From: an uncultured Saprospiraceae bacterium
GTDB taxonomy: Bacteria > Bacteroidota > Bacteroidia > Chitinophagales > Saprospiraceae
Direction of reading: 5' to 3'
Assembly (NCBI GenBank): GCA_937921825.1
Contig: CAKZVK010000002.1
Coordinates: 1-64,000, forward strand
DNA length: 64,000 nt
Both the position numbers and the translations under genes were made by a program. Positions within the stretch are counted from its first letter, which is position 1. Each line of letters starts with the position of its first letter. Positions 1 to 64,000 of the stretch are shown here, piece by piece. The notes below the pieces were generated by a model. It searched no databases and was not told where the DNA came from. It saw only the letters and a program-made list of their open reading frames with translations.

Positions 1-63
1 GATAGGAACAAGATTATACTCAGACTGTTCATCCAGCGTTTGGATTTTTGGTAACTTACAGTA

Positions 64-900
64 ATGACACTGCAATCCATTAGATATCTCCTCGTTTCAT
101 TAGTATTTGTCCTACTCCTAGGCATACTAGTTGGGGCTCTGTCTGAGGATAAGCTGTATATATTAGACCACGAAAAAGTCCTTAGAAAATTAGCAGAAGG
201 AAAAAAACTTGAATTCCAACTCGCTCCTCATACTAATGGCACAGGACAAGCTTTATCAACTGCTGAACGAAACCTACTAAATGAGGGGAAAATGAGTCGT
301 CATTTTTATCAGAACAAGCAAGGCATCATCAAACAAGTCCGTTGCTTACCTCTTACCGAAGAAACCAAACTTGACGAAACGAGATTAACCGCCTTGCTTC
401 GACTCAATCCCCTAGAAGAAAGCTCTACCGTTACTCTAGACTGTCTGCAAGACAACTTGCTCTATGGCTACAATACATACTTTGACAAAAAAGTAGAAGC
501 AAGAGTAGATAGCAATAAGCTAAAAGCAATCGAACATAACGATCTGGTCGTTTCCGTGATAGAGCAATGTGGCTTTCCGACCGAGAAGCTTACCATCGAG
601 TATACATGGAATATTGTAACCTACTCTTCCAATTCAGGTCTTAGAGAGTTATACTATAAGAACTTCGAAAAAGCCTATCATAAAAATCTGCTCTCCTCAG
701 AGCAGCTGCTTACCCTACAGCAAAAGATTCTTGATCCCCGAAATGGAAGCACGAGTAAATCCTTTGTGATCGATGATAGTAGCTTCTCCATTGACCATTT
801 AGAAAAACTACTCAATGAGAATGAGACTGCCCTATCAGAATTGGCAATCAATAAAGTGCTAAATAAGCTAAAAGAAGAAGACCATAGAAATTCCAAGTAA
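64..900 (+). CDS. Unknown membrane-anchored protein, paralog of the next gene
   Basis: Not recognised as a named family. The protein (278 aa) has one N-terminal hydrophobic segment at about residues 5-26, so it is probably anchored in the inner membrane with the rest outside the cytoplasm. It aligns along its length with the next protein: both carry an LNEGK motif near residue 75, a later VIEQCGFP motif, and a similar stretch ending in a Tyr/Phe-rich AY segment. The two genes are 22 bp apart, so they are a tandem duplication and probably one operon. The start codon overlaps a TAA at 62-64 (TAATG) that closes a frame open from the window edge, which may be the end of an upstream gene. Confidence 0.7.
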   Translation: MTLQSIRYLLVSLVFVLLLGILVGALSEDKLYILDHEKVLRKLAEGKKLEFQLAPHTNGTGQALSTAERNLLNEGKMSRHFYQNKQGIIKQVRCLPLTEETKLDETRLTALLRLNPLEESSTVTLDCLQDNLLYGYNTYFDKKVEARVDSNKLKAIEHNDLVVSVIEQCGFPTEKLTIEYTWNIVTYSSNSGLRELYYKNFEKAYHKNLLSSEQLLTLQQKILDPRNGSTSKSFVIDDSSFSIDHLEKLLNENETALSELAINKVLNKLKEEDHRNSK

Positions 901-922
901 CAATATATAGAGAATTAACGCC

Positions 923-1792
923 ATGATTAAAAAGCAAACCTTCCTTTATCTTACACTTGCGCTGTTTGTTATTGCATGTAAAAACGAAAAGCAAAATCAA
1001 CTTACAGAACTTTCAAAAGAAGAAACTTACCAGATTTTATCCACTGGTGCGAAGCAAGATTTTCTCTTTGCTAAATATGTTAATGCTAATGGAGTCGCTC
1101 TGAATCCAGAAGAAAAAACCTTGCTGAACGAAGGAAAACTCTATAGAACTTATTTTAAGAATACAACGGGTAAGGTCATGGAGGTACAATGTCGCCCCAT
1201 AGAAAATGATGAGCAGCTCTTTGGAGAAATCAAACTCATGCAATTTCTCGCAAGTAATCCCCTTAGTAATATCCAGAGAGAATCTATTAACTGCAGCCTT
1301 TCAGATAGTATCATATTGGCTGCAGGTGCTCTCGATCAGGGTATCAGAAATGGCAGCATAGATGGAGATTTTTTTAAGATAGACTCTAGTAATAGGGTTA
1401 AGGTTACCTCCGTCATAGAACAATGTGGTTTCCCCAAGACTAAAGAAACAATCGAGGCAGCCTGGTATGTAATTCAGCACTCTGGACAGACAGGTCTTAT
1501 GGAATATTATCATAGTCAATTTAATATGGCCTATCAGGACAGCTTACTTCAGCCACGACGGAAAGCTATGATGGATGATAGAATTCTTATGACATATGGC
1601 TTCCCTCAGATCTATGGGACACAATTATCTGGGAGTACTCACTCTGCTGATGGCTCCATAGATAGCAGAGGCAGATGGAATGGCTTCCATGATATTCGCG
1701 ACCCACTAAAAGTCAACGAACGCAGGGCTAAAATGGGCTTAATCCCTATTGAAGAGGAAGAACAACAAAGAAAAAATAAATTCAACTCTTAG
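923..1792 (+). CDS. Unknown lipoprotein, paralog of the preceding gene
   Basis: A 289 aa protein of unknown function. The N-terminus is a lipoprotein signal peptide (hydrophobic stretch ending VIAC, Cys19), so it should be lipidated and envelope-bound. It shares the LNEGK and VIEQCGFP motifs with the gene just upstream; that copy has a transmembrane anchor instead of a lipobox. The C-terminal 80 residues (a Gly/Ser/Asp-rich stretch, then a charged tail with EEEEQQRKN) have no counterpart in the paralog. No enzyme motif is visible. The conserved Cys and Pro in EQCGFP are the best candidates for functional residues. Confidence 0.75.
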   Translation: MIKKQTFLYLTLALFVIACKNEKQNQLTELSKEETYQILSTGAKQDFLFAKYVNANGVALNPEEKTLLNEGKLYRTYFKNTTGKVMEVQCRPIENDEQLFGEIKLMQFLASNPLSNIQRESINCSLSDSIILAAGALDQGIRNGSIDGDFFKIDSSNRVKVTSVIEQCGFPKTKETIEAAWYVIQHSGQTGLMEYYHSQFNMAYQDSLLQPRRKAMMDDRILMTYGFPQIYGTQLSGSTHSADGSIDSRGRWNGFHDIRDPLKVNERRAKMGLIPIEEEEQQRKNKFNS

Positions 1793-1849
1793 GCCTGGAG
1801 GCTTCCCTTCAATTTATATATCTGAAATATTTATTCTGTAAGAATAGCT

Positions 1850-1857
1850 TAATTTTG
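1850..1857 (+). promoter_or_regulatory. Putative -7 box of the aspS promoter
   Basis: TAATTTTG matches the Bacteroidota TAnnTTTG -7 consensus and lies 25 bp before the aspS start. The -33 element is weak (an ATTTATT run about 20 bp further upstream). Confidence 0.4.
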
Positions 1858-1882
1858 CACTCTTAAAAGCAAAAAGCGTAGC

Positions 1883-3661
1883 ATGTATAGATCACATAAC
1901 TGTGGAGAATTAAGAATGAGCCATGAAGGCCAAGAAGTAACACTATCTGGCTGGGTACAGAAAACACGTAATCTAGGGGGTCTGACCTTTGTAGATCTTA
2001 GAGATAGATATGGTATTACCCAATTAGTATTCAATATGGATACCGATGCTGACCTGACAGAAAAGGCTAGAAAACTCGGAAGAGAATTCGTCGTAAAGGC
2101 TACGGGGATTGTCTCTGAAAGAGCCAGCAAAAATCCAGACCGTCCCACAGGTGATATAGAAATAGAAGTTAAAACCTTAGACATTCTGAATGCCTCTAAG
2201 ACTCCACCTTTCAGTATAGAAGAGGAGACCGATGGTGGTGATGACCTCAGAATGAAATATAGATATTTAGATCTTCGTAGAGGACCACTCAAAAGGAACC
2301 TCATGTTCAGATCGAAGCTGGCCGTAGAGACGAGAAAGCATCTGGCTGATGAGGGCTTTATAGAAGTAGAGACACCGGTACTGATAAAAAGTACACCAGA
2401 AGGGGCTAGAGACTTTGTCGTTCCTTCTAGAATGAATCCAGGAGAATTTTATGCCCTACCCCAATCTCCTCAGACTTTCAAGCAGATCTTAATGGTAGGC
2501 GGTTTTGATAAATATTTTCAAATTGTAAAATGCTTCAGAGATGAAGACCTGAGAGCAGATAGACAACCAGAATTCACACAGATAGATTGCGAAATGTCTT
2601 TCGTAACTAGAGATGAAATTCTAGCAACGTTCGAAGGACTGACGAAGTACCTCTTCAAAGTGATGTTAGACAAAGACCTTCCTGACTTCCCTAAGATGTC
2701 TTATGATGAGGCTATGGAAAGATATGGTAGTGATAAGCCGGATACAAGATTTGGGATGGAGTTCGTAGAACTGACACAAGAATCAAGAGGCAAAGATTTT
2801 CCTGTTTTTGACAGTGCTGAATATGTAGTCGGTATATGTACGGAAGGTACTGCAGAGAGTTACTCCAATAAGGACATCAAGAAACTAACGGAATGGCTAC
2901 AACGTCCACAGATTGGTTGCAAAGGCCTTGTCTACGTCAAGTGGAACACTGATGACAGCATCAAGTCTTCTGTGGGTAAGTTCTACTCAGATGAAGACCT
3001 TAAAGGCTGGCTAGCAAAAGCTGGTGCCAAAAAAGGCGATACCTTATTCGTCCTATGTGGAGAAAAGGAAAAGACACAAAAGCAGATGAATGAACTACGC
3101 CTAGAAATGGGTCGTAGATTAGGGCTTATGGATCCTACCGTATTCAATCCATTATGGGTAGTGGATTTTCCTCTACTAGAGTGGGATGAGGAAACAAAAA
3201 GATTCCATGCGATGCATCACCCCTTTACTTCTCCTAAGGTAGATGAGATACCAAACATGATGAACGGTGACCATCAGGCGATGAAAGAACTGAAGGCAGA
3301 TGCCTATGACTTGGTCATTAACGGTGTAGAAATAGGTGGTGGTTCTATCAGAATCCACGATAGAGAACTGCAGTCTAAGAACTTTAAGCTACTAGGCTTT
3401 ACACCAGAAGAGGCGGAAGCACAATTCGGTTTCTTGCTAGGTGCATTCGAATATGGAGCACCACCACATGGCGGTATCGCTTTTGGTTTTGATAGATTGA
3501 ATGCAGTTATGAATGGTGTAGATTCCATCAGAGACTTTATTGCGTTTCCAAAAAACAACAGTGGTCGTGACATGATGATAGATGCACCCAGTCCTGTGGA
3601 TCAGGATCAGCTGAATGAGTTGTATCTAAACTTGCAGGATACCACTCCTTCAACTGATTAA
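1883..3661 (+). CDS. aspS: Aspartate--tRNA ligase (AspRS)
   Basis: Class II aminoacyl-tRNA synthetase that charges tRNA-Asp with aspartate in the cytoplasm. The 592 aa length fits the bacterial-type enzyme. The N-terminal OB fold (about 1-110) begins [10 protein letters not shown] and contains [20 protein letters not shown]. Motif 2 is [16 protein letters not shown] near residue 217, the bacterial GAD insertion lies at roughly 290-420, and motif 3 is [13 protein letters not shown] near 531-545. A second, in-frame copy of the last coding portion lies 246 bp downstream (3797-3907), so the present 3' end may have been replaced or duplicated. The extreme C-terminus here (DTTPSTD) differs from that of the relic copy (EIEKGES). 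Confidence 0.97.
3551..3606 (+). repeat. 56-bp direct repeat, copy 1 (inside aspS)
   Basis: Bases 3551-3606 are identical to 3797-3852. This copy encodes the start of the AspRS C-terminal tail ([19 protein letters not shown]). Confidence 0.9.
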
Positions 3662-3796
3662 CAAAGATAGGTTAAGAGGTTTATGCCCTCTAAATTAGAT
3701 TGAAGGCTCCTAGCTGAAACTGATGTTTCAGTTCTCTCATTATCTCAACCCATTTAGGGTTTCGATTCAGCTTTCAGCTGACCACTCGTTCATCCT

Positions 3797-3907
3797 AAAA
3801 ACAACAGTGGTCGTGACATGATGATAGATGCACCCAGTCCTGTGGATCAGGACCAACTTGATGAGTTGTATCTAAATCTACAAGAGATAGAGAAAGGAGA
3901 ATCTTAA
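3797..3907 (+). pseudogene. Relic second copy of the aspS 3' end
   Basis: The first 56 bp are identical to aspS 3551-3606. The remainder is homologous but diverged, largely at synonymous positions (for example CTG/CTT and AAC/AAT), and encodes the alternative C-terminus [15 protein letters not shown]. It stays in frame and ends in TAA only 3 bp before the next gene's ATG. It has no start of its own and is separated from aspS by about 135 bp containing a CTGAAAC/GTTTCAG hairpin at 3714-3731. Inference: this is the original aspS end, left behind when the upstream part was replaced or duplicated by recombination. Confidence 0.8.
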
Positions 3908-3910
3908 TAG

Positions 3911-4405
3911 ATGATTTCCCCAGGCAGAAAGCAATTCATATTCTACTTGGTTGTACTTTATACCATTTACAGTATCGGATATTTTCTGCTATGGCTTATC
4001 ATTCCAAGTAAGGTTGATCTTACAGACCTGTATAGCTTTCAGTCGTTTCTCAACATTATCTTACTGACCATAGTTCTACATTACACAAGTGAAGCAGACT
4101 CCTCTGACCCTGATTCCTATAAAAAACATCAGGATAGAACTTTAGGCACCTCAGTTACTTTAGATCGGTTGTACAAGGAAATCGAAAAACCATGGACAGC
4201 AAACCTTGGTTACACATTCACTAAGACTGACTCAGAAATTGCAATAGATACCAAATTGGATACGATGTCCATTACCTCAGAAGAAAAGGGGATTCTACGC
4301 ATAAAGAGTAAGCAAAAAAGAATGTTTCCCTTGTCCGATTCTGGTAGAAATTTCAAAGACTACGAAAGAATAAAGAGCATTCTGATTGGGATCGAAAATT
4401 CATAA
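3911..4405 (+). CDS. Unknown small membrane protein, two TM segments
   Basis: Not recognised. The 164 aa product has two hydrophobic helices at about residues 9-32 and 43-60, followed by a soluble basic/polar domain of about 100 residues. The ATG lies 3 bp after the stop codon of the relic aspS tail, which suggests it was once co-translated with aspS. No catalytic motif is visible. Confidence 0.7.
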   Translation: MISPGRKQFIFYLVVLYTIYSIGYFLLWLIIPSKVDLTDLYSFQSFLNIILLTIVLHYTSEADSSDPDSYKKHQDRTLGTSVTLDRLYKEIEKPWTANLGYTFTKTDSEIAIDTKLDTMSITSEEKGILRIKSKQKRMFPLSDSGRNFKDYERIKSILIGIENS

Positions 4406-4516
4406 TAGGCTAAATATTTCTTAGGTTTTTATTTTATCTGTGTAGGCTAGAGTTGCAATTAACTCACTTCGACTCACCTTTATCAACTCTCCCAGAATCT
4501 TTTCCAAAGATCCTGA

Positions 4517-4597
4517 CCTCTCTTGTGAAGAGAGGTAGCTGTAAAATCTTAACAACTTACATGGACTATCCAAACTCCCTTCTCTTCACAAGAGACC
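4517..4597. repeat. Inverted repeat in the 4406-4714 gap, possible degenerate MITE-like element
   Basis: The 309-bp gap holds a quasi-palindrome CCTCTCT-TGTGA-AGAGAGG (4517-4535). Its core TCTCTTGTGAAGAGA recurs in inverted orientation at 4579-4597. The flanks include GAGCTTGCCGAATG and CTTCGACTCACC, which resemble ends of dispersed intergenic repeats in related genomes (recollection, unverified). No coding potential is seen. Confidence 0.5.
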
Positions 4598-4714
4598 TGT
4601 ACTGAGCTTGCCGAATGTAAGGGCTGGGGATGAGTTGAAACAATATCAATGGGAATCCAAAATTCGCAATCAGCTTTAGCACTAAGGTATCGGAATAGCT
4701 ATTAACTTAGGATC

Positions 4715-6052
4715 GTGAAATTTATCAATAGCAAGACATCCCTTTTTAGAAGCAGCAACTCAGACCTACTTCTTCTGTTATGCTATTTCCTATTTACCTG
4801 TTTCTTTTATATCGAGAGGACTAGTTTTCTAGATAATCCCTTTACGATATTCAAGCTCATCAATGACGAAAGTCTATTTGTCAATGCCAGTCGTTATCCA
4901 GCAGCTGTTCTGCAAATACTGCCTCTACTGGCAATCAAATTTGGGGTGCCATTGAAGTTGGTGCTGTTTGTACATTCACTGAGCTATTTTTTATTTCATG
5001 CTGTTATCTTCTGCCTAATCAGATATGGACTGAAAGACAAAGTGATGTCTTGGTTGCTTTTACTCACCTTGACCCTACCTGTCGCATATACCTTCTTCTG
5101 GAATAATAATGAGCTCTTTCTAGGACTGACGACTTTATGTTTATGGTTGGCCCTGATGCGAGAGGGGAAGCTTGTAGGAAGTATTATAGTAGCGATAATT
5201 TTAGCTTGGATACATCCACTACTGGCAGTGATCGTACTTTTTTTGATGGTGCTGTCTGTATTGACAAAAGACATTAACAAGACCACATTACTCTATAACC
5301 TTCTAGCCTATAGTATCAGCTACTTCATGAAGAGCAAGTTCTTTCCTAATTATTATGACACTGGAAAGCGAGAATTACTGATGAAAAACCTGACGCAATT
5401 CGAAATCTCGTCGGGTTCCTTTTTAGATCTACTAGGTTCTACTTCTTACTGGCCTATTGCTCTCTGTTGCATTGTAGTCTTAGGAGTACTCCTCTATTGC
5501 AGACATTGGCTTTATGCTGTTCTTCTCACTGGTTTCTATACCTGCTTTCTACTATTGACAGAGCTGACAGAGGTTGATCCTTCTTATGTGTTCTATAATG
5601 AAGGTAATTACAGAGTACTCTTCTTCGTAGCCGTTTACACTTTGCTAGTTTCTAGACTGTATGAAAAAATTGGCTGGATACGAATAGCACTAGCCATTCT
5701 AATCATTATAGCCTTCATTCGTATCGGACTTAGTTCTACATTCTACTCTGACAGGATTACTTGGTATCAAGAGGTCGCTAGGACTCATGACAGAAAAGTA
5801 CTCAGCTATGGGAATCAAACAAAACAGAAACTGATCCAGTCCTGGGCCTCTCCTTTTGAGTCTATGCTCTTGAGTACTATAAGTGGCGAATCTAAGACGA
5901 CAATCTTCTCGGATGATCCTTCATCACTAGCAGAGGAAATGAAGAGTAATCAGCAGATGATAACGACTCATGGTAAGTTCCTCATCTATAATCCTTCTAA
6001 TGGCTACTTCAGATTAGCTGATAAAAACTACAGCGCAGGTCATATAGAATAA
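4715..6052 (+). CDS. Polytopic membrane protein of unknown function
   Basis: A 445 aa integral membrane protein with roughly ten hydrophobic helices, alternating with short loops and a soluble C-terminal tail of about 90 residues. The layout resembles membrane glycosyltransferase-like or O-antigen-related proteins, but no conserved motif allows a call. The frame begins with GTG at 4715; no better ATG precedes the first helix. A possible repeat element lies just upstream, and the next gene (odhB) seems unrelated. Confidence 0.75.
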   Translation: MKFINSKTSLFRSSNSDLLLLLCYFLFTCFFYIERTSFLDNPFTIFKLINDESLFVNASRYPAAVLQILPLLAIKFGVPLKLVLFVHSLSYFLFHAVIFCLIRYGLKDKVMSWLLLLTLTLPVAYTFFWNNNELFLGLTTLCLWLALMREGKLVGSIIVAIILAWIHPLLAVIVLFLMVLSVLTKDINKTTLLYNLLAYSISYFMKSKFFPNYYDTGKRELLMKNLTQFEISSGSFLDLLGSTSYWPIALCCIVVLGVLLYCRHWLYAVLLTGFYTCFLLLTELTEVDPSYVFYNEGNYRVLFFVAVYTLLVSRLYEKIGWIRIALAILIIIAFIRIGLSSTFYSDRITWYQEVARTHDRKVLSYGNQTKQKLIQSWASPFESMLLSTISGESKTTIFSDDPSSLAEEMKSNQQMITTHGKFLIYNPSNGYFRLADKNYSAGHIE

Positions 6053-6166
6053 GGGTCTGGAGTGATTATTTAGACTCATCTAAAAATATATTTTGGCGTG
6101 CCATAAAATTATCCGTCTTTATCGTTCATATACCCTAACTTTACTCGTATAAACGAAAAACAAACT

Positions 6167-7396
6167 ATGAGCATCGTAGAAATGAAAGTCCCTACCATTG
6201 GGGAATCAATCACAGAAGTTACCCTCTCACAATGGCTAAAGCAAGATGGAGAATATGTCAATCTAGATGAGCCCATCTGCGAATTTGAATCCGACAAAGC
6301 AACTTTAGAATTTCCAGCAGAGGCTTCTGGCAAGCTAATCTATGTCGCTGCGGAAGACGATGACTTAGAAATAGGTGCTCTAGTTGCTAAGATAGATACT
6401 AGTGTCGCTGCACCAGCAGGAGGTTCAGCACCAGCGGCTCCAGCCGCAGAAACAACTGCCGAACCTGCTAAAGCTGCAGAGCCAGCCAAAACTAACTACG
6501 CCACTGGACATCCTTCCCCAGCTGCCGCTAAGATTCTTGCTGAGAAAGGCATAGATCCATCTTCAGTCACAGGGACAGGAAAAGATGGGAGAATAACAAA
6601 AGAAGATGCCGAGAAAGCTAAAGCTCCTGCAGCGGCTCCAGCAAAAGCTGCTGCACCAGCGGCCGCAACTCCAAGCCATGCACCGGCAGCATTTAGCAGA
6701 AATGACAGAAGAGAAAAAATGTCTAGAATGCGTAGAACTATCGCTTCTAGATTAGTGGATGCTAAAAACAATTCTGCAATGTTGACCACGTTCAACGAGG
6801 CAGATATGACTAATATCTTCAAGCTCAGAAAAACCTATCAAGAAAAGTTCGTAGAGAAATATGGCATCAAGCTCGGCTTCATGTCTATCTTTTCTAAGGC
6901 CTGTGCACAGGTACTAATGGAAATGCCTGCAGTCAATGCCACTCTAGATGGAGATCATCTGATCTTTCATGACTACGTAGATATTTCTATTGCAATCTCC
7001 ACAGACACAGGACTAGTCGTCCCTCCTGTCAATAATGTGGAGTCTCTTTCTTTTGCAGATATAGAACTTAAAATCAAAGAGCTCGCAGGCAAGGCCCGTT
7101 CTGGAAAGCTGACACTAGAAGAAATGTCTGGTGGTACTTTCTCGATCACTAACGGAGGAATATTCGGCTCTATGCTAAGTACTCCTATCTTGAATAAGCC
7201 TCAATCGGCTATACTAGGAATGCATAACATTATTAAGCGACCGATAGCCGTAGGTGACGAAGTACAAATCAGACCTATGATGTATCTAGCCCTTTCTTAT
7301 GATCACCGAGTTATAGATGGCAAAACTTCTGTAGGCTTCCTTGTAAAAGTCAAAGAACTTTTAGAAGATCCAGTACAATTAATGATGTCGCTATAG
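6167..7396 (+). CDS. odhB: 2-oxoglutarate dehydrogenase E2, dihydrolipoyllysine succinyltransferase
   Basis: TCA-cycle enzyme that transfers the succinyl group from the E1-bound intermediate to CoA through a swinging lipoyl arm; it forms the core of the 2-oxoglutarate dehydrogenase complex. Domain order is complete: lipoyl domain (1-75) with the lipoylated Lys44 in [10 protein letters not shown], an Ala/Pro-rich linker, an E3-binding domain (about 114-150, [10 protein letters not shown]...[11 protein letters not shown]), a second Ala/Pro linker, and the catalytic domain (180-409) with the active-site SYDHRVIDG near residue 378. The [14 protein letters not shown] segment is typical of succinyl- rather than acetyltransferases. 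The E1 gene (odhA) is not adjacent. A strong terminator follows. Confidence 0.95.
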
Positions 7397-7426
7397 GATA
7401 GCGATATAAATAAAAACATAAATGTG

Positions 7427-7465
7427 AAGGGCTGTATTCAATGTGAGTACAGCCCTTTTCTTTTG
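7427..7465 (+). terminator. Rho-independent terminator after odhB
   Basis: Perfect 10-bp stem AAGGGCTGTA/TACAGCCCTT with an 11-nt loop, followed by TTCTTTT. Confidence 0.85.
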
Positions 7466-7545
7466 ATTTATAAAAAAGGCTGAGCAACCCAGATTAATAA
7501 ATAATGGTGTCTTATATTAAAGTCATCAACTCTAAAATATTAACG

Positions 7546-8040
7546 ATGTCCATTAGCTCAATTACAATCCGCTCTCTTATTCTAGTTGCCCTGCTATTCG
7601 GAAGCACAAATAACTATGCAGTTAATGCACCTCCGCCAGTATCCGTGGAGAATGCTGAACTAGCGGGAAAGAAATCTAAGAAAGTTGGAGTTGTCAAAAA
7701 ATGGGTCATCAAGCGGCTTGCTAAAAAAATTGCGAAGCAAATAAAAGAGACCGATCAGCAAGATCTCTCTATAACTAAAAAAGCACGACTGGGATTGATC
7801 TTTGGCATAGTATCCATCTTGCTATTATTTGTTGGTCTAGCAGCACTCTGGTTATGGTTAGTTGCAGGAGTTGCAGCAATTCTGGGAGATATATTCTCCA
7901 TCATAGTTCTAGTTAAAACCAAAGAGAATAAGAAATTATTCAAGAAAGAAAGAAGAATGGCTACTTGGGGTCTTGTCTTATCTTTATTGACTGGAATAAT
8001 ACCCTTGTCCCTATTATTACTAGTGGTGCTAAGTCTATGA
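7546..8040 (+). CDS. Small membrane protein of unknown function, paralog of the gene at 9472
   Basis: A 164 aa protein with an N-terminal signal peptide or helix, then a PPP segment, a strongly basic stretch (KKSKKVGVVKKWVIKRLAKKI), and a C-terminal half with three hydrophobic helices separated by a basic loop (KTKENKKLFKKERR). The C-terminal part resembles DUF4190-like small membrane proteins, which is a weak comparison. It is clearly paralogous to the product at 9472. The start at 7546 (MSISSIT) is chosen because it aligns with the paralog's MSISTIL; an in-frame ATG at 7504 would add 14 residues. Confidence 0.7.
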   Translation: MSISSITIRSLILVALLFGSTNNYAVNAPPPVSVENAELAGKKSKKVGVVKKWVIKRLAKKIAKQIKETDQQDLSITKKARLGLIFGIVSILLLFVGLAALWLWLVAGVAAILGDIFSIIVLVKTKENKKLFKKERRMATWGLVLSLLTGIIPLSLLLLVVLSL

Positions 8041-8106
8041 TAGCATAGATTCAGATTTTATAACTTTATCCATATTATCATTTCATTCTGCACAATATTA
8101 GGCGCA

Positions 8107-8147
8107 TAAAAAAGGCACCAGCAAGCTGATACCTTTTATGATTTTTC
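8107..8147. terminator. Terminator between convergent genes
   Basis: Hairpin AAAAGGCACCAGC/GCTGATACCTTTT (two mismatched positions) with a 2-nt apex. A-rich on one side and T-rich on the other, it could serve both the gene at 7546 and the minus-strand gene ending at 8156. Confidence 0.65.
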
Positions 8148-8155
8148 TAAGTAAT

Positions 8156-8932
8156 CTATCTGATTTGTACTTTATTCTGCTCCTTTCCCTGATTTAGTTT
8201 TTCTTCTAACTCTGAGGCAAGTTTTTCTGCTCTTTTTATCTTGTCCATGCGCTTAGAATATTCATCCTCAGACATCTTTCCATTCTTTCTGGCTTCCTCT
8301 GCTCTTGCCTTAGCCGCTTCAATCCTTTGCTGTGACTTCGCTAAGTTCCCTTCGTTTTTTCTAATGCTTTTAGTCATTTTTTCTTTCTGCTCTTTTTGCT
8401 TTTGTTTGGCTTGAGTAGCTCTTTCCGCACCGAAGTCATTACCCTTTAAATCTCCCTTTCGCTTTCCATATGCCTTGCCATTATTCGCCTTATCTAACTT
8501 CTCCTTTTTACCTTTCTTCTCTTTCTTTCCTTTTTTGTTGTCATCATTATAATCATCATCGTCGCCTTCATTCTCATCATCATCATCCTCCTCATTCTTA
8601 TCATCGTCCCCTTCATTCTCATCATCGTGGTCATCTTTCACATTCTTTTCTTTCTGCTCTCTAGCTTTCTTTTCTTTCGACTTGCCCTTACCCTTGCCCT
8701 TTAATTTACCTTTCACTTCATCTGCTGCATCTTCAACTTCTTCTACTGCATCTGTAGACATATCTTTTACTTTAGCATTTGCTTGCTCGGCTTTTTGTTT
8801 GGCCCATTCTGCTTTGTCTTTACCTTTTCCTTTGCCCTGCCCCTTACCTTGAGCAGAAGTATTTAATGAGCAGAATAATAACACTATAAAGAGTGGTAGA
8901 CCTTTGGTAAATATTTTTTTTGTTAGTGACAT
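8156..8932 (-). CDS. Secreted, highly charged low-complexity protein
   Basis: A 258 aa protein with a clear signal peptide (residues 1-27, ending NTSAQ). The mature part is almost entirely charged: a Gly-Lys repeat (GKGQGKGKGKGK), a mixed Lys/Ala/Glu helix, a second KGKGKGK block, a run of Asp/Glu at about 100-135, then a Lys/Glu/Arg-rich coiled-coil-like C-terminus with no hydrophobic segment. No enzymatic domain is visible. It could bind nucleic acid, metals or polysaccharide, but that is speculation. It lies between two paralogous membrane proteins on the other strand and next to a small lipoprotein on the same strand. Confidence 0.75.
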   Translation of the reverse strand: MSLTKKIFTKGLPLFIVLLFCSLNTSAQGKGQGKGKGKDKAEWAKQKAEQANAKVKDMSTDAVEEVEDAADEVKGKLKGKGKGKSKEKKAREQKEKNVKDDHDDENEGDDDKNEEDDDDENEGDDDDYNDDNKKGKKEKKGKKEKLDKANNGKAYGKRKGDLKGNDFGAERATQAKQKQKEQKEKMTKSIRKNEGNLAKSQQRIEAAKARAEEARKNGKMSEDEYSKRMDKIKRAEKLASELEEKLNQGKEQNKVQIR

Positions 8933-8986
8933 AGTTTCATTTTAAGAATTAATAAATGAGTACATATAAGAGACGAATAAAAGCAA

Positions 8987-9205
8987 TCAATTGTCTATTT
9001 CCTCTAGCACAGCATCCAATTCTCTAGCTGTCTGCTCTATACTTTGTGTAGTTTTCTCCATCTCATTTGTTAAGGTTTCAATCTTTTTTATTTCCTGAAC
9101 CTGTTCTGGAGAAGCTTTAGTTTCATTGTTGTTCTGCTCCCTTTTATCAGTACATGATGTTAAAAAAATCAGTATCAATACAGCAATTTTAAGTATAATT
9201 TTCAT
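8987..9205 (-). CDS. Small coiled-coil lipoprotein
   Basis: A 72 aa protein with a lipoprotein signal (LILIFLTSC, Cys18), followed by a short Asn-rich linker and a heptad-like, Glu/Thr/Leu-rich helix (about 33-72). This matches the design of small periplasmic lipoproteins that lie along the outer membrane. It is on the same strand as the charged protein 54 bp downstream and may be co-transcribed with it. No family recognised. Confidence 0.7.
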   Translation of the reverse strand: MKIILKIAVLILIFLTSCTDKREQNNNETKASPEQVQEIKKIETLTNEMEKTTQSIEQTARELDAVLEEIDN

Positions 9206-9471
9206 GAACGTTAATTAAGTTTTAAATGAATGAATAACTAGAATAGAATGTATGCATTAAAGAAATCTAATGCATTGATAGGAATTGTCGTAACAATCAA
9301 AACTCTCTAAATAGAATAGAAGGTCACAGACTAAAAATAAGCAAAAATTACCGAGTCAGCATACAACATGAATTGAGCTTTTTACCTCTGTTCCGGAAAC
9401 CTAGTAAACGAAATAATAATTCGATACCTTATATTTAGAGCTATCAATCATTAACTAGCAAAATCATCGTT

Positions 9472-9990
9472 ATGTCCATTAGCACAATACTATTTCGACT
9501 ACTAATTTTAGTCGCCCTTATTATAGGCACCACAAACAGCTTTGCTGTAAACTCTCCGCCACCAGCATCTTCAAAAAAAACTGAACTCAGAGTCAAAAAA
9601 TCGAAGAAAATAGGTATCGTAAAAAAATGGATAATCAAGCGTCTTGCTAAAAGGATTACAAAAAAAATCAAAGCTGCCGATCCAGAAGAGCTCAAAAAAA
9701 TTAGAGGTGGTGATTTAGGATTTATCTTTGGCCTCATCTCTTTTATACTTTTGTTTGCAGGGTTAGTTCTGCCTTGGTTATGGTTAATCGGAGGGCTTAC
9801 CCTTATCCTAGGATTTGTATTCTCAATTTTGACGCTTATCAAAACCGACGAAAACGATATCCTAGCGAGAAAACCAAGAAAAATGGCAACGGTGGGTCTA
9901 ATCCTATCAATATTGACTGTATTAATACCTCTCTTGTTTATAATTTTATGGATTCTAATTCTATTCCTAATCTTGTTTGCTTTTACATAG
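9472..9990 (+). CDS. Small membrane protein of unknown function, paralog of the gene at 7546
   Basis: The 172 aa product aligns throughout with the one at 7546: the same signal-like start (MSIS), PPPAS/PPPVS motif, basic KKWIIKRLAKRI stretch, and a C-terminal set of hydrophobic helices (about 80-105, 108-125 and 142-172) around a basic loop. The DNA has diverged considerably, so the duplication is not recent. Function unknown. A 186-codon antisense open frame covers the gene and is treated as a shadow. Confidence 0.75.
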   Translation: MSISTILFRLLILVALIIGTTNSFAVNSPPPASSKKTELRVKKSKKIGIVKKWIIKRLAKRITKKIKAADPEELKKIRGGDLGFIFGLISFILLFAGLVLPWLWLIGGLTLILGFVFSILTLIKTDENDILARKPRKMATVGLILSILTVLIPLLFIILWILILFLILFAFT

Positions 9991-10119
9991 CCATCGTATC
10001 TCATAAAAAGATAAGCCGCAATACTATAAAAGTCTAATAGAATTAATTCCCCTCCCTTCGCTGAGAGAACTGCGTTTTCTTTTTAATCTTGCACTTGTAA
10101 AAACTGCAGTGCTGAACTC

Positions 10120-11436
10120 ATGACGATCAATAAAGAGATATTCCGAATTGCTCTTCCTAATATTATTGCTAATATCTCTATTCCACTCCTTGGGATCGTA
10201 GATACAGCATTAATGGGTCGGATGGAGGACCCTGCTTACATAGGAGCCATCGCTCTTGGTGGCATCATTTTTAATCTGCTCTACTGGGGCTTCGGATTTC
10301 TTAGGCCAGGAACTACTGGTCTTACTGCTCAGGCATATGGAAAGGAAGATGAAGGAGAATGCTACAGATTACTTTTCAGATCTGCAAGTATTGGATTTGC
10401 TTTAGGCTTACTCATATTGATTTTTCACAAACCTCTAGGGGCACTTTGCTTCGGAATTCTTAGCGGCTCTGCTCCAGTAGAAAATCTGGCTGCAGAATAC
10501 TTTTCCATTAGAGTACTGGCGGCACCTGCAGTGATATGTGTCTTTGCATTACGCGGATGGTTTTTTGGTATGCAGGATGCAATTTCTCCTATGCTCCTTA
10601 CCATCAGTTCTAACGTGCTGAATATTATTATCAGTTGGTACTTAGTCATTGTCAAAGGACTCGGTGTATCAGGTGTGGCCTACGGAACCTTCGCCGCTCA
10701 GTGGATTACATTCCTAATTGCAGTGGCTATTATCGTGGCGAAGCATCGGCAAAAGGTCATGCACTATTTTGACAAAGCAATCTTCAGGGCTAAGGAACTC
10801 GCTAGATTTCTTAGTGTGAATAGAGACATGTTTATCCGTAACATAGGGATGATACTTGTCTTCAGTTTCTTTACAGATTATTCTTCTCAGGTTAGCGATA
10901 GTTATCTCGCCATAAATCAGATGATGTTACAACTGTTTTACTTTATGTCCTATGCGGTAGATGGCTTTGCTTATGCTTCAGAAAGTCTGGTGGGTAAGTA
11001 TCTCGGAGCTCAATCTTTGGAGAGTATAAAAAAGGTTGTCCGCAAGTGTCTCATTTACGGATTGGCTTTTGCGGGAATTTTTGCAGTGGGCTTCATTACT
11101 TCCGGCACAAGTCTATTAAAGTTGATGACCACTAATCTAGAACTTATAGCCGAAGCGGAACTGTTCATGCCTTTGCTATCCTTGGTTTCTCTATCTGGGG
11201 CCTTAGCCTTTATCTGGGATGGCATCTTCAGTGGCGCCACAGCTGTGAAAGAATTACGGGATAGTATGGTTGTCTCAGTCTTTACTTTCTTCATCGTCTT
11301 TTACCTGACGCGAACGGTTATGCCACAAGCGAGTATCTGGATAGCAATGATCGCATTTATGCTGGCTCGATCACTATTTCAAATTTTGCTCTATAAAACG
11401 AGGATACTTCCCAGTTGGAAAGAGACCATTTTATAG
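10120..11436 (+). CDS. MATE-family efflux transporter
   Basis: A 438 aa inner-membrane antiporter with about 12 hydrophobic helices in two related halves. The N-terminus (EIFRIALPNIIANISIPLLGIVDTALMGR) is characteristic of the DinF-like branch of the multidrug and toxic compound extrusion family, which exchanges cations or metabolites for Na+ or H+. The length is normal. The substrate cannot be read from the sequence. It stands alone; a TAATCTTG box at 10084-10091 is a possible -7 element. Confidence 0.9.
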   Translation: MTINKEIFRIALPNIIANISIPLLGIVDTALMGRMEDPAYIGAIALGGIIFNLLYWGFGFLRPGTTGLTAQAYGKEDEGECYRLLFRSASIGFALGLLILIFHKPLGALCFGILSGSAPVENLAAEYFSIRVLAAPAVICVFALRGWFFGMQDAISPMLLTISSNVLNIIISWYLVIVKGLGVSGVAYGTFAAQWITFLIAVAIIVAKHRQKVMHYFDKAIFRAKELARFLSVNRDMFIRNIGMILVFSFFTDYSSQVSDSYLAINQMMLQLFYFMSYAVDGFAYASESLVGKYLGAQSLESIKKVVRKCLIYGLAFAGIFAVGFITSGTSLLKLMTTNLELIAEAELFMPLLSLVSLSGALAFIWDGIFSGATAVKELRDSMVVSVFTFFIVFYLTRTVMPQASIWIAMIAFMLARSLFQILLYKTRILPSWKETIL

Positions 11437-11635
11437 CTCTGTATAAAACCAATTTTATCATATTACTGTTCTCAACTTTAGGTGCTGGCATGGGAGGTAT
11501 GTATCCTTTTTCCCAAGCGGTACCGAAATATTAAAATTTCTTGTTATGTAGTCCGCTGATTCTCAAACTATAATCTCAAGATATAAGGTATAATATTTGA
11601 CTTATAAACTCTGAGAAACAAACACGGATAAGATT

Positions 11636-12139
11636 ATGACTTTAGGACAGTTTATAGAGCACATGGGTAACAATGCTTTCTACCCGCTCTTCTATTTCTT
11701 CATATTACCAGTAGCAGCTTTATTGGCCAACTTTATGGCGAAAGGTGAGGGACATTTAAGTCCCTGGTGCATATTCTATTCCGTATTAATTTATCTCTCT
11801 GTCATACCAGGGATCTTCTCGATCTTACTGAACCTCTATCATGTCTTCTTTGAGAAGCGTAGCATTTATGACATGAATATGATGGTAGATGTACTGCCAT
11901 TGGTAAGCATGCTGCTCACTTTATTCTTGATCAAAAAGAATGTGGACTTCAAGGACATACCAGGATTTGGAAAACTGACTGGCTTTGTAGGTACTATCGC
12001 AGGGCTGATGTTAATCTTCTTTGTTCTAGATAAGATGCACCTTATTGTATTCTCTTACTTGCCTATTCAGTGGTTGGCATTGACATTAGTGATCGCCTTC
12101 TTTGTCATTAGATTTATGACTAAGAAGGTATTTACTTAG
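11636..12139 (+). CDS. Small polytopic membrane protein of unknown function
   Basis: A 167 aa protein, mostly hydrophobic, with about five helices separated by short loops. It shows no signal peptide cleavage site and no catalytic residues. The start at 11636 precedes the first helix. A 199-bp stretch without coding potential separates it from the MATE gene, and the next gene begins 88 bp downstream. Function unknown. Confidence 0.7.
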   Translation: MTLGQFIEHMGNNAFYPLFYFFILPVAALLANFMAKGEGHLSPWCIFYSVLIYLSVIPGIFSILLNLYHVFFEKRSIYDMNMMVDVLPLVSMLLTLFLIKKNVDFKDIPGFGKLTGFVGTIAGLMLIFFVLDKMHLIVFSYLPIQWLALTLVIAFFVIRFMTKKVFT

Positions 12140-12227
12140 GACATTTTCGATTCCCTTGTCTACTGTTTATTGAGGAATAATACGTTTCATCTATCTTAAA
12201 CATATTAGTTCATCAGCAATATCCATT

Positions 12228-12848
12228 ATGGCCATTAATAACAGCTTATTAATTGCACTTGTCTATCTCCTATTAGTATTCAATTTGGCAGGTCAGTCTA
12301 CCCTACCAGAACAGAATACAACCGGTAAAAATCTAAACTCGAAAAGCTATTCTGCAGAAATAAGCATAGACCCTTTACTGCTACTGTTCAAAGATATAGA
12401 TATAGCTGTAGAAGTATACGTTAAGCCCAATGTGAGCTTCGAAATTATGTATTCGTATATCACGAAGAACTTATCTCCCTTTGATCTTTTTTCTAATCCC
12501 GTAACCTATCATACAGCTGGCTCAGGGATAGAATTCTATCTCAAGTATTATCTTGTGTCCGATCATAATTACGATAAAATATACCTCAGTCCATATTTCA
12601 GATATAGAAATATAGCAGGAGCTACCAGCAATAATTACATAAGCTTACGGAACAAGAGATTCGCTTTTGGACTAGCTGGAGGTTATAAATTTATGCTTAA
12701 TGAAAGGTTGAGCTTGGAGCTTATGCTCGGTCTTGGTTATGCATCGTTCAATAAATTTACGTACTCTAGAGTATTAAATAGAGATCCTGATTTTGGTTTT
12801 ACAAATATCGATGTGATTTTCAGAGTACCCCTGTCGTATCGCTTCTAG
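12228..12848 (+). CDS. Outer-membrane beta-barrel protein (small, DUF3575-like)
   Basis: A 206 aa protein with a signal peptide (residues 1-22, ending LAGQS) and a mature region of alternating amphipathic strands that ends with an aromatic C-terminal residue (VPLSYRF), typical of an 8-10 stranded outer-membrane barrel. Gly/aromatic patterns such as FAFGLAGGYKFML and LGLGYASF fit OmpW/DUF3575-like proteins. No ligand is implied. It appears to be a single-gene unit. Confidence 0.75.
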   Translation: MAINNSLLIALVYLLLVFNLAGQSTLPEQNTTGKNLNSKSYSAEISIDPLLLLFKDIDIAVEVYVKPNVSFEIMYSYITKNLSPFDLFSNPVTYHTAGSGIEFYLKYYLVSDHNYDKIYLSPYFRYRNIAGATSNNYISLRNKRFAFGLAGGYKFMLNERLSLELMLGLGYASFNKFTYSRVLNRDPDFGFTNIDVIFRVPLSYRF

Positions 12849-12920
12849 TCTTCTTACAATAGCTAAAAGACAATCACCGAGAATTTCCTGTTTTCAGAAA
12901 CTCGATGACTATTAATAAGG

Positions 12921-12928
12921 TATCTTTG
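12921..12928 (+). promoter_or_regulatory. Putative -7 box for the SDR gene
   Basis: TATCTTTG matches TAnnTTTG and lies only 4 bp before the ATG at 12933, so the mRNA could be nearly leaderless. No clear -33 element. Confidence 0.4.
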
Positions 12929-12932
12929 CCTT

Positions 12933-14480
12933 ATGAAGCCAGAGGAATCGGAGAAGAGACCGAGTCAAGAAGACATAGACAAATGTATCAGCATACTCAA
13001 GCAGTTGAATGCGGACTCTACCCCACTTGCAGAACTCAGTCAGGAAAAGCGCAAGGCCCTATTATTTAATGCGGGTATGCTCTCTCGGCCAGAAAGACAC
13101 GAGCGCCAAAAAAGAAGAAAAGATCATAGAGCTGTACTGAAACGAAAACAATTCGAGAGGGATAAGCATGCACGAAAAGAAACAGGTATTAGAAGTGCCC
13201 GTGATGCTTCTGTCTTTGTCGCCCCAAAACTACTCACTGCCGCAAGTCTAGAAGAAAAAGAAGAACGCATACTTAGTTCTCCGCAGAGCTGTTATGTCTG
13301 CAAAGAACGTTATGATAGACTCCACCACTTTTATGATTCTATGTGTCCAGAATGTGGAGATTTTAATTATGCCAAGCGCTTCCAAAATGCAGATTGCACA
13401 GGACAGGTAGCCGTAATTACAGGGTCTAGATTAAAGATCGGTTACCATATTACCTTGATGCTTTTACGAGCGGGTGCAACAGTCGTGGCCACGACGAGAT
13501 TCCCAGTTGACTCCGCTACTAGATATGCACAGGAAGATGATTTTAATGAATGGGGTCATCGACTCAAAATACATGGTCTCGATCTACGACACATTCCTAG
13601 TGTAGAAATTTTCTGCAACTATATAGAGCAACACTACGACCGACTAGACATTCTCATCAACAATGCCGCTCAAACCGTACGAAGACCTTCAGGCTTCTAT
13701 AAGCACCTCATGGCGAAAGAAGAACTACCCTATGAGGTCTTACCGCCCAGAGCACAAGAACTCCTAGAAAATCATCAAGCTTGTATCTCTGCCCTAAATG
13801 AGTACAGCGATAGTACCAAGCAGCAACAAAAGAATCTTCCAGTCTCCTGGCATCAGCCAGAACCAGGTATTGGTATTCGTGCATCTGCAAAGTTATCTCA
13901 GATTCCATACAGCTTCGATAATTCTCTGCCCACCAAAGAAGTCTTCCCCGAAGGCCAACTCGATGCGGATCTCCAACAAGTAGATCTCAGAAAAACTAAC
14001 AGCTGGCGTCTGCGACTAGGAGAGATAGAAACTCCAGAGATGATAGAAGTACAACTGGTCAATGCCGTTGCCCCCTTCGTGCTCTGCAATCGACTCTCTA
14101 ACCTCATGCGCAAAGAAAATACAGGCAAGAAACATATCATCAATGTCTCTGCCATGGAGGGCAAATTTCACCGCTTCCATAAAGAAGACCGCCATCCGCA
14201 TACCAACATGGCTAAAGCTGCCCTCAATATGATGACGCATACCTCCGCTCTAGATTTCGCTAAGTCTGGCATCTATATGAATGCCGTAGATACAGGCTGG
14301 GTCACAGATGAAGACCCTGCAGAGCTATCCAAACGAAAAGAAGAAATTCACGACTTCCAACCGCCACTAGATATTGTGGATGGTGCGGCACGTGTCCTAG
14401 ATCCGTTATTCGATGGCATCAATACAGGGAAGCACTGGTGTGGAAAGTTCTTGAAGGATTATCGGCCTATTGATTGGTAG
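12933..14480 (+). CDS. Zinc-ribbon/SDR fusion protein, catalytic Tyr apparently absent
   Basis: A 515 aa protein. Residues 50-85 are very basic. A zinc-ribbon-like knuckle follows (Cys120/Cys123 and Cys138/Cys141), then a short-chain dehydrogenase Rossmann domain from about residue 157 ([12 protein letters not shown] for nucleotide binding, DILINNAAQ for the NNA motif). The SDR domain carries a long insertion (about 245-370). The catalytic Ser is present in INVSAMEG, but the YxxxK motif reads TNMAK, with Thr where Tyr is normal. The glycine motif also lacks its middle Gly. The fold is clear; catalysis as a normal oxidoreductase is doubtful. It lies next to toxin-antitoxin genes. Confidence 0.8.
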
Positions 14481-14524
14481 GTATATAATTAAGTTATGCA
14501 GAATCAGGGCTCATAAACCCAGAT

Positions 14525-14556
14525 GTTTCATATATTGAAACTTTCTTGTATCTTTG
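14525..14556 (+). promoter_or_regulatory. higBA promoter with inverted-repeat operator
   Basis: A perfect inverted repeat GTTTCA-N5-TGAAAC (14525-14541) sits over a TTTC that is 19 bp from a TATCTTTG -7 box (14549-14556). The toxin ATG follows 4 bp later. This is the expected place for autorepression by the HigA protein. Confidence 0.55.
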
Positions 14557-14560
14557 AAAT

Positions 14561-14893
14561 ATGAAGATAAGATTGGTCAAAAAGAAAACAATCGCTAAAT
14601 ACCAAAATGCAGATGCATCAAGTAGAAGCTCATTTGACCAGTGGATAGACAAACTTAAAAGTGCTGATTGGGAAACAGCCAATGATATTAAAGAAACTTA
14701 TGGTTCTGCAGACCTAATAGGAAAAAGCTCCAAAAGAGTTGTCTTTAACATAGGAGGAAATAATTACAGGATGATTTGTAAATACCATTTTGGTGAATCA
14801 TACGTACATCTATTCATAAATTGGATCGGAACTCATTCAGAATACAACAATGTTTGTAAAGACGAATTACAATACACAATAAATGTTTACTAA
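14561..14893 (+). CDS. higB: HigB-family toxin (mRNA interferase)
   Basis: A 110 aa type II toxin of the HigB family, which cleaves mRNA, often on the ribosome. Visible family marks are the N-terminal basic strand, a W-rich helix (DWETANDIKETYGSADLIG), the central strand pair VVFNIGGNNYRMICKYHF, and FINWIGTHSEYN near the C-terminus. As is usual for HigBA, the toxin comes first and its stop codon overlaps the antitoxin's start (TAATG). The region looks richer in A+T than its neighbours, in keeping with horizontal acquisition. Confidence 0.88.
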   Translation: MKIRLVKKKTIAKYQNADASSRSSFDQWIDKLKSADWETANDIKETYGSADLIGKSSKRVVFNIGGNNYRMICKYHFGESYVHLFINWIGTHSEYNNVCKDELQYTINVY

Positions 14894-15339
14894 TGGATAA
14901 AGTAATGAAATACAAAATCATCAAGACAGAACACCAATATGACAAATATTGTAAAGTACTTGAAGACCTCGTCTTTAAGAACCGTAAGAAAGATAAAGAT
15001 GAAATAGAACTTTTAACATTGTTAATTGAGAAGTATGATGATGAAAACTATCCAACTCCACAACTTGATCCAATAGAACTCTTGAAATCACTTATGGACG
15101 AGCATAAAATGAAGGCTAAAGATTTAGTTGAGATTTTAAATTTGTCTAAAGGAACAGTATCAAAAATTCTCAATTATCAAACAGGACTTTCTAAAGAAAC
15201 TATCAGAAAACTTTCAGAAAGATTCAAGCTCAATCAAGAAGCTTTCAACAGACCATACAGGCTAAAGGACCCGATAAATAGAAAGTATAAAAATGCTGCT
15301 CTGATGAATACACAAAAGAAAATAGGAGCAGCAGTGTGA
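14893..15339 (+). CDS. higA: HigA-family antitoxin with HTH_XRE domain
   Basis: A 148 aa antitoxin paired with the HigB toxin. The N-terminal 60 residues form a charged helical segment that probably wraps the toxin. An XRE-type helix-turn-helix follows (about 68-125: HKMKAKDLVEILNLSKGTVSKILNY is its core), which binds the operator at 14525-14541. The start overlaps the toxin stop by one base; ATG at 14908 is an alternative. The last 20 residues are basic. Confidence 0.88.
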   Translation: MDKVMKYKIIKTEHQYDKYCKVLEDLVFKNRKKDKDEIELLTLLIEKYDDENYPTPQLDPIELLKSLMDEHKMKAKDLVEILNLSKGTVSKILNYQTGLSKETIRKLSERFKLNQEAFNRPYRLKDPINRKYKNAALMNTQKKIGAAV

Positions 15340-15502
15340 ATGATGACTCTGCATAACAAGCTTTAACCACATCATAGGCCATCGCCTACGCTGGGTACAG
15401 CTGATCCGATAGATGTAGTAAGGGCAGAAAAACCCAAAGTTTTTAAAAAGAAGAAAGCAATACTTAGATTCTAAGCGCTTGCGTAATAATAATAAATAAT
15501 TG

Positions 15503-15543
15503 ATATTTGGAAATATATTTCTAAACCAAATATTTCCAAATAT
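15503..15543. promoter_or_regulatory. Perfect 14-bp inverted repeat overlapping the start of the XRE-MntA gene
   Basis: ATATTTGGAAATAT (15503-15516) and its exact reverse complement ATATTTCCAAATAT (15530-15543) are separated by 13 bp. Each arm is itself a dyad (ATATTT-NN-AAATAT). The right arm includes the first two bases of the ATG at 15542. It is the probable operator for the XRE domain encoded by the same gene. Confidence 0.75.
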
Positions 15544-16147
15544 GAAGTCCGAATCCTTTGGTGAGTACATTCGTAGATTGAGGCAAAAGAACAACCTGTC
15601 CCTTAGAATAGTAGGTTCTGAAATTAATATTGATCAGTCAACTCTATCAAAAATTGAGAGGAATGAAAAACTTGCCCCTCAGTACATAATCAAACCACTT
15701 TCAAAACTTTATAATGAAGAATACAGAATATTTCAAACGAGATATTTGAGCGAAAAAATATATCAAGAAATAAAGGAATTTGATTACGCTTTTGAAGCAA
15801 TTGAAATCACGAAGAAAAGGTTAAGATATGAGAAGAAGGGCACAAGGCTAAATAACAAAAGGACTCAATTAATAGAAAAGCTAAAATCATACTTGGAAAA
15901 TAGTCCAATCCAAAAAGCTTGGTTGTTCGGTTCATTCGCAAGAGACGAAGCAAAATTTGACAGCGATATTGATCTACTCATTCAATTGAAGAAATCAGCT
16001 AAAATTGATTTGCTCGATTATATCGGAATAGGATATGAACTTGAAGATCTTTTAGAAAGGAATGTGGATGTCGTACAACATGGTACTTTGAGTAATAACA
16101 TTGAAGAAATTGTAAACAATGAAAAAGTACTCATCTATGAAAAATAA
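15542..16147 (+). CDS. mntA: XRE-fused MntA-type nucleotidyltransferase antitoxin
   Basis: Two domains in 201 aa: an XRE helix-turn-helix (about 7-62) and, after a helical linker, a minimal nucleotidyltransferase (about 105-201) with the full GSX10DXD signature (Gly130-Ser131, Asp142, Asp144). MntA proteins neutralise HepT toxins by adding AMP groups to a Tyr near the toxin active site; stand-alone MNT domains are the common form, so the HTH fusion adds self-regulation. ATG 15542 is chosen because it begins the HTH and coincides with the operator; a longer frame from 15500 would translate through the operator. The reading frame overlaps hepT. Confidence 0.87.
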   Translation: MKSESFGEYIRRLRQKNNLSLRIVGSEINIDQSTLSKIERNEKLAPQYIIKPLSKLYNEEYRIFQTRYLSEKIYQEIKEFDYAFEAIEITKKRLRYEKKGTRLNNKRTQLIEKLKSYLENSPIQKAWLFGSFARDEAKFDSDIDLLIQLKKSAKIDLLDYIGIGYELEDLLERNVDVVQHGTLSNNIEEIVNNEKVLIYEK

Positions 16148-16487
16148 AGAGGACAGAGAACGATTACAGCATATAAAAAATGCCATAGAGAAAATTGACA
16201 GGTATACTAAGGATGTAGATTTTGATGGATTTGAAAAAAACGAGATGATTCAAGATGCTGTATTCAAAAATCTTGAGATTATTGGAGAAGCCGCATACAA
16301 AATATCAGATGAAACTAAAGAAAAAAATGATAGTATCGAATGGAGAAAAATAGAAGGGCTTAGGCACAAACTAGTGCATGATTATTATAAAATAGATCTG
16401 GCAATTGTCTGGAAAACAAAAAGTAAAAGCTTGTCTAAATTAAAAGTTGACATTAATGAAATATTAGAAGACAAGCCAGGCCAATAA
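16137..16487 (+). CDS. hepT: HepT-like HEPN ribonuclease toxin (DUF86)
   Basis: A 116 aa all-helical HEPN toxin. The signature RX4HXY motif is intact (Arg76, His81, Tyr83 in RHKLVHDYY), which forms the RNase active site and carries the Tyr modified by MntA. The helix containing FKNLEIIGEAAYKIS is also typical of DUF86. Translation overlaps the end of the mntA frame (TAA 16145-16147); ATG 16119 is an upstream alternative with a longer overlap. Together with mntA it forms a second toxin-antitoxin module just downstream of higBA. Confidence 0.87.
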   Translation: MKNKEDRERLQHIKNAIEKIDRYTKDVDFDGFEKNEMIQDAVFKNLEIIGEAAYKISDETKEKNDSIEWRKIEGLRHKLVHDYYKIDLAIVWKTKSKSLSKLKVDINEILEDKPGQ

Positions 16488-16576
16488 AGCACTACATCTA
16501 ACACATGAATGATCAGGGAATCACTCCTTCGTCACAACTCCCTATATCCTCATTCCGTTTTAACTTGCAGACCTAA

Positions 16577-16840
16577 ATGAAAGAAAAAAAACCTCAACTG
16601 TCTTCACAACCCAACAATCCTCTCCACGGTGTCAAGCTCGCCGACATCCTAGAATATCTTGTCGAAGAATGGGGATGGAAAGAAATGGGTCGCATCATAA
16701 ACATACGATGCTTTAAAAATGATCCTTCCATAAAGTCTAGCCTGAAGTTTCTAAGGCGTACCGAATGGGCACGAGAAGAAGTCGAGGAATTTTATCTCTA
16801 TACTTTGGAAAAGAAAGCGGAATCAAAAAAGGATGACTAA
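16577..16840 (+). CDS. VF530-family (DUF2132) small DNA-binding-like protein
   Basis: An 87 aa protein matching the VF530/DUF2132 family: [12 protein letters not shown] at the start, a [12 protein letters not shown] stretch, and the diagnostic [23 protein letters not shown]. Members adopt a compact helical fold and are thought to bind DNA; the role is not established. It is one gene away from the toxin-antitoxin pairs and on the same strand, but 89 bp downstream of hepT. Confidence 0.9.
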
Positions 16841-16894
16841 ATGGTCTAATACGACAGAAGTGGTTGCTCTGTCTAATCGAGTAATTCAAAATAA

Positions 16895-17530
16895 CTACAC
16901 CAAAAAAGGATTACTCCTTCTTTCCTCTCCTATGGTCGTCGTAGGTCCATGTCCGTTATAGACGATGACATCATCTCCAAGTGGATACAGCTTATCTTTG
17001 ATACTAGCTATCAAAGTGTCGAAATTACCACCCGGTAGATCTGTCCTCCCGATGCTCCCTTTGAATAAGACATCACCAGCAATCAATTGCTTCGTCTCTC
17101 TATGGAAAAATGAAATACTAGCAGGAGAATGTCCCGGGGTAAAGTAGACTTCTAACTTAGTATGGCCAAAGCTGAGGTATTCGCCCTCATCAAGATACTC
17201 AGAGATATCAGGACTTTTCTCATATGGTGTACCATACATCATTGCGATAGAGACCATATTATCTAGAACCACTTGTTCGCCCTTATGAGCGACTAGCGGA
17301 AGATTCCATTTCTCTGAGACAAACTTATTACCGAGCACATGATCTATATGGCAGTGGGTATTGACGAGCTTCACTGGCTTGAGACCATTGCTTTCTATAA
17401 AATCAACCAAAGTCTGTCTTTCAGCTTCACTATTACAGCCAGGATCGACTATACAGCAGTCCTTACTATCATCATAAAGGACATAGGTATTCTCAGACCA
17501 AGAGCTAAAAACGAAGGCAGCAATATTCAT
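16895..17530 (-). CDS. MBL-fold metallo-hydrolase, glyoxalase II-like
   Basis: A 211 aa metallo-beta-lactamase-fold hydrolase. The metal-binding THCHIDH motif lies near residue 60, followed by the conserved His in GHSPASISF, the Asp in IAGDVLF, and a C-terminal NGHGP His. The size and GRTDLPGG segment fit the YcbL-like/glyoxalase II group, which hydrolyses thioesters such as S-lactoylglutathione. This organism likely uses bacillithiol (bshA is present), so the physiological substrate may differ. It is a single gene, divergent from the large outer-membrane protein gene at 17641. Confidence 0.9.
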   Translation of the reverse strand: MNIAAFVFSSWSENTYVLYDDSKDCCIVDPGCNSEAERQTLVDFIESNGLKPVKLVNTHCHIDHVLGNKFVSEKWNLPLVAHKGEQVVLDNMVSIAMMYGTPYEKSPDISEYLDEGEYLSFGHTKLEVYFTPGHSPASISFFHRETKQLIAGDVLFKGSIGRTDLPGGNFDTLIASIKDKLYPLGDDVIVYNGHGPTTTIGEERRSNPFLV

Positions 17531-17640
17531 ATATTATTGATTATACACAGCGAAGTTAGCTTTATACACTAAAAGCATAAAATGTCTTTGCTGCTTAATT
17601 ACATAAAGTAGTAATTATTGATAAAAAGGCTTATTTTTCA

Positions 17641-20600
17641 ATGTTTCTTATGAGATATTTTAATTGCATATTACTTGTCCTATTTATGGCTGGTGCTCAC
17701 TCGGTGAGCAGTCAATCTATTATTACAGAATTTGGTAAAAATAGAGTTCAGTATCATGATGATCATTACAATTGGTCTAGATATGAAACTGAAAACTTCA
17801 TGACTTACTGGTATGGCAAAGGCAGAAATATCGCCCAACCCATCATTCAACTTGCAGAACTAGATCATGATGAAATACAGAAGATACTAGAGCATACTCT
17901 GAGTCATAAGATTGAGATCATCGTGTACACTGATCTATCCGACCTCAGACAATCTAATATCGGTAGCGAACAAGCCTTTACTAATAAAGCCAAAACAACC
18001 AAGGTAGATGGCAACAAGATCTTAATCTACTTTGATGGCGATCATCAGAAACTCAGAAAGAGCATCCGATCAGGCATAGCACATGTCTATCTTAACTCGA
18101 TACTATATGGTACGAATCTACAAGAGATTGTCCAGAATGCCTTATTACTAAATCTACCAGCATGGTTCAGCGAAGGTATGATTTCTTATTCGAGTGACAA
18201 CTGGAATAGATTTATAGAAGATGAAATCAGAGATCTTCTTACTAATAAGCGGTATAGTGATTTTAATAAATTCTCTGCAGAGCATCCAAGAGCAGCCGGA
18301 CACAGTATGTGGCATTATATTTCTGACACTTATGGTAGTGCAGTTATCGCCAACATAATTTACCTTACACGTATCAGTAGAAATCTCGAAAACAGTTTCC
18401 TATTTATCCTAGGTGCAGAGTTTGATACTATAAAGGAAAATTGGTACGCCTACTACTTTAATACCTTTGCTAATGAAGCAGGTCGAGCAACAGCCACTGC
18501 AACTTTGAATCAGCCAAAGCTTAGAAACAAAAAAGGTGTGCCCATCAGTCAGTACAGAATCAGCCCAGATGGCAAACAACTGGCCTACGTAACGAATGAC
18601 AGAAGCAAAATAAAAGTTGTACTGAGAGATCTAGAAACAGAGACCGAAGAAGTAATATTCAAAGTCGGATACAAAAATATTTTCCAAGAGACGGATTACA
18701 ACTACCCTCTTATTGCGTGGCATCCTAGTTTTCATGAGCTATCAGTGCTCTATGAAGTAAGAGATGTTGCAAAGCTAAGAACTATAAACACCAAGACAGG
18801 CAGCTCGGAAGTAGAAGACTTCACTACAAACTTTCAGAGAGTCTATAGCCTAGACTACCTAGCCCCTAAGGAATATATAGTTTCAGCTTCTACAGATGGT
18901 TACTCTGACCTCTATCTCTACAAAAGTGAAAACAGACATCACATAAGAATCACAGAAGATTTCTATGATGACCTAGATGCTGAAGTTATACGATACGAAA
19001 ACAAACCAGCTATCATATTTCGTTCTAACCGTCCTGATATCGCATTGATCAAAGAGCGACTAGATACTATCTTACCTATAAACAATTTTGATCTTTTTCT
19101 ACTAAAAGGCATAGACAAAGATGCAGAGCTAGTCCAACTAACTGACACAAAAGAGATCAATGAGAGACTGCCCTTCCAAAGTGGTCAAAACGAAATCATT
19201 TATTTGCAGGGGCAGTCAGGTATAGAAAATGCCTACAAGCTAGATCTCGAATCTGGCCTCTCTACTCCTATCACTAATGCTGAAAGAAATATAATCACAC
19301 ATCACTGTGTACCTGGTTCTGATGATTACTTCTATAACTACTATTATGATGGCAGCTATGTGACCTTGCAGTCTTCACATACTGAAAAGTCAAAAACGCT
19401 ATTCCAGACGGCCTATCAGAAAAAAATAGCCACAGAAGCTTCAGGTGTATTTATACCTTACTTACCAGAGGCAGAAGCTAATGAACCCCAGCTAACTGAG
19501 GGCATGAAATTCCAGAGTGCCTTTGATGACATGGATAATCTGCAGCCTATAGAAGAAACCAAGGATGATGAAATGTCCGCTGGCATGTTCGAAAAGTACT
19601 TCAAAGATTACTACTCTGGATCTTATGTAGATGGCAGAAGAGTCATAAAGTTCAGACCCATGCGGGCCAGTGCCTCTAGAGAGCGGTTTAGGTTAGATAA
19701 GTTTTCATCTAAATTTGACAACAGCGTATTATTTGAAGGCTTAGAAAGCTATACTGGTGTGGACAAAGAACTTAATGGTGTACCCATGGGTATCTTACTG
19801 AAAGGAGACATTAAAGACCTCCTAGAAGACTATGCCATTACGGTAGGCCTCAGAGTACCGACCAACTTTAACGGGTATGAATACTTTATCACTCTAGATG
19901 ACAACAAGAATCTCTGGGACAAGCGATTAGCCTTCTATAGGAAAACAAATACAAGCATTGTAGACGAGACCATGTTTCCAGTAGAAAGACAAAAGAGACA
20001 TAGCTTCCTGGGTCTATATAGACTTAAGTACCCATTTGATATTTATCAGTCTGTTCGATTTACTAGTTCCCTACGATTTGATAAGTACTTTTTACAATCT
20101 ACAGATCAACCGTCTTTTGAAGGCGATTTTGATTACGAGAAGAGATTCAGTCTGAAAGTAGAATATGTATTTGATAATGCCTACGATGTAGGGGTCAATA
20201 TAAAAAATGGAACGCGGCTAAAAGTATTCACAGAGGGTATCAATGAATTTGATATGGAGCTGGACGATGGTCTGAACTTTGACTTGTCTAGAGCACTTAC
20301 TGGAATAGTAGGCATGGATGCTCGTCATTACATTCCTATATTCCGATCTGCAGTCCTAGCTCTAAGGGCTACAGCGGCTACCTCTTTTGGTAATCAACGT
20401 GTGGTCTATTATCTAGGAGGCATGGAAGGATGGATCTTTGCAAGCTCAGAAGAAAACATCCCTGTACCGGGTGGTGACGAGAGTTCTTTCAAAGTACTAG
20501 CACCACAACTCAGAGGATTCAAAAACAATATCAGAAATGGCAATAGCTATATGCTCACGAATGCTGAGTTCAGACTACCCTTAGCTAAATACATCGGACT

Positions 20601-20913
20601 CAGTAGAAGCACCATAGGATTCTTAAGAAATCTCCAGTTGACTTCCTTTTTCGATGCAGGTACTGCCTGGTATGGTGCCAATCCTAATTCTGAGGACAAC
20701 ACCTTGAATAGTGTATCGATTTCTAACCCAGAAAACAATCCGATCATCACCATCAATGCCCGTTTCTTCAGGGATCCCGTAGTATATGGCTATGGTTTTG
20801 GTGCTCGTTCTACTATCTTAGGTTACTTTGTAAAATTTGATTACTCATGGGGAGTCGAAAACGGCAACCAGAGAGATCCAAGATTTTATTTTAGCTTAGG
20901 CTTAGATTTTTAA
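17641..20913 (+). CDS. Large envelope protein: pseudo-peptidase MA, TolB-like propeller and C-terminal beta-barrel
   Basis: A 1090 aa protein with a signal peptide (1-24). Residues about 30-280 resemble a peptidase-MA/gluzincin fold (LPAWFSEGMISYSSDNW near 178 matches the family's second motif), but where HExxH is expected the sequence is SGIAHVYLN, so it looks inactive. Residues about 300-590 contain PD40/TolB-like propeller repeats (ISPDGKQLAYVT...). From about 700 the sequence is a long beta-strand-rich barrel ending in LGLDF, as in BamA/surface-antigen proteins. Similar proteins are common in Bacteroidota and are often labelled TolB-like. It precedes an ABC importer set on the same strand by 20 bp. 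Confidence 0.8.
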   Translation: MFLMRYFNCILLVLFMAGAHSVSSQSIITEFGKNRVQYHDDHYNWSRYETENFMTYWYGKGRNIAQPIIQLAELDHDEIQKILEHTLSHKIEIIVYTDLSDLRQSNIGSEQAFTNKAKTTKVDGNKILIYFDGDHQKLRKSIRSGIAHVYLNSILYGTNLQEIVQNALLLNLPAWFSEGMISYSSDNWNRFIEDEIRDLLTNKRYSDFNKFSAEHPRAAGHSMWHYISDTYGSAVIANIIYLTRISRNLENSFLFILGAEFDTIKENWYAYYFNTFANEAGRATATATLNQPKLRNKKGVPISQYRISPDGKQLAYVTNDRSKIKVVLRDLETETEEVIFKVGYKNIFQETDYNYPLIAWHPSFHELSVLYEVRDVAKLRTINTKTGSSEVEDFTTNFQRVYSLDYLAPKEYIVSASTDGYSDLYLYKSENRHHIRITEDFYDDLDAEVIRYENKPAIIFRSNRPDIALIKERLDTILPINNFDLFLLKGIDKDAELVQLTDTKEINERLPFQSGQNEIIYLQGQSGIENAYKLDLESGLSTPITNAERNIITHHCVPGSDDYFYNYYYDGSYVTLQSSHTEKSKTLFQTAYQKKIATEASGVFIPYLPEAEANEPQLTEGMKFQSAFDDMDNLQPIEETKDDEMSAGMFEKYFKDYYSGSYVDGRRVIKFRPMRASASRERFRLDKFSSKFDNSVLFEGLESYTGVDKELNGVPMGILLKGDIKDLLEDYAITVGLRVPTNFNGYEYFITLDDNKNLWDKRLAFYRKTNTSIVDETMFPVERQKRHSFLGLYRLKYPFDIYQSVRFTSSLRFDKYFLQSTDQPSFEGDFDYEKRFSLKVEYVFDNAYDVGVNIKNGTRLKVFTEGINEFDMELDDGLNFDLSRALTGIVGMDARHYIPIFRSAVLALRATAATSFGNQRVVYYLGGMEGWIFASSEENIPVPGGDESSFKVLAPQLRGFKNNIRNGNSYMLTNAEFRLPLAKYIGLSRSTIGFLRNLQLTSFFDAGTAWYGANPNSEDNTLNSVSISNPENNPIITINARFFRDPVVYGYGFGARSTILGYFVKFDYSWGVENGNQRDPRFYFSLGLDF

Positions 20914-20933
20914 TATCAACTCAAAACCACCTT

Positions 20934-22673
20934 ATGAAAACCAAAGCACTACTCTGTTTTGTACTCTTAGCGTTTATGCTTTCCTGCAGTACAGATACAA
21001 AAAAAACAAAGTCGGAAGCTGGTACTCTAGAAGAGATAAATATTCGACTTCCGAAAGACCCAGAAAGAGTCCATCCTATATTCTCTCCGCAAAATGCAGG
21101 CAGACAAGTCTTCCAAAATATCTTTCTCTCACTCGCAGATTTTCATCCAGAATCCTTGGAGCTTACGCCTATACTTATAAAAGCCATTCCAGAAGGAACA
21201 ATTAAAGAAGTCAATGGTGAAGAATGGATTCATTTTGACATAGAATTTAAGGATGATGCCACTTGGTCAGATGGTACGGCAATAACAGCTAAGGATTACC
21301 TCTTTACTATGAATATGATCAAGCATCCCTCTAGTGCTGCCAATGCTTGGAGACCCTATTTCAGTAATCTCAGAATGATAAAACTTGATCAAGAGAATCC
21401 AAAGAAACTTACTGTTGCATTCAAAAAATATATGCTAGCTGTGGAAGCAGCCACTACTATCAATTTAATGCCAGCACATATTTATGATCCGAAAGGTACG
21501 GTCACTAATCTTTCGCTTACTAAAATATCAGAGCAAGGCTATGAAGAAAAAGATACGACACTAAATTCTATCTTCGAAAAGATCAACAACTCAGTTAATG
21601 AAAAAACTGATGTCGTTCAATGTGGACCTTATAAACTGACCGCTTATGAACCTAACCAATATTATGTTCTCTCTAAGGTAGAAAACTACTGGGGCGATGA
21701 CCATCCCAATAATCCTTTCTTAAATGGGTATGCGCAAAAACTAGTATTCAAAATAATCCCTGATGAATTGACAGCTATCTCCATGGCGAAAGAAAATAAG
21801 CTAGATGTAGTAATGCTGCAGAATGGCTCACTATTCCTAGACCTTAAAGAGGAAGATGATTTTGCAAATAACTGGCAGTTTCATATTCCTCAGCTGATTC
21901 GTTATTACTACATGAGTATCAACAATAAATCACCAATCCTAAAAGATAGAAAAGTTAGAAATGCACTTTCGCATCTAGCAGACGTGGACGATTACATACA
22001 GAGCTTTGAAGGAGGTCTCGGAGAAAGGACTATCGGCCATTTTCATCCTGCAAAATCCTATTATAACAAACAACTGAAGCCTATAAAATATGATATAGAG
22101 GCTGCTATAGAACTTTTAGACCAAGCCGGATGGAAAGACACTGACAATGACAAAATCCGTGACAAAATCCTAGCTGGTAAGAAAACGGACTTATCCTTAG
22201 ATCTCCTAATCACCGGAGGTCAGCTGAGTAAAAATATCTCACTACTTTATCAAGAAGCCGCAGAAAAAGCAGGAATTCAAATCAACTTAGTGACCAAAAA
22301 ATCTGGTCCAATGAGAAAAGAAAACCTATCAGTACTTAACTATGACCTTGCCTTACTAGTACTAGGAATGGATTCAGCACCAGACGACCCATATAGAAAA
22401 TGGCATAGTGATAATTCTGATAATGGCAACGCCAATATCAGTGGATATAGTAATGAAAGAGTAGATCAACTTATAGATAAACTCCGAGCAACACTAGATA
22501 AGTCAGAAAGAAAAAAATATTACTTAGAGATACAAGAGGAAATCTATAATGATCAACCTTTTATTTTCCTCTATTGTCCATTGAATAAAATTCTGATCAA
22601 CAATAGACTGTCAGCTACTTCTACGCCAAAGAGACCAGGCTATATGCCTAATACCTTTAAGGCCGCTTCTTAA
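20934..22673 (+). CDS. Peptide-type ABC transporter substrate-binding lipoprotein
   Basis: A 579 aa solute-binding protein of the SBP_bac_5 (DppA/OppA) family. The lipobox FMLSC places Cys18 at the start of the mature lipoprotein. Family marks include DATWSDGTAITAKDYLFTM, VQCGPYKLTAYEPNQYYVL, and the C-terminal DDPYRKWHSDNSDNGNANISGYSNERVDQL. It should bind oligopeptides or a similar solute in the periplasm and pass it to the two permeases downstream. It starts 20 bp after the large envelope protein gene, which suggests joint transcription. Confidence 0.93.
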   Translation: MKTKALLCFVLLAFMLSCSTDTKKTKSEAGTLEEINIRLPKDPERVHPIFSPQNAGRQVFQNIFLSLADFHPESLELTPILIKAIPEGTIKEVNGEEWIHFDIEFKDDATWSDGTAITAKDYLFTMNMIKHPSSAANAWRPYFSNLRMIKLDQENPKKLTVAFKKYMLAVEAATTINLMPAHIYDPKGTVTNLSLTKISEQGYEEKDTTLNSIFEKINNSVNEKTDVVQCGPYKLTAYEPNQYYVLSKVENYWGDDHPNNPFLNGYAQKLVFKIIPDELTAISMAKENKLDVVMLQNGSLFLDLKEEDDFANNWQFHIPQLIRYYYMSINNKSPILKDRKVRNALSHLADVDDYIQSFEGGLGERTIGHFHPAKSYYNKQLKPIKYDIEAAIELLDQAGWKDTDNDKIRDKILAGKKTDLSLDLLITGGQLSKNISLLYQEAAEKAGIQINLVTKKSGPMRKENLSVLNYDLALLVLGMDSAPDDPYRKWHSDNSDNGNANISGYSNERVDQLIDKLRATLDKSERKKYYLEIQEEIYNDQPFIFLYCPLNKILINNRLSATSTPKRPGYMPNTFKAAS

Positions 22674-22748
22674 GTATGGTAAAGTAGATCAATCGATCTT
22701 TTTATTTAATTTCACTGAGCAGCTAATTTGCTGCACAGTAAGCCAAGC

Positions 22749-23984
22749 ATGAGTATCTATATTATAAAGAGACTGTTTCTTATCATACCCACCTTAGTAC
22801 TGATAAGCTTATTGGCCTTTTTCCTAAGCCGGATGGTTCCTCAAGATCCCGTCATAGCGGAACTAAACAAACGAGGACAAGGAGAAGGTGGTGTCGATAT
22901 TTCAGAATATGAGAAAATATATAATTCTCTAGAACTCAATAAACCCGAGTTCTATTTTTCTATCGTTCCAAAGCACTACCCTGCTACACTGAATGGCTAT
23001 TCAGATTATACGCAAAAGCAAACGATGCAGCGTCTATTAGATGTAGGGCTACATCATACTGAGGCTCATAAACTGATAAATGATGTCAACTATCAAAGCA
23101 ATTTCAAACTTCCTGATAGCGAACTGAAAGAGCTACTCAAAAGCACTCATAAGCTTACACAGGTGACTATACCATCAGTGCACTGGCATGGAACCAATAA
23201 TCAATATCATAGTTGGCTTACAAAAGCACTAAAAGGAAACTTTGGCAATTCAATATTAGATGGCCGATCAGCTCTAGCTACTGTAGGAAAAGCCTTACTC
23301 TGGACAATACATATTGCGATCCCAGCCATCCTATTTACTTTCGTAATAGGACTACTTATAGGATACTTTTTAGCCAGAAAAAAAGGAAGCCAAAAGGAAA
23401 GACTACTGAACCAGCTCCTATATGTGGTCTATTCCATTCCTGTCTTCTGGCTAGCCACTATGGCTATTATGTATCTTACCACTGATGACTATGGAAGCTG
23501 GACCAATATATTTCCCTCCGCAGGCATAGATATATTTCATGATCGCTCTACCCTTGCCCAAATCTGGCTGAATAGTTCCAGACTCATTCTGCCTATCGTC
23601 ATCGGCAGTCTAGGTTCTATCGCCTACATCGCACGTATCATGAGAAGATCAATACTGGACGAAATGAAAGCGCCTTATATCTTGACCGCTTACTCAAAAG
23701 GACTGGATCATGAGGCTGTAATCAAAAAACATGCTCTTCCTAATAGCCTACTGCCCTTTATTACTATTCTTGCTGGTGCCATTCCTTCTACCTTAGGAGG
23801 CTCCGTAGTACTAGAAGTTATTTTCAATATTCCAGGCATAGGCCGGTTACTGTATAACTCTATCGGACAAGCAGATTGGAACGTTGTGTTCTGCATCATT
23901 ATAATTACTGGTATTGTCAATATTATAAGCTACCTACTAGCTGATCTACTCTATGCTCGCGTCAATCCTAAAATCAGATACTAA
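22749..23984 (+). CDS. Peptide-type ABC transporter permease, OppB/DppB-like
   Basis: A 411 aa inner-membrane permease with the typical N-terminal MSIYIIKRLFLIIPTLVLISLLAFFLSRMVPQDP and the BPD_transp_1 domain at the C-terminus, including the EAA-loop-like EMKAPYILTAYSKGL. The region between the first helix and the main domain (about 35-160) is longer than in typical OppB proteins and should be periplasmic. Start: ATG 22749 is preferred; a TTG at 22728 gives seven extra residues. No ATPase gene lies in the window. Confidence 0.92.
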   Translation: MSIYIIKRLFLIIPTLVLISLLAFFLSRMVPQDPVIAELNKRGQGEGGVDISEYEKIYNSLELNKPEFYFSIVPKHYPATLNGYSDYTQKQTMQRLLDVGLHHTEAHKLINDVNYQSNFKLPDSELKELLKSTHKLTQVTIPSVHWHGTNNQYHSWLTKALKGNFGNSILDGRSALATVGKALLWTIHIAIPAILFTFVIGLLIGYFLARKKGSQKERLLNQLLYVVYSIPVFWLATMAIMYLTTDDYGSWTNIFPSAGIDIFHDRSTLAQIWLNSSRLILPIVIGSLGSIAYIARIMRRSILDEMKAPYILTAYSKGLDHEAVIKKHALPNSLLPFITILAGAIPSTLGGSVVLEVIFNIPGIGRLLYNSIGQADWNVVFCIIIITGIVNIISYLLADLLYARVNPKIRY

Positions 23985-23990
23985 GCATAA

Positions 23991-25103
23991 ATGATAGCCA
24001 GTCTCAAAAAATATAGACTTTCTAGATGGCAATACTTTGGTGTCCTCCTGTTTTTTCTACTAGCACTTTTCCAAGCGGTACTAGCAACCAGTGATTATGT
24101 TATATGTACAGAGGGGTCTGGTATTTTTCTAGTAGATAAGCAATCCTGTAGCTCTGGTATCAAAGGTCTGATTCCTTACAAGTCTTCAGACATGGACAAA
24201 AGCAATAGAGCTGTAAGTCCTTTTGCCCAGCAAGATGTCAGTTCACTATATTATCGACATTGGTTGGGAACAGATAGCCTAGGACGTGATGTGCTTGCAG
24301 GACTACTTGCAGGTTGCTGGGTCGCTTTACGCATAGGTATACTAGCTATGCTCTTGACTATAATTATAGGCTCCTTCTTCGGCTATCTCAGTGGCTACTT
24401 AGGAGATAAGAATGTAAAGCTGAATTACTTGGAACTAGGATTATTATTACTCCTCTTCAGCTTGAGCATATTCTATTTGGTCTATGGATCTTCAATAGCC
24501 AAGTTGTTTTCCATAGCCCTATTACTTGTAGTCTTTGTTTTCATATTGCGCAAGGCTGGCCACAACAGCTACAATAATAAGTTAATCAACATCCCCTTCG
24601 ATATGCTGGTGATGCGCTTCATAGAAATATTCAGAGCGATTCCTGATATATTTTTTATACTGGTAATGATAGGTATCGTTAGAGAGCCAAGCATTACAAG
24701 TATAGTCTTTATGATAGCTATAGTGAGATGGCCTAGTGTCGCCCGTTTTGTCAGAGCAGAAATAATGAAGATAAAAGAAGAGCCGTTTGTACTATCAGCC
24801 CGAGCATTGGGCCTTTCATCATTTAAAGTATTTAAGGATCATATACTTCCACTTTCTTTATCTCCGGTTATCATTGCCAGTGCTTTTGGAGTCTCTACGG
24901 CTATCTTATTGGAATCTACACTATCCTTTTTAGGTATCGGCATCCCTTTGAATCAGGTCACCTGGGGTTCCATGCTCAATGATGCCAGACAAAACATAAG
25001 TATGTGGTGGTTGGCCTTATTTCCAGGGCTGATGATCTACTTTGTAATCTATCTATTTAACTCTATCGGAGATACGGTGAGTGAGCAGTTTAGAGGAGAG
25101 TGA
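23991..25103 (+). CDS. Peptide-type ABC transporter permease, OppC/DppC-like
   Basis: A 370 aa permease, partner of the preceding gene (6-bp gap). The N-terminal helix (13-33) is followed by a periplasmic segment carrying two Cys (about 40 and 55), then HWLGTDSLGRDVLAGLLAGCW, the hallmark that begins the DppC/OppC membrane domain, and the cytoplasmic EAA-type loop EEPFVLSARALGLSSFKVFKDHILP. It forms a heterodimeric channel with the OppB-like protein. The expected ATP-binding subunits do not follow; the next gene is convergent. Confidence 0.92.
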   Translation: MIASLKKYRLSRWQYFGVLLFFLLALFQAVLATSDYVICTEGSGIFLVDKQSCSSGIKGLIPYKSSDMDKSNRAVSPFAQQDVSSLYYRHWLGTDSLGRDVLAGLLAGCWVALRIGILAMLLTIIIGSFFGYLSGYLGDKNVKLNYLELGLLLLLFSLSIFYLVYGSSIAKLFSIALLLVVFVFILRKAGHNSYNNKLINIPFDMLVMRFIEIFRAIPDIFFILVMIGIVREPSITSIVFMIAIVRWPSVARFVRAEIMKIKEEPFVLSARALGLSSFKVFKDHILPLSLSPVIIASAFGVSTAILLESTLSFLGIGIPLNQVTWGSMLNDARQNISMWWLALFPGLMIYFVIYLFNSIGDTVSEQFRGE

Positions 25104-25129
25104 GAGAAAGATTCTACGAGACCGAATTT

Positions 25130-26194
25130 CTAATCCTTTACCCTACTCAGCCCCATAGCTTTTATCATCCAGTTGGGTAAGGCCTTTTCTGCAGGTCGTT
25201 TACGTAGATCTAGGTACCAACCTAGTTTTTTCATGATAGGTACTTTATGGGTTTCTACAAACTCTATCAGAGTACCATCTGGATCTTCTATATAGGCAAA
25301 CTGCCCAGCCGCTTCTCCCATATCAAAATCACCGCTGTCTACAGTGAAGGGACAGCCATAAGACAGACATTTACCTCGTAGTGCAGACATGCCCGTAATA
25401 TCAAAACACAAATGGATATACCCTAGGTCTCCCCACATTCTATTTTCGAATATCTTACGAGGGGTCCGATCTAGCACGTGGATAAGCTCTATCTCTGTGG
25501 CCCCAAAAAGCTTAGAGAAGGCGCCTGTCTTAGGTTTAGAATGTTGCAAGAGTACTCTTCTGAATTTAGCACCATCAGAAAAATATTTGTAATCATCAAA
25601 GACCGCAGTTTGATCATAACTGACTACATCGTAGCCCAATATATTTTTATAGAAATCTATAGAGGTCGCTATATCAGTAACGCCAATAACGGCGCCACAT
25701 ACGCCTCCCGAGTGAGATAGCCCTTTTCTAAACCAACTCTCCGATTCTATAAGTTCAATGAGATTGCCATCAGGATCTCTGAGATAGAAATGCTTACGTC
25801 CATCTGGGGCTGTATATATTTCTGAGACTTCATTATTAGCAGACAGCTTCGTATGAGAAGCAGTTATATCTGGCGACTTAAATTTTGTAATGTAGATACC
25901 TAAGTCCCCTGCTTTTACTTCAAAGTCTGGTGCCTGGCCTTCTCTAGAAGTGTATTGCCAGATCTCAGCGCCACCCCCTCCCATCATATTGAGGGCGAGT
26001 ATCGCATGACGGCTACGAGGTTTTCCAGCGGTATATGGTAGCATCAACTCTGCCTCAGCAGCTTCGTCGAATACAGGTAAATCCATACCTAGATTCTTTC
26101 TATACCACTCCCAAGTATCATACACAGACGTATTACCTATGCCTACTTGTTGGATACCGCTAATTATATAATCGGTAAGACGTGCACGACTCAT
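25130..26194 (-). CDS. Two-domain VOC family protein
   Basis: A 354 aa protein with two vicinal-oxygen-chelate (glyoxalase/dioxygenase-type) modules: about 12-150 (QQVGIGNTSVYDTWEWYRKNLG... FYLRDPDGNLIELIE) and 165-320 (IGVTDIATSIDFYKNILGYDVV... IEDPDGTLIEFVETHK). Each repeats the DPDGxLIE signature whose Glu is a metal ligand. Its start abuts the stop of the alpha-oxoamine synthase gene with no gap, so the two are translationally coupled and likely act together. The exact reaction is unknown. Confidence 0.87.
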   Translation of the reverse strand: MSRARLTDYIISGIQQVGIGNTSVYDTWEWYRKNLGMDLPVFDEAAEAELMLPYTAGKPRSRHAILALNMMGGGGAEIWQYTSREGQAPDFEVKAGDLGIYITKFKSPDITASHTKLSANNEVSEIYTAPDGRKHFYLRDPDGNLIELIESESWFRKGLSHSGGVCGAVIGVTDIATSIDFYKNILGYDVVSYDQTAVFDDYKYFSDGAKFRRVLLQHSKPKTGAFSKLFGATEIELIHVLDRTPRKIFENRMWGDLGYIHLCFDITGMSALRGKCLSYGCPFTVDSGDFDMGEAAGQFAYIEDPDGTLIEFVETHKVPIMKKLGWYLDLRKRPAEKALPNWMIKAMGLSRVKD

Positions 26195-27433
26195 TTAGGC
26201 TACGACTTCGGCCTTGTAAGTGTTATTGTCTAATTTGACTTGGATCGCTTTGAAAGCTTCTATAGTCTCCTCGATATCCTTATCTGTATGTACTGAAGTC
26301 GGTATCAATCTCAGTAAGATTATACCTTTTGGTACTACAGGGTAGACTACTATAGAACAGAATATTCTGTGATTTTCTCTTAGATCATGAACCAGTCGCA
26401 TCGCCTCTTCTACAGTTCCTTTCATATACACTGGTGTGACACATGAATTGGTATTCCCTATATCAAAGCCTGCTTCCTTGAGTCCTGTTTGTAGTTTATT
26501 GACATTGTACCACAGCTTGTCTTTGAACTCTGGCATAGTTCTGAGCATCTTTAGTCTCAGCATAGCGCTTTCGACAACAGGCATCATGAGTGACTTAGCA
26601 AAAATCTGCGATCTCATGTTGTACTTAAGATATTGTACCATGTCTTTATCACCGGCCAAGAAAGCACCTACACTACCCATAGACTTTGCAAAAGTGGCAA
26701 AGTAAACATCTATCTCATCTTGGATACCTTGCTCCTCACCTGCTCCTGCACCTGTCTTTCCGAGTACGCCAAAACCATGTGCATCATCTACCAATAATCT
26801 GAATTGGTACTTGCTCTTCAGTGCCACTATTTCTCTAAGCTTTCCTTGATCTCCTCTCATTCCGAATACCCCTTCAGAAATTACTAAGATGCCTCCGCCA
26901 GTTTCTTCTGCGACTTTGGTGGCAGCTTGCAATTGCTTCTCACAACTTGCGATATCGTTATGTTGGAAAACAAATCTCTTTCCGGAGTGCATTCTCACAC
27001 CATCTACTATACAAGCATGACAACCTGCATCATAGACGACGACATCTCTTCTAGATAAGAGACAATCGATAGCAGACATGATCCCTTGGTAACCGAAGTT
27101 TACAAGAACAGCGGCTTCCTTCATTTCAAATTCAGCCAGCTCTTTTTCGAGCTCATCATGCATTTCTGTATTTCCGGACATCATTCTAGAACCCATCGGA
27201 TAGGCCAGACCCCATCTTGCAGCTGCTTCCCCATCTGCCTTTCTGACATCAGGATGATTGGCTAGACCGAGGTAGTTGTTTACTGACCACATTATAGTCT
27301 CTTTGCCTTGGAAAAGCATTCTGTTACTGAGTTCCCCTTCCAATTTTGGAAAGATATAATACCCTTCGGCGACATCAGAATATCGTCCTAGTGGACCTCT
27401 ATCTCCTTTGATTCTTTCAAAAATGTCCATCAA
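26195..27433 (-). CDS. Alpha-oxoamine synthase (PLP), Spt/KBL-like
   Basis: A 412 aa pyridoxal-phosphate enzyme of the alpha-oxoamine synthase family (2-amino-3-ketobutyrate CoA ligase, serine palmitoyltransferase, cysteate acyltransferase). Seen: MWSVNNYLGL at 48-57, the cofactor-stacking His139 in AGCHACIVDG, LLVDDAHGFGVLG (Asp217, His219), and the Schiff-base Lys250 in ATFAKSMGSVGAF. In Bacteroidota such enzymes often condense an amino acid with a fatty acyl thioester to begin sphingolipids or sulfonolipids. The substrate cannot be told from sequence alone. It lies upstream of and coupled to the VOC gene; a reductase is encoded 1 kb further upstream. Confidence 0.85.
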   Translation of the reverse strand: MMDIFERIKGDRGPLGRYSDVAEGYYIFPKLEGELSNRMLFQGKETIMWSVNNYLGLANHPDVRKADGEAAARWGLAYPMGSRMMSGNTEMHDELEKELAEFEMKEAAVLVNFGYQGIMSAIDCLLSRRDVVVYDAGCHACIVDGVRMHSGKRFVFQHNDIASCEKQLQAATKVAEETGGGILVISEGVFGMRGDQGKLREIVALKSKYQFRLLVDDAHGFGVLGKTGAGAGEEQGIQDEIDVYFATFAKSMGSVGAFLAGDKDMVQYLKYNMRSQIFAKSLMMPVVESAMLRLKMLRTMPEFKDKLWYNVNKLQTGLKEAGFDIGNTNSCVTPVYMKGTVEEAMRLVHDLRENHRIFCSIVVYPVVPKGIILLRLIPTSVHTDKDIEETIEAFKAIQVKLDNNTYKAEVVA

Positions 27434-27630
27434 TTACTGCTATTTATTTGATATTGAGTTAGTTGCAAGGCATGAAGGTCGGAAATTCATCCGAAATCCT
27501 ATAAAGAATACTCCAACTAATTGTGATAATTAAGAGTACTACAACCAAAATCAATAGAACAGCAAAGCAATTACGCCTTCAAACTATGCTTTCCAAGGTA
27601 TATTCAGTGCTAAATGATACCACAAAGCAG

Positions 27631-28299
27631 CTACTTGGCCAATTCTGCAGCGATTTTCTGATGATCTCTGGCTATCTGAGACTGAATATCAGACATCGCT
27701 GCCTTGAAAGCATTAGCATGCGCCATTCTTTTGGCGCCCCTCACTGTATAGCCTTTATAAGCTTGAGCCTTAGCCTTACCTGTTCCTGCTCCGGTATAAG
27801 AAGCCACCACTTGTCGATCTAAGTTCTGGATATCTACATAGATCTCTAGATTATCTTCATAGGTTGCGTATTTATATCCGAAGAGATTTGCGATACCTAA
27901 AGTTAGGACAGATACGAGAGGATTGACCCATGACTCTATACCTCTAGATCTGATACCCATTTTGCAGACGGCATAACCTTGAGTTTCTCCTACACTTTCA
28001 CAGATATTACGGAGTATAGTGGATTCATATATTCTCTTGGTATCCTCAGCTGAAGTGAGGGTTTGGGTCATATTATCTACAATAGACCCTGGATTCAAAC
28101 CCCCATTTACCACTGAGGATGGAATGTCATACAGGTCTTTGTAAGTAGGACCAAATGAACTCAAATCAAAGAGTGGTTCTAGAGGAGGAATCTTAGCTGT
28201 ATTACTATGTGTTCTTTCTAATTGAGAAAGATTAAAAGTTTTGCACGAGCTAATGAGTAATACCGAGAGGGCCAATAATAGCAAGTAGTAGTTTTTCAT
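27631..28299 (-). CDS. Unknown lipoprotein
   Basis: A 222 aa lipoprotein (lipobox LLISSC, Cys19). A mid-segment hydrophobic patch (LVSVLTLGIANLFGY, about 130-145) and an Ala/Lys-rich C-terminal helix are the only marked features. The sequence VRGAKRMAHANAFKAAMSDI could pack as an amphipathic helix. Family not recognised. It lies between the oxoamine synthase and an SDR gene, all on the minus strand, but separated from both by nearly 200 bp. Confidence 0.72.
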   Translation of the reverse strand: MKNYYLLLLALSVLLISSCKTFNLSQLERTHSNTAKIPPLEPLFDLSSFGPTYKDLYDIPSSVVNGGLNPGSIVDNMTQTLTSAEDTKRIYESTILRNICESVGETQGYAVCKMGIRSRGIESWVNPLVSVLTLGIANLFGYKYATYEDNLEIYVDIQNLDRQVVASYTGAGTGKAKAQAYKGYTVRGAKRMAHANAFKAAMSDIQSQIARDHQKIAAELAK

Positions 28300-28494
28300 G
28301 GTCTTCGAATTTTAATTTTTTAGAACTTATTCCTACTTAAGATAGAGCTATTTGGTAAGTCAATGGTCTTAGAGGTTCCCATTTCAGAAAACCTTAACCA
28401 GAGCATCAAAAATTAACAGAATCTTTGGACATACAGCCACATATTCCAAGAACGTTATTTTGAAATTTTTAAGAAAGAAAATCGACTACCCTGA

Positions 28495-29289
28495 TTAGGT
28501 CACTTTAGATCGAGCGATGATCTTTCTGAAAGTAGCAGGAAATAAGCGACTGACTATACCTGCCATCTTTACTTCTTTAAAACCTCCAATGTGCACTTCC
28601 TCTTTATGAGCAGCAACAGCAGAGAGCACCTTATCGACCATAACATTGACGTCCATACCGTTGCGCTGTGCTTCGTCCATCGTGCCCTGCGCCTCTCCGG
28701 AAGCTGTCAGTGCATTCTTAGATATATCTGTCTGTATATACCCAGGACAGACCATAGTCACTTTGATATCTGTCTCCATAAGTTCTGCTCGCATAGCATC
28801 AAAAAAACCATGCAAGGCCATCTTAGAAGCCGAGTAGCCTGATCTGACTGGTACTCCAAATTTTCCAGCCATACTACTGATAACAACATAGTGCCCAGAA
28901 TTCCTTTTTATATAATGAGGTAGAAGTCCAAGTGAGAGCTTCACCGTCCCGAGATAATTAATATCCATCAGTTTTTTGTAGACGGAGAATTCAGTTTCTG
29001 CCACTTTAGATCTCTGGGAGATACCACCATTATTAATAAGGATATCGACTTTAGACAGTAAGGCCATATTGTTTTGCAAGACTGCTTCAAGGCCTTCATG
29101 ATCCTCAAGATCTAGTGGAAGTACGGTACAACTAGTATTACATTCAGCACTTACTTTCTCCAAGGCTTCTTTCTTACGACTGGACAAGATCAATTCTGCT
29201 CCCTGGTTAGAAAGATTAATGGCCATCGCTCGTCCTATACCAGAACTTGCTCCAGTAATCCAGACTGTTTTATTTTTAAAATAGGACAT
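28495..29289 (-). CDS. Short-chain dehydrogenase/reductase (DHRS7-like)
   Basis: A 264 aa NAD(P)-dependent oxidoreductase of the classical SDR type. The cofactor motif TGASSGIG (14-21), NNGG (the NNAG equivalent), catalytic Ser in VISSMAG and YSASK (Tyr and Lys) are all intact. Arg40-Lys in LSSRKKEAL suggests NADPH preference. It resembles DHRS7/3-ketosphinganine-type reductases; with the oxoamine synthase about 1 kb downstream, a role in reducing a 3-keto lipid intermediate is possible but only inference. Confidence 0.9.
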   Translation of the reverse strand: MSYFKNKTVWITGASSGIGRAMAINLSNQGAELILSSRKKEALEKVSAECNTSCTVLPLDLEDHEGLEAVLQNNMALLSKVDILINNGGISQRSKVAETEFSVYKKLMDINYLGTVKLSLGLLPHYIKRNSGHYVVISSMAGKFGVPVRSGYSASKMALHGFFDAMRAELMETDIKVTMVCPGYIQTDISKNALTASGEAQGTMDEAQRNGMDVNVMVDKVLSAVAAHKEEVHIGGFKEVKMAGIVSRLFPATFRKIIARSKVT

Positions 29290-29353
29290 GAGGCTAAGGT
29301 AGTGCTTCCGTGACTATAATTTCATACAGAAGTTGCAATGATTGCTCTTCCAT

Positions 29354-29440
29354 GCTGCTTCTGCGGAAGGAGCTAAGGGAAGCAGTTCAGGCCTTTTAGT
29401 TTGACATCTAGTCAAACTAATCTGACTCACAGAGTCAGAT
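29354..29440. repeat. Three-hairpin structured repeat, copy 1
   Basis: Stems: A, CTGCTTC/GAAGCAG (29355-29361 with 29379-29385); B, TTAGTTTGAC/GTCAAACTAA (29396-29405 with 29411-29420, 5-nt loop); C, TCTGACTC/GAGTCAGA (29421-29428 with 29432-29439). A conserved single-stranded linker GCAGTTCnGGCCTTTT joins A and B. Stems A and B differ from copy 2 by paired, compensatory changes. Confidence 0.85.
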
Positions 29441-29496
29441 CTACTCGCAAAAAAGAATCGTTCAAAAAAAATCAATCTAACATGAGCTTCCTCCTT

Positions 29497-29569
29497 GCTG
29501 CTGCTGAGGCAGCAGTTCGGGCCTTTTGAATTGACGTTTAGTCAATTCAATCTGACTCTAGAGTCAGAT
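29497..29569. repeat. Three-hairpin structured repeat, copy 2
   Basis: Stems: A, CTGCTGC/GCAGCAG (29498-29504 with 29509-29515); B, TTGAATTGAC/GTCAATTCAA (29526-29535 with 29541-29550, loop GTTTA); C, a perfect palindrome TCTGACTCTAGAGTCAGA (29551-29568). The last stem contains the radC stop codon (minus strand, 29564-29566). The B and C modules lie exactly 130 bp from those of copy 1. Confidence 0.85.
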
Positions 29570-30259
29570 CAGGCCTTCATCAAGGAAACTAAAATAGCCT
29601 TTGTCTGATATGATAAGATGATCCAGAACATTGATCTCTAAGGTGCTGCCCGCCTTGACTAATTTTTTTGTAATGTCTATATCCGCTTGTGACGGCTTTA
29701 GATTACCTGAAGGATGATTATGGGTCAGAATAATAGAAGATGCTTGTTCGTCTAGTGCTTTTTTAAAGATGACCTTGGGGTCTACTACTGTTCCTGCTAC
29801 ACCTCCTACACTTATGGTTTCTATTCGGGTGACCCTGTTATTTCGGTTCAGCAATAAGATTTTGAAGACTTCATGAGGTAGGTCTTCCATGGAGGCATAG
29901 ACACAATTATAAGCATCCTGACTACTGGTGATCTTCGGTTTTTCTTTTATCTGCGTCGCCTGCCGACGTCTACCCAATTCTAGAGCTGCAGCAATAGTAA
30001 TCGCTTTTGCTTCTCCGATACCTTTAAATTTCATGAGGTCCTTAATGCTGGCCCGACCTAAATCATTGAGGTCATTAGAAAACTGAGAAAGAATCTGCTT
30101 AGCCAGGTCTACGGCAGAAATACCACCAGTCCCTGAACCAATAAGAATGGCAACCAGCTCTGCATCACTTAAGGCATTATGACCTTTGAGTAACATTTTT
30201 TCTCTAGGCTTATCTTCTTCTGCCCATTGCTTTATGCTGAACGTCTTCTTGTATTCCAC
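29564..30259 (-). CDS. radC: RadC-family JAMM protein
   Basis: A 231 aa cytoplasmic protein of the RadC (YicR) family, historically linked to DNA repair though its role is unclear. N-terminal helix-hairpin-helix-like region (about 25-95: LSDAELVAILIGSGT and LMKFKGIGEAKAITIAAALELGRR), then the JAMM metalloprotease-like domain with HNHPSGNLKPSQADID supplying the His-x-His and Asp metal ligands. The start is GTG at 30257-30259. The stop codon falls in the terminal hairpin of the structured repeat, so the repeat abuts or has modified the 3' end. Confidence 0.95.
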   Translation of the reverse strand: MEYKKTFSIKQWAEEDKPREKMLLKGHNALSDAELVAILIGSGTGGISAVDLAKQILSQFSNDLNDLGRASIKDLMKFKGIGEAKAITIAAALELGRRRQATQIKEKPKITSSQDAYNCVYASMEDLPHEVFKILLLNRNNRVTRIETISVGGVAGTVVDPKVIFKKALDEQASSIILTHNHPSGNLKPSQADIDITKKLVKAGSTLEINVLDHLIISDKGYFSFLDEGLI

Positions 30260-30296
30260 AATAGGAAATTAAGAAAATGAAACCAATTAGTAAAAC

Positions 30297-31358
30297 TTAA
30301 TAACTAAATACAAAATTTACAAATAAGGTCAGCAAGAATGGAAGGAGAATCGCAAACGTTAAGTCTTCAAAAGGCACACGACCTCTTTTGTACATAATAT
30401 AGAATGTAGAGATAAATATAATAATCAACAATAGCACTCTTGCTCCCCCAAACAGCCCTATTAGCTCCGACTTAATTACTTCAGTTATTTCGGAGCCTTC
30501 CACAAAGAGTTGATTGACATTGTTGAAAATGGGTGAAGCATAGAATTCTAGATATTGTCCTACACGGTCACCCGAAATGCCAGATACAAAGGTATAACCA
30601 GAAGTTGTTACAATCTTACTCCCAAGCAAATCCTCTCCATTATCCAATTGTACTTGACTTATAACTTTATCTACTACTTTATGATTACTCAGCATATGAT
30701 AATCCACAAATCGTACAATTTGATAAGTACCATAAAGAATAAACAGAAAGGCAAAAAAGAGATTAAAATTTATAAGATACCTCGGTTCTAATCTCAACCA
30801 AAAAGGGTTTTCAACATTTAACTGCCTTTCACTTGAAGACTCATTGCTAAAATTATGACTGATAGCATTCATGGCCTCTTGACCTCTTTCTATTAAACTA
30901 AAGCAAACTTGATTCTGGTTGCCATCAGACAGAAAAGGGAATGCGTTGTATAGTTTAGTATCATAAGTTTGAAAGTATATGGTGTCTATGTTTTCGCTGT
31001 TGAGTTTTACTGGACTAATGGATTTGATGTCTCTGAAATACACGAAGAGATTCTGATCATCCATCTCTCCCCATGAAAAACCAATACCCTTTGAATAAAC
31101 TGAATACAGGATCGACTTAGTTACCCAAGCACGAAAAAAGTATTCTTTGAGAACAACGTAAGATACTAAAGCCGTTAGGAAAATGATCCCATAACTAAAC
31201 AGTTTATCAAATCCCGATAACTGAAGAACTATTAACATCATTCCAGAAAGTGCAAACTTCATTATCCATACCTTAAAAGAAAGAGCCAGGAACTCACCTA
31301 GTGACTTTGCGATATGGTTTTTTCTATACTCCCATAATAGTTCTCCTCTGTTGTCCAC
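30297..31358 (-). CDS. Membrane protein of unknown function
   Basis: A 353 aa protein with helices at about 27-45, 48-68, 200-220, 295-312 and 330-350 and a cytoplasmic PH-like beta segment between the second and third (residues 80-170). A periplasmic loop lies at about 225-290. It starts with GTG (31356-31358) and ends 38 bp before radC, so the two may be co-transcribed. Family not recognised; a vague likeness to YcxB-type PH-containing membrane proteins is not enough for a call. Confidence 0.7.
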   Translation of the reverse strand: MDNRGELLWEYRKNHIAKSLGEFLALSFKVWIMKFALSGMMLIVLQLSGFDKLFSYGIIFLTALVSYVVLKEYFFRAWVTKSILYSVYSKGIGFSWGEMDDQNLFVYFRDIKSISPVKLNSENIDTIYFQTYDTKLYNAFPFLSDGNQNQVCFSLIERGQEAMNAISHNFSNESSSERQLNVENPFWLRLEPRYLINFNLFFAFLFILYGTYQIVRFVDYHMLSNHKVVDKVISQVQLDNGEDLLGSKIVTTSGYTFVSGISGDRVGQYLEFYASPIFNNVNQLFVEGSEITEVIKSELIGLFGGARVLLLIIIFISTFYIMYKRGRVPFEDLTFAILLPFLLTLFVNFVFSY

Positions 31359-31540
31359 TTAGAAAAATATTAAGCTTACAGATGATACAATTACAATACT
31401 GCTCATTAGTTCTTTTTATCTGAATAACCACTTATAAGGTAATCAAAATAATTCTAGCATTTTTATTTATCATGAAGCAACATTAGTTCCAAATCCTGTA
31501 ATCGGAATTAGTTATGCCCAATTTCTACAAATCAAAATAG

Positions 31541-32158
31541 TCTTTTGGAAAGGTATTATTTTGTTTAAATCGGATAAGCCTTTCTGATGCAGAAGAAAAG
31601 GTAGAAATAGAAGCCAATGAAAACCTCCACGATCAGATAGTAGTAGAACAGGAAGGTGGACGTCTCAAAATTTACACCAAATCATATAGCAGCTCTTACA
31701 ACAGCAGAAAAAAGAGCAGCGGTGCAAAAGAAAAACTAGTAGCCTATATCACTGCCAAGAAACTAACAGAAATCAAAGCCACTGAAGATCTCAATATAGT
31801 ATTGAAGGATAAGCTAACAGCTAACAAACTGACCATAGACCTTGAAGAAGACTCTACACTAGACGGATCTATAGTAGCTAAAAACCTAATAGTGCTCCTA
31901 GATGAAGATTCTGTAGTAAACATCAACGGTAGTGCTGAATCACTCAGTGTAGATGCCAATGAAGATTGTGCAATCAAAGGCTACGACTTTATTGTGAACC
32001 AATTAGACATTAGACTGAAAGAAGACTGTGAAGCAGAACTTACAGTGAATGGCAAAATTGATCTCCGCGCTAAGGAGGACAGCTACTTATATTATAAAGG
32101 AGAAGCACAGTTCATCCGAAAACAACTGACTGGTGACTCTGAAGTAAAAAAGCGATAA
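31541..32158 (+). pseudogene. 5'-truncated DUF2807 (GIN-domain) protein gene
   Basis: The frame is open from 31541 (after TAG 31538-31540) to TAA 32156-32158 and reads as the later two-thirds of a DUF2807 'auto-transporter adhesin head GIN' protein: EKVEIEANENLHDQIVVEQ, AYITAKKLTEIKATEDLNI, and repeated beta rungs each carrying a (D/E)ED turn. The expected signal peptide and first strands are missing and there is no ATG in this frame; only a TTG at 31802 could start a 118 aa piece. It therefore looks like a decayed copy. Family members normally form exported beta-helices. Confidence 0.72.
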
Positions 32159-32170
32159 TCTTAGTAGACT

Positions 32171-33316
32171 CTACAGCTTACTCAGAGCTTTGCCCAGATC
32201 TTCCATCAGATCACTAACATCTTCTACACCTACGGACAGACGTATAAGTGAATCGGTCAATCCTACTTTCATTCTCTCTGCTTTAGGTATGGAAGCATGT
32301 GTCATAGATGCGGGATGACCTATTAAGGACTCTACCCCACCTAGTGATTCTGCGAGTGCAAACAATTTCGTACCACTCAGTACTTTCTTAGCAGAACTGA
32401 ATTTATTATTCTTAAGATCGAAGGAAACCATACCTCCAAAATTATTCATCTGCTTCTTAGCTATCTTATGACCCTTATGATCTTTGAATCCTGGCCAGTA
32501 GACTTTTGAGACTTTCTTATGCGCCTTAAGGAACTCTGCTACTTTCTTTGCATTCTGACAAGATCTCTGTACTCTTAAGTGCAGCGTCTTTATTCCTCTC
32601 AGCATCAAGAAACAATCCTGAGGACCAGGCACTGCTCCTGCAGCATTCTGAATGAAATATAATTTATCTGCTAGAGACTTACTCTTAGTCACTACAGCAC
32701 CCATGACCACATCAGAGTGCCCTCCGAGATATTTTGTGCAAGAGTGCCATACGATATCCGCTCCTAGGTCTAGAGGATTCTGTAAGTAAGGAGAAGCAAA
32801 GGTATTATCTACTACAACTTTCAACTTATGTGTTTTGGCTACTTTCACGACACCAGCAATGTCTACGATATTTAGCATCGGATTAGTTGGTGTCTCTATC
32901 ATGACGAACTTAGTGTTCTTATTCACATACTTAGAGATAGACTTAGGATCAGACATATCTATGAAGTGTGCCTTAATCCCAAACTGCCCAAAAATCTTTG
33001 TGATCAGTCTATATGATCCACCATAAAGGTCATTAGTAGCTATGATTTCATCACCAGACTTCAGCAACTTGATGATAGCATCCATTGCCGCAAGACCACT
33101 AGAGAAACAAATACCATATTTACCATTTTCTAGAGAAGCTAGACTTTCCTGCAATGCATCCCTCGTAGGATTTTGTGTTCTAGCATATTCATACCCCTTA
33201 TGTTTACCAGGCGCATCTTGCACATATGTAGAAGTTTGATAGATCGGGGTCATAATTGCTCCTGATACTGGATCTGGTTTGACACCTGCATGAATAGCTT
33301 TAGTACCGAATTTCAT
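32171..33316 (-). CDS. Cystathionine gamma-synthase/lyase-family PLP enzyme
   Basis: A 381 aa Cys/Met-metabolism PLP enzyme of the cystathionine gamma-synthase/gamma-lyase group, acting in methionine or cysteine transsulfuration. Marks: an N-terminal KFGTKAIHAG, YEYARTQNPTRDALQ, the SGLAAMDAI loop, DNTFASPYLQNPLDLGADIV, and the PLP Lys in HSCTKYLGGHSDVVMG. The C-terminus has the SLGGVESLIGHPASMTHAS segment. Synthase and lyase cannot be separated reliably by eye. Start MKFGTKAI (33316) is preferred over an in-frame upstream start at 33376 that adds 20 non-homologous residues. Confidence 0.92.
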   Translation of the reverse strand: MKFGTKAIHAGVKPDPVSGAIMTPIYQTSTYVQDAPGKHKGYEYARTQNPTRDALQESLASLENGKYGICFSSGLAAMDAIIKLLKSGDEIIATNDLYGGSYRLITKIFGQFGIKAHFIDMSDPKSISKYVNKNTKFVMIETPTNPMLNIVDIAGVVKVAKTHKLKVVVDNTFASPYLQNPLDLGADIVWHSCTKYLGGHSDVVMGAVVTKSKSLADKLYFIQNAAGAVPGPQDCFLMLRGIKTLHLRVQRSCQNAKKVAEFLKAHKKVSKVYWPGFKDHKGHKIAKKQMNNFGGMVSFDLKNNKFSSAKKVLSGTKLFALAESLGGVESLIGHPASMTHASIPKAERMKVGLTDSLIRLSVGVEDVSDLMEDLGKALSKL

Positions 33317-33556
33317 TTGTCTCTTTTTATTAGATAGGTAATGGCGCAAATTTAATATTATTCTAATACAGAGCATAGACTCATTCTACCCCTACTCTAT
33401 TCTTTCAGAGCTCGATCCTAGTGACAGGTAGCTGTCAGTATTTCATCGAAATAGAACTTTGTAGAAGCCATGTAGGGGATTTCGTATGGAGCTGTAGGGT
33501 TATACTTAAAGTGACAAGGCTCAAAAAATAGTCTTATAGGTACAAACCCAAACGCT

Positions 33557-33916
33557 ATGAAAAATCTAATAACAATAATCGCTGCTCTTACAATCACTTT
33601 CACATCAGCTTTTGCTAGCTCTACTCCAGTGGTTGTTTTTTCTTCTTCTATAGTAGAAGTAGTAAGTATAGAGGCATTAGACTTTCTAACCAAAGCAGAC
33701 TTCGATACAGAAACTCAAAATTTGTCTTTCACGACAACTACTAATATTTCTGTAGTACAGATATTTAATAGCAAGGGTCAGATGGAGTTTCAATTGCCCG
33801 TAATGACAAATGATGTTCAGATCAACAAGAATTTATTTGAACAGGGAGATTATAAATTAGGATTTATCCTAGAAGGACAGACAGAAGTACACCTGGCAAA
33901 GGTGACCATAAAATAA
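33557..33916 (+). CDS. Small secreted protein, tandem copy 1
   Basis: A 119 aa protein of unknown function with a signal peptide (1-20, MKNLITIIAALTITFTSAFA). The mature part is a single beta-rich domain with FDTETQNLSFTTTTNISVVQIFN and a C-terminal EGDYKLGF-like stretch (EQGDYKLGFILEGQTEVH). The pattern of a small beta-sandwich with GDYKLGF resembles the last part of T9SS sorting domains, but the gene is much shorter than typical cargo. It is closely related to the copy 945 bp downstream. Confidence 0.8.
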   Translation: MKNLITIIAALTITFTSAFASSTPVVVFSSSIVEVVSIEALDFLTKADFDTETQNLSFTTTTNISVVQIFNSKGQMEFQLPVMTNDVQINKNLFEQGDYKLGFILEGQTEVHLAKVTIK

Positions 33917-34501
33917 AATTATCCAGTTTCTAAAAACAATCTATAGGTTAAACAGCCTCGGTAATTTACCGAGGCTGTTCTATTTATACTCCAACAAAAG
34001 TTTAAATAGCTTATCAATGATTTAGGAGCAAGCATCCACAGCCAAGCTTCGTCTCTTATCCTTCATCCACATCTAGCGGTTAGGTATAGACTTCTTCTAA
34101 CTATCCCAGTCCAAGCTCTTTTACATTTTATGTCATTACTATTATCAGGTCAGTCTTTCAACTACCATCTGCCAATGCATAAAAAAAATCTTGGCCCACT
34201 ATAAGTTCAGTAGCAGCATTCACTTTAAATAGGCACACAGGGATTAATCTATTTCAGAGGCAACATACTCTATGATAATATTTGATAAGCTCCCCTTATG
34301 TTGCAGATGCGCTTAGTTATTACCCCTACGACCCCTAGAATAAAAAAAACCGATCGGCCTGAAAGTGTCGGCTAGCTTCTAAAAATATAGTAGTATCACC
34401 CTATCTGTAGTGGCTATGTAGCCAAAGAATGACGAGCTGTAGTAGGGACAGAACAGTGAACAGCCTCGAAAAATAGTCTTATAAGTACAAACACGAACAT
34501 T
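33917..34501. other. Intergenic region between the two tandem copies
   Basis: This 585-bp stretch holds a strong terminator at 33951-33984 and, in its last 98 bp, the duplicated upstream region. No coding potential, tRNA-like fold or CRISPR repeat is visible in the middle (about 34000-34400). Confidence 0.7.
33951..33984 (+). terminator. Terminator after secreted-protein copy 1
   Basis: Near-perfect stem AACAGCCTCGGTAA/TTACCGAGGCTGTT with a minimal loop, followed by a T-rich tail (CTATTTAT). Confidence 0.75.
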
Positions 34502-34861
34502 ATGAAAAATCTAATAACAATAATCGCAGCACTGACAATAACTCTTACCTCTGCTTTCGCTAGCACGACGCCAGAAGTTATTTTTTCATCTGATGCAATT
34601 GAAGTTGTTTCAATCGAAACTTTAGATTTTTTATCGACTGCTGAGTTTGATACAGAAACTCAAAACTTAGCATTCACTACTACTCAAAATATTTCAGTAG
34701 TACAGATATTTAACAACAACGGTGATATGGAATTCCAATTACCAGTAATGTCTGATAATGTTCAGATAAACAAGAACTTGTTTGGAGAAGGAGATTACAA
34801 ACTGGGTTTTATCCTAGAAGGACAAACTGAAGTTCACTTCTCAAGAGTTTCTATAAAGTAA
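34502..34861 (+). CDS. Small secreted protein, tandem copy 2
   Basis: A 119 aa homolog of the gene at 33557: the same signal peptide, FDTETQNLAFTT core, VQIFNNNGDMEFQLPVM, and GEGDYKLGF end. Substitutions are spread through the mature part, so both copies appear functional. Function unknown. A terminator lies at 34944-34984. Confidence 0.8.
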   Translation: MKNLITIIAALTITLTSAFASTTPEVIFSSDAIEVVSIETLDFLSTAEFDTETQNLAFTTTQNISVVQIFNNNGDMEFQLPVMSDNVQINKNLFGEGDYKLGFILEGQTEVHFSRVSIK

Positions 34862-34943
34862 GAAGAATATTTTAAGGGGAGAGTATAGTCAACTCTCGAT
34901 AAATTAGATCATAATCCGGACCCACGTAAAAGAAGGATTATTT

Positions 34944-34984
34944 AAAAAAAATAGCCACTGAAAAGTCAGGGGCTATTTTTTTTT
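34944..34984. terminator. Terminator between secreted-protein copy 2 and transketolase
   Basis: AAAAATAGCC/GGCTATTTTT outer stem plus CTGA/TCAG inner stem, with A-run on the left and T-run on the right, so it can act for both convergent units. Confidence 0.75.
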
Positions 34985-35005
34985 GTATTGCTATATGATC
35001 GCATC

Positions 35006-35956
35006 CTATTTCTTACAGAGCTTCTTCGCTGCTCTATAGATATGCTTAGGACTTAGTCCATATTTCTTAAGGAGTTGATCTGGTTTTCCACTTTCGCCAA
35101 AAGAATCATTAACTGCGATCATAGACATCGGTGCCGGATACTTTCTAGCCAATAAGCCCGCTACACTTTCACCCAGACCTCCATTCATTTGATGCTCTTC
35201 AGCTACAACACAACATCCAGTCTTCTTTACTGATTTTAAGATTGCTGATTCATCTAGGGGCTTGATAGTATGTATGTTCAGCAGGTCTACGGAGATTCCT
35301 TCTTTCTCTAATTCTTTTGCTGCTTCTACTGCATACCATAACATGTGACCTGTCGCTACGATGGTTACATCTTTACCATTATTGAGCTTAAGGGCTTTTC
35401 CTATTTCGAATTTTCCTTTTGGAACAAATACAGGCCAGCTCGGTCTTCCAAATCTCAAGTAGACAGGCCCTTTATGTTTAGCAATGGCTATCGTCGCTTC
35501 TTTAGTCTGTGTATAATCTGCTGGATTGATCACAGTCATTCCTGGCAGCATTTTCATCATACCGATATCTTCTAGAATTTGGTGAGTGGCACCATCTTCT
35601 CCTAGAGTCAGTCCTGCATGTGATGCACAGATCTTGACGTTCTTATGTGAGTATGCGATAGACTGTCTGATCTGGTCATATACTCTACCCGTAGAGAAAT
35701 TTGCAAAAGTAGAAGTAAAAGGAATCTTACCTGCAGTTGCTAGTCCTGCAGCGATCCCCATCATGTTAGCCTCTGCAATACCCACTTGAAAAAAACGATC
35801 GGGGTTCTCGTCTATAAAGGTTTGTATTTTTAATGAACCGATAAGATCTGCACAAAGTGCTACGACTTTTTTATTGCGTCTGCCGAGATAAGTCATTCCG
35901 TCACCGAAGCCATCTCTCGTCGCTTTCTTTTCTTTGTATGTAAGTTTATTTAGCAT
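35006..35956 (-). CDS. Transketolase, C-terminal subunit
   Basis: A 316 aa protein corresponding to the pyrimidine-binding and C-terminal domains of transketolase in a split-subunit form. Marks: DLIGSLKIQTFIDENPDRFFQVGIAEANMMGIAAGLATAG and TFANFSTGRVYDQIRQSIAY near the front, and VVAEEHQMNGGLGESVAGLL at the C-terminus. It pairs with the adjacent N-terminal subunit gene (25-bp gap) to catalyse the two-carbon transfers of the pentose phosphate pathway with thiamine diphosphate. Split transketolases are frequent in Bacteroidota and archaea. Confidence 0.93.
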   Translation of the reverse strand: MLNKLTYKEKKATRDGFGDGMTYLGRRNKKVVALCADLIGSLKIQTFIDENPDRFFQVGIAEANMMGIAAGLATAGKIPFTSTFANFSTGRVYDQIRQSIAYSHKNVKICASHAGLTLGEDGATHQILEDIGMMKMLPGMTVINPADYTQTKEATIAIAKHKGPVYLRFGRPSWPVFVPKGKFEIGKALKLNNGKDVTIVATGHMLWYAVEAAKELEKEGISVDLLNIHTIKPLDESAILKSVKKTGCCVVAEEHQMNGGLGESVAGLLARKYPAPMSMIAVNDSFGESGKPDQLLKKYGLSPKHIYRAAKKLCKK

Positions 35957-35981
35957 TTCGTTTTCTGTCTGAGGTATGAGA

Positions 35982-36824
35982 TTAATAATCGCCTAGTGTT
36001 TCTTCTAGTTGTGATAGGGCTATTTTGGTCTGTTCTGCATTAGTCGCTTTACCATGCCATTTATGCGTGCCTTCCATGAAGTCTACACCTTTACCCATAC
36101 TCGTTTTCATGAGGATACAGATAGGCTTACCTTTTCCACTTTCTTTCTTTGCTTCGGCTAGAGTCTTTAATATTTCAGACATGTTATGCCCATCCATATT
36201 CATAACTTTCCATCCAAACGATTTCCACTTAGCTTCTAGATTTCCAAGGGCCATTACTTTCTTAGTCGGACCATCTATCTGCTGACCATTCCAGTCTACT
36301 ACGGTGATTAGGTTATCGACCTTATGATGTGAAGCAAACATTAATGCTTCCCATACTTGACCTTCTTGTAACTCACCATCACCCGTCAGCACATACACCA
36401 TACGTTTATCACCATCTAACTTTTTAGCTAGGGCTGTTCCTATGGCTACAGAAATACCTTGGCCTAGTGAGCCTGAGGCTACTCTGATTCCTGGCAGTCC
36501 TTCATGTGTCGCAGGATGCCCTTGTAGTCTAGAGTTGATCTTACGGAAAGTTGCCAGTTCTTTTACTTTAAAATATCCTGATCGTGCTAGTACACTATAC
36601 CATACTGGTGAGATATGTCCGTTAGAAAGAAAGAACATATCCTCGTCCTTGCCATTCATTTTGAACTTAGGATTGTGCTTCATCACTCTGAAGTATAGAG
36701 CTGTCAGAAAATCAGCGCAGCCAAGTGAACCTCCTGGATGTCCTGAGTTCGCTCCTGCTGTCTGTCTGATGATATCTCGTCTGACCTGAGCAGCAATTCG
36801 TTTGAGTTCTTTTATAGTAGCCAT
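35982..36824 (-). CDS. Transketolase, N-terminal subunit
   Basis: A 280 aa protein equal to the pyrophosphate-binding domain of transketolase: SGHPGGSLGCADFLTALYF near 28-46, SLGQGISVAIGTALAKKLD, and the thiamine-diphosphate motif GDGELQEGQVWEALMFASHHKVDNL. It works as a heteromer with the C-terminal subunit encoded immediately downstream. Its gene lies first in the two-gene operon. Confidence 0.93.
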   Translation of the reverse strand: MATIKELKRIAAQVRRDIIRQTAGANSGHPGGSLGCADFLTALYFRVMKHNPKFKMNGKDEDMFFLSNGHISPVWYSVLARSGYFKVKELATFRKINSRLQGHPATHEGLPGIRVASGSLGQGISVAIGTALAKKLDGDKRMVYVLTGDGELQEGQVWEALMFASHHKVDNLITVVDWNGQQIDGPTKKVMALGNLEAKWKSFGWKVMNMDGHNMSEILKTLAEAKKESGKGKPICILMKTSMGKGVDFMEGTHKWHGKATNAEQTKIALSQLEETLGDY

Positions 36825-36888
36825 TAGTTGGTGGTATTAGAAAAAATGTAAATATACGTTTCCTATTTAGTCATGAACCTAAAAAAGA

Positions 36889-36920
36889 AAAGCAAGCTAA
36901 AATTTCTTCTAGCTTGCTTT
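36889..36920 (-). terminator. Terminator downstream of the HU gene
   Basis: Stem AAAGCAAGCTA/TAGCTTGCTTT; read on the minus strand it is followed by a T-rich run (the A-run at 36881-36888). Confidence 0.7.
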
Positions 36921-36944
36921 AATATCTTTAGAATTCTGAGTTTT

Positions 36945-37217
36945 CTAGTTCATCGCATCAGAAAGAGCCTTCCCAGCTTTAAACTTTACAAGAGTTTTAG
37001 CTTTGATCTTGATAGTCTCTCCTGTTCTTGGATTTCTTCCATCTCTTGCAGCTCTTTCGCTAGTAGAGAATGTTCCGAATCCTACGAATGCAGCTTTGTC
37101 ACCAGCTTTTAAACATTTTTCTATGCTTCCAAAAACTGCTGCTACAGCTTCAGTAGCTTGACCTTTAGACAAATCTGCTTTTGCAGCTACTGCATCTATT
37201 AAATCTCCTTTGTTCAT
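36945..37217 (-). CDS. HU-family DNA-binding protein
   Basis: A 90 aa histone-like nucleoid protein. It begins MNKGDLIDAVAAKADLSKGQ, carries the characteristic FVGFGTFSTSERAARDGRNPRTGE beta-arm (DNA-intercalating Pro in RNPRTG), and ends with a helix. It binds and bends DNA without strong sequence preference. It is a single-gene unit with its own terminator. Confidence 0.97.
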   Translation of the reverse strand: MNKGDLIDAVAAKADLSKGQATEAVAAVFGSIEKCLKAGDKAAFVGFGTFSTSERAARDGRNPRTGETIKIKAKTLVKFKAGKALSDAMN

Positions 37218-37410
37218 GTTTCAAGTTTTGATTAAACGTAAAATAAATTCTACCCCAAAAGTAGACCTTTGATACATATAAACAAAGTTTATAATATTAA
37301 AATGGCCCTAAAAACCCCTATTTTACTGAGGTTTTGGCAATTTAATCAGCATATTTCTGTTAATAAGAGTAAAATTGCATCAATTTAAGGTCCACCATCA
37401 AAATACAACT

Positions 37411-37599
37411 ATGAAACGATTATCGAGATATTTTATGTTTTTAGGTCTAGCGCTCTTCCTTAGTATAGGTCCTACTAGCTGCAAAACTGGTGAAGGTTGT
37501 AATACCTCTAGCTATACTGCCAAAACTGATAAAGATGGAAATCTGTCGATGAAGCGTGGCAAATCCAATCTGTTCTCTAAGAAGAAAAGAAAGAGGTAA
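37411..37599 (+). CDS. Small basic lipoprotein
   Basis: A 62 aa protein with a signal peptide ending at PTSC (Cys24) and a very basic tail (KKKRKR). The first residues MKRLSRYFMFLGLALFLSIG form the n- and h-regions. The frame is open from 37375, but MKRLSRYF at 37411 is the sensible start. No family recognised. Confidence 0.6.
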   Translation: MKRLSRYFMFLGLALFLSIGPTSCKTGEGCNTSSYTAKTDKDGNLSMKRGKSNLFSKKKRKR

Positions 37600-37703
37600 C
37601 TACTCTCTAAATCAGGCAGCGTCCACAATAGAGCCTCAAATAGCTTGTGCATACTAAGCCAAAAGGCGCAGCATAATTTTTAAGTTTGGTTTGATTATCA
37701 GGA

Positions 37704-37904
37704 TTATCCTGCTACCGCTAGTCTAGAATGAAGGCGGTCTAGTCTTTCTATTTCCATCTGTAGAATAAAGACAGCATTTGTGTCTCCACCATTGATATGA
37801 AAGTCTTTTTGATCGACCAATGCTGCTCTGACAAATGAATGGTATTCAGTAGCATCACACTGTATCAATGTGTTCGTAAGAATCTCAACTATTAGTTCTT
37901 TCAT
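37704..37904 (-). CDS. Short conserved-looking protein, unknown
   Basis: A 66 aa frame with an ordinary amino-acid composition (MKELIVEILTNTLIQCDATEYHSFVRAALVDQKDF) and no overlap with another gene. No signal peptide, motif or family is recognised. It may be a genuine small gene upstream of ald on the same strand, or a chance frame. Confidence 0.45.
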   Translation of the reverse strand: MKELIVEILTNTLIQCDATEYHSFVRAALVDQKDFHINGGDTNAVFILQMEIERLDRLHSRLAVAG

Positions 37905-38008
37905 CTTAATTCGGGTTTAGGACTAGTGGTTAGCCTATGTATGCCAAAATAGATGCCACTCCCCGCATGCGATGCAAGAATGTCAGCTAGCTTACCAAAA
38001 GAAATGAA

Positions 38009-39238
38009 TTAGAATTTACTAGCAATCAGGAGATTGATATCCTGATATTTCAGACCGAATCGCTTGCTCAGATACTGATTAGTAATGGCCCCCTTATAAG
38101 CGTAGACACCATTTCTGACACCTTGACCCTGATAGATTAAGGCTTCTATAGAACCGAAGTTGCCAGCCTTGATCAGCAGTGGTGTGATAATATTACTGAT
38201 AGCTGCAGAAGCTGTTCGTGGTACTTTGGAGGCGATATTAGGGACACCATAGTGGATGACATCATGCTTGACTATAGTAGGATTCTTGTGCCCAGTTACC
38301 TCAGACGTTTCCACACAACCTCCTTGATCTATACTGACATCTATTATTACAGATCCGGGCTTCATCTTAGACACCATGTCCTCGGTTACTAGAATGGGTG
38401 ATCGGCCAGACTTAGAATGTATGGCCCCAATAAGGACATCTGCACTCAGTAATTGATAGCCAAGATAGACAGGATTAAAAGTGGAGGTATGCAGTTGTCT
38501 TCCTATCAGATTTTGGAGTCGCATCAGCTTCGATATATCATTATCAAAAATCCTGACAGAGGCTCCGAGTCCTAGAGCTGTCTTAGTCGCAAATTCTGCA
38601 ACGACTCCTGCTCCCAGTATGACGACCTTTGCAGGAGGTACTCCTGATACACCACCTAACAAGATACCTCTGCCTCCCTGACCATGGGTCAGTAATTCTG
38701 CCGCGGTAAATACAGAAGCCATCCCTGCTATCTCACTCATAATCCTCACGAGTGGGTAAGTGCCGTTATCACCAGCAAGGTATTCCATAGCTACGGCTAT
38801 GATGCGTTTCTTTTTGAGTGCTACAATATATTCTTCTGACATCATGGGAAGAATAATCGGAGAGATCAAGACAGAGCCCTCCTCCATCATAGCTATCTCT
38901 TCCAGTAAAGGAGGACTGGCTTTTACTACAACATTGCTTTTATATACTTTTTCTTTACTGGCTTGGACATCTGCGCCAGCTTCTGCATAATCATGGTCAG
39001 AAAAATTTGATCTTGAGCCTGCACCTTTTTCTAAGAGTATCCTGTGACCATGTCCAGCAAGCGCTCTGATAGAATTAGGGACGATTGGTACTCTATTTTC
39101 ATCATTGTTCTCCTCTCTAGGTATGCCTATAGTAATGTTCTTACTCTTATCACTGACCTCTAATACCTCAGCCTGAGTCTGATATTGACCTTCTGTAAAA
39201 AAGTCTGAAAAACTCGTTTTCTTTTCTCCTGATGACAT
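38009..39238 (-). CDS. ald: Alanine dehydrogenase
   Basis: A 409 aa NAD-dependent enzyme that interconverts L-alanine and pyruvate plus ammonium. Marks: N-terminal GIPREENNDENRVPIVPNSI after an unusual extra segment of about 30 residues, the Rossmann motif VILGAGVVAEFATKTALGLGASVRIFD, and SVIIDVSIDQGGCVETSE. The C-terminal region ends with LTP-type LIASKF rather than the usual end. It is close to the AlaDH/PNT family; a transhydrogenase alpha subunit is less likely because no membrane domain follows. Confidence 0.9.
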   Translation of the reverse strand: MSSGEKKTSFSDFFTEGQYQTQAEVLEVSDKSKNITIGIPREENNDENRVPIVPNSIRALAGHGHRILLEKGAGSRSNFSDHDYAEAGADVQASKEKVYKSNVVVKASPPLLEEIAMMEEGSVLISPIILPMMSEEYIVALKKKRIIAVAMEYLAGDNGTYPLVRIMSEIAGMASVFTAAELLTHGQGGRGILLGGVSGVPPAKVVILGAGVVAEFATKTALGLGASVRIFDNDISKLMRLQNLIGRQLHTSTFNPVYLGYQLLSADVLIGAIHSKSGRSPILVTEDMVSKMKPGSVIIDVSIDQGGCVETSEVTGHKNPTIVKHDVIHYGVPNIASKVPRTASAAISNIITPLLIKAGNFGSIEALIYQGQGVRNGVYAYKGAITNQYLSKRFGLKYQDINLLIASKF

Positions 39239-39351
39239 CTGAATAGCTTAGTAAAAATTTAAGATACGGAGAAATGGATAAATGAGCTCATCTCAAGTAG
39301 TTAAATATATAACTAATTGACTACCAGTACCTTAATTAGAGTCCTTTATAT

Positions 39352-39789
39352 TCAACTAAGCCCCATAAGGCGTACAGCTCTGTCCCCACTGTCAGTCACC
39401 TCTATCTTGATTATATGATAGGGTGGGTCCAGATATTCCATGATTAACTGAGGCCATTCTATCAGGCAGTAGGCGCCACTGTATAAGGTCTCTTCTAGGC
39501 CTAAGGCAAAAGCTTCTTGAGCAGAATTCAATCTATAGAGATCAAGGTGAAATAACTGACCATCTGGAAGGGCATATTCATTTATGAGAGAATAACTCGG
39601 ACTGCTGCCCTTATCTATCGACCCTAGCTGGTGGACTAGTTCCTTTATCAAGGTCGTCTTACCCGCTCCTAGCTCTCCTATAAATAATAGTATAGGATGC
39701 TTCAGTTCTGCTCGAAGCTCAGTCACCAATGCTGGCAAATCCTCTATCCCCTTGGAAATAAAACTCTTATTTGTCTGGCTCGTCATCAA
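39352..39789 (-). CDS. tsaE: tRNA t6A synthesis ATPase TsaE
   Basis: A 145 aa ATPase needed for threonylcarbamoyl-adenosine at position 37 of ANN-decoding tRNAs, with TsaB, TsaC and TsaD. The P-loop is GELGAGKTT (38-46), followed by SPSYSLINEY and the characteristic LFHLDLYRL and LIEWPQ motifs. It is located between ald and the histidine kinase and is not part of a tsa operon here. Confidence 0.95.
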   Translation of the reverse strand: MMTSQTNKSFISKGIEDLPALVTELRAELKHPILLFIGELGAGKTTLIKELVHQLGSIDKGSSPSYSLINEYALPDGQLFHLDLYRLNSAQEAFALGLEETLYSGAYCLIEWPQLIMEYLDPPYHIIKIEVTDSGDRAVRLMGLS

Positions 39790-39903
39790 TACATGAGTTA
39801 TTGCTGCTACAAATTTATTTCTAGTGTCTGATAATTCTAAATTCCTTAAGTTCGTTTATTATACCTTGACAATATATTGAAGGTATAAAGGTCTCCAATT
39901 CAT

Positions 39904-41061
39904 ATGGATATATATAAGAATAAATCAAGTTGGAAATGGTTGCTAGCCTTTATGGGCTTTCTTATAGTTCTATTCACTATGATTTACTCTCAGTATCTGG
40001 CCAAGAATCTCCAAGAAATCCAGATGGAAACAGTGATCCTCTACGAAGAAGCACTGATCTCAGCCAATAAATCTAACAATACCGAAGATACCCAACTGGC
40101 TCTATCTATCCTCAAAAACTTCTCTGACTTTCCCATCATTATGGAAAACGAACAAGGAAAACTTACCGGCTATAATTATGAAGAAGGTGAGATCAATAAA
40201 GATCAGGCCTTCCTAGAAAAAAGAAAAGCCGCCTATCTCAAGTCAGGCAAAGAACCTATCAAAGGATATGGCTATTCTAATCGTATCTATCCAGAAAACT
40301 CTAAGCTGCACAGGAGAATCGCTCTCTTCCCTATGGCGCAGATTCTCCTACTCACGACCTTTGTCTTATTTGGCTATTATGTTTTTTCTACTTCCAGAAA
40401 AGCAGAGCAAAATAGAGTATGGGCAGGAATGGCAAAAGAGACTGCGCATCAGTTAGGCACACCGATCTCAGCTATCATAGGATGGATAGAACATCTTAAA
40501 GAATCTACCGTCGTCAATTCGGAGCAGGCAGAGATAGTTTCCGAACTAAGAAACGATGTCACCAGACTAGAACTTATCGCAGATAGATTTTCTAAGATCG
40601 GTTCTAAACCAGAACTAGAAAAAGTAAATCTCATAGAGAAGCTTAATGAATGTAAAACATACATGCAGAGAAGAGCACCAAGAAAGGTGGCCTTTAATTT
40701 TCCTACTCCAGATGCACAACCTATCTACGCTAAGATCAATTCTCACCTCTTTGATTGGGTAGTAGAAAATCTACTTAGGAATGCGCTGGATGCGATGGAA
40801 GGCAAAGGCAGTATAACGGTAGACCTTAATCAAAAAGATAAAAAGGTATCCATAGACATAACAGATACTGGCAAGGGTATCTCAGCCAACAAATTCAAGA
40901 CTGTATTCAACCCAGGATTTACAACAAAAAAAAGAGGATGGGGCTTAGGGCTCTCACTAGCGAAGAGAATAATAGACGAGTACCATAATGGAAAGATTTT
41001 TGTGAAGAACTCAAAACCTAATGAAGGAACAACTTTTACGATACAGTTGCCTTTGGCTTAG
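39904..41061 (+). CDS. Membrane sensor histidine kinase
   Basis: A 385 aa sensor kinase. Helix 1 (about 12-33), a periplasmic domain (35-135) and helix 2 (about 140-163) precede a HisKA-type dimerisation domain with phosphoacceptor His182 in ETAHQLGTPISAIIGWIEHL. The HATPase_c domain has the N box ENLLRNALDAM, G1 DTGKGIS and GWGLGLSLAKRI. No cognate response regulator is in the window; the gene instead overlaps the TonB receptor gene by 41 bp, implying a shared message. Confidence 0.92.
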   Translation: MDIYKNKSSWKWLLAFMGFLIVLFTMIYSQYLAKNLQEIQMETVILYEEALISANKSNNTEDTQLALSILKNFSDFPIIMENEQGKLTGYNYEEGEINKDQAFLEKRKAAYLKSGKEPIKGYGYSNRIYPENSKLHRRIALFPMAQILLLTTFVLFGYYVFSTSRKAEQNRVWAGMAKETAHQLGTPISAIIGWIEHLKESTVVNSEQAEIVSELRNDVTRLELIADRFSKIGSKPELEKVNLIEKLNECKTYMQRRAPRKVAFNFPTPDAQPIYAKINSHLFDWVVENLLRNALDAMEGKGSITVDLNQKDKKVSIDITDTGKGISANKFKTVFNPGFTTKKRGWGLGLSLAKRIIDEYHNGKIFVKNSKPNEGTTFTIQLPLA

Positions 41062-43438
41062 TCTCCTGCTAAGCGCCACCCTATCATCTCAAGAAATTAA
41101 GGTCATAGATGAGAATAACGTACCACTCATAGGCGTACATGTCTTTGCAGGACAAAATGTAATGGTGACAGACCTAGAAGGAAATGCCTTCGTCAGTCTA
41201 TCCGCAGAAGAAGAATTGAGACTAGAATACTTAGGTTACAAAGAAGAGCGCTATTCCCTAGAAGAACTAATAGAATTAAATTTTCTTATCCAACTCCAAC
41301 CCGATAATGAAATAATAGATGAGGTCATCATCATCGGTCGTACAGATGCCAGAGAACTAGACCTGCCTTACAACGTCACTCATATCAAAGCCGAACAAAT
41401 ATTCAGTTCTAATGCTCAGAATTCTGCAGATGCCCTAGCGCTTAACTCTGGAGCATATGTACAGAAAAGCCAACTAGGAGGAGGCAGTCCCATACTCCGA
41501 GGTTTTGAAGCTAATAAAGTTCTGCTAGTTGTAGATGGTATCAGAATGAATAATGCCATCTATAGAAACGGCCACCTACAAAATGCCATCACCATAGATC
41601 CTGCCATACTACAACAAATGGAAGTCATCTATGGACCTGGCTCACTACTCTATGGCAGTGAAGCCTTAGGAGGTGTGATACATTTCAGAACACAGTCTCC
41701 GCTCCTGGATTTTTCTGATGGAACGGCTAGTAAGCATAGATTCAATATTCATAGCCGTTATAATTCCGCAGATCAAGAAAAGACGATTCATGTAGATCAC
41801 ATGCTATCGAAAAGAAAATTCGGAGTACTCACTAGCGTGAGCTATACCGATCGTGGAGATCTCAGGTCTGGAGCAAATAGATCAGACGAGTATCCTAATT
41901 TTGGAACGCGACCCTTCTATGTAGAGGTCACAGAAAATGGTGATGAAATAATAGAAAACGCAGACCCCAATGTACAAATAGGTACTGCCTACAATCAACT
42001 GGATATCCTGCAGAAGTATGTCTACCAAGTATCTGAAAACTTAAAGACTGAACTCAATCTTCAATATTCTACCAGTGGTGATATCCCCCGCTATGATAAT
42101 CTATCAGAATACCGCAATGGACAACTGAGATTTGCGGAGTGGTACTATGGGCCGCAAAAGCGCTTGCTGATTGCTCCCAAGTTTAGTTGGACCCAGCGCA
42201 ACATGCTTTTTGATAAAGCATCGCTGATCAGTTCCTACCAGCAAATAGAAGAAAGTAGATATTCTAGAAATCTCAATGCCACACAACTAGAAGCACAAAT
42301 AGAAAATGTCTCCGTCTTAGGTCTTACTATAGACTTCAACAAGCGCATTAATCTGCATCATAAACTAACTTATGGAGCAGACCTACACTATAATGATGTC
42401 GGCTCACAAGCCAATGCACAGGAAGGCAATCTGACCAGTCCTATCCTCACCAGATATCCAAGTGGCAGCAGCCAACTCAGAAATGCTGGAGCTTATATAC
42501 AACACAATTGGCAGAATACAGATTCCACCTTAGTCTGGGCCACTGGTATTAGATACAGCAATCAAGAAGTCAACTTACTCTATAGTCGCAACGATCCTTT
42601 CCAATGGCCAGACTATTTCTATGATGGTATCGTCAGTAAAAATAGTGCTGTAGTAGGCATCACAGGGATCAACTATCAGAAAGGCCCCTTAATCGCAAAG
42701 GTATCTACCGGCACAGCTTTTAGATCTCCAAACGTGGACGATCTGGCTAAGATCAGAGTCAATGGAGATGAAATCACAGTACCTAATCCTGACTTAGATT
42801 CTGAGAAAGTTTGGAATTCTGAAATCACCTTAGGGTATAGAAAATCAAACTTTACTTTTAGCGGTACGGCCTTCTATACTCAGCTGACAGATGCCATAGT
42901 AAGAGAGACCTTTACACTACCCGATGGCAGTGACATCTACTTTATTAATAATGATAGCCTCATCGTGACTGCTAATGTCAATTCAGCAGCGGGCACCATT
43001 AGAGGTCTATCGCTTAATCTTGCGGCACAGTTTTCAGAGCAGTTAGCTTTTGAAGGTTCTATTAATATTCAGAAAGGTATCCAAGAGAATGCAGAGGGAA
43101 CCACGAGTCCACTCGGACATATTCCCCCCACTTATGGACGGCATAAACTGACCTATGCCCTCAAGAAGGTAGAGCTCAGTTTGTCCCATAATTATAATGC
43201 TTGGAAGCGGATAGAAGACTATGGAGGTAGTGTAGATAATCCAGACCTAGCTACTATAGATGGCGCTCCTAGCTGGCATACCTTTAGTATCGCCTCCCAA
43301 TGGAACTTTGGAGAGCACTGGACTATCAATCTGGCCTTAGAAAACCTGACAGATCTACATTACAGACCTTTCGCCTCAGGAGTCAGTGCAGCAGGAAGAC
43401 ATGTGGTGATAGCGGCTAGATATGGAATTGGTCATTAG
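41021..43438 (+). CDS. TonB-dependent receptor with CarboxypepD_reg-like N-terminus
   Basis: An 805 aa outer-membrane receptor. A signal peptide (1-24) is followed by a carboxypeptidase-regulatory-like beta domain (VIDENNVPLIGVHVF...YLGYKE), a plug domain (about 118-240, with GGSPILRGFEANKVLLVVDGIRMNNAIY) and a 22-strand barrel with the C-terminal RHVVIAARYGIGH. It would import a ligand across the outer membrane with energy from TonB; the ligand is not evident. Its signal-peptide codons overlap the last 41 bp of the histidine kinase gene, so translation is coupled. Confidence 0.94.
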   Translation: MKEQLLRYSCLWLSLLLSATLSSQEIKVIDENNVPLIGVHVFAGQNVMVTDLEGNAFVSLSAEEELRLEYLGYKEERYSLEELIELNFLIQLQPDNEIIDEVIIIGRTDARELDLPYNVTHIKAEQIFSSNAQNSADALALNSGAYVQKSQLGGGSPILRGFEANKVLLVVDGIRMNNAIYRNGHLQNAITIDPAILQQMEVIYGPGSLLYGSEALGGVIHFRTQSPLLDFSDGTASKHRFNIHSRYNSADQEKTIHVDHMLSKRKFGVLTSVSYTDRGDLRSGANRSDEYPNFGTRPFYVEVTENGDEIIENADPNVQIGTAYNQLDILQKYVYQVSENLKTELNLQYSTSGDIPRYDNLSEYRNGQLRFAEWYYGPQKRLLIAPKFSWTQRNMLFDKASLISSYQQIEESRYSRNLNATQLEAQIENVSVLGLTIDFNKRINLHHKLTYGADLHYNDVGSQANAQEGNLTSPILTRYPSGSSQLRNAGAYIQHNWQNTDSTLVWATGIRYSNQEVNLLYSRNDPFQWPDYFYDGIVSKNSAVVGITGINYQKGPLIAKVSTGTAFRSPNVDDLAKIRVNGDEITVPNPDLDSEKVWNSEITLGYRKSNFTFSGTAFYTQLTDAIVRETFTLPDGSDIYFINNDSLIVTANVNSAAGTIRGLSLNLAAQFSEQLAFEGSINIQKGIQENAEGTTSPLGHIPPTYGRHKLTYALKKVELSLSHNYNAWKRIEDYGGSVDNPDLATIDGAPSWHTFSIASQWNFGEHWTINLALENLTDLHYRPFASGVSAAGRHVVIAARYGIGH

Positions 43439-43541
43439 ATCCCTCACCCAAATGGGGGAACTAAACAGATTAGAGAATTAACTATTTGATATATAAAGCT
43501 TTAATCTTAAGTTAAATAAGGCTTATTTCGATTCCAAAGGC

Positions 43542-43549
43542 TACATTTG
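43542..43549 (+). promoter_or_regulatory. Putative -7 box upstream of the OmpH gene
   Basis: TACATTTG matches the TAnnTTTG consensus and lies about 60 bp before the preferred ATG. No strong -33 match. Confidence 0.35.
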
Positions 43550-43610
43550 CCCAAAATTTTACGTCTTTCACGATGTAAGGTTATTTTAAATCAAAGTGAA
43601 TATAATAGAC

Positions 43611-44123
43611 ATGAGGATACAAAATTTAAAAACTATAATCCTAGGCGTATTTCTGATCTCCGCAGTTTCTATGAATGCGCAGAAGTTCGGATACGTAAAT
43701 TCTGCACAGCTATTAGCTGAGCTACCAGCAGTAAAATCTGCTGATTCTGAATTAGAAACTTTCCAGAAGCAATTAATGAGTTCTGGTGAAGCAATGGTAA
43801 AGCAACTAGAGACAAAATATCAAGCTTATGCTAAAGAAGCACAGGAAGGATTACTCTCTCAGGTTCAGATGCAAAAGAAAGAACAAGAACTAGCGACAGA
43901 GCAGCAAAAAATACAGCAGTTCGAAGTAGAGGTACAGAATAAGATTATTGCAAAAAGAGAACAACTCTATGCGCCTATCTTAGACAAAGTAAAAGTAGCT
44001 ATAGAGGCAGTAGGTAAAGAGCAAGGCTATACTATGATTTTTGATTCTAGTGCAGGAACAATTCTACATGCTAGCGAATCAGAAAATGTAATGGCTAAAG
44101 TAAAGACGAAAATGGGTATCTAA
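43611..44123 (+). CDS. OmpH/Skp-family periplasmic chaperone
   Basis: A 170 aa protein with a signal peptide (MRIQNLKTIILGVFLISAVSMNAQ) and an Skp-like body: KFGYVNSAQLLAELPAVK, a long Gln/Glu-rich coiled-coil pair (about 45-120), and PILDKVKVAIEAVGKEQGYTMIFDSS at the end. Skp homologs hold unfolded outer-membrane proteins in the periplasm. GTG 43596 would add five residues; ATG 43611 better fits the signal peptide. A terminator follows. Confidence 0.93.
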   Translation: MRIQNLKTIILGVFLISAVSMNAQKFGYVNSAQLLAELPAVKSADSELETFQKQLMSSGEAMVKQLETKYQAYAKEAQEGLLSQVQMQKKEQELATEQQKIQQFEVEVQNKIIAKREQLYAPILDKVKVAIEAVGKEQGYTMIFDSSAGTILHASESENVMAKVKTKMGI

Positions 44124-44146
44124 TCTCCCACTAAAAAGATAAATTG

Positions 44147-44180
44147 AAAGGTCTTCTGCAATGCAGGAGGCCTTTTTTTT
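44147..44180 (+). terminator. Terminator after the OmpH gene
   Basis: Stem AAAGGTCTTCTGCA/TGCAGGAGGCCTTT with G-U pairs, followed by eight T. Confidence 0.8.
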
Positions 44181-44389
44181 ATGTAAAATCTCACCTAACC
44201 AAGCTAAACTATTCATTACATCTCAATAAGTTTCCCCACATATTAGAAGTAGTGTTATTGATACAGATTTTTCTTAGCTTTAGTAATCCAATCTTTCTTT
44301 CTATCCCCGATTCTGATTAGAATATCCATTCTTTTCGAATCTAGTATGTGACCTGTATCACTATTCTCTCACGAAACAAAACAACTATT

Positions 44390-45889
44390 ATGCGTTTCAT
44401 TCTTTCCCTCTGTATTCTATTGTCTACTCTGACTTGTGGATATTCTAGTACTATCCAGGGGACAATATTTTATGACGATGACTTTGATGGTTGTCGGAAT
44501 ACATCTGAGGAATTGTCTAAAGAAATTAAGGTAACACTGTACGCCTGCGATCAGAATAATCAGCCCAGTAATGTATTTGTTGCAGAAACGTACTCTGATG
44601 AACAGGGTTATTACTCTTTTGAAGGGTTTAATATAGCTGATGGAACGTATTATATCACAGTGAGTACTGGGAATAATCATCCTACAAGTAAAGGAAGCTG
44701 TGATCCCCAAAATGACTCAGACATCAATGGGGACGGTTATAGTGATTGCTTTGACATATTAGAGGCAGACACTGTCACTATAGATGCAGGTCTTATTGCG
44801 AAGATGTATTTGGGAGGAAGAATATTTTCTGATGATAATGCTAATGGCGTATTTGATGCTGGTGAAAAAAATTTAGGAGAAATTGGCAAGACTGTAACAC
44901 TTGAACTATTGGACGAAAATCTAAATGTTCTTCAGGTCACAGGCTCTGATTCAAGAGGTAGCTATGGTTTCACTACAAAACAAGGCCATTATTATATAAG
45001 GTTTATGCCGCCAGTTTCTGCCCCAGTTTCTTCTCCTGGGTCTTCACCTAGTGATGCTGATATCTTTGGGGATGATGATGGAGCACAGGAAGATACTGAT
45101 GGTGATGGCATAACAGATGGGTTTATTCTCTCATCATTGATAACACTTACTAGAGGTCAAGAACCTGTGAATGAACCAAATCAACAATATCCTCCAAATG
45201 ATCCAAACGATAATTTCACTTTTGATTTCGGTCTCTTACAATGTATCCCTGTAATTGGAAATAGTTTTGAAGACGAGAATAAAAATGGATGTATCGATAT
45301 AGATGAAGATAGTAGTGTAAGAACCCATGAATGGAAAATCTATGAATGTGATTCAGAACTCGTAACACCTAGTGCATATGGTACAGGTAAAATATTAGAT
45401 GAAAATAGTGGGAGGAGTATTGTATTTCAGAATCATTGCTTTACTTCAGATAAGCTTTACTACATGGAGGTCACTAGGGCCTTTGATTTTGATATATCTA
45501 CAATAACGTCTAGCACTAATTGTCCAGAAGATCTTAACTCCCACTTCAACAATGAAGGCCAAACACCTTGTTTCAATCTATATGGGGATATTGCCTATAA
45601 CCAAATATTCCTTGGTTATGAACCTCTGCCCTCATCGGTGACAGATAATTTAGAAAAGGTATTATCTATTTATCCTAACCCTTCTAGTGACCTTATAGAA
45701 GTAGACAGTGAATTACCTATTCTTGCTATAAGTATATTAGATATATCTGGTCGTTCTTTGATCAATCAAAAAACAAGAAAACAATCTAGCAAAGTCAAGC
45801 TAAACTTGTTCCATCTGACTAAAGGGTCTTACTATGTAAGAGTAGAGTTATCTGAAGGTATTGCGTATCGAAAACTGATTAAAATGTAG
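44390..45889 (+). CDS. T9SS-targeted protein with SdrD-B-like repeats
   Basis: A 499 aa secreted protein. After a signal peptide (1-20) it has three Ca-binding-like beta modules, each starting IF/F(Y/S/E)D(D/E)-xNG or similar (TIFYDDDFDGC, RIFSDDNANGVFD, NSFEDENKNGC), resembling SdrD B domains. A Ser/Pro/Asp-rich linker lies between the second and third. The C-terminal 80 residues form a type A T9SS sorting domain (SIYPNPSSDLIEV...LTKGSYYVRVE). It is probably exported through the outer membrane and anchored or released. ATG 44390 is preferred to 44348 because it begins the signal peptide. Confidence 0.87.
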   Translation: MRFILSLCILLSTLTCGYSSTIQGTIFYDDDFDGCRNTSEELSKEIKVTLYACDQNNQPSNVFVAETYSDEQGYYSFEGFNIADGTYYITVSTGNNHPTSKGSCDPQNDSDINGDGYSDCFDILEADTVTIDAGLIAKMYLGGRIFSDDNANGVFDAGEKNLGEIGKTVTLELLDENLNVLQVTGSDSRGSYGFTTKQGHYYIRFMPPVSAPVSSPGSSPSDADIFGDDDGAQEDTDGDGITDGFILSSLITLTRGQEPVNEPNQQYPPNDPNDNFTFDFGLLQCIPVIGNSFEDENKNGCIDIDEDSSVRTHEWKIYECDSELVTPSAYGTGKILDENSGRSIVFQNHCFTSDKLYYMEVTRAFDFDISTITSSTNCPEDLNSHFNNEGQTPCFNLYGDIAYNQIFLGYEPLPSSVTDNLEKVLSIYPNPSSDLIEVDSELPILAISILDISGRSLINQKTRKQSSKVKLNLFHLTKGSYYVRVELSEGIAYRKLIKM

Positions 45890-45909
45890 TCGGCATCTGA
45901 TAGTCTAGA

Positions 45910-47190
45910 CTAGCGTCTACGATTACCACCCCCAGATCCACCTTTACCACCTCGACCTCGGCCACCGCCGCCTCTATTACCGCCTCGGCCGCCTCCACGA
46001 GATCCACCTCTTCCACCTCCTCTAGGAGCTGGTCTTCTTTTAGGATCCCATACTGGAGACTCACCCATTTCAGCAGGAATCTTCATTTTGATGATCTCTT
46101 TTTCTATGAGCTTTTCTATAGACGCAAAAGCTCTCATGTCGTCATAGTTGATAAAGGTGATACCGACACCTTCTGCTTGCGCTCTGGCTGTACGACCTAT
46201 TCTATGTACATAATCCTCAGCATCTCTAGGCACATCATAGTTGATGACGAGGTCAATGTCTTTTACATCTATACCTCTACTGATAACATCTGTAGCGACG
46301 AGTACTCTGACATTCTTAGCTCTAAAACCTAGCATCACTTCCTCTCTTCTTTTCTGATCTAAATCAGAGGAGATAGCACTGGCAGGGATGCCTCCAGATT
46401 TTAGACCGGAGACGATCTTACTGATATTCTTTTTAGTAGAACTAAAGACGATGATGCTTTTATACTTTGGCTTATCCTTGATTAGTTTTTTGAGCAATCT
46501 GATTTTATGCTCATCATGTACAAGGTAGGCAGCCTGAAGAATCTTCTCTGCTGGCTTAGAGATCGCTATACTTATACGGACAGGATCAGTAAGTATTTCT
46601 TTACTAAGCTTGACGATCTTAGGAGGCATAGTCGCACTGAATAACAGTGTCTGCTTATCCTTTGGTAATCTCTTAATAATAGTTACGATATCATCGTAGA
46701 ATCCGATATCAAGCATTCTATCTGCCTCATCCAGAATCAAATACTTTATGGTCTCACAACTCATGTGATTATTCTGGATGAATGAGAGCAGCTTACCTGG
46801 AGTAGCTACTACGACATTGACCCCTTTCTTTAGTGCTCTACTTTGCATCTCCCACTCTTGTCCAGATCCTCCTCCATAGAGGGAAATAGAACTAACATTG
46901 GTAGTGTAGGAAAACCCTTGGATCTGCTGGTCTATCTGTAGAGCTAGTTCCCTCGTCGGGCAGATGATAAGAGCCGTGGTCTCATCTTTACCTTCTCTGA
47001 TAATCTTATCTAGAGTGGGCAACATGAAGGCCGCCGTCTTTCCAGTACCTGTCTGAGCTGAGGCGAGCATGTCTTTACCTTCTAGGATATGTGGAATAGC
47101 TTGTTCCTGTATAGGGGTTGCATTTTCAAAGCCCATGTAATAAAGAGCCTCTAGCAGCGTCTCGCTAAATCCAAATTCCTTAAAGGTCAT
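45910..47190 (-). CDS. DEAD-box RNA helicase with RGG tail
   Basis: A 426 aa ATP-dependent RNA helicase. Q motif (ATPIQEQAIPHIL), motif I AQTGTGKT, II DEAD, III SAT, VI HRIGRTARA are all present in order. The C-terminal 40 residues are a Gly/Arg-rich tail (RGGGRGGSRGG-type repeats), an RNA-binding extension. It resembles RhlE/DeaD-like enzymes used in ribosome assembly or cold response. Confidence 0.95.
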   Translation of the reverse strand: MTFKEFGFSETLLEALYYMGFENATPIQEQAIPHILEGKDMLASAQTGTGKTAAFMLPTLDKIIREGKDETTALIICPTRELALQIDQQIQGFSYTTNVSSISLYGGGSGQEWEMQSRALKKGVNVVVATPGKLLSFIQNNHMSCETIKYLILDEADRMLDIGFYDDIVTIIKRLPKDKQTLLFSATMPPKIVKLSKEILTDPVRISIAISKPAEKILQAAYLVHDEHKIRLLKKLIKDKPKYKSIIVFSSTKKNISKIVSGLKSGGIPASAISSDLDQKRREEVMLGFRAKNVRVLVATDVISRGIDVKDIDLVINYDVPRDAEDYVHRIGRTARAQAEGVGITFINYDDMRAFASIEKLIEKEIIKMKIPAEMGESPVWDPKRRPAPRGGGRGGSRGGGRGGNRGGGGRGRGGKGGSGGGNRRR

Positions 47191-47210
47191 ATAGTCGTTT
47201 ATAAAAGTAA

Positions 47211-47248
47211 AAAGAGCTCTATTTCAAATAGTAGAAATAGAGCTCTTT
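47211..47248 (-). terminator. Terminator after the PpiD-like gene
   Basis: Perfect 15-bp stem AAAGAGCTCTATTTC/GAAATAGAGCTCTTT with an 8-nt loop. On the minus strand it is followed by a T-rich stretch. Confidence 0.8.
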
Positions 47249-47263
47249 CAAATAGTTCGTGAT

Positions 47264-49384
47264 TTAGAAGAAGGTCGACCTATCATCTTTGATGTCTGCC
47301 CTCTTAGTCATATTTCTTATGAGACTGAAATCAACTTGACTCTTAGTTGCTTGTGCTAAGCCACTCTTGATTACAGGAATATTCGTAGGCGCACCTGGCT
47401 CTATTCTACTTAAAGGTTGTATCACAAATACACCAGTCTCACCTACTATCGGCTTAGATACTGCCTGTATAGGAGTAGTAAATAAAGTAGCTAATACCTC
47501 TGGCTCGTTTCCTAGACCAGTGACTACTGTAGACTTAGCAGTAATATCAGTAGCATTCTGAACTGTCACGCCTTGGCTAGAAGCTGCTTCTTCGATGCTA
47601 CCATAATTAAAGCTGCTAGCAAATTTCTTTCCTTTTAGTTGGTTCAAGACTCTAGTCTCCAGGCTTGATCTCATAGAAGCTGCAGTAGGTAGACCTTTAG
47701 GCACTATTGAGTTCAGAGAAACCAATACATACTTATTATCAAAGTAATTGACCTTGTCAGTATATCTATAGATCTCTGGAGAGACATCCCCTACTTCCGT
47801 AGAAGGATCAAAAGCCCACTTGATCATTTCTCTTGAAGAATTGTCATTACCCAAAGCACCAAGCGTGAAATCATTAGCTCTTAATGTAGTCGAGGTTTCT
47901 AATTGCACATCAGCTACATTTCCTAGCGCTGTCCTAAGACTATTGATATCTCTATTAGCACTGACGATTTCTGTCACTCTATCATATTCTCTATCCTGTG
48001 TCTCTTGTGATGGAGTGATGGGTTGAGCAATAGTGGCAATTCTGTACTTGTCATCTCTGTTATTGTATACATTATCAGTTACTTCTAGAAGATGAACTCC
48101 AAAGTCAGTAGTTACTGTATAGACTCCGCCCTTTCTTCCATTAGCGAAGCAAGCAGAAGCAAACTCAGGAACCATAGTTTCTTGAGTAAATCTTCCAAGG
48201 TCTCCACCAGTTGCAGAATTTGATTGATCATCACTATGTCTAGCAGCCAAAGTATCGAAAGATATTCCTCTTCTTAGTTCAGTTCGTATACTGTCGATAA
48301 AAGTTCTAGCTGCTGCCAGAGATGCAGCATCCGTCCTAGTCGCTCTCTTCAATATATGTCTCGCTGCAACAGTATCTGCTACAGGCTTCTTGTCTACCAT
48401 TTTTACCATCAGAAAGAACCCATTCTCAGCAAATGGACCATAAACTTCGCCAGGATTAAGAGAAGTAATCTGTGTTCTAGCTGAAGCTGGTAACTGATCT
48501 GCTCTAGCGTAGAGATGACTATAGGTTCCATTATTGCTTGTGGTAAACAGAGAGTCATTAGTAGAATTTATAAATTCTGATCTAAGACCATTTAGCTTTC
48601 CAGTAATCGCTGCTGAATCTGCTGCAGATGGCTTTACCTCGAAGGTGGCAAATTCCACTATCCTCGTTTCTTCATTCACTTCATAGTTTTGCTTCTTAGA
48701 AGCGATAAAACTATTGATATCACTATCAGAAACAGTAATACCAGATCCATCTATCTTATCGAAAGGAATCTTTACAAAATTGAAATCAAACTTGTCATTA
48801 TCTAGCTTGAATGACTCCTCAGCCATCCAGTTAGGTGTATATACAGCCTTTGAGACCAGAGTATTCAGCTTTGATTCTAATCTATCTTTGATAATCTGCT
48901 TTTCCTGCTCAGCCCAATAAGCACGAAATTGGGGATTCATTTCATCACCATTTTCGATCACTGTTTTGAATTGATTTAGGCTAGCCATGTCTAGCTGTCC
49001 TGTTTGTGGGTTTCTCCAGTTAGCTTGAATAATTTCAGAAGGATTAGGTCCAAACTGGAGATCCATCAGTTCATCTGTACTAACAGACATACCTAACTTA
49101 TTAGCTTCTTTCTGAACTAAGGCATTCTGGACATAAAAATCCCATATCGTTTTTCTCTTAGTAAATGCATCTCCACCAGCATTGCTATAGTAAGCTTGCT
49201 CGGTCTGCTGAAAGGTTCTGTAATCAATTTTCTGACCTGCAACACTTCCCATTGTCAGGCTGGTTGCTGCACCTCCTGCATTACCTGCACTGGTCATATC
49301 CATCAATATAAAGGCGGCAAGTGCCAGTCCTAATAAAATCAAGACAAACCAAAAGTTCTTTCTAATTGTTCCTATTAAAGCCAT
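47264..49384 (-). CDS. PpiD/SurA-like periplasmic peptidyl-prolyl isomerase
   Basis: A 706 aa foldase anchored by one N-terminal helix (about 11-30, FWFVLILLGLALAAFILM), with a SurA_N-like chaperone region and a central parvulin domain (about 340-450, ARHILKRATR... GGDLGRFTQETMVPEF... FGVHLLEVTD). The C-terminal 250 residues form another chaperone-like domain. PpiD proteins sit in the inner membrane facing the periplasm and assist outer-membrane protein folding. It fits the neighbouring envelope-biogenesis genes. Confidence 0.9.
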   Translation of the reverse strand: MALIGTIRKNFWFVLILLGLALAAFILMDMTSAGNAGGAATSLTMGSVAGQKIDYRTFQQTEQAYYSNAGGDAFTKRKTIWDFYVQNALVQKEANKLGMSVSTDELMDLQFGPNPSEIIQANWRNPQTGQLDMASLNQFKTVIENGDEMNPQFRAYWAEQEKQIIKDRLESKLNTLVSKAVYTPNWMAEESFKLDNDKFDFNFVKIPFDKIDGSGITVSDSDINSFIASKKQNYEVNEETRIVEFATFEVKPSAADSAAITGKLNGLRSEFINSTNDSLFTTSNNGTYSHLYARADQLPASARTQITSLNPGEVYGPFAENGFFLMVKMVDKKPVADTVAARHILKRATRTDAASLAAARTFIDSIRTELRRGISFDTLAARHSDDQSNSATGGDLGRFTQETMVPEFASACFANGRKGGVYTVTTDFGVHLLEVTDNVYNNRDDKYRIATIAQPITPSQETQDREYDRVTEIVSANRDINSLRTALGNVADVQLETSTTLRANDFTLGALGNDNSSREMIKWAFDPSTEVGDVSPEIYRYTDKVNYFDNKYVLVSLNSIVPKGLPTAASMRSSLETRVLNQLKGKKFASSFNYGSIEEAASSQGVTVQNATDITAKSTVVTGLGNEPEVLATLFTTPIQAVSKPIVGETGVFVIQPLSRIEPGAPTNIPVIKSGLAQATKSQVDFSLIRNMTKRADIKDDRSTFF

Positions 49385-49796
49385 GTAGCGCTTTATTTAT
49401 ATATGTTTTATAATAGTTTTCAGGGGTTTTGAGACATATTTTCACTCCCGAAAAAGATTTGCAAATGTAGCCTATTTTAAGGCAATAATCAAAGGCCCAA
49501 AGGGGGCCAATTGTCACCTATTAGCTGTAAAAACGGGAATTATTGGCATACTTCTTGACGTTTAGGGTATGAGATTGAGTTTTTATATGCCTTATTCATT
49601 GGTTCTTTTAAAAGCTTAGTGAGCCGCTTCATTTATGGAGCGGCTTTTTTGTTTCTACCCCATCCTATACCAGGTTTTACACCTTAAAACCCAGTTTTAT
49701 TCCACATTCTGTCAGTTTGAAGGCAAAATATGTGACATTCTACTTCGATCTCAGTCACAAGTTCAAACATTTTAACACTTTAAAAACAAAAAGACA
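49385..49796. other. 412-bp gap between divergent genes, contains an orphan terminator
   Basis: No protein-coding frame is convincing. It holds a plus-strand intrinsic terminator at 49622-49652 with no gene upstream on that strand, and a GGCCC..GGGGCC inverted repeat near 49495. A small RNA starting between about 49490 and 49560 is possible. Promoter-like TTTG (49716-49719) lies before the MscS gene. Confidence 0.45.
49622..49652 (+). terminator. Orphan intrinsic terminator
   Basis: AGCCGCT/AGCGGCT stem with a 10-nt loop, followed by TTTTTTG. No gene on the plus strand ends within 3.7 kb upstream. Confidence 0.65.
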
Positions 49797-50618
49797 ATGG
49801 AAGAAACAGCAGGCTTGCTCGGTAATATCAACTTGAGCGCTCTTACAGACACAGTTTTAGCATGGGCTCCTAAATTAGTAGCAGCACTGATAGTCCTATG
49901 GATAGGATTTATGATAGTTGGTTTTATCGCAAAGGCTGTCGGCAAATCTCTAGACAGAGCAGGTGTAGACAAAGATCTTACGCCATTTCTAAAGTCACTA
50001 ATAAGTGTCCTTCTTAAGGTAATGGTGGTAATTACTGCTGCAGGAGTAGTAGGAGTAGAAGTTACAGCCTTTGCTGCCTTGATTGCAGGTGCTGGTTTAG
50101 CAATAGGTGCAGCTATGTCTGGAACTCTAAGCCATTTTGCTGCAGGGGTAATGGTACTAATCTTCAAGCCTTACAGAGTTGGGGACTTAGTAGACATCCA
50201 AGGAACAGTAGGAACAGTAGCAGAAATCCAAGTATTCAATACTGTAATCAATTCTCTTGATAACAAAAAAGTTATCATGCCTAATGGAATCGCGACTAGC
50301 GGTATCATGACCAACCTTACCGCTAATGGGAAATTAAGAGTAGATCTTAATGTCGCTATGCCGTATGAAGAAGACTTCGATAAAGTAAAAGGCATTATTT
50401 CTGGGGCACTAGCTAAAGTAACTGAGAAGTTACCTGATGAGCCTACTATAGAAATAGAGAAATTTGATGAGCACAATATTCTTTTAGCTGTAAGACCTTA
50501 TGCAACAGATAAGACTTACTGGGATGTGTATTTTAACTCTTACAAAGAGATTAAAAAAGCACTCGGCGAAGCAGGTATCACAGTGGCTTACCCAACAAGA
50601 AGAATCAAGAATATATAA
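49797..50618 (+). CDS. MscS-family mechanosensitive channel
   Basis: A 273 aa small-conductance mechanosensitive channel. Helices at about 20-40 and 62-90 precede the pore helix TM3 (FAALIAGAGLAIGAAMSGTLSHFAAGVMVL), whose Gly/Ala pattern lines the pore, followed by the cytoplasmic beta domain (KPYRVGDLVDIQGTVGTVAEIQVFNTVI). It releases solutes on hypo-osmotic shock. It has its own terminator. Confidence 0.95.
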   Translation: MEETAGLLGNINLSALTDTVLAWAPKLVAALIVLWIGFMIVGFIAKAVGKSLDRAGVDKDLTPFLKSLISVLLKVMVVITAAGVVGVEVTAFAALIAGAGLAIGAAMSGTLSHFAAGVMVLIFKPYRVGDLVDIQGTVGTVAEIQVFNTVINSLDNKKVIMPNGIATSGIMTNLTANGKLRVDLNVAMPYEEDFDKVKGIISGALAKVTEKLPDEPTIEIEKFDEHNILLAVRPYATDKTYWDVYFNSYKEIKKALGEAGITVAYPTRRIKNI

Positions 50619-50649
50619 TTAGTCATAGACTAATTTTATTACTCAATTG

Positions 50650-50683
50650 CAAGAGGCTTTCCCATCAGGAAGGCCTCTTTTTT
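50650..50683 (+). terminator. Terminator after the MscS gene
   Basis: AAGAGGCTTTCC/GGAAGGCCTCTT stem (one mismatch) plus T6. Confidence 0.8.
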
Positions 50684-50783
50684 GTATTGGTACATGAAAT
50701 TGTAAAATCCCTTTCTCTTATATCTACCCAGCCTCAATATTTCCCCATATCATATGGTCTTTTATTATGTAATTTTGTGAGGC

Positions 50784-51263
50784 ATGAGACTAATAAACCG
50801 ATGGCAATCCACTAAGAATGATCACAAATATCTCAGTGAGCTCAGCAAAAAAGTTTCTAAACTTCAGAAGTCTCAAGTCCATCTTGCTCAGCAAACCCAC
50901 GAGGAAGTATTCGACGAACTAGATTGTCTCGACTGCGCAAATTGCTGCAAAAGTATCCCACCGATGCTTTCTAAAAGAGATGTCAAAAGAATAGCAAAGC
51001 AGCTAGGTCTTTCTACTCTTCAATTCGAAGAAAAATACACCATAGTAGACGAAGATGGAGATACAGTAATCAATGCCAGTCCCTGCCCTTTTCTCAAGGA
51101 GGATAATAAGTGTAAAATATATGAAGTAAGGCCAGCCGCCTGCCGACTCTATCCTCACAGCGGGGAGCAACAATTCTTCAAAAATTTCTCCCATCACAAA
51201 AGAAATATGAAATACTGCCCAGGGCTCATGGAGATTATGAGGCGACTGAGTGAGGTGGGTTAG
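50784..51263 (+). CDS. YkgJ-family cysteine-cluster protein
   Basis: A 159 aa cytoplasmic protein of the YkgJ (CxxCxxCC) family. The metal-binding cluster is CLDCANCCK (about 49-57), with further Cys in SPCPFLKEDNKCKIYEVRPAACRLYP. It probably binds zinc or an Fe-S cluster; function unknown. TAATTTTG lies 6 bp before the start, consistent with a near-leaderless transcript. Confidence 0.9.
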   Translation: MRLINRWQSTKNDHKYLSELSKKVSKLQKSQVHLAQQTHEEVFDELDCLDCANCCKSIPPMLSKRDVKRIAKQLGLSTLQFEEKYTIVDEDGDTVINASPCPFLKEDNKCKIYEVRPAACRLYPHSGEQQFFKNFSHHKRNMKYCPGLMEIMRRLSEVG

Positions 51264-51376
51264 CCAAGATAGCTCTTAGAGTAATGATCTGATTAGTACC
51301 TCCACAGGAGTTTAATATCTAGATTTTTGCATTACAAAAGTCTAAGAAACTATTAAATTGTAGCGAATTCAATTTT

Positions 51377-51724
51377 ATGTCCAATACCTACTTTACCCTA
51401 GTCTACCGCGTCACTCAGGCTATACCCACTGGCAGAGTCACCAACTACGGAGCTATAGCTGATTTCTTAGCTTTAGGATCTGCTAGAATGGTGGGCTGGG
51501 CACTCAATAAATGTCATGGCAAAGGCGTACCTGCACATAGAGTAGTCAACAGCAAAGGAGAACTTTCTGGCAGAAACATGTTTCCCTCTCCGACTATGAT
51601 GCAAGAAATGCTAGAGCAAGAAGGCATAGAAATTAATAACGACAAAGTTGTGAAATTCAAAGAAGTCTTCTGGCATCCAGGAGAACATCTCGACCAAGAC
51701 GATTACGATTATCCGCATGAGTAA
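51377..51724 (+). CDS. Alkyltransferase-like protein (ATL, MGMT fold)
   Basis: A 115 aa homolog of the DNA-binding domain of O6-alkylguanine-DNA alkyltransferase. The active-site region reads PAHRV (52-56), with Ala in place of the reactive Cys of PCHRV, so it is an alkyltransferase-like protein that binds and flags lesions for nucleotide excision repair instead of repairing them. The Arg-finger segment SARMVGWAL is conserved. Its last codons overlap the sulfotransferase-like gene by 8 bp. Confidence 0.92.
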   Translation: MSNTYFTLVYRVTQAIPTGRVTNYGAIADFLALGSARMVGWALNKCHGKGVPAHRVVNSKGELSGRNMFPSPTMMQEMLEQEGIEINNDKVVKFKEVFWHPGEHLDQDDYDYPHE

Positions 51725-52436
51725 AATACACCTTATTTCAGGCCCTAGAAATATATCCACAGCACTGATGTACAGCTTTGGGAATAGATCAGATATGTCT
51801 GTTGTAGATGAACCTTTCTATGGCTACTACCTAGATCTACATCCAGAGATAGACCATCCTGGAAGAGCAGACACCATAGAAGAAAGACCAACTAACTATA
51901 ATCAAGTCCTAGAGACGTACTTCCATAAGGACTACCCTACAGAACACGTCTTCCTTAAAAACATGGCGCATCATCTAGATCAAGGAGACTGGTCTTTTTT
52001 AGTTCCTCTGAAGAATTTATTTCTCATTCGCAATCCAAAACAACTCATTGCCTCTTTCGCACAAGTCATCCCTAATCCAACGATGCTAGATATAGGCCTG
52101 AAACTAGAATGGGAAATCTTTCAGTATGCTCAGCAAGCTGGCGCCACTTGTGTCGTTATGGACTCCAATGAAGTCCTCAAAAACCCTAAAGCTGTCCTCA
52201 CCAAAATGTGCCATCAACTAGATATCCCTTTTTCGGAGGAGATGCTTACCTGGACAGCCGGTGCAAGACCAGAAGATGGCTCATGGGCTAAATACTGGTA
52301 TGCTAATGTGCATAAATCTACAGGCTGGCAAAAACAAAAAACGAGCTCTCGGCCTTTTCCAGAACGACTGCAGCCTTTGCTTGATGAGGCTCAGGGGTAT
52401 TATGATAAGTTGGTGAAGTATTCAATAAATGCTTGA
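51717..52436 (+). CDS. Sulfotransferase-like protein
   Basis: A 239 aa protein of the P-loop sulfotransferase family. The N-terminal ISGPRNISTALMYSFGNR gives the 5'-phosphosulfate loop and FLIRNPKQLIASF the 3'-phosphate-binding segment of PAPS-type enzymes. In other genomes such proteins occur beside or fused to class IV aminotransferases (general knowledge of the family). Here a matching aminotransferase lies 1.7 kb downstream, but an oppositely oriented ATPase gene separates them. Substrate unknown. Confidence 0.85.
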   Translation: MSKIHLISGPRNISTALMYSFGNRSDMSVVDEPFYGYYLDLHPEIDHPGRADTIEERPTNYNQVLETYFHKDYPTEHVFLKNMAHHLDQGDWSFLVPLKNLFLIRNPKQLIASFAQVIPNPTMLDIGLKLEWEIFQYAQQAGATCVVMDSNEVLKNPKAVLTKMCHQLDIPFSEEMLTWTAGARPEDGSWAKYWYANVHKSTGWQKQKTSSRPFPERLQPLLDEAQGYYDKLVKYSINA

Positions 52437-52468
52437 GTTTTATCCGAGGTATCACGTAGCAGATAGCC

Positions 52469-53884
52469 TCAAGAACCCTGCTCTATAATGTTCTTCCCTA
52501 CCGTATAGCAATAGTAACTGGCTGGCACAAATCTTATTTCTATACCGTCTACTTCTATTGTTTTAAATACATCAAGAGTTGTGACGGTAGTCGATCGCAG
52601 GTTGTTCTTTTTACAGAAAGAAAGTAAACTTTTTAGCTCATTGGGCTTAGCTACATATCTGTTACTCCATTTTAATTCTATACACCACTCAGGTTTGTTA
52701 TGCGTAAAATGCGACAGAGATACCATATCTACCTCACCACTTTTCCATCTACCATAATAGAGCGGCTTGTTCTGATTATGTTGCCACTGTGCAAATATTG
52801 CTGTCTCTACCATGCTTCCCATGTAAGCATCCGAAGATTCAAGAGGTGAAAACAGAGCACTACGAATGGCACAATTAGTAAGATAGATTTTATAAAAATT
52901 TGCCCGCTTGAATTTCTTGGCATTATAGTCTACTCTGTAGATGATTTTAATCAGGAAAGCAGCCTCCAGATAGGTAAGATATTTCTTTATCGTATTCTTA
53001 GCGACGCCTGAGTTACTAGCCAGAGCATCCAGAGACAGTTCATTGCCTGTATGGTAGGCTAGATACGTGAATAGAGAATTTAATTCTTGTATATCACTGA
53101 TACCATATAGACTAGGTAAGTCTCTCAGCAAAACTTTATCTATGATATCACTGCGGACATATCTACCAGGATCTTCTTGCATCGTAGTAGATAAGGACAG
53201 TTCTGGATACCCTCCATAATTGATATACTCAACAAATTTCTCATTGATAGTCTTCATGTCCAAAGTCGCTAACTCTTCCTCAGATAAATCCTTATCTACA
53301 TCTATAAGATCTTCATAACCCGTCAAAAAAAGGTACTCATGAAAGGTTAGAGGAGGCAAAGCAAATTCGGTAAATCGTCCAGCCCCAGATTCCTGACTCA
53401 TTAACCTCAGCGCAGCAGCTGCTGAGCCAGATACAATAAACTTAAAGTTATGGTAGGAGTCCACTAGAGATTTTAGATGGCGCTCCCAATCTTTTAGATA
53501 CTGAATCTCATCAAAGAAAAAATACACTTCATCATCTGTCGTAAGCTTATTGAGCTGAAGTACTATAGTGACCAACTCCTCCAGCGAAATACCATTAAAT
53601 AATGGCGTCTCTATAGAGAAATAATTAATGTTCCGAGGTGCTACCCCCAGATCTATAAGCTGCTGGATAGACTGATAAAGCAAGACGGTCTTCCCTACCC
53701 TACGAGGTCCCATCAAAACCAGTGCTCTCTTTACGGTCTTTTCTATGATATGGGGAAAAAGCAGTTTGAAGTACTTTCTCTTCTTCAGATCTACATAAAA
53801 GGCAGCTATACTACCCTTAGCCCACCAAGGATTTTCAAACCTGATTCTATCATAAACTTGTTGTTTTGAAAACTTTATGGCCAT
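52469..53884 (-). CDS. AAA_14/DUF4143 ATPase
   Basis: A 471 aa ATPase of the group with an AAA_14 N-terminal domain and a DUF4143 C-terminal domain. Walker A is GPRRVGKTVL (58-67), Walker B is FFFDEIQYL (about 121-129), and FIVSGSAAAALR is the sensor region. DUF4143 (about 235-400) carries a winged-helix-like and a nuclease-like fold. Such genes are scattered in Bacteroidota genomes and behave like mobile cargo. This one interrupts what would otherwise be a sulfotransferase/aminotransferase pair. Confidence 0.9.
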   Translation of the reverse strand: MAIKFSKQQVYDRIRFENPWWAKGSIAAFYVDLKKRKYFKLLFPHIIEKTVKRALVLMGPRRVGKTVLLYQSIQQLIDLGVAPRNINYFSIETPLFNGISLEELVTIVLQLNKLTTDDEVYFFFDEIQYLKDWERHLKSLVDSYHNFKFIVSGSAAAALRLMSQESGAGRFTEFALPPLTFHEYLFLTGYEDLIDVDKDLSEEELATLDMKTINEKFVEYINYGGYPELSLSTTMQEDPGRYVRSDIIDKVLLRDLPSLYGISDIQELNSLFTYLAYHTGNELSLDALASNSGVAKNTIKKYLTYLEAAFLIKIIYRVDYNAKKFKRANFYKIYLTNCAIRSALFSPLESSDAYMGSMVETAIFAQWQHNQNKPLYYGRWKSGEVDMVSLSHFTHNKPEWCIELKWSNRYVAKPNELKSLLSFCKKNNLRSTTVTTLDVFKTIEVDGIEIRFVPASYYCYTVGKNIIEQGS

Positions 53885-54099
53885 ATAAGATCAAACTTTT
53901 GATTCTATACTCCGAATATAAGACCTATAAGGTTAATATGCATTCATTATTACAATAATTGGTAATTTAACATCATTATAATAACTCTCTAGATTCGACT
54001 TAGTTCTTTTAGTATCATTTAATTGATCTTATAATACTTGTTTAAAATTCTACTGTTGTTAAATAATACGGTATCATTGATATTAGAAACTAATAAACC

Positions 54100-55002
54100 A
54101 TGTTACAAAAATTCAACCCCCTCAATAAAGACCTCCTCATCTATGTCAAAGATGGACTTTACCACAGATCAGAAGCCAAGGTGTCTGTCTTCGATAGTGT
54201 CGTCCAGGGAGGAGATGCGGTCTGGGAAGGCTTAAGAGTTTACAGAGGTGGGATCTTTGCTTTTGATAGACATCTAGAAAGATTGATGGCTTCGGCTAAG
54301 GCCATGCACTTCCAGAATGTCCCGACTAGGAAAGAAATTTCTCAGGCGGTCTTCGAGACACTAAAGGCCAATAAGATGGATGACGGTGTTCATATCCGTC
54401 TGACTTTGACGAGAGGAGAAAAGAGGACTTCTGGAATGGATCCTCGACTCAATGATATGGGTTGTACTTTGATCATCGTTCCAGAACACAAGCCTCCTGT
54501 GTATGACAATGAAAATGGTATCAAAATCATCACTTCTTCTATAAGAAGGAATTCTCCGAATCATCTTGATTCTAAGATCCACCACAATAATCTTATCAAT
54601 AATATCCTCGCAAAAATCGAATCCAATGTGGCGGGTGCAGATGCGGCACTGATGTTAGATGCCTATGGTTTTGCTGCAGAGCTGAACGGGACCAATATCT
54701 TTATAGTCAAGAAAAATATCCTCTATACCCCTTTTGCCAATGCTTGCTTGCATGGTATCACTAGAGGATTGATCATAGAAATAGCAAAGGAAGAAGGCAT
54801 AGAAGTCTACGAAAAGGATCTTTCTCTGACTGAACTATATAGTGCTGATGAGGTCTTTTGTACTGGAACTATGGGAGAACTGACCCCAATTATGGCTATA
54901 GACGAAAGAAAAATCGAAAATTACCACGGTTCTGCAGTGATGAAACAGCTTATTAAGGCCTTTGAAGCCAAAATTCCTCAATATTCTATCCCAATTAGCT
55001 GA
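54100..55002 (+). CDS. Class IV aminotransferase (branched-chain type)
   Basis: A 300 aa PLP enzyme of class IV, close to branched-chain amino acid aminotransferases and D-amino acid transaminases. Seen: the IYVKDGLYHRSEAKVSVFDSVVQGGDAVWEGLRVYRG N-terminus, SKIHHNNLINNILAKIESN with the PLP Lys, and AAELNGTNIFIVKKN plus CTGTMGELTPI in the C-terminal half. The start is clean; 215 AT-rich bp separate it from the divergent ATPase gene. It would supply or use branched-chain keto acids, or serve the sulfotransferase-associated pathway. Confidence 0.9.
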   Translation: MLQKFNPLNKDLLIYVKDGLYHRSEAKVSVFDSVVQGGDAVWEGLRVYRGGIFAFDRHLERLMASAKAMHFQNVPTRKEISQAVFETLKANKMDDGVHIRLTLTRGEKRTSGMDPRLNDMGCTLIIVPEHKPPVYDNENGIKIITSSIRRNSPNHLDSKIHHNNLINNILAKIESNVAGADAALMLDAYGFAAELNGTNIFIVKKNILYTPFANACLHGITRGLIIEIAKEEGIEVYEKDLSLTELYSADEVFCTGTMGELTPIMAIDERKIENYHGSAVMKQLIKAFEAKIPQYSIPIS

Positions 55003-55084
55003 TAGTAAGCAAGAGTGATACAATAAGTGCTCCCCGATATATGTTATATGGGCGAGTAAATTGTTATTTCACCAATCCGAATAC

Positions 55085-55324
55085 ATGGAGCAAAACTACA
55101 CTACAAACCTCGTTTTAAAATATTTATACCGCGAAACTTCTCTCACACAAACTCTTGAAATAGAGCATTCTATAGAGAATGATAAAGATGTCAGAGATGT
55201 ATACTTAAGATTAAAAGCTGGCTACAAGAAGCTACCTAAAGTACTTTTTTATCCTAAAGATGAGACTGTAAGTAATATATTGTCGTATAGTGCTCACAGT
55301 CCTGCTTTAGATTGCAGTTACTAG
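55085..55324 (+). CDS. Short conserved Bacteroidota-type protein, unknown
   Basis: A 79 aa protein with the recurrent Bacteroidota pattern MEQNYTTNLVLKYLYRETSL..., a helical acidic middle (EIEHSIENDKDVRDVYLRLKAGYKKLPK) and FYPKDETVSNILSYSAHSP. It has no signal peptide. Homologs are often found as single genes; function unknown. ATG 55085 matches that pattern, so the upstream 55061 frame start is less likely. A terminator follows at 55353-55385. Confidence 0.75.
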   Translation: MEQNYTTNLVLKYLYRETSLTQTLEIEHSIENDKDVRDVYLRLKAGYKKLPKVLFYPKDETVSNILSYSAHSPALDCSY

Positions 55325-55352
55325 GAGCTTTTCTGACGGTAAGAAGAAATGA

Positions 55353-55385
55353 AGAGGTTGTCTCACAGAGGCAGCCTCTTTTTTT
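55353..55385 (+). terminator. Terminator after the short conserved gene
   Basis: AGAGGTTG/CAGCCTCT stem (with G-U pair), inner loop, then T7. Confidence 0.75.
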
Positions 55386-55445
55386 ACTACTACCTTCTAA
55401 ATCCTTCTATCTAAAATCGCAAAAAACTTAGTCCAGACACAAACC

Positions 55446-56147
55446 CTACTCTACTTTCAAAAACCTTAAAGTCGAGATCGCCTCCCCTCCCATATTTCGC
55501 AACACTATAAAATAGGGACCACTAGCCAAAGCTGAAATATCATGCGCACTTCCTAAGATATGCCTTCTCTCCTCCACCAAGTCGCCATCTATAGTATAGA
55601 TCAAAAAGCTACTGACCTGACCATCATTGGTTAGAAAGAACTGATGCTGAGAAGGATTAGGATAAAGCTCAACCTTTGGAAGGTCTGTTAGTTCCTCTAT
55701 ACGAGTAGGCCAGTCTTTATCGAATTTGAAATTATAGCTGACTAAGGTATCATGAGGCTCCTCCACACAGTCACTCAGTAAGTGTAAAGTCACGCATCCT
55801 TCAACGAAATCATCTTCAGTATAAATGCCCAACTGAGAATAGGTGATAGTAGAATCGGATTGGAGGCTGTTTGAATAATCATCTTCGCAAATACTATTTC
55901 TAAAACCCTCCGCATAACAAAGGATGACGTCATAAATATATCCAACTCTCCATTGTGTAGGCTGCTCTGGTAAAGTTTCAAAAGTCCAGTGAAAAGAAGT
56001 ATCTACAGCAAAATGATTAGTTATAGAAAATTCGATCTTTATTATATTCTCAGAAGTATACCCAGAGTTAGAATTAAGTCTGATCTCTAACTGACCGCTT
56101 GCAAAGCTGCATGTAAAGAGAAGTGCTGCTAAAAGAATATTTTTCAT
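55446..56147 (-). CDS. Secreted protein with T9SS type A sorting domain
   Basis: A 233 aa protein with a signal peptide (1-18, LFTCSFASG). The mature N-terminal part (about 20-155) is beta-rich and contains four Cys spread over about 90-130, possibly disulfide-bonded. The C-terminal domain (about 160-233) has YPNPSQHQFFL and ISALASGPYFIVLRN, the marks of a T9SS type A sorting signal. No enzymatic motif. It lies next to bshA but is not obviously linked in function. Confidence 0.82.
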   Translation of the reverse strand: MKNILLAALLFTCSFASGQLEIRLNSNSGYTSENIIKIEFSITNHFAVDTSFHWTFETLPEQPTQWRVGYIYDVILCYAEGFRNSICEDDYSNSLQSDSTITYSQLGIYTEDDFVEGCVTLHLLSDCVEEPHDTLVSYNFKFDKDWPTRIEELTDLPKVELYPNPSQHQFFLTNDGQVSSFLIYTIDGDLVEERRHILGSAHDISALASGPYFIVLRNMGGEAISTLRFLKVE

Positions 56148-56174
56148 GGAAGTTCTATCCTAATATACAACTCA

Positions 56175-57314
56175 TTAAACTTTTGCAACGACCTTTTCTA
56201 CGCATTGCTGATAGACCTGCTCATACTGCGGAACGATATTATCTCTGGAGAATTCCAAGGCCTTATTTCTAGCATTAGATCTGAAACTGGCTAGTAAATC
56301 TTCATCTTCTAGTAGCAACAAAGCCTTGGTAGCCATAGCTTCCCAGTCACTGATATCACAAAGGAACCCTGTCTCACCATCTATATTTACTTCTGGTAGT
56401 CCGCCTGCATTAGAAGAAACTACAGGGACACCACAGGCCATCGCCTCTAGAGCTGCGAGACCGAAACTTTCCTTGGCTGAGGGCAGCAAAAAGAGATCCG
56501 CAATAGATAGCAGATCTTCTACTGCATCTTGCTTTCCTAGAAAATGAATATCACTACAAGTCCCCAGCTCTCTGCACATAGCCTCTACTTTTATTCTCTC
56601 AGGGCCATCTCCAATAAGAAGTAGCTTAGCCGGGACTTTCTTTCGTATTTCTGCAAAGGCTCTAACTGCATCATCTACCCTCTTTACAGGTCGGAAATTA
56701 GAAATATGCATAATTATCTTCTCTCCATTAGGGGCAAAGGCGGCTTTGTTTTCTGGATTTGGCTTTCTATCGAAGCGTTGGAGATTGATAAAATTATAGA
56801 TGACATTTATCTTCTTCTCTATCTTAAACTGACTAAGGGTCTGCATCTTCAGAGAATCTGAAACGACCGTCACCTTATCAGATTTATTGATACTGAATTC
56901 TACGACAGAAGACAGGGACTTATCTAAGCCAACCAGAGTAATATCTGTACCATGTAAGGTCGTCACGAAAGGCAGACGGATATTCTGCGCTTGCAAAATC
57001 TGGGTAGCCAGAAAAGCTACCGTGGCATGAGGAATAGCATAGTGAACATGCAAGACATCCAGCTGAGCATGCTTCGTGACATCTACAATCTTACTGGCCA
57101 ACAAGCTATCATAGGGTGGATGTTCAAAAAGTGGATATTCATAAGACCCTACCTCATGTAGAAACACATTCTTTATATAGCTAGTCAATCTAGCTGGTCT
57201 TTTATACGATATAAAATGAACCTCATGACCTTTTTTTGCTAGGCCTATACCAAGCTCTGTTGCTAAAACGCCACTACCACCATACGTTGGATAACAAACT
57301 ATTCCTATTCTCAT
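56175..57314 (-). CDS. bshA: N-acetyl-alpha-D-glucosaminyl L-malate synthase (BshA)
   Basis: A 379 aa GT4-family glycosyltransferase that links GlcNAc from UDP-GlcNAc to L-malate, the first step of bacillithiol synthesis. The N-terminus MRIGIVCYPTYGGSGVLATELG is characteristic of BshA, as are LHVHYAIPHATVAF and FVTTLHGTDITLVG. The GT-B donor site appears as KESFGLAALEAMACGVPVVSSNAGGLPE with the E-x7-E pair. The length is normal. bshB and bshC are not in the window. Confidence 0.94.
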   Translation of the reverse strand: MRIGIVCYPTYGGSGVLATELGIGLAKKGHEVHFISYKRPARLTSYIKNVFLHEVGSYEYPLFEHPPYDSLLASKIVDVTKHAQLDVLHVHYAIPHATVAFLATQILQAQNIRLPFVTTLHGTDITLVGLDKSLSSVVEFSINKSDKVTVVSDSLKMQTLSQFKIEKKINVIYNFINLQRFDRKPNPENKAAFAPNGEKIIMHISNFRPVKRVDDAVRAFAEIRKKVPAKLLLIGDGPERIKVEAMCRELGTCSDIHFLGKQDAVEDLLSIADLFLLPSAKESFGLAALEAMACGVPVVSSNAGGLPEVNIDGETGFLCDISDWEAMATKALLLLEDEDLLASFRSNARNKALEFSRDNIVPQYEQVYQQCVEKVVAKV

Positions 57315-57402
57315 AGCTCGAAGATATAATATCTATCAGTGGCTTGCAGTCTTGAAGGCAACACCTTCGTATTAAAATTTGAACAATTCTTGCTCATAAA
57401 AG

Positions 57403-57430
57403 TTTGTATTTTGCCCCTTACTTAAATTTG
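57403..57430 (+). promoter_or_regulatory. Putative promoter of the MerR-type regulator gene
   Basis: TTTG (57403-57406) and TAAATTTG (57423-57430) match the -33 and -7 consensus with a 16-bp spacer, slightly short. The ATG is at 57479. Confidence 0.45.
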
Positions 57431-57478
57431 TTAACACCTTTAACCCACTATAAGGAAACTGCACTCGCCGCACTAAAC

Positions 57479-58363
57479 ATGGTAGTATACTCCATCAAAG
57501 ATCTCGAAAGCCTCTCTGGTGTCAAAGCCCATACCATTCGTATATGGGAGAAGAGATACAAGCTCATGGAACCCAAACGGACCAAAACTAATATCAGATA
57601 CTACACTGATGATGATCTCAGAAAACTACTCAATGTCTGCTTCCTCTATAAAAAAGGCTATAAAATATCCAAGATAGGAGAGATGTGTCAGGATACTATC
57701 AAAGATAAAGTGTCGCACTACTCTAAGCTGAATCTTTCTTTTGAAGATCAGCTAGATGCTTTACTTCTTTTCATTTTAGAACTAGACAGCTACAACTTCA
57801 ATAAAGTCCTCGATCAGCACATCCAGCAGAAAGGCCTGGAAGAAACAATGAACGAGCTTATATACCCGCTACTAGATAAACTAAGTGTAGCATGGATGAC
57901 AGGCTCGTTCCTCCATGTCCATGAATCTTTCGTTGCACAAGTGATCAAGTCTAAGATACTGACCGCAACAGAGGCAATTCAGGCTAAACGTACCGCCAAG
58001 CCCTCTTATATAATATATCTCCCACCATCTGAAAAACAGGAACTCAGTCTGCTCTACCTGCATTATATGCTTAAGGCCAGCTCTTGTAAAGTCATCAACT
58101 TAGGCTGCGATATCAATCTCTCTGATCTCACCTTTGCCCTAGATACTTGTAAGCCGGACTTTCTCTTTACCATACTTAATGAAGAGATATTTAACCTGCC
58201 TATGCAGAGTTATATCGATCAGATAAATGAACATTTAGGCTCTACACAAATGTTACTCACGGGATATCAAACCTTAAATCCAAAAATACAGTGGCCTGAA
58301 AAAGTAAAAATTCTTCAAAGTCTAACACAGACTTTAGAGTTCATAAAAAAACAGGCTAAATAA
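57479..58363 (+). CDS. MerR-family regulator with degenerate B12-binding domain
   Basis: A 294 aa regulator in the CarH/LitR-like architecture: MerR winged HTH (about 3-70, YSIKDLESLSGVKAHTIRIWEKRYKLMEPKRT), a four-helix B12-binding-2-type bundle (about 85-170), and a Rossmann B12-binding-like domain (about 174-294). The CarH Wx9EH signature is W139...E149-Ser, without the His, and the ExHxxG-type motif reads EKQELS, so the usual axial His is Gln187. It likely cannot bind B12 in the usual way. Start MVVYSIK is chosen; upstream in-frame residues look like untranslated leader. Confidence 0.85.
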   Translation: MVVYSIKDLESLSGVKAHTIRIWEKRYKLMEPKRTKTNIRYYTDDDLRKLLNVCFLYKKGYKISKIGEMCQDTIKDKVSHYSKLNLSFEDQLDALLLFILELDSYNFNKVLDQHIQQKGLEETMNELIYPLLDKLSVAWMTGSFLHVHESFVAQVIKSKILTATEAIQAKRTAKPSYIIYLPPSEKQELSLLYLHYMLKASSCKVINLGCDINLSDLTFALDTCKPDFLFTILNEEIFNLPMQSYIDQINEHLGSTQMLLTGYQTLNPKIQWPEKVKILQSLTQTLEFIKKQAK

Positions 58364-58472
58364 AACTCATGTGATAGGGAGATCACAAATTTGAAGGAAG
58401 GTCCTGTTCTTAACCTAAATAATCAGACAAAAATACTAGTCGTACAGATTGCCGATAAAAGGTTTTCTAAAC

Positions 58473-59936
58473 TTACTTATCAGAGAAGCCTCCCAGCCCA
58501 TCTATAGTTAGAATCAGCTCGTAACCTTGATTAGGTTCTAGGTATTTCTTGATATAGGTTTTTTTCCCTTTACCGTTAAAGCGATACTTGAAGCCTACGG
58601 TGTTAGGCGATATAATGCCCGTATTCTTTGCGAGTATAAAAATGGAATTCCCTTTTTGAGGATCTATATCAAATCTGATTTTTTCAGACGTCGATTCTAA
58701 TTTATGATCGGTTAGAATCCACTCATCATTCCAGCTAACAGAAATAGAATCACGATCCAATAAGTCTGGGTCAAAAAATTCGAGTTCTACATAATCTTGC
58801 TGAGGTTCTTTCGGAATCTCTACCTCAGGGGTTACCTCTGCATAGCTGTCATCGATTTCCATTTTGACTTTTACAGGAAGTTCTAGAGGAAGAGGCTCTG
58901 CATTTTTTGTAGCTATACTTTCTATCTCTTGCATTTTTTCGGGGTAGGTCACTTTAAATATTATAGGCTTATCATCATAGGCCATATATGGCTTATCCTG
59001 AGAAGACATAAAGTTATTCATCTTAGATATGAACCCAGGACTGATACTATTAATGTAGCTCAGTAAGACGTGATTATGTAAGTAATAGTATGGCCCATAC
59101 AGAAAATAACTATCTGGAATATTGGGAGAATTGATTTGTTGTGTAGTGAAAAGCGCCATTAACTTTCCTTGATCTATAATCTCAGACAACAACTTCTTCT
59201 GTTTACCATTTAGTGAGACATCTACATTGGTCAGCTGATCAAAGCCTGAAACAATGCTGCCTACATATCCATCCAGTCGAGAGTTATTGTCTTTTTTGAG
59301 ATCAGCTATCAAAGCAGACATTCCGTCATAGACCTCATCAAAGTGCTTACCCACAGGATCGCTGCCATTATTATAATTCTTGCGCAAGCCTTGTACCAAT
59401 TGATCATGCTTAGCTGTGTAAGACTTAAAATAACTAACGGCCTGCTCTAGCATCTCATAAGACTTATAGATATTCTCTTTTTCATTGAGATCAGAAGAAG
59501 CAATAAAGGTCTCTATTTTGAATCGTAAGCTGTTGATGTTATTGAGCACCTGGACTATATCGAAAACTAGCTTATTATATCTACTAGCTTCACCACTATT
59601 GAGCACTTGACTTCTTTGTTCTGTTATCTTACTTAGCTGTAAGGCAGAGGTATTATTATCGCTTGTACTTATATCAGGATTATCGAATATAGAAGAACCC
59701 ACCTCCTGATTAGTCATGAATGCATTGATCTTATGACTATCGAGGTCTACATATTTGTTGAGATCCTTGTTATAATTGACAAATAGTATGTGGGCTACTG
59801 TGAGGCCATGGACACTTTCGTTGAGAAACTCTATATAGGTATTGAGAGCCTTTTCCTTAGATACCTGCTGGGCATAGCTCGGTTCTGCCATCATAAGTAT
59901 GGCTATAACACTGATATATCTAAGAAATAAGGGCAT
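58473..59936 (-). CDS. Unknown secreted protein
   Basis: A 487 aa protein with a signal peptide (1-22, PSYAQ). Residues about 25-350 are helical and rich in Asn/Ser/Asp. A Pro/Glu-rich linker (about 370-400) leads to a C-terminal beta-sandwich-like domain (400-487). No catalytic signature or known family. It is divergent from the Cys-rich gene at 60015 with a promoter region between them. Confidence 0.75.
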   Translation of the reverse strand: MPLFLRYISVIAILMMAEPSYAQQVSKEKALNTYIEFLNESVHGLTVAHILFVNYNKDLNKYVDLDSHKINAFMTNQEVGSSIFDNPDISTSDNNTSALQLSKITEQRSQVLNSGEASRYNKLVFDIVQVLNNINSLRFKIETFIASSDLNEKENIYKSYEMLEQAVSYFKSYTAKHDQLVQGLRKNYNNGSDPVGKHFDEVYDGMSALIADLKKDNNSRLDGYVGSIVSGFDQLTNVDVSLNGKQKKLLSEIIDQGKLMALFTTQQINSPNIPDSYFLYGPYYYLHNHVLLSYINSISPGFISKMNNFMSSQDKPYMAYDDKPIIFKVTYPEKMQEIESIATKNAEPLPLELPVKVKMEIDDSYAEVTPEVEIPKEPQQDYVELEFFDPDLLDRDSISVSWNDEWILTDHKLESTSEKIRFDIDPQKGNSIFILAKNTGIISPNTVGFKYRFNGKGKKTYIKKYLEPNQGYELILTIDGLGGFSDK

Positions 59937-59979
59937 ATATACTATCTAGATAAGGCTAAAGAGTCTGCAAATATATACC

Positions 59980-60010
59980 TTGAGTAAATAAATTAATCTT
60001 TATAACTTTG
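59980..60010 (+). promoter_or_regulatory. Putative promoter of the Cys-rich/HMA-TonB receptor operon
   Basis: TTG (59980-59982) and TAACTTTG (60003-60010) are separated by 20 bp, a good match to the Bacteroidota -33/-7 promoter. The GTG start at 60015 lies 5 bp past the -7 box, so the mRNA may be nearly leaderless. Confidence 0.55.
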
Positions 60011-60014
60011 TTTT

Positions 60015-60347
60015 GTGAGGATTTTAAAAGTATCCATATTACTCCTACTTATCTGCAAGAGCACAATGGGCTTATCCATTCCTTTGGATTTACTCTCGAA
60101 GAGATCTTGCTGTGATACTTCTATTGAATCGGTAGAAAAAGATTGCTCTCAAAAAAAAGAAGACACTAAAGGATGCTGTGACACAGTATGTGATTGTCTT
60201 TGTTGTGGTCACATCTTCACATTCAACAAAATCAAAGTGCTAGTTCCTGCACAGCTTACTCCAATTGCTCACACAGAAACAAGGTACAGCTTCAGTTATT
60301 TCCACAACTTCAACGAAGCCATCTGGCAACCCCCACGCCTGAGCTAA
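60015..60347 (+). CDS. Small exported Cys-rich protein, possible metal-binding
   Basis: A 110 aa protein with an apparent signal peptide (1-20). Ten Cys are concentrated at about 32-67, in CC pairs and CxC/CxCC spacing (SCCDTS, GCCDTVCDCLCCGH). The C-terminal 40 residues lack Cys and are rich in Phe, Tyr and His. The pattern is typical of small heavy-metal (Cu/Zn) sensing or scavenging proteins found beside TonB receptors. The start is GTG. It lies 44 bp before the HMA-TonB receptor and is likely co-transcribed. Confidence 0.72.
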   Translation: MRILKVSILLLLICKSTMGLSIPLDLLSKRSCCDTSIESVEKDCSQKKEDTKGCCDTVCDCLCCGHIFTFNKIKVLVPAQLTPIAHTETRYSFSYFHNFNEAIWQPPRLS

Positions 60348-60391
60348 AAGATAGTTTTCAAAATCATCTTTTAGAATTTAAAAAATTAATA

Positions 60392-62971
60392 ATGAAAAAT
60401 ATAATGGTAGGATTCTTCCTACTAGTTCTGCTCACGAGCAGTCAAGCTCAGGATGCCCTTGAGTATAAATTTCGGGTGGAAGGCATGTGTGGTATGTGTA
60501 AGGTAAGAATAGAAGACAATGCCCTCAGCAAAGGAAAAGCCGACAAGGCTTCCTGGGACGTAGACTCCAAGGTACTGACCGTCGATGTCGACGAAACCAA
60601 GACCTCAGTGTCCTTCATCAAATATCAGCTCGCATTAGCAGGACATGATAATGGAGATTTCCAAGCGACAGATGAAGTCTATAATGCACTTCATGGTTGT
60701 TGTAAATATAGAGATCCATCCATAATCACGGAACATGAAGAAGTTGATCCGCGAGAAGAAGACAAGAAAGGAGCCACAGTCGGCTCAGCAGAGGGCTACA
60801 TCTATGCCATGGAGAATGGTAAAAAAGTGCCACTCATCGGAGCCAATATAGTTTTTGAAGGAGCTGACGAAGGGACCACCACTGATCTAGAAGGATACTT
60901 TACTCTAGATAACGAGGAAGAATATGAATCAATAATTGTAAGTTATATCGGCTATGAAGATCAGCGCATAGCTCTCGAAGATAGTTATATAGAGGTCACT
61001 ATGGCAGATGGTCATCAGCTAGAAGTGGTAGAGATTAGCTATAGAAAGAAAACGACTGAAGTTTCTTTTGTTAATACTATAAATGTAGAAAGTATTACAA
61101 GAGAAGAACTCTGCAAAGCAGCTTGTTGTAATCTATCAGAAAGCTTCGAAACCAATCCTTCTGTAGATGTATCATTTAATGATGCCATTACCGGTACTAA
61201 GCAGATTCAGATGCTTGGGCTAGCAGGCCCATATGTACAGATCACACGTGAACTACTACCCGATGTCAGAAACATGAACAACATCTATGGACTCAATACT
61301 ACCCCAGGTCCCTGGATAGAAAGCATACAGCTTATAAAGGGTACTGGCTCAGTAGTAAACGGCTATGAAAGTATTACAGGACAGATTAATGTAGAACTGA
61401 AAAAACCTGAAAAAGGAGAAATCCTTCATGTCAATGGTTTTGCAAACAATGGAGGCAGACTAGAATTAAACACCAACTTCCGCCAAGATCTTACGAAGTA
61501 TATTTCTACAGGTCTCTTATTCCATGGCAAGAATAATCAGAATGTGCATGACAGAAATGAAGATGGATTTACAGACATGCCATTAGAAAGAGACTTCGTA
61601 GTCGCTAACAGATGGAAATTCAAAAGAAAGAAAAATCTGGAGGGACAGCTTGGGGTCAAGTTTTCTAAGCTCAGTCACAGAGGGGGCTACCATGATCACT
61701 TCTCTGGTGAATCACAGGATCACGAAAACCACTGGAGGATGTCCTCCAAAACTCAACGTGTAGACCTCTGGAGCAAAACGGGATATGTATTCCCTAACAA
61801 TCCTGAGCGGAGTATAGGCCTTCAACTAGGCGCTTCATTTCATGACCAAGATGCCTCTTTCGGCTTTGAGAGATACAATGCTGATGAAACAACTCTATAC
61901 TCTAACCTGATCTTTCAGAATATTTTTAAGAATGGTCATATCCTCAGGACTGGTCTTACTTACCAGAGAGATCAGCTAGAGGAATTAGTGGATAAGGTTG
62001 GATTTTTTGATAGGACTGAATCTACGCCTGGCGCTTATGCAGAATACACTATCAAGAAAGGAGAAAAATGGGCTATCATTCCAGGTCTGAGAGTAGATAA
62101 TCATAATTTATATGGGACGTTTTTTACGCCTAGGCTTCATGCTAAGTATAATCTCAGCGATGAATCTATCATAAGATTTACTGGAGGTAGAGGCTTGCGT
62201 ACAGCAAATATTTTTGCAGAGAATATGAATGTCTTTGCTAGTCAGAGGACTGTAGATATTATTAGCTCGGCGAGTGATGACATCCCCTATGGTCTGGAAG
62301 CAGAAGTCGCTTGGAACTATGGGATTAATTATACCCAAGGGTTCCGAATTTCTGATAGAGAAGTCGTCGTGGCCCTAGATGCCTACAGAACGGTTTTTGA
62401 GAATCAGATCGTTGCAGATTTTGAAAATCCTAGAAAAGTCAGTTTCTATAATCTTCAAGGGCAATCCTATGCTAATAGCATACAATTCAAAGTAGATTTT
62501 GAATTGCTGACAGATTTGAATGTCAGAATGGCTTATCGACTCTTTGATGTGCAGACAACCTATAATGGCTTTACTAATGAAGCAGAACTGCTCCAGAAAC
62601 CAATGGTCTCTAGACATAGAGCTTTTATCAATGCCGCTTATAAAACAAAGAGTGATTGGCATTTTGATTTAACTCTAAACTGGAGAGGAGCACAAAGACT
62701 TTATAGTACTGATGAAAATCCAGTAGAATATCAGAGACCTGAATACTCTCCTTCCTATTTTCTAGCCAATGGGCAGATCAGTAAGAGATGGGGTAGCAAA
62801 TATGACATATATCTAGGATCAGAAAATATATTCAACTTTCAGCAGACAGATGCTATTATAGCCGCTGAAGATGCCTTTGGAGAATTTTTTGATGCCTCCA
62901 TCGTCTGGGCTCCACTCTTTGGACGTAATATCTATGTAGGTTTCCGATACAATCTAGAGAGCAAAAAGTAA
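60392..62971 (+). CDS. TonB-dependent receptor with N-terminal heavy-metal-associated domain
   Basis: An 859 aa outer-membrane receptor. A signal peptide (1-20) is followed by an HMA-like fold (about 22-80) with GMCGMCK (Cys33, Cys36) and HGCCKYRD after it, a carboxypeptidase-regulatory domain (about 125-210), a plug with MLGLAGPYVQITRELLPDV... PGPWIESIQLIKGTGSVVNGYESITGQINVELKKP, and the barrel. The HMA-like CxxC suggests that it handles copper or another soft metal, in import or export. The long in-frame start at 60194 lies in the Cys-rich gene's DNA; ATG 60392 begins the signal peptide. Confidence 0.92.
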   Translation: MKNIMVGFFLLVLLTSSQAQDALEYKFRVEGMCGMCKVRIEDNALSKGKADKASWDVDSKVLTVDVDETKTSVSFIKYQLALAGHDNGDFQATDEVYNALHGCCKYRDPSIITEHEEVDPREEDKKGATVGSAEGYIYAMENGKKVPLIGANIVFEGADEGTTTDLEGYFTLDNEEEYESIIVSYIGYEDQRIALEDSYIEVTMADGHQLEVVEISYRKKTTEVSFVNTINVESITREELCKAACCNLSESFETNPSVDVSFNDAITGTKQIQMLGLAGPYVQITRELLPDVRNMNNIYGLNTTPGPWIESIQLIKGTGSVVNGYESITGQINVELKKPEKGEILHVNGFANNGGRLELNTNFRQDLTKYISTGLLFHGKNNQNVHDRNEDGFTDMPLERDFVVANRWKFKRKKNLEGQLGVKFSKLSHRGGYHDHFSGESQDHENHWRMSSKTQRVDLWSKTGYVFPNNPERSIGLQLGASFHDQDASFGFERYNADETTLYSNLIFQNIFKNGHILRTGLTYQRDQLEELVDKVGFFDRTESTPGAYAEYTIKKGEKWAIIPGLRVDNHNLYGTFFTPRLHAKYNLSDESIIRFTGGRGLRTANIFAENMNVFASQRTVDIISSASDDIPYGLEAEVAWNYGINYTQGFRISDREVVVALDAYRTVFENQIVADFENPRKVSFYNLQGQSYANSIQFKVDFELLTDLNVRMAYRLFDVQTTYNGFTNEAELLQKPMVSRHRAFINAAYKTKSDWHFDLTLNWRGAQRLYSTDENPVEYQRPEYSPSYFLANGQISKRWGSKYDIYLGSENIFNFQQTDAIIAAEDAFGEFFDASIVWAPLFGRNIYVGFRYNLESKK

Positions 62972-62996
62972 GCTCGCAGCAAGAACAATTAAAATT

Positions 62997-63031
62997 AGAC
63001 CCACTGGAATCTCTGGTGGGTCTTTTCTTTT
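62997..63031 (+). terminator. Terminator after the HMA-TonB receptor
   Basis: AGACCCAC/GTGGGTCT stem with an 11-nt loop, followed by TTTCTTTTT. Confidence 0.75.
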
Positions 63032-63056
63032 TAAAAACTTCTTACCTTCATATCCG

Positions 63057-63515
63057 ATGGATAATAATGACATACTCAGAAGACTTCGATACACTTTCGA
63101 TTTTGGTGATGATAAAATGATTGAACTCTTCAAACTAAATGGACTGGACGTAACCAGAGCCCAAGTCAGCGATTGGCTCAAGAATGAAAAAGATGAAGAG
63201 TACAAGGCTCTCACAGATGAACAATTTGCCACCTTTCTCAATGGCTTGATTATAGACAAACGTGGCAAGAAGGAAGGGGTAACTATGACCCCAGAGAAAT
63301 TTCTGACTAATAATATTGTATTCAGAAAACTAAGAATAGCACTTAATCTCAAAGATCATGATATACTGAAACTCTATGATCTAGTAGATATCTACATAAG
63401 CGAACATGAACTAAGTGCTTTCTTTAGAAAGCCCAGCCAAAAACAATATCGTCCCTGCAAGGATCAGTTTCTAAGAAATTTTCTGAATGGTCTTCAAAAG
63501 CAATATAGAAACTAA
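63057..63515 (+). CDS. DUF1456 family protein (YehS-like)
   Basis: A 152 aa protein containing two tandem copies of a DUF1456 module: MDNNDILRRLRYTFDFGDDKMIELFKLNG at the start and NNIVFRKLRIALNLKDHDILKLYDL in the second half, with the module end SDWLKNEKDEEY repeated as SAFFRKPSQKQY. The family is cytoplasmic with unknown function. It lies 3 bp before the SemiSWEET gene. Confidence 0.9.
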   Translation: MDNNDILRRLRYTFDFGDDKMIELFKLNGLDVTRAQVSDWLKNEKDEEYKALTDEQFATFLNGLIIDKRGKKEGVTMTPEKFLTNNIVFRKLRIALNLKDHDILKLYDLVDIYISEHELSAFFRKPSQKQYRPCKDQFLRNFLNGLQKQYRN

Positions 63516-63518
63516 CGT

Positions 63519-63779
63519 ATGATAACACTGATTGGCTATGTGGCAGCAGCACTAACTACTATATCTTTCATTCCACAATTAATCCAAATCATAAATACAA
63601 AGGATACCAAAAGCATCTCTTTACCTATGTATATACTTTTCGTGATTGGTATTGCCTTATGGCTCATCTACGGACTACTCAGAATGGATTGGCCTATCAT
63701 CATCGCTAATATCATTACACTTATTACAGCAAGTATCATTCTCACTTATAAAATCAAAGAAGATCCCAATTCTAAATAA
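63519..63779 (+). CDS. SemiSWEET-family sugar transporter
   Basis: An 86 aa three-helix membrane protein of the SemiSWEET (MtN3/PQ-loop) family, which dimerises to transport sugars. The PQ motif (SFIPQLIQII) lies in the first helix; the third helix ends ILTYKIK. It is close to DUF1456 and the RidA-like gene, all on the plus strand, perhaps an operon. Confidence 0.9.
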   Translation: MITLIGYVAAALTTISFIPQLIQIINTKDTKSISLPMYILFVIGIALWLIYGLLRMDWPIIIANIITLITASIILTYKIKEDPNSK

Positions 63780-63786
63780 AATCAGC

Positions 63787-64000
63787 ATGAAATTTCCTAT
63801 TCATTTATTGTTATTACTCCTAGGCTTTCTTTCATGTAAAACTGATTCTCAATCTCCAAAAGATTCATATTCCTATGATATTGAAAGCCGACTCGATAGT
63901 CTAGGTATCCAACTGCCTCCAGTTAAAAGCCCAGTGGCCAATTATGTGCATGTAGTACAATCAGGTAATTTATTATTTCTAGCTGGCAAAGGTCCCAAAG
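63787..64000 (+). CDS. RidA-like lipoprotein, 3' end beyond the window
   Basis: The visible 71 residues have a lipoprotein signal (LLGFLSC, Cys17) and then LDSLGIQLPPVKSPVANYVHVVQSGNLLFLAGKGP, the start of a RidA/YjgF domain, whose members deaminate reactive enamines. A lipid-anchored RidA protein is unusual because the typical members are cytoplasmic. The gene runs out of the window. Confidence 0.8.
   Translation, partial: MKFPIHLLLLLLGFLSCKTDSQSPKDSYSYDIESRLDSLGIQLPPVKSPVANYVHVVQSGNLLFLAGKGPK

Follow-up and report, generated by a model that had tools for sequence, protein, structure and literature searches.

What are the two hairpin-rich segments that lie between an SDR gene and radC in this Saprospiraceae genome, and how did they come to lie there? 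The window analysed is the whole stretch of 64,000 nucleotides, in which radC (29564..30259) and, downstream of it, the SDR gene (28495..29289; name as in the preliminary description) are open reading frames on the minus strand. Copy 1 (29355..29439, plus strand, from A to C; letters read directly) consists of hairpin A (29355-29385, CTGCTTC and GAAGCAG around a 17-nt loop), the letters TTC (29386-29388), the left half only of a stem D (29389-29394), hairpin B (29396-29420, TTAGTTTGAC ATCTA GTCAAACTAA) and hairpin C (29421-29439). Copy 2 (29498..29580, plus strand, from A to TCAT) contains hairpin A (29498-29515, CTGCTGC TGAG GCAGCAG) followed by TTC, the left arm of D (GGGCCT, 29519-29524), hairpin B (29526-29550, TTGAATTGAC GTTTA GTCAATTCAA), hairpin C (29551-29568), the right arm of D (AGGCCT, 29571-29576), which pairs with GGGCCT, and TCAT (29577-29580). 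In copy 2 the outer stem D closes a three-way junction holding B and C, and the predicted fold agrees on both strands. The preliminary description had reported two structured copies with stems A, B and C. Its letters were found to be as stated, and the paired differences between the copies, three in B and one in A, were confirmed; the three in B are contiguous, and one-sided differences are absent from both stems. The radC stop codon (29564-29566) indeed falls within the last stem of copy 2, where the right arms of C and D are made up of the last radC codons and the stop. Stem D, the apparent mobility of the element, its target duplications and its insertions into tRNA and coding genes had been overlooked.

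The radC region folded far better than shuffled sequences as RNA (z -7.0 on each strand), and copy 2 alone, folded as DNA, gave z values of -7.5 and -8.4 against shuffles. Rfam covariance models gave zero matches in the 64-kb window at the gathering threshold, and at relaxed thresholds nothing was found over the elements in 14 loci. A hammerhead-like reading of CTGATG was dropped, as these letters form the loop of hairpin A, and a terminator reading was rejected because no T run was seen by eye after the stems. As a separate observation, RF01687 (Acido-Lenti-1 RNA) matched near element copies, once above the gathering score (46 against 37, at L277:2181-2225 in genome G081) and four times below it, the weaker matches lying in L287, L282 and L292. 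These matches look like another dispersed two-hairpin repeat.

Two covariance models were used in the search for further copies: R1, comprising A and B and built from six copies, and R2, a full model of 81 positions. R1 detected both radC copies (copy 1 at 29355-29420, E 4.2e-12; copy 2, E 2.1e-16). R2 detected copy 2 (29498-29580) and a third copy in the window, at the 3' end of aspS, and gave no match to copy 1 at E<=1. A DNA search of the genome's own 4.0-Mb draft revealed relatives of the radC copies on other contigs, and a loop pattern with at most one mismatch matched 14 times, compared to 6 times for the reversed-pattern control. R1 gave at least 34 matches in this genome at E<=10 and at least 26 at E<=0.001, a lower bound on copy number since 150 of 827 candidates were scored. 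Across 40 genomes including this one, at least 18 had an R1 match at E<=0.1; here 145 candidates per genome were scored (all where there were fewer), and copy numbers are again lower bounds. Within the genus, at least 12 of the 14 genomes had matches at E<=3.4e-10, while among the candidates scored G004 lacked any match and G002 had a single one (E 0.04). Beyond the genus, R1 matched five genomes with E values of 5e-5 to 0.045, and some of these look like chance hits. An order-wide search of 198 genomes with R2, a lower bound because 23 candidates were scored under strict filters, found the element at E<=0.001 in this genome and in at least seven of the 197 others, all of the same family.

The radC copies are not chance, having relatives on other contigs and in other species. 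They belong to a family of dispersed, coding-free elements of about 80 nt in Saprospiraceae, with the plus-strand order hairpin A, TTC, outer stem D around hairpins B and C, then TCAT. The preliminary description had proposed a covariance-model search of relatives and gene ends, and had named a lack of other copies and unpaired changes in relatives as marks of a chance or local duplication; many further copies were found and neither mark was seen. In other genera most copies, with stems that differ, retain CCC close to the left end, the TTC, a linker resembling CTCAT, a loop resembling ATTTA and an end resembling TCAT. Loops and junction letters are conserved across genera, the copies of G015 and G206 having different B loops. 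The closest match of the RadC protein in a named collection was to uncultured Saprospiraceae MAGs. Plasmid and phage searches gave no match to copy 2, and a literature search, with most subscription papers outside its reach, found no description of this element.

Covariation was already visible in the six seed copies, with double changes at 11 of 17 pairs. For a larger set, 100 matches from 60 further loci, 94 of them distinct, were aligned by fitting to the model (alignment A3). Of 1509 stem cells, 96.2% were paired; 505 were double-changed, 13 had changed one-sidedly to a wobble and 58 were broken. The numbers of paired and of double-changed cells and the covariation score were each reached by 0 of 500 shuffles, and slid controls were 23-43% paired. 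Two other counts were unremarkable against the shuffles, namely pairs having a double change (reached by 214 of 500) and further pair types (reached by 79 of 500). A hairpin C of at least 4 bp followed B in 91 of 105 elements, compared to a mean of 14 and a maximum of 24 for shuffled tails (50 trials). Stem D was examined in 70 of the 105 elements, namely those with a 53-nt core, a C hairpin and T[CT] in place. Here 221 of 420 positions paired against about 114 after shuffling, a value reached by 0 of 2000 shuffles. At positions 3 and 4 of D, 54 and 55 of the 70 copies, respectively, had a T.C/C.T mismatch, and all six D pairs were formed in seven copies. Thermodynamic folding formed D in copy 2, L057 and L059 and left it out of the aspS copy and L277, so that D of the common type rests on covariation. 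In a further alignment (A4) of nine rows, D was 69% paired; the rows had been selected because they were equally long and had an identified C hairpin, which makes the C and total figures from A4 circular. It was concluded that all four helices covary.

The preliminary description had taken paired change as the classic sign of a fold under selection. The paired changes stand, and selection is one option only, as the scarcity of wobbles is also compatible with one arm serving as the template from which the other is copied. The pairing letters comprised 1436 Watson-Crick pairs, 15 G.T, 23 A.C and 35 others, so that wobbles were no commoner than A.C mismatches, and the G.T and A.C counts swap if the RNA of the opposite strand is read. 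G-U pairs are usually tolerated in functional RNA helices. This tolerance, together with the lack of a wobble excess, favours DNA palindromes or templated arms over an RNA fold, with RNA possible too. Quasi-palindrome correction, in which an arm is recopied from the other arm during replication with no selection on the fold, is a lesser possibility as the source of the paired changes, and may coexist with mobility. It would suit the surplus of double-changed cells over wobbles (505 against 13), the contiguity of the three B differences at radC and the left arms of C and D at radC, which mirror native gene sequence. However, the 58 broken cells persist, and arm copying cannot explain why the unpaired TTC, the loops, the T.C/C.T positions in D and TCAT are conserved as well. 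Paired changes in bacterial hairpins call for caution, as they need not signal RNA function.

How the element reaches its sites is suggested by the third copy of the window (3714..3793, plus strand, A to TCAT; R2 match, R1 match at E 7.1e-6). It lies at the 3' end of aspS, a functional gene named from its own sequence (ORF 1883-3661). An 83-nt stretch inside functional aspS (3548..3630) is duplicated directly after TCAT (3794..3876), with 5 differences in 83, both on the plus strand, and the right duplicate is a relic of the native aspS end. The relic continues LQEIEKGES*, comparable to LQEIEKSGA* in G002, and the functional gene ends in a new tail, DTTPSTD*. Ten relative aspS loci were found. 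Eight of these, from eight genomes, contain the full gene end and show an empty site, and R1 at E<=1 found no copy in any of the ten. The aspS copy looks like an insertion, and the element looks mobile, given the flanking 83-nt duplication and the empty site in eight relatives. One point against the mobile reading is an 83-nt spacer between the left duplicate and the element (3631..3713, plus strand), which encodes the new C-terminus of aspS and is not explained by that reading.

Insertions into four tRNA genes match the aspS copy in pattern. At L070, L078, L081, L204 and L207 a complete tRNA lies left of the element and a duplicated part of it lies right, starting at TCAT or 2 nt later; by eye, the break falls inside the tRNA near the D loop in all of these except L204. 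Among 13 loci picked because of their duplications, nine scored at least 51, with 28-88 nt of duplication aligned. In a flank test of 97 elements, 28, including tandem arrays and larger repeats, scored at least 42, the highest reversed control being 35, and the other 69 had no flank duplication at score 42. Set against movement, besides those 69, are the loci beyond the genus, where only two of the 23 scored exceeded 33 and one of these two did so away from the junction, and two copies within the RT locus of a group II intron, at which no long duplication was seen by eye. At some loci the right junction is at or within a few nucleotides of TCAT, and a left-hand duplication of about 30-90 nt of the target keeps the gene or tRNA intact. 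Separately, an inverted copy of 9-17 nt of the target site was seen 8-31 nt left of A at L081, L207, L078, L070 and L158, all with tRNA-like targets. Such a piece scored at least 16 at 5 of 13 loci, all five tRNA-like, compared to 11 of 156 cross-controls. At L081 it is native, as it lies inside the duplicated target, and as a real feature the inverted piece is suggestive only.

With moderate confidence, the two radC copies are interpreted from these sequence comparisons as tandem copies of a non-autonomous mobile element that would travel as a folded single strand, carried by an enzyme whose gene lies elsewhere. The single strand is more likely DNA than RNA. The enzyme would recognise the element through its loops and junction letters, and TCAT, the 3' end of the element, would be ligated at the 5' side of a nick. 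The target would then be copied during repair that starts from the free 3' end, after which the left end would be joined. The ORF lists of L164 and L165 were inspected for an autonomous version in which two copies flank a gene, and no transposase-like gene was seen there.

Among candidate enzymes, the RAYT (Y1) transposases were checked by Y1_Tnp searches of this genome, the genus and other genera, by the genome's own RAYT protein and by running the element models on the loci. The preliminary description had listed a REP/BIME-like repeat as an option, and mobilisation of a REP/REPIN-type repeat by RAYT would agree with the palindromic, dispersed and tagged hairpins, with the presence of Y1_Tnp in 10 of the 14 genus genomes, and with a RAYT fragment at a contig end in G006 (L259) that has two copies directly upstream; the available text of PMC6006769 also describes Bacteroidetes RAYTs of subclass 2.6 flanked by atypical structures. 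Against it, copies were found near only 2 of 67 Y1 loci, some of which overlap. One of the two is the G006 fragment and the other, in G015, has a single weak match. No Y1_Tnp match was found in the draft G011, although it has at least 57 element matches. At eight Y1 loci inspected by eye the flanking repeats look like other families, this element lying beside one, and the printed copies carry GTTC after A and TCAT after D, with no GTAG/CGTC tag at the hairpin feet. RAYT was rejected as the mover on its distribution, and a REP/REPIN identity is considered quite improbable. Several RAYT genes (L246 in G000:C91, L248, L249, L250 and L255) were seen to have palindromic flanking repeats of their own, of a different kind.

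A retroelement, with RNA that a reverse transcriptase would copy into a nicked target, leaving long duplications like those of eukaryotic LINE/SINE insertions, would fit the exact right end, the long left duplications and the RNA-like fold. It is nevertheless very improbable: RVT_1 was present in 5 of the 14 genomes of the genus, and at E<=0.001 in none of the element-rich drafts G000, G001 and G011, where a SINE-like element would call for an RT. Copies occurred at two of nine RT loci, but within group II introns. Reverse transcriptase was rejected as the mover because its distribution does not track the element. The genomes are drafts, so the absence of Y1 or RT is not proof. At L239 (G003:C139) and L244 (G013:C79), element-like copies were observed within group II introns and their RT ORFs or next to them, and the RT ORF of L239 is split around one element copy.

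The gene ends raise a further reading, a functional structured RNA, either a 3'-UTR or a processed element, whose RNA fold is selected and whose spread is a side effect. Of 32 right-hand neighbours identified by a crude ORF caller, 20 are oriented towards the element, and in 12 of those 20 the stop lies within about 40 nt of B; the remaining 12 are oriented away from it, contrary to what this reading would suggest. A gene ending in FEPE* has the element in the same place in G000, G011 and G009, where its products are 250-287 residues long and 65-70% identical. The right D arm contains the stop codon of this gene, around which D covaries (GTAAAC/GTTTAC, GTAACC/GGTTAC and GTAATC/GATTAC), and A and C are recoded too. 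This gene is the best argument for fold selection at some loci. The element is likewise kept at radC in G000 and G003, and some gene-end copies are inherited, being found at matching positions in two or three species. Such copies could owe their place to a host function instead of mobility. However, the lack of a wobble excess and the tRNA-gene and aspS insertions with their target duplications speak against selection for an RNA, and this reading is regarded as unlikely for the element as a whole. Two further gene ends were noted. An ftsH-like ORF, named from sequence, ends inside an element copy as radC does (L021:3455, G000:C67), and by eye the end of a lysS-like gene seems to read into C and B at L051:918-970 and L177:397-449, where the element would supply the C-terminus.

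The radC end itself is native. Six of nine element-free RadC relatives end in DEGLI* and the other three in close variants (the radC ends of L151, L155 and L156 were not parsed), which places the right arms of C and D in the original gene. R1 at E<=0.1 found no copy in element-free radC relatives, and a match of 0.4 in L153 is at chance level. Tandem arrays were found elsewhere: 3.5 units of 200 bp on C66, and three units of 118 bp on C61, with B intact in the last unit only. At radC of G003 a repeated 87-nt unit begins with the letters of the radC end, from which it appears that the copy pair at radC probably arose by tandem duplication.

If the reading as a mobile folded single strand is followed further, a new class of mobile element may tentatively be proposed: a coding-free module of about 80 nt, known by its fold, that would insert as a single strand and, by copying 30-90 nt of target, allow essential genes and tRNAs to survive the insertion. 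Copies at gene ends would join the 3' end of the host mRNA, with the stop codon in one arm. The family offers a clear bacterial case of repeats defined by fold and not by sequence: all four helices covary, and the outer stem incorporates native letters of genes, namely the radC end and a stop codon. From the long target duplications it can be seen how such an element can enter aspS or tRNA genes without destroying them.

Several known systems resemble the element in part. The Nostoc SDR repeats described by Elhai et al. in 2008 are reportedly mobile, 21-27 nt long with one hairpin, and are said to have a common fold with compensatory changes, nested copies and no known enzyme; SDR, for small dispersed repeats, is the name they carry in the available text of PMC3116915. 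The element likewise has a common fold with compensatory changes despite differing sequence, and is alike in its apparent mobility, its nested copies and the lack of a known enzyme. It differs in its size of about 80 nt, its four helices, its long target duplications and its phylum. The double-hairpin and related elements of mitochondria are mobile hairpins with variable stems, and in both respects they resemble the element; they reside in organelle DNA, and to our knowledge have no outer stem. REP/REPIN sequences with RAYT are described in the available text of PMC3116915, PMC6006769 and PMC3733652 as dispersed palindromic repeats with a short tag at the hairpin foot and tandem clusters. The element is also dispersed, palindromic and extragenic, tagged at the hairpin foot and clustered in tandem, but its tag is GTTC, its stem sequence is not conserved, its fold is branched and it has little association with RAYT, lacking, with copies at 2 of 67 Y1 loci, the cognate RAYT gene flanked by its own repeat that would be expected for REP. 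Prokaryotic MITEs are short (<500 bp), non-coding and accompanied by a target duplication, as given in the available text of PMC10969869. The element is likewise short and non-coding, and a target duplication is clear at nine chosen loci and absent at score 42 in 69 of 97; it has no terminal inverted repeats, its left CCCAY region not being, by eye, an inverted repeat of TCAT on the right. The usual target duplications of MITEs are shorter than the 28-88 nt found at the nine loci. These long duplications point to an insertion route unlike the usual route of REP or MITE sequences.
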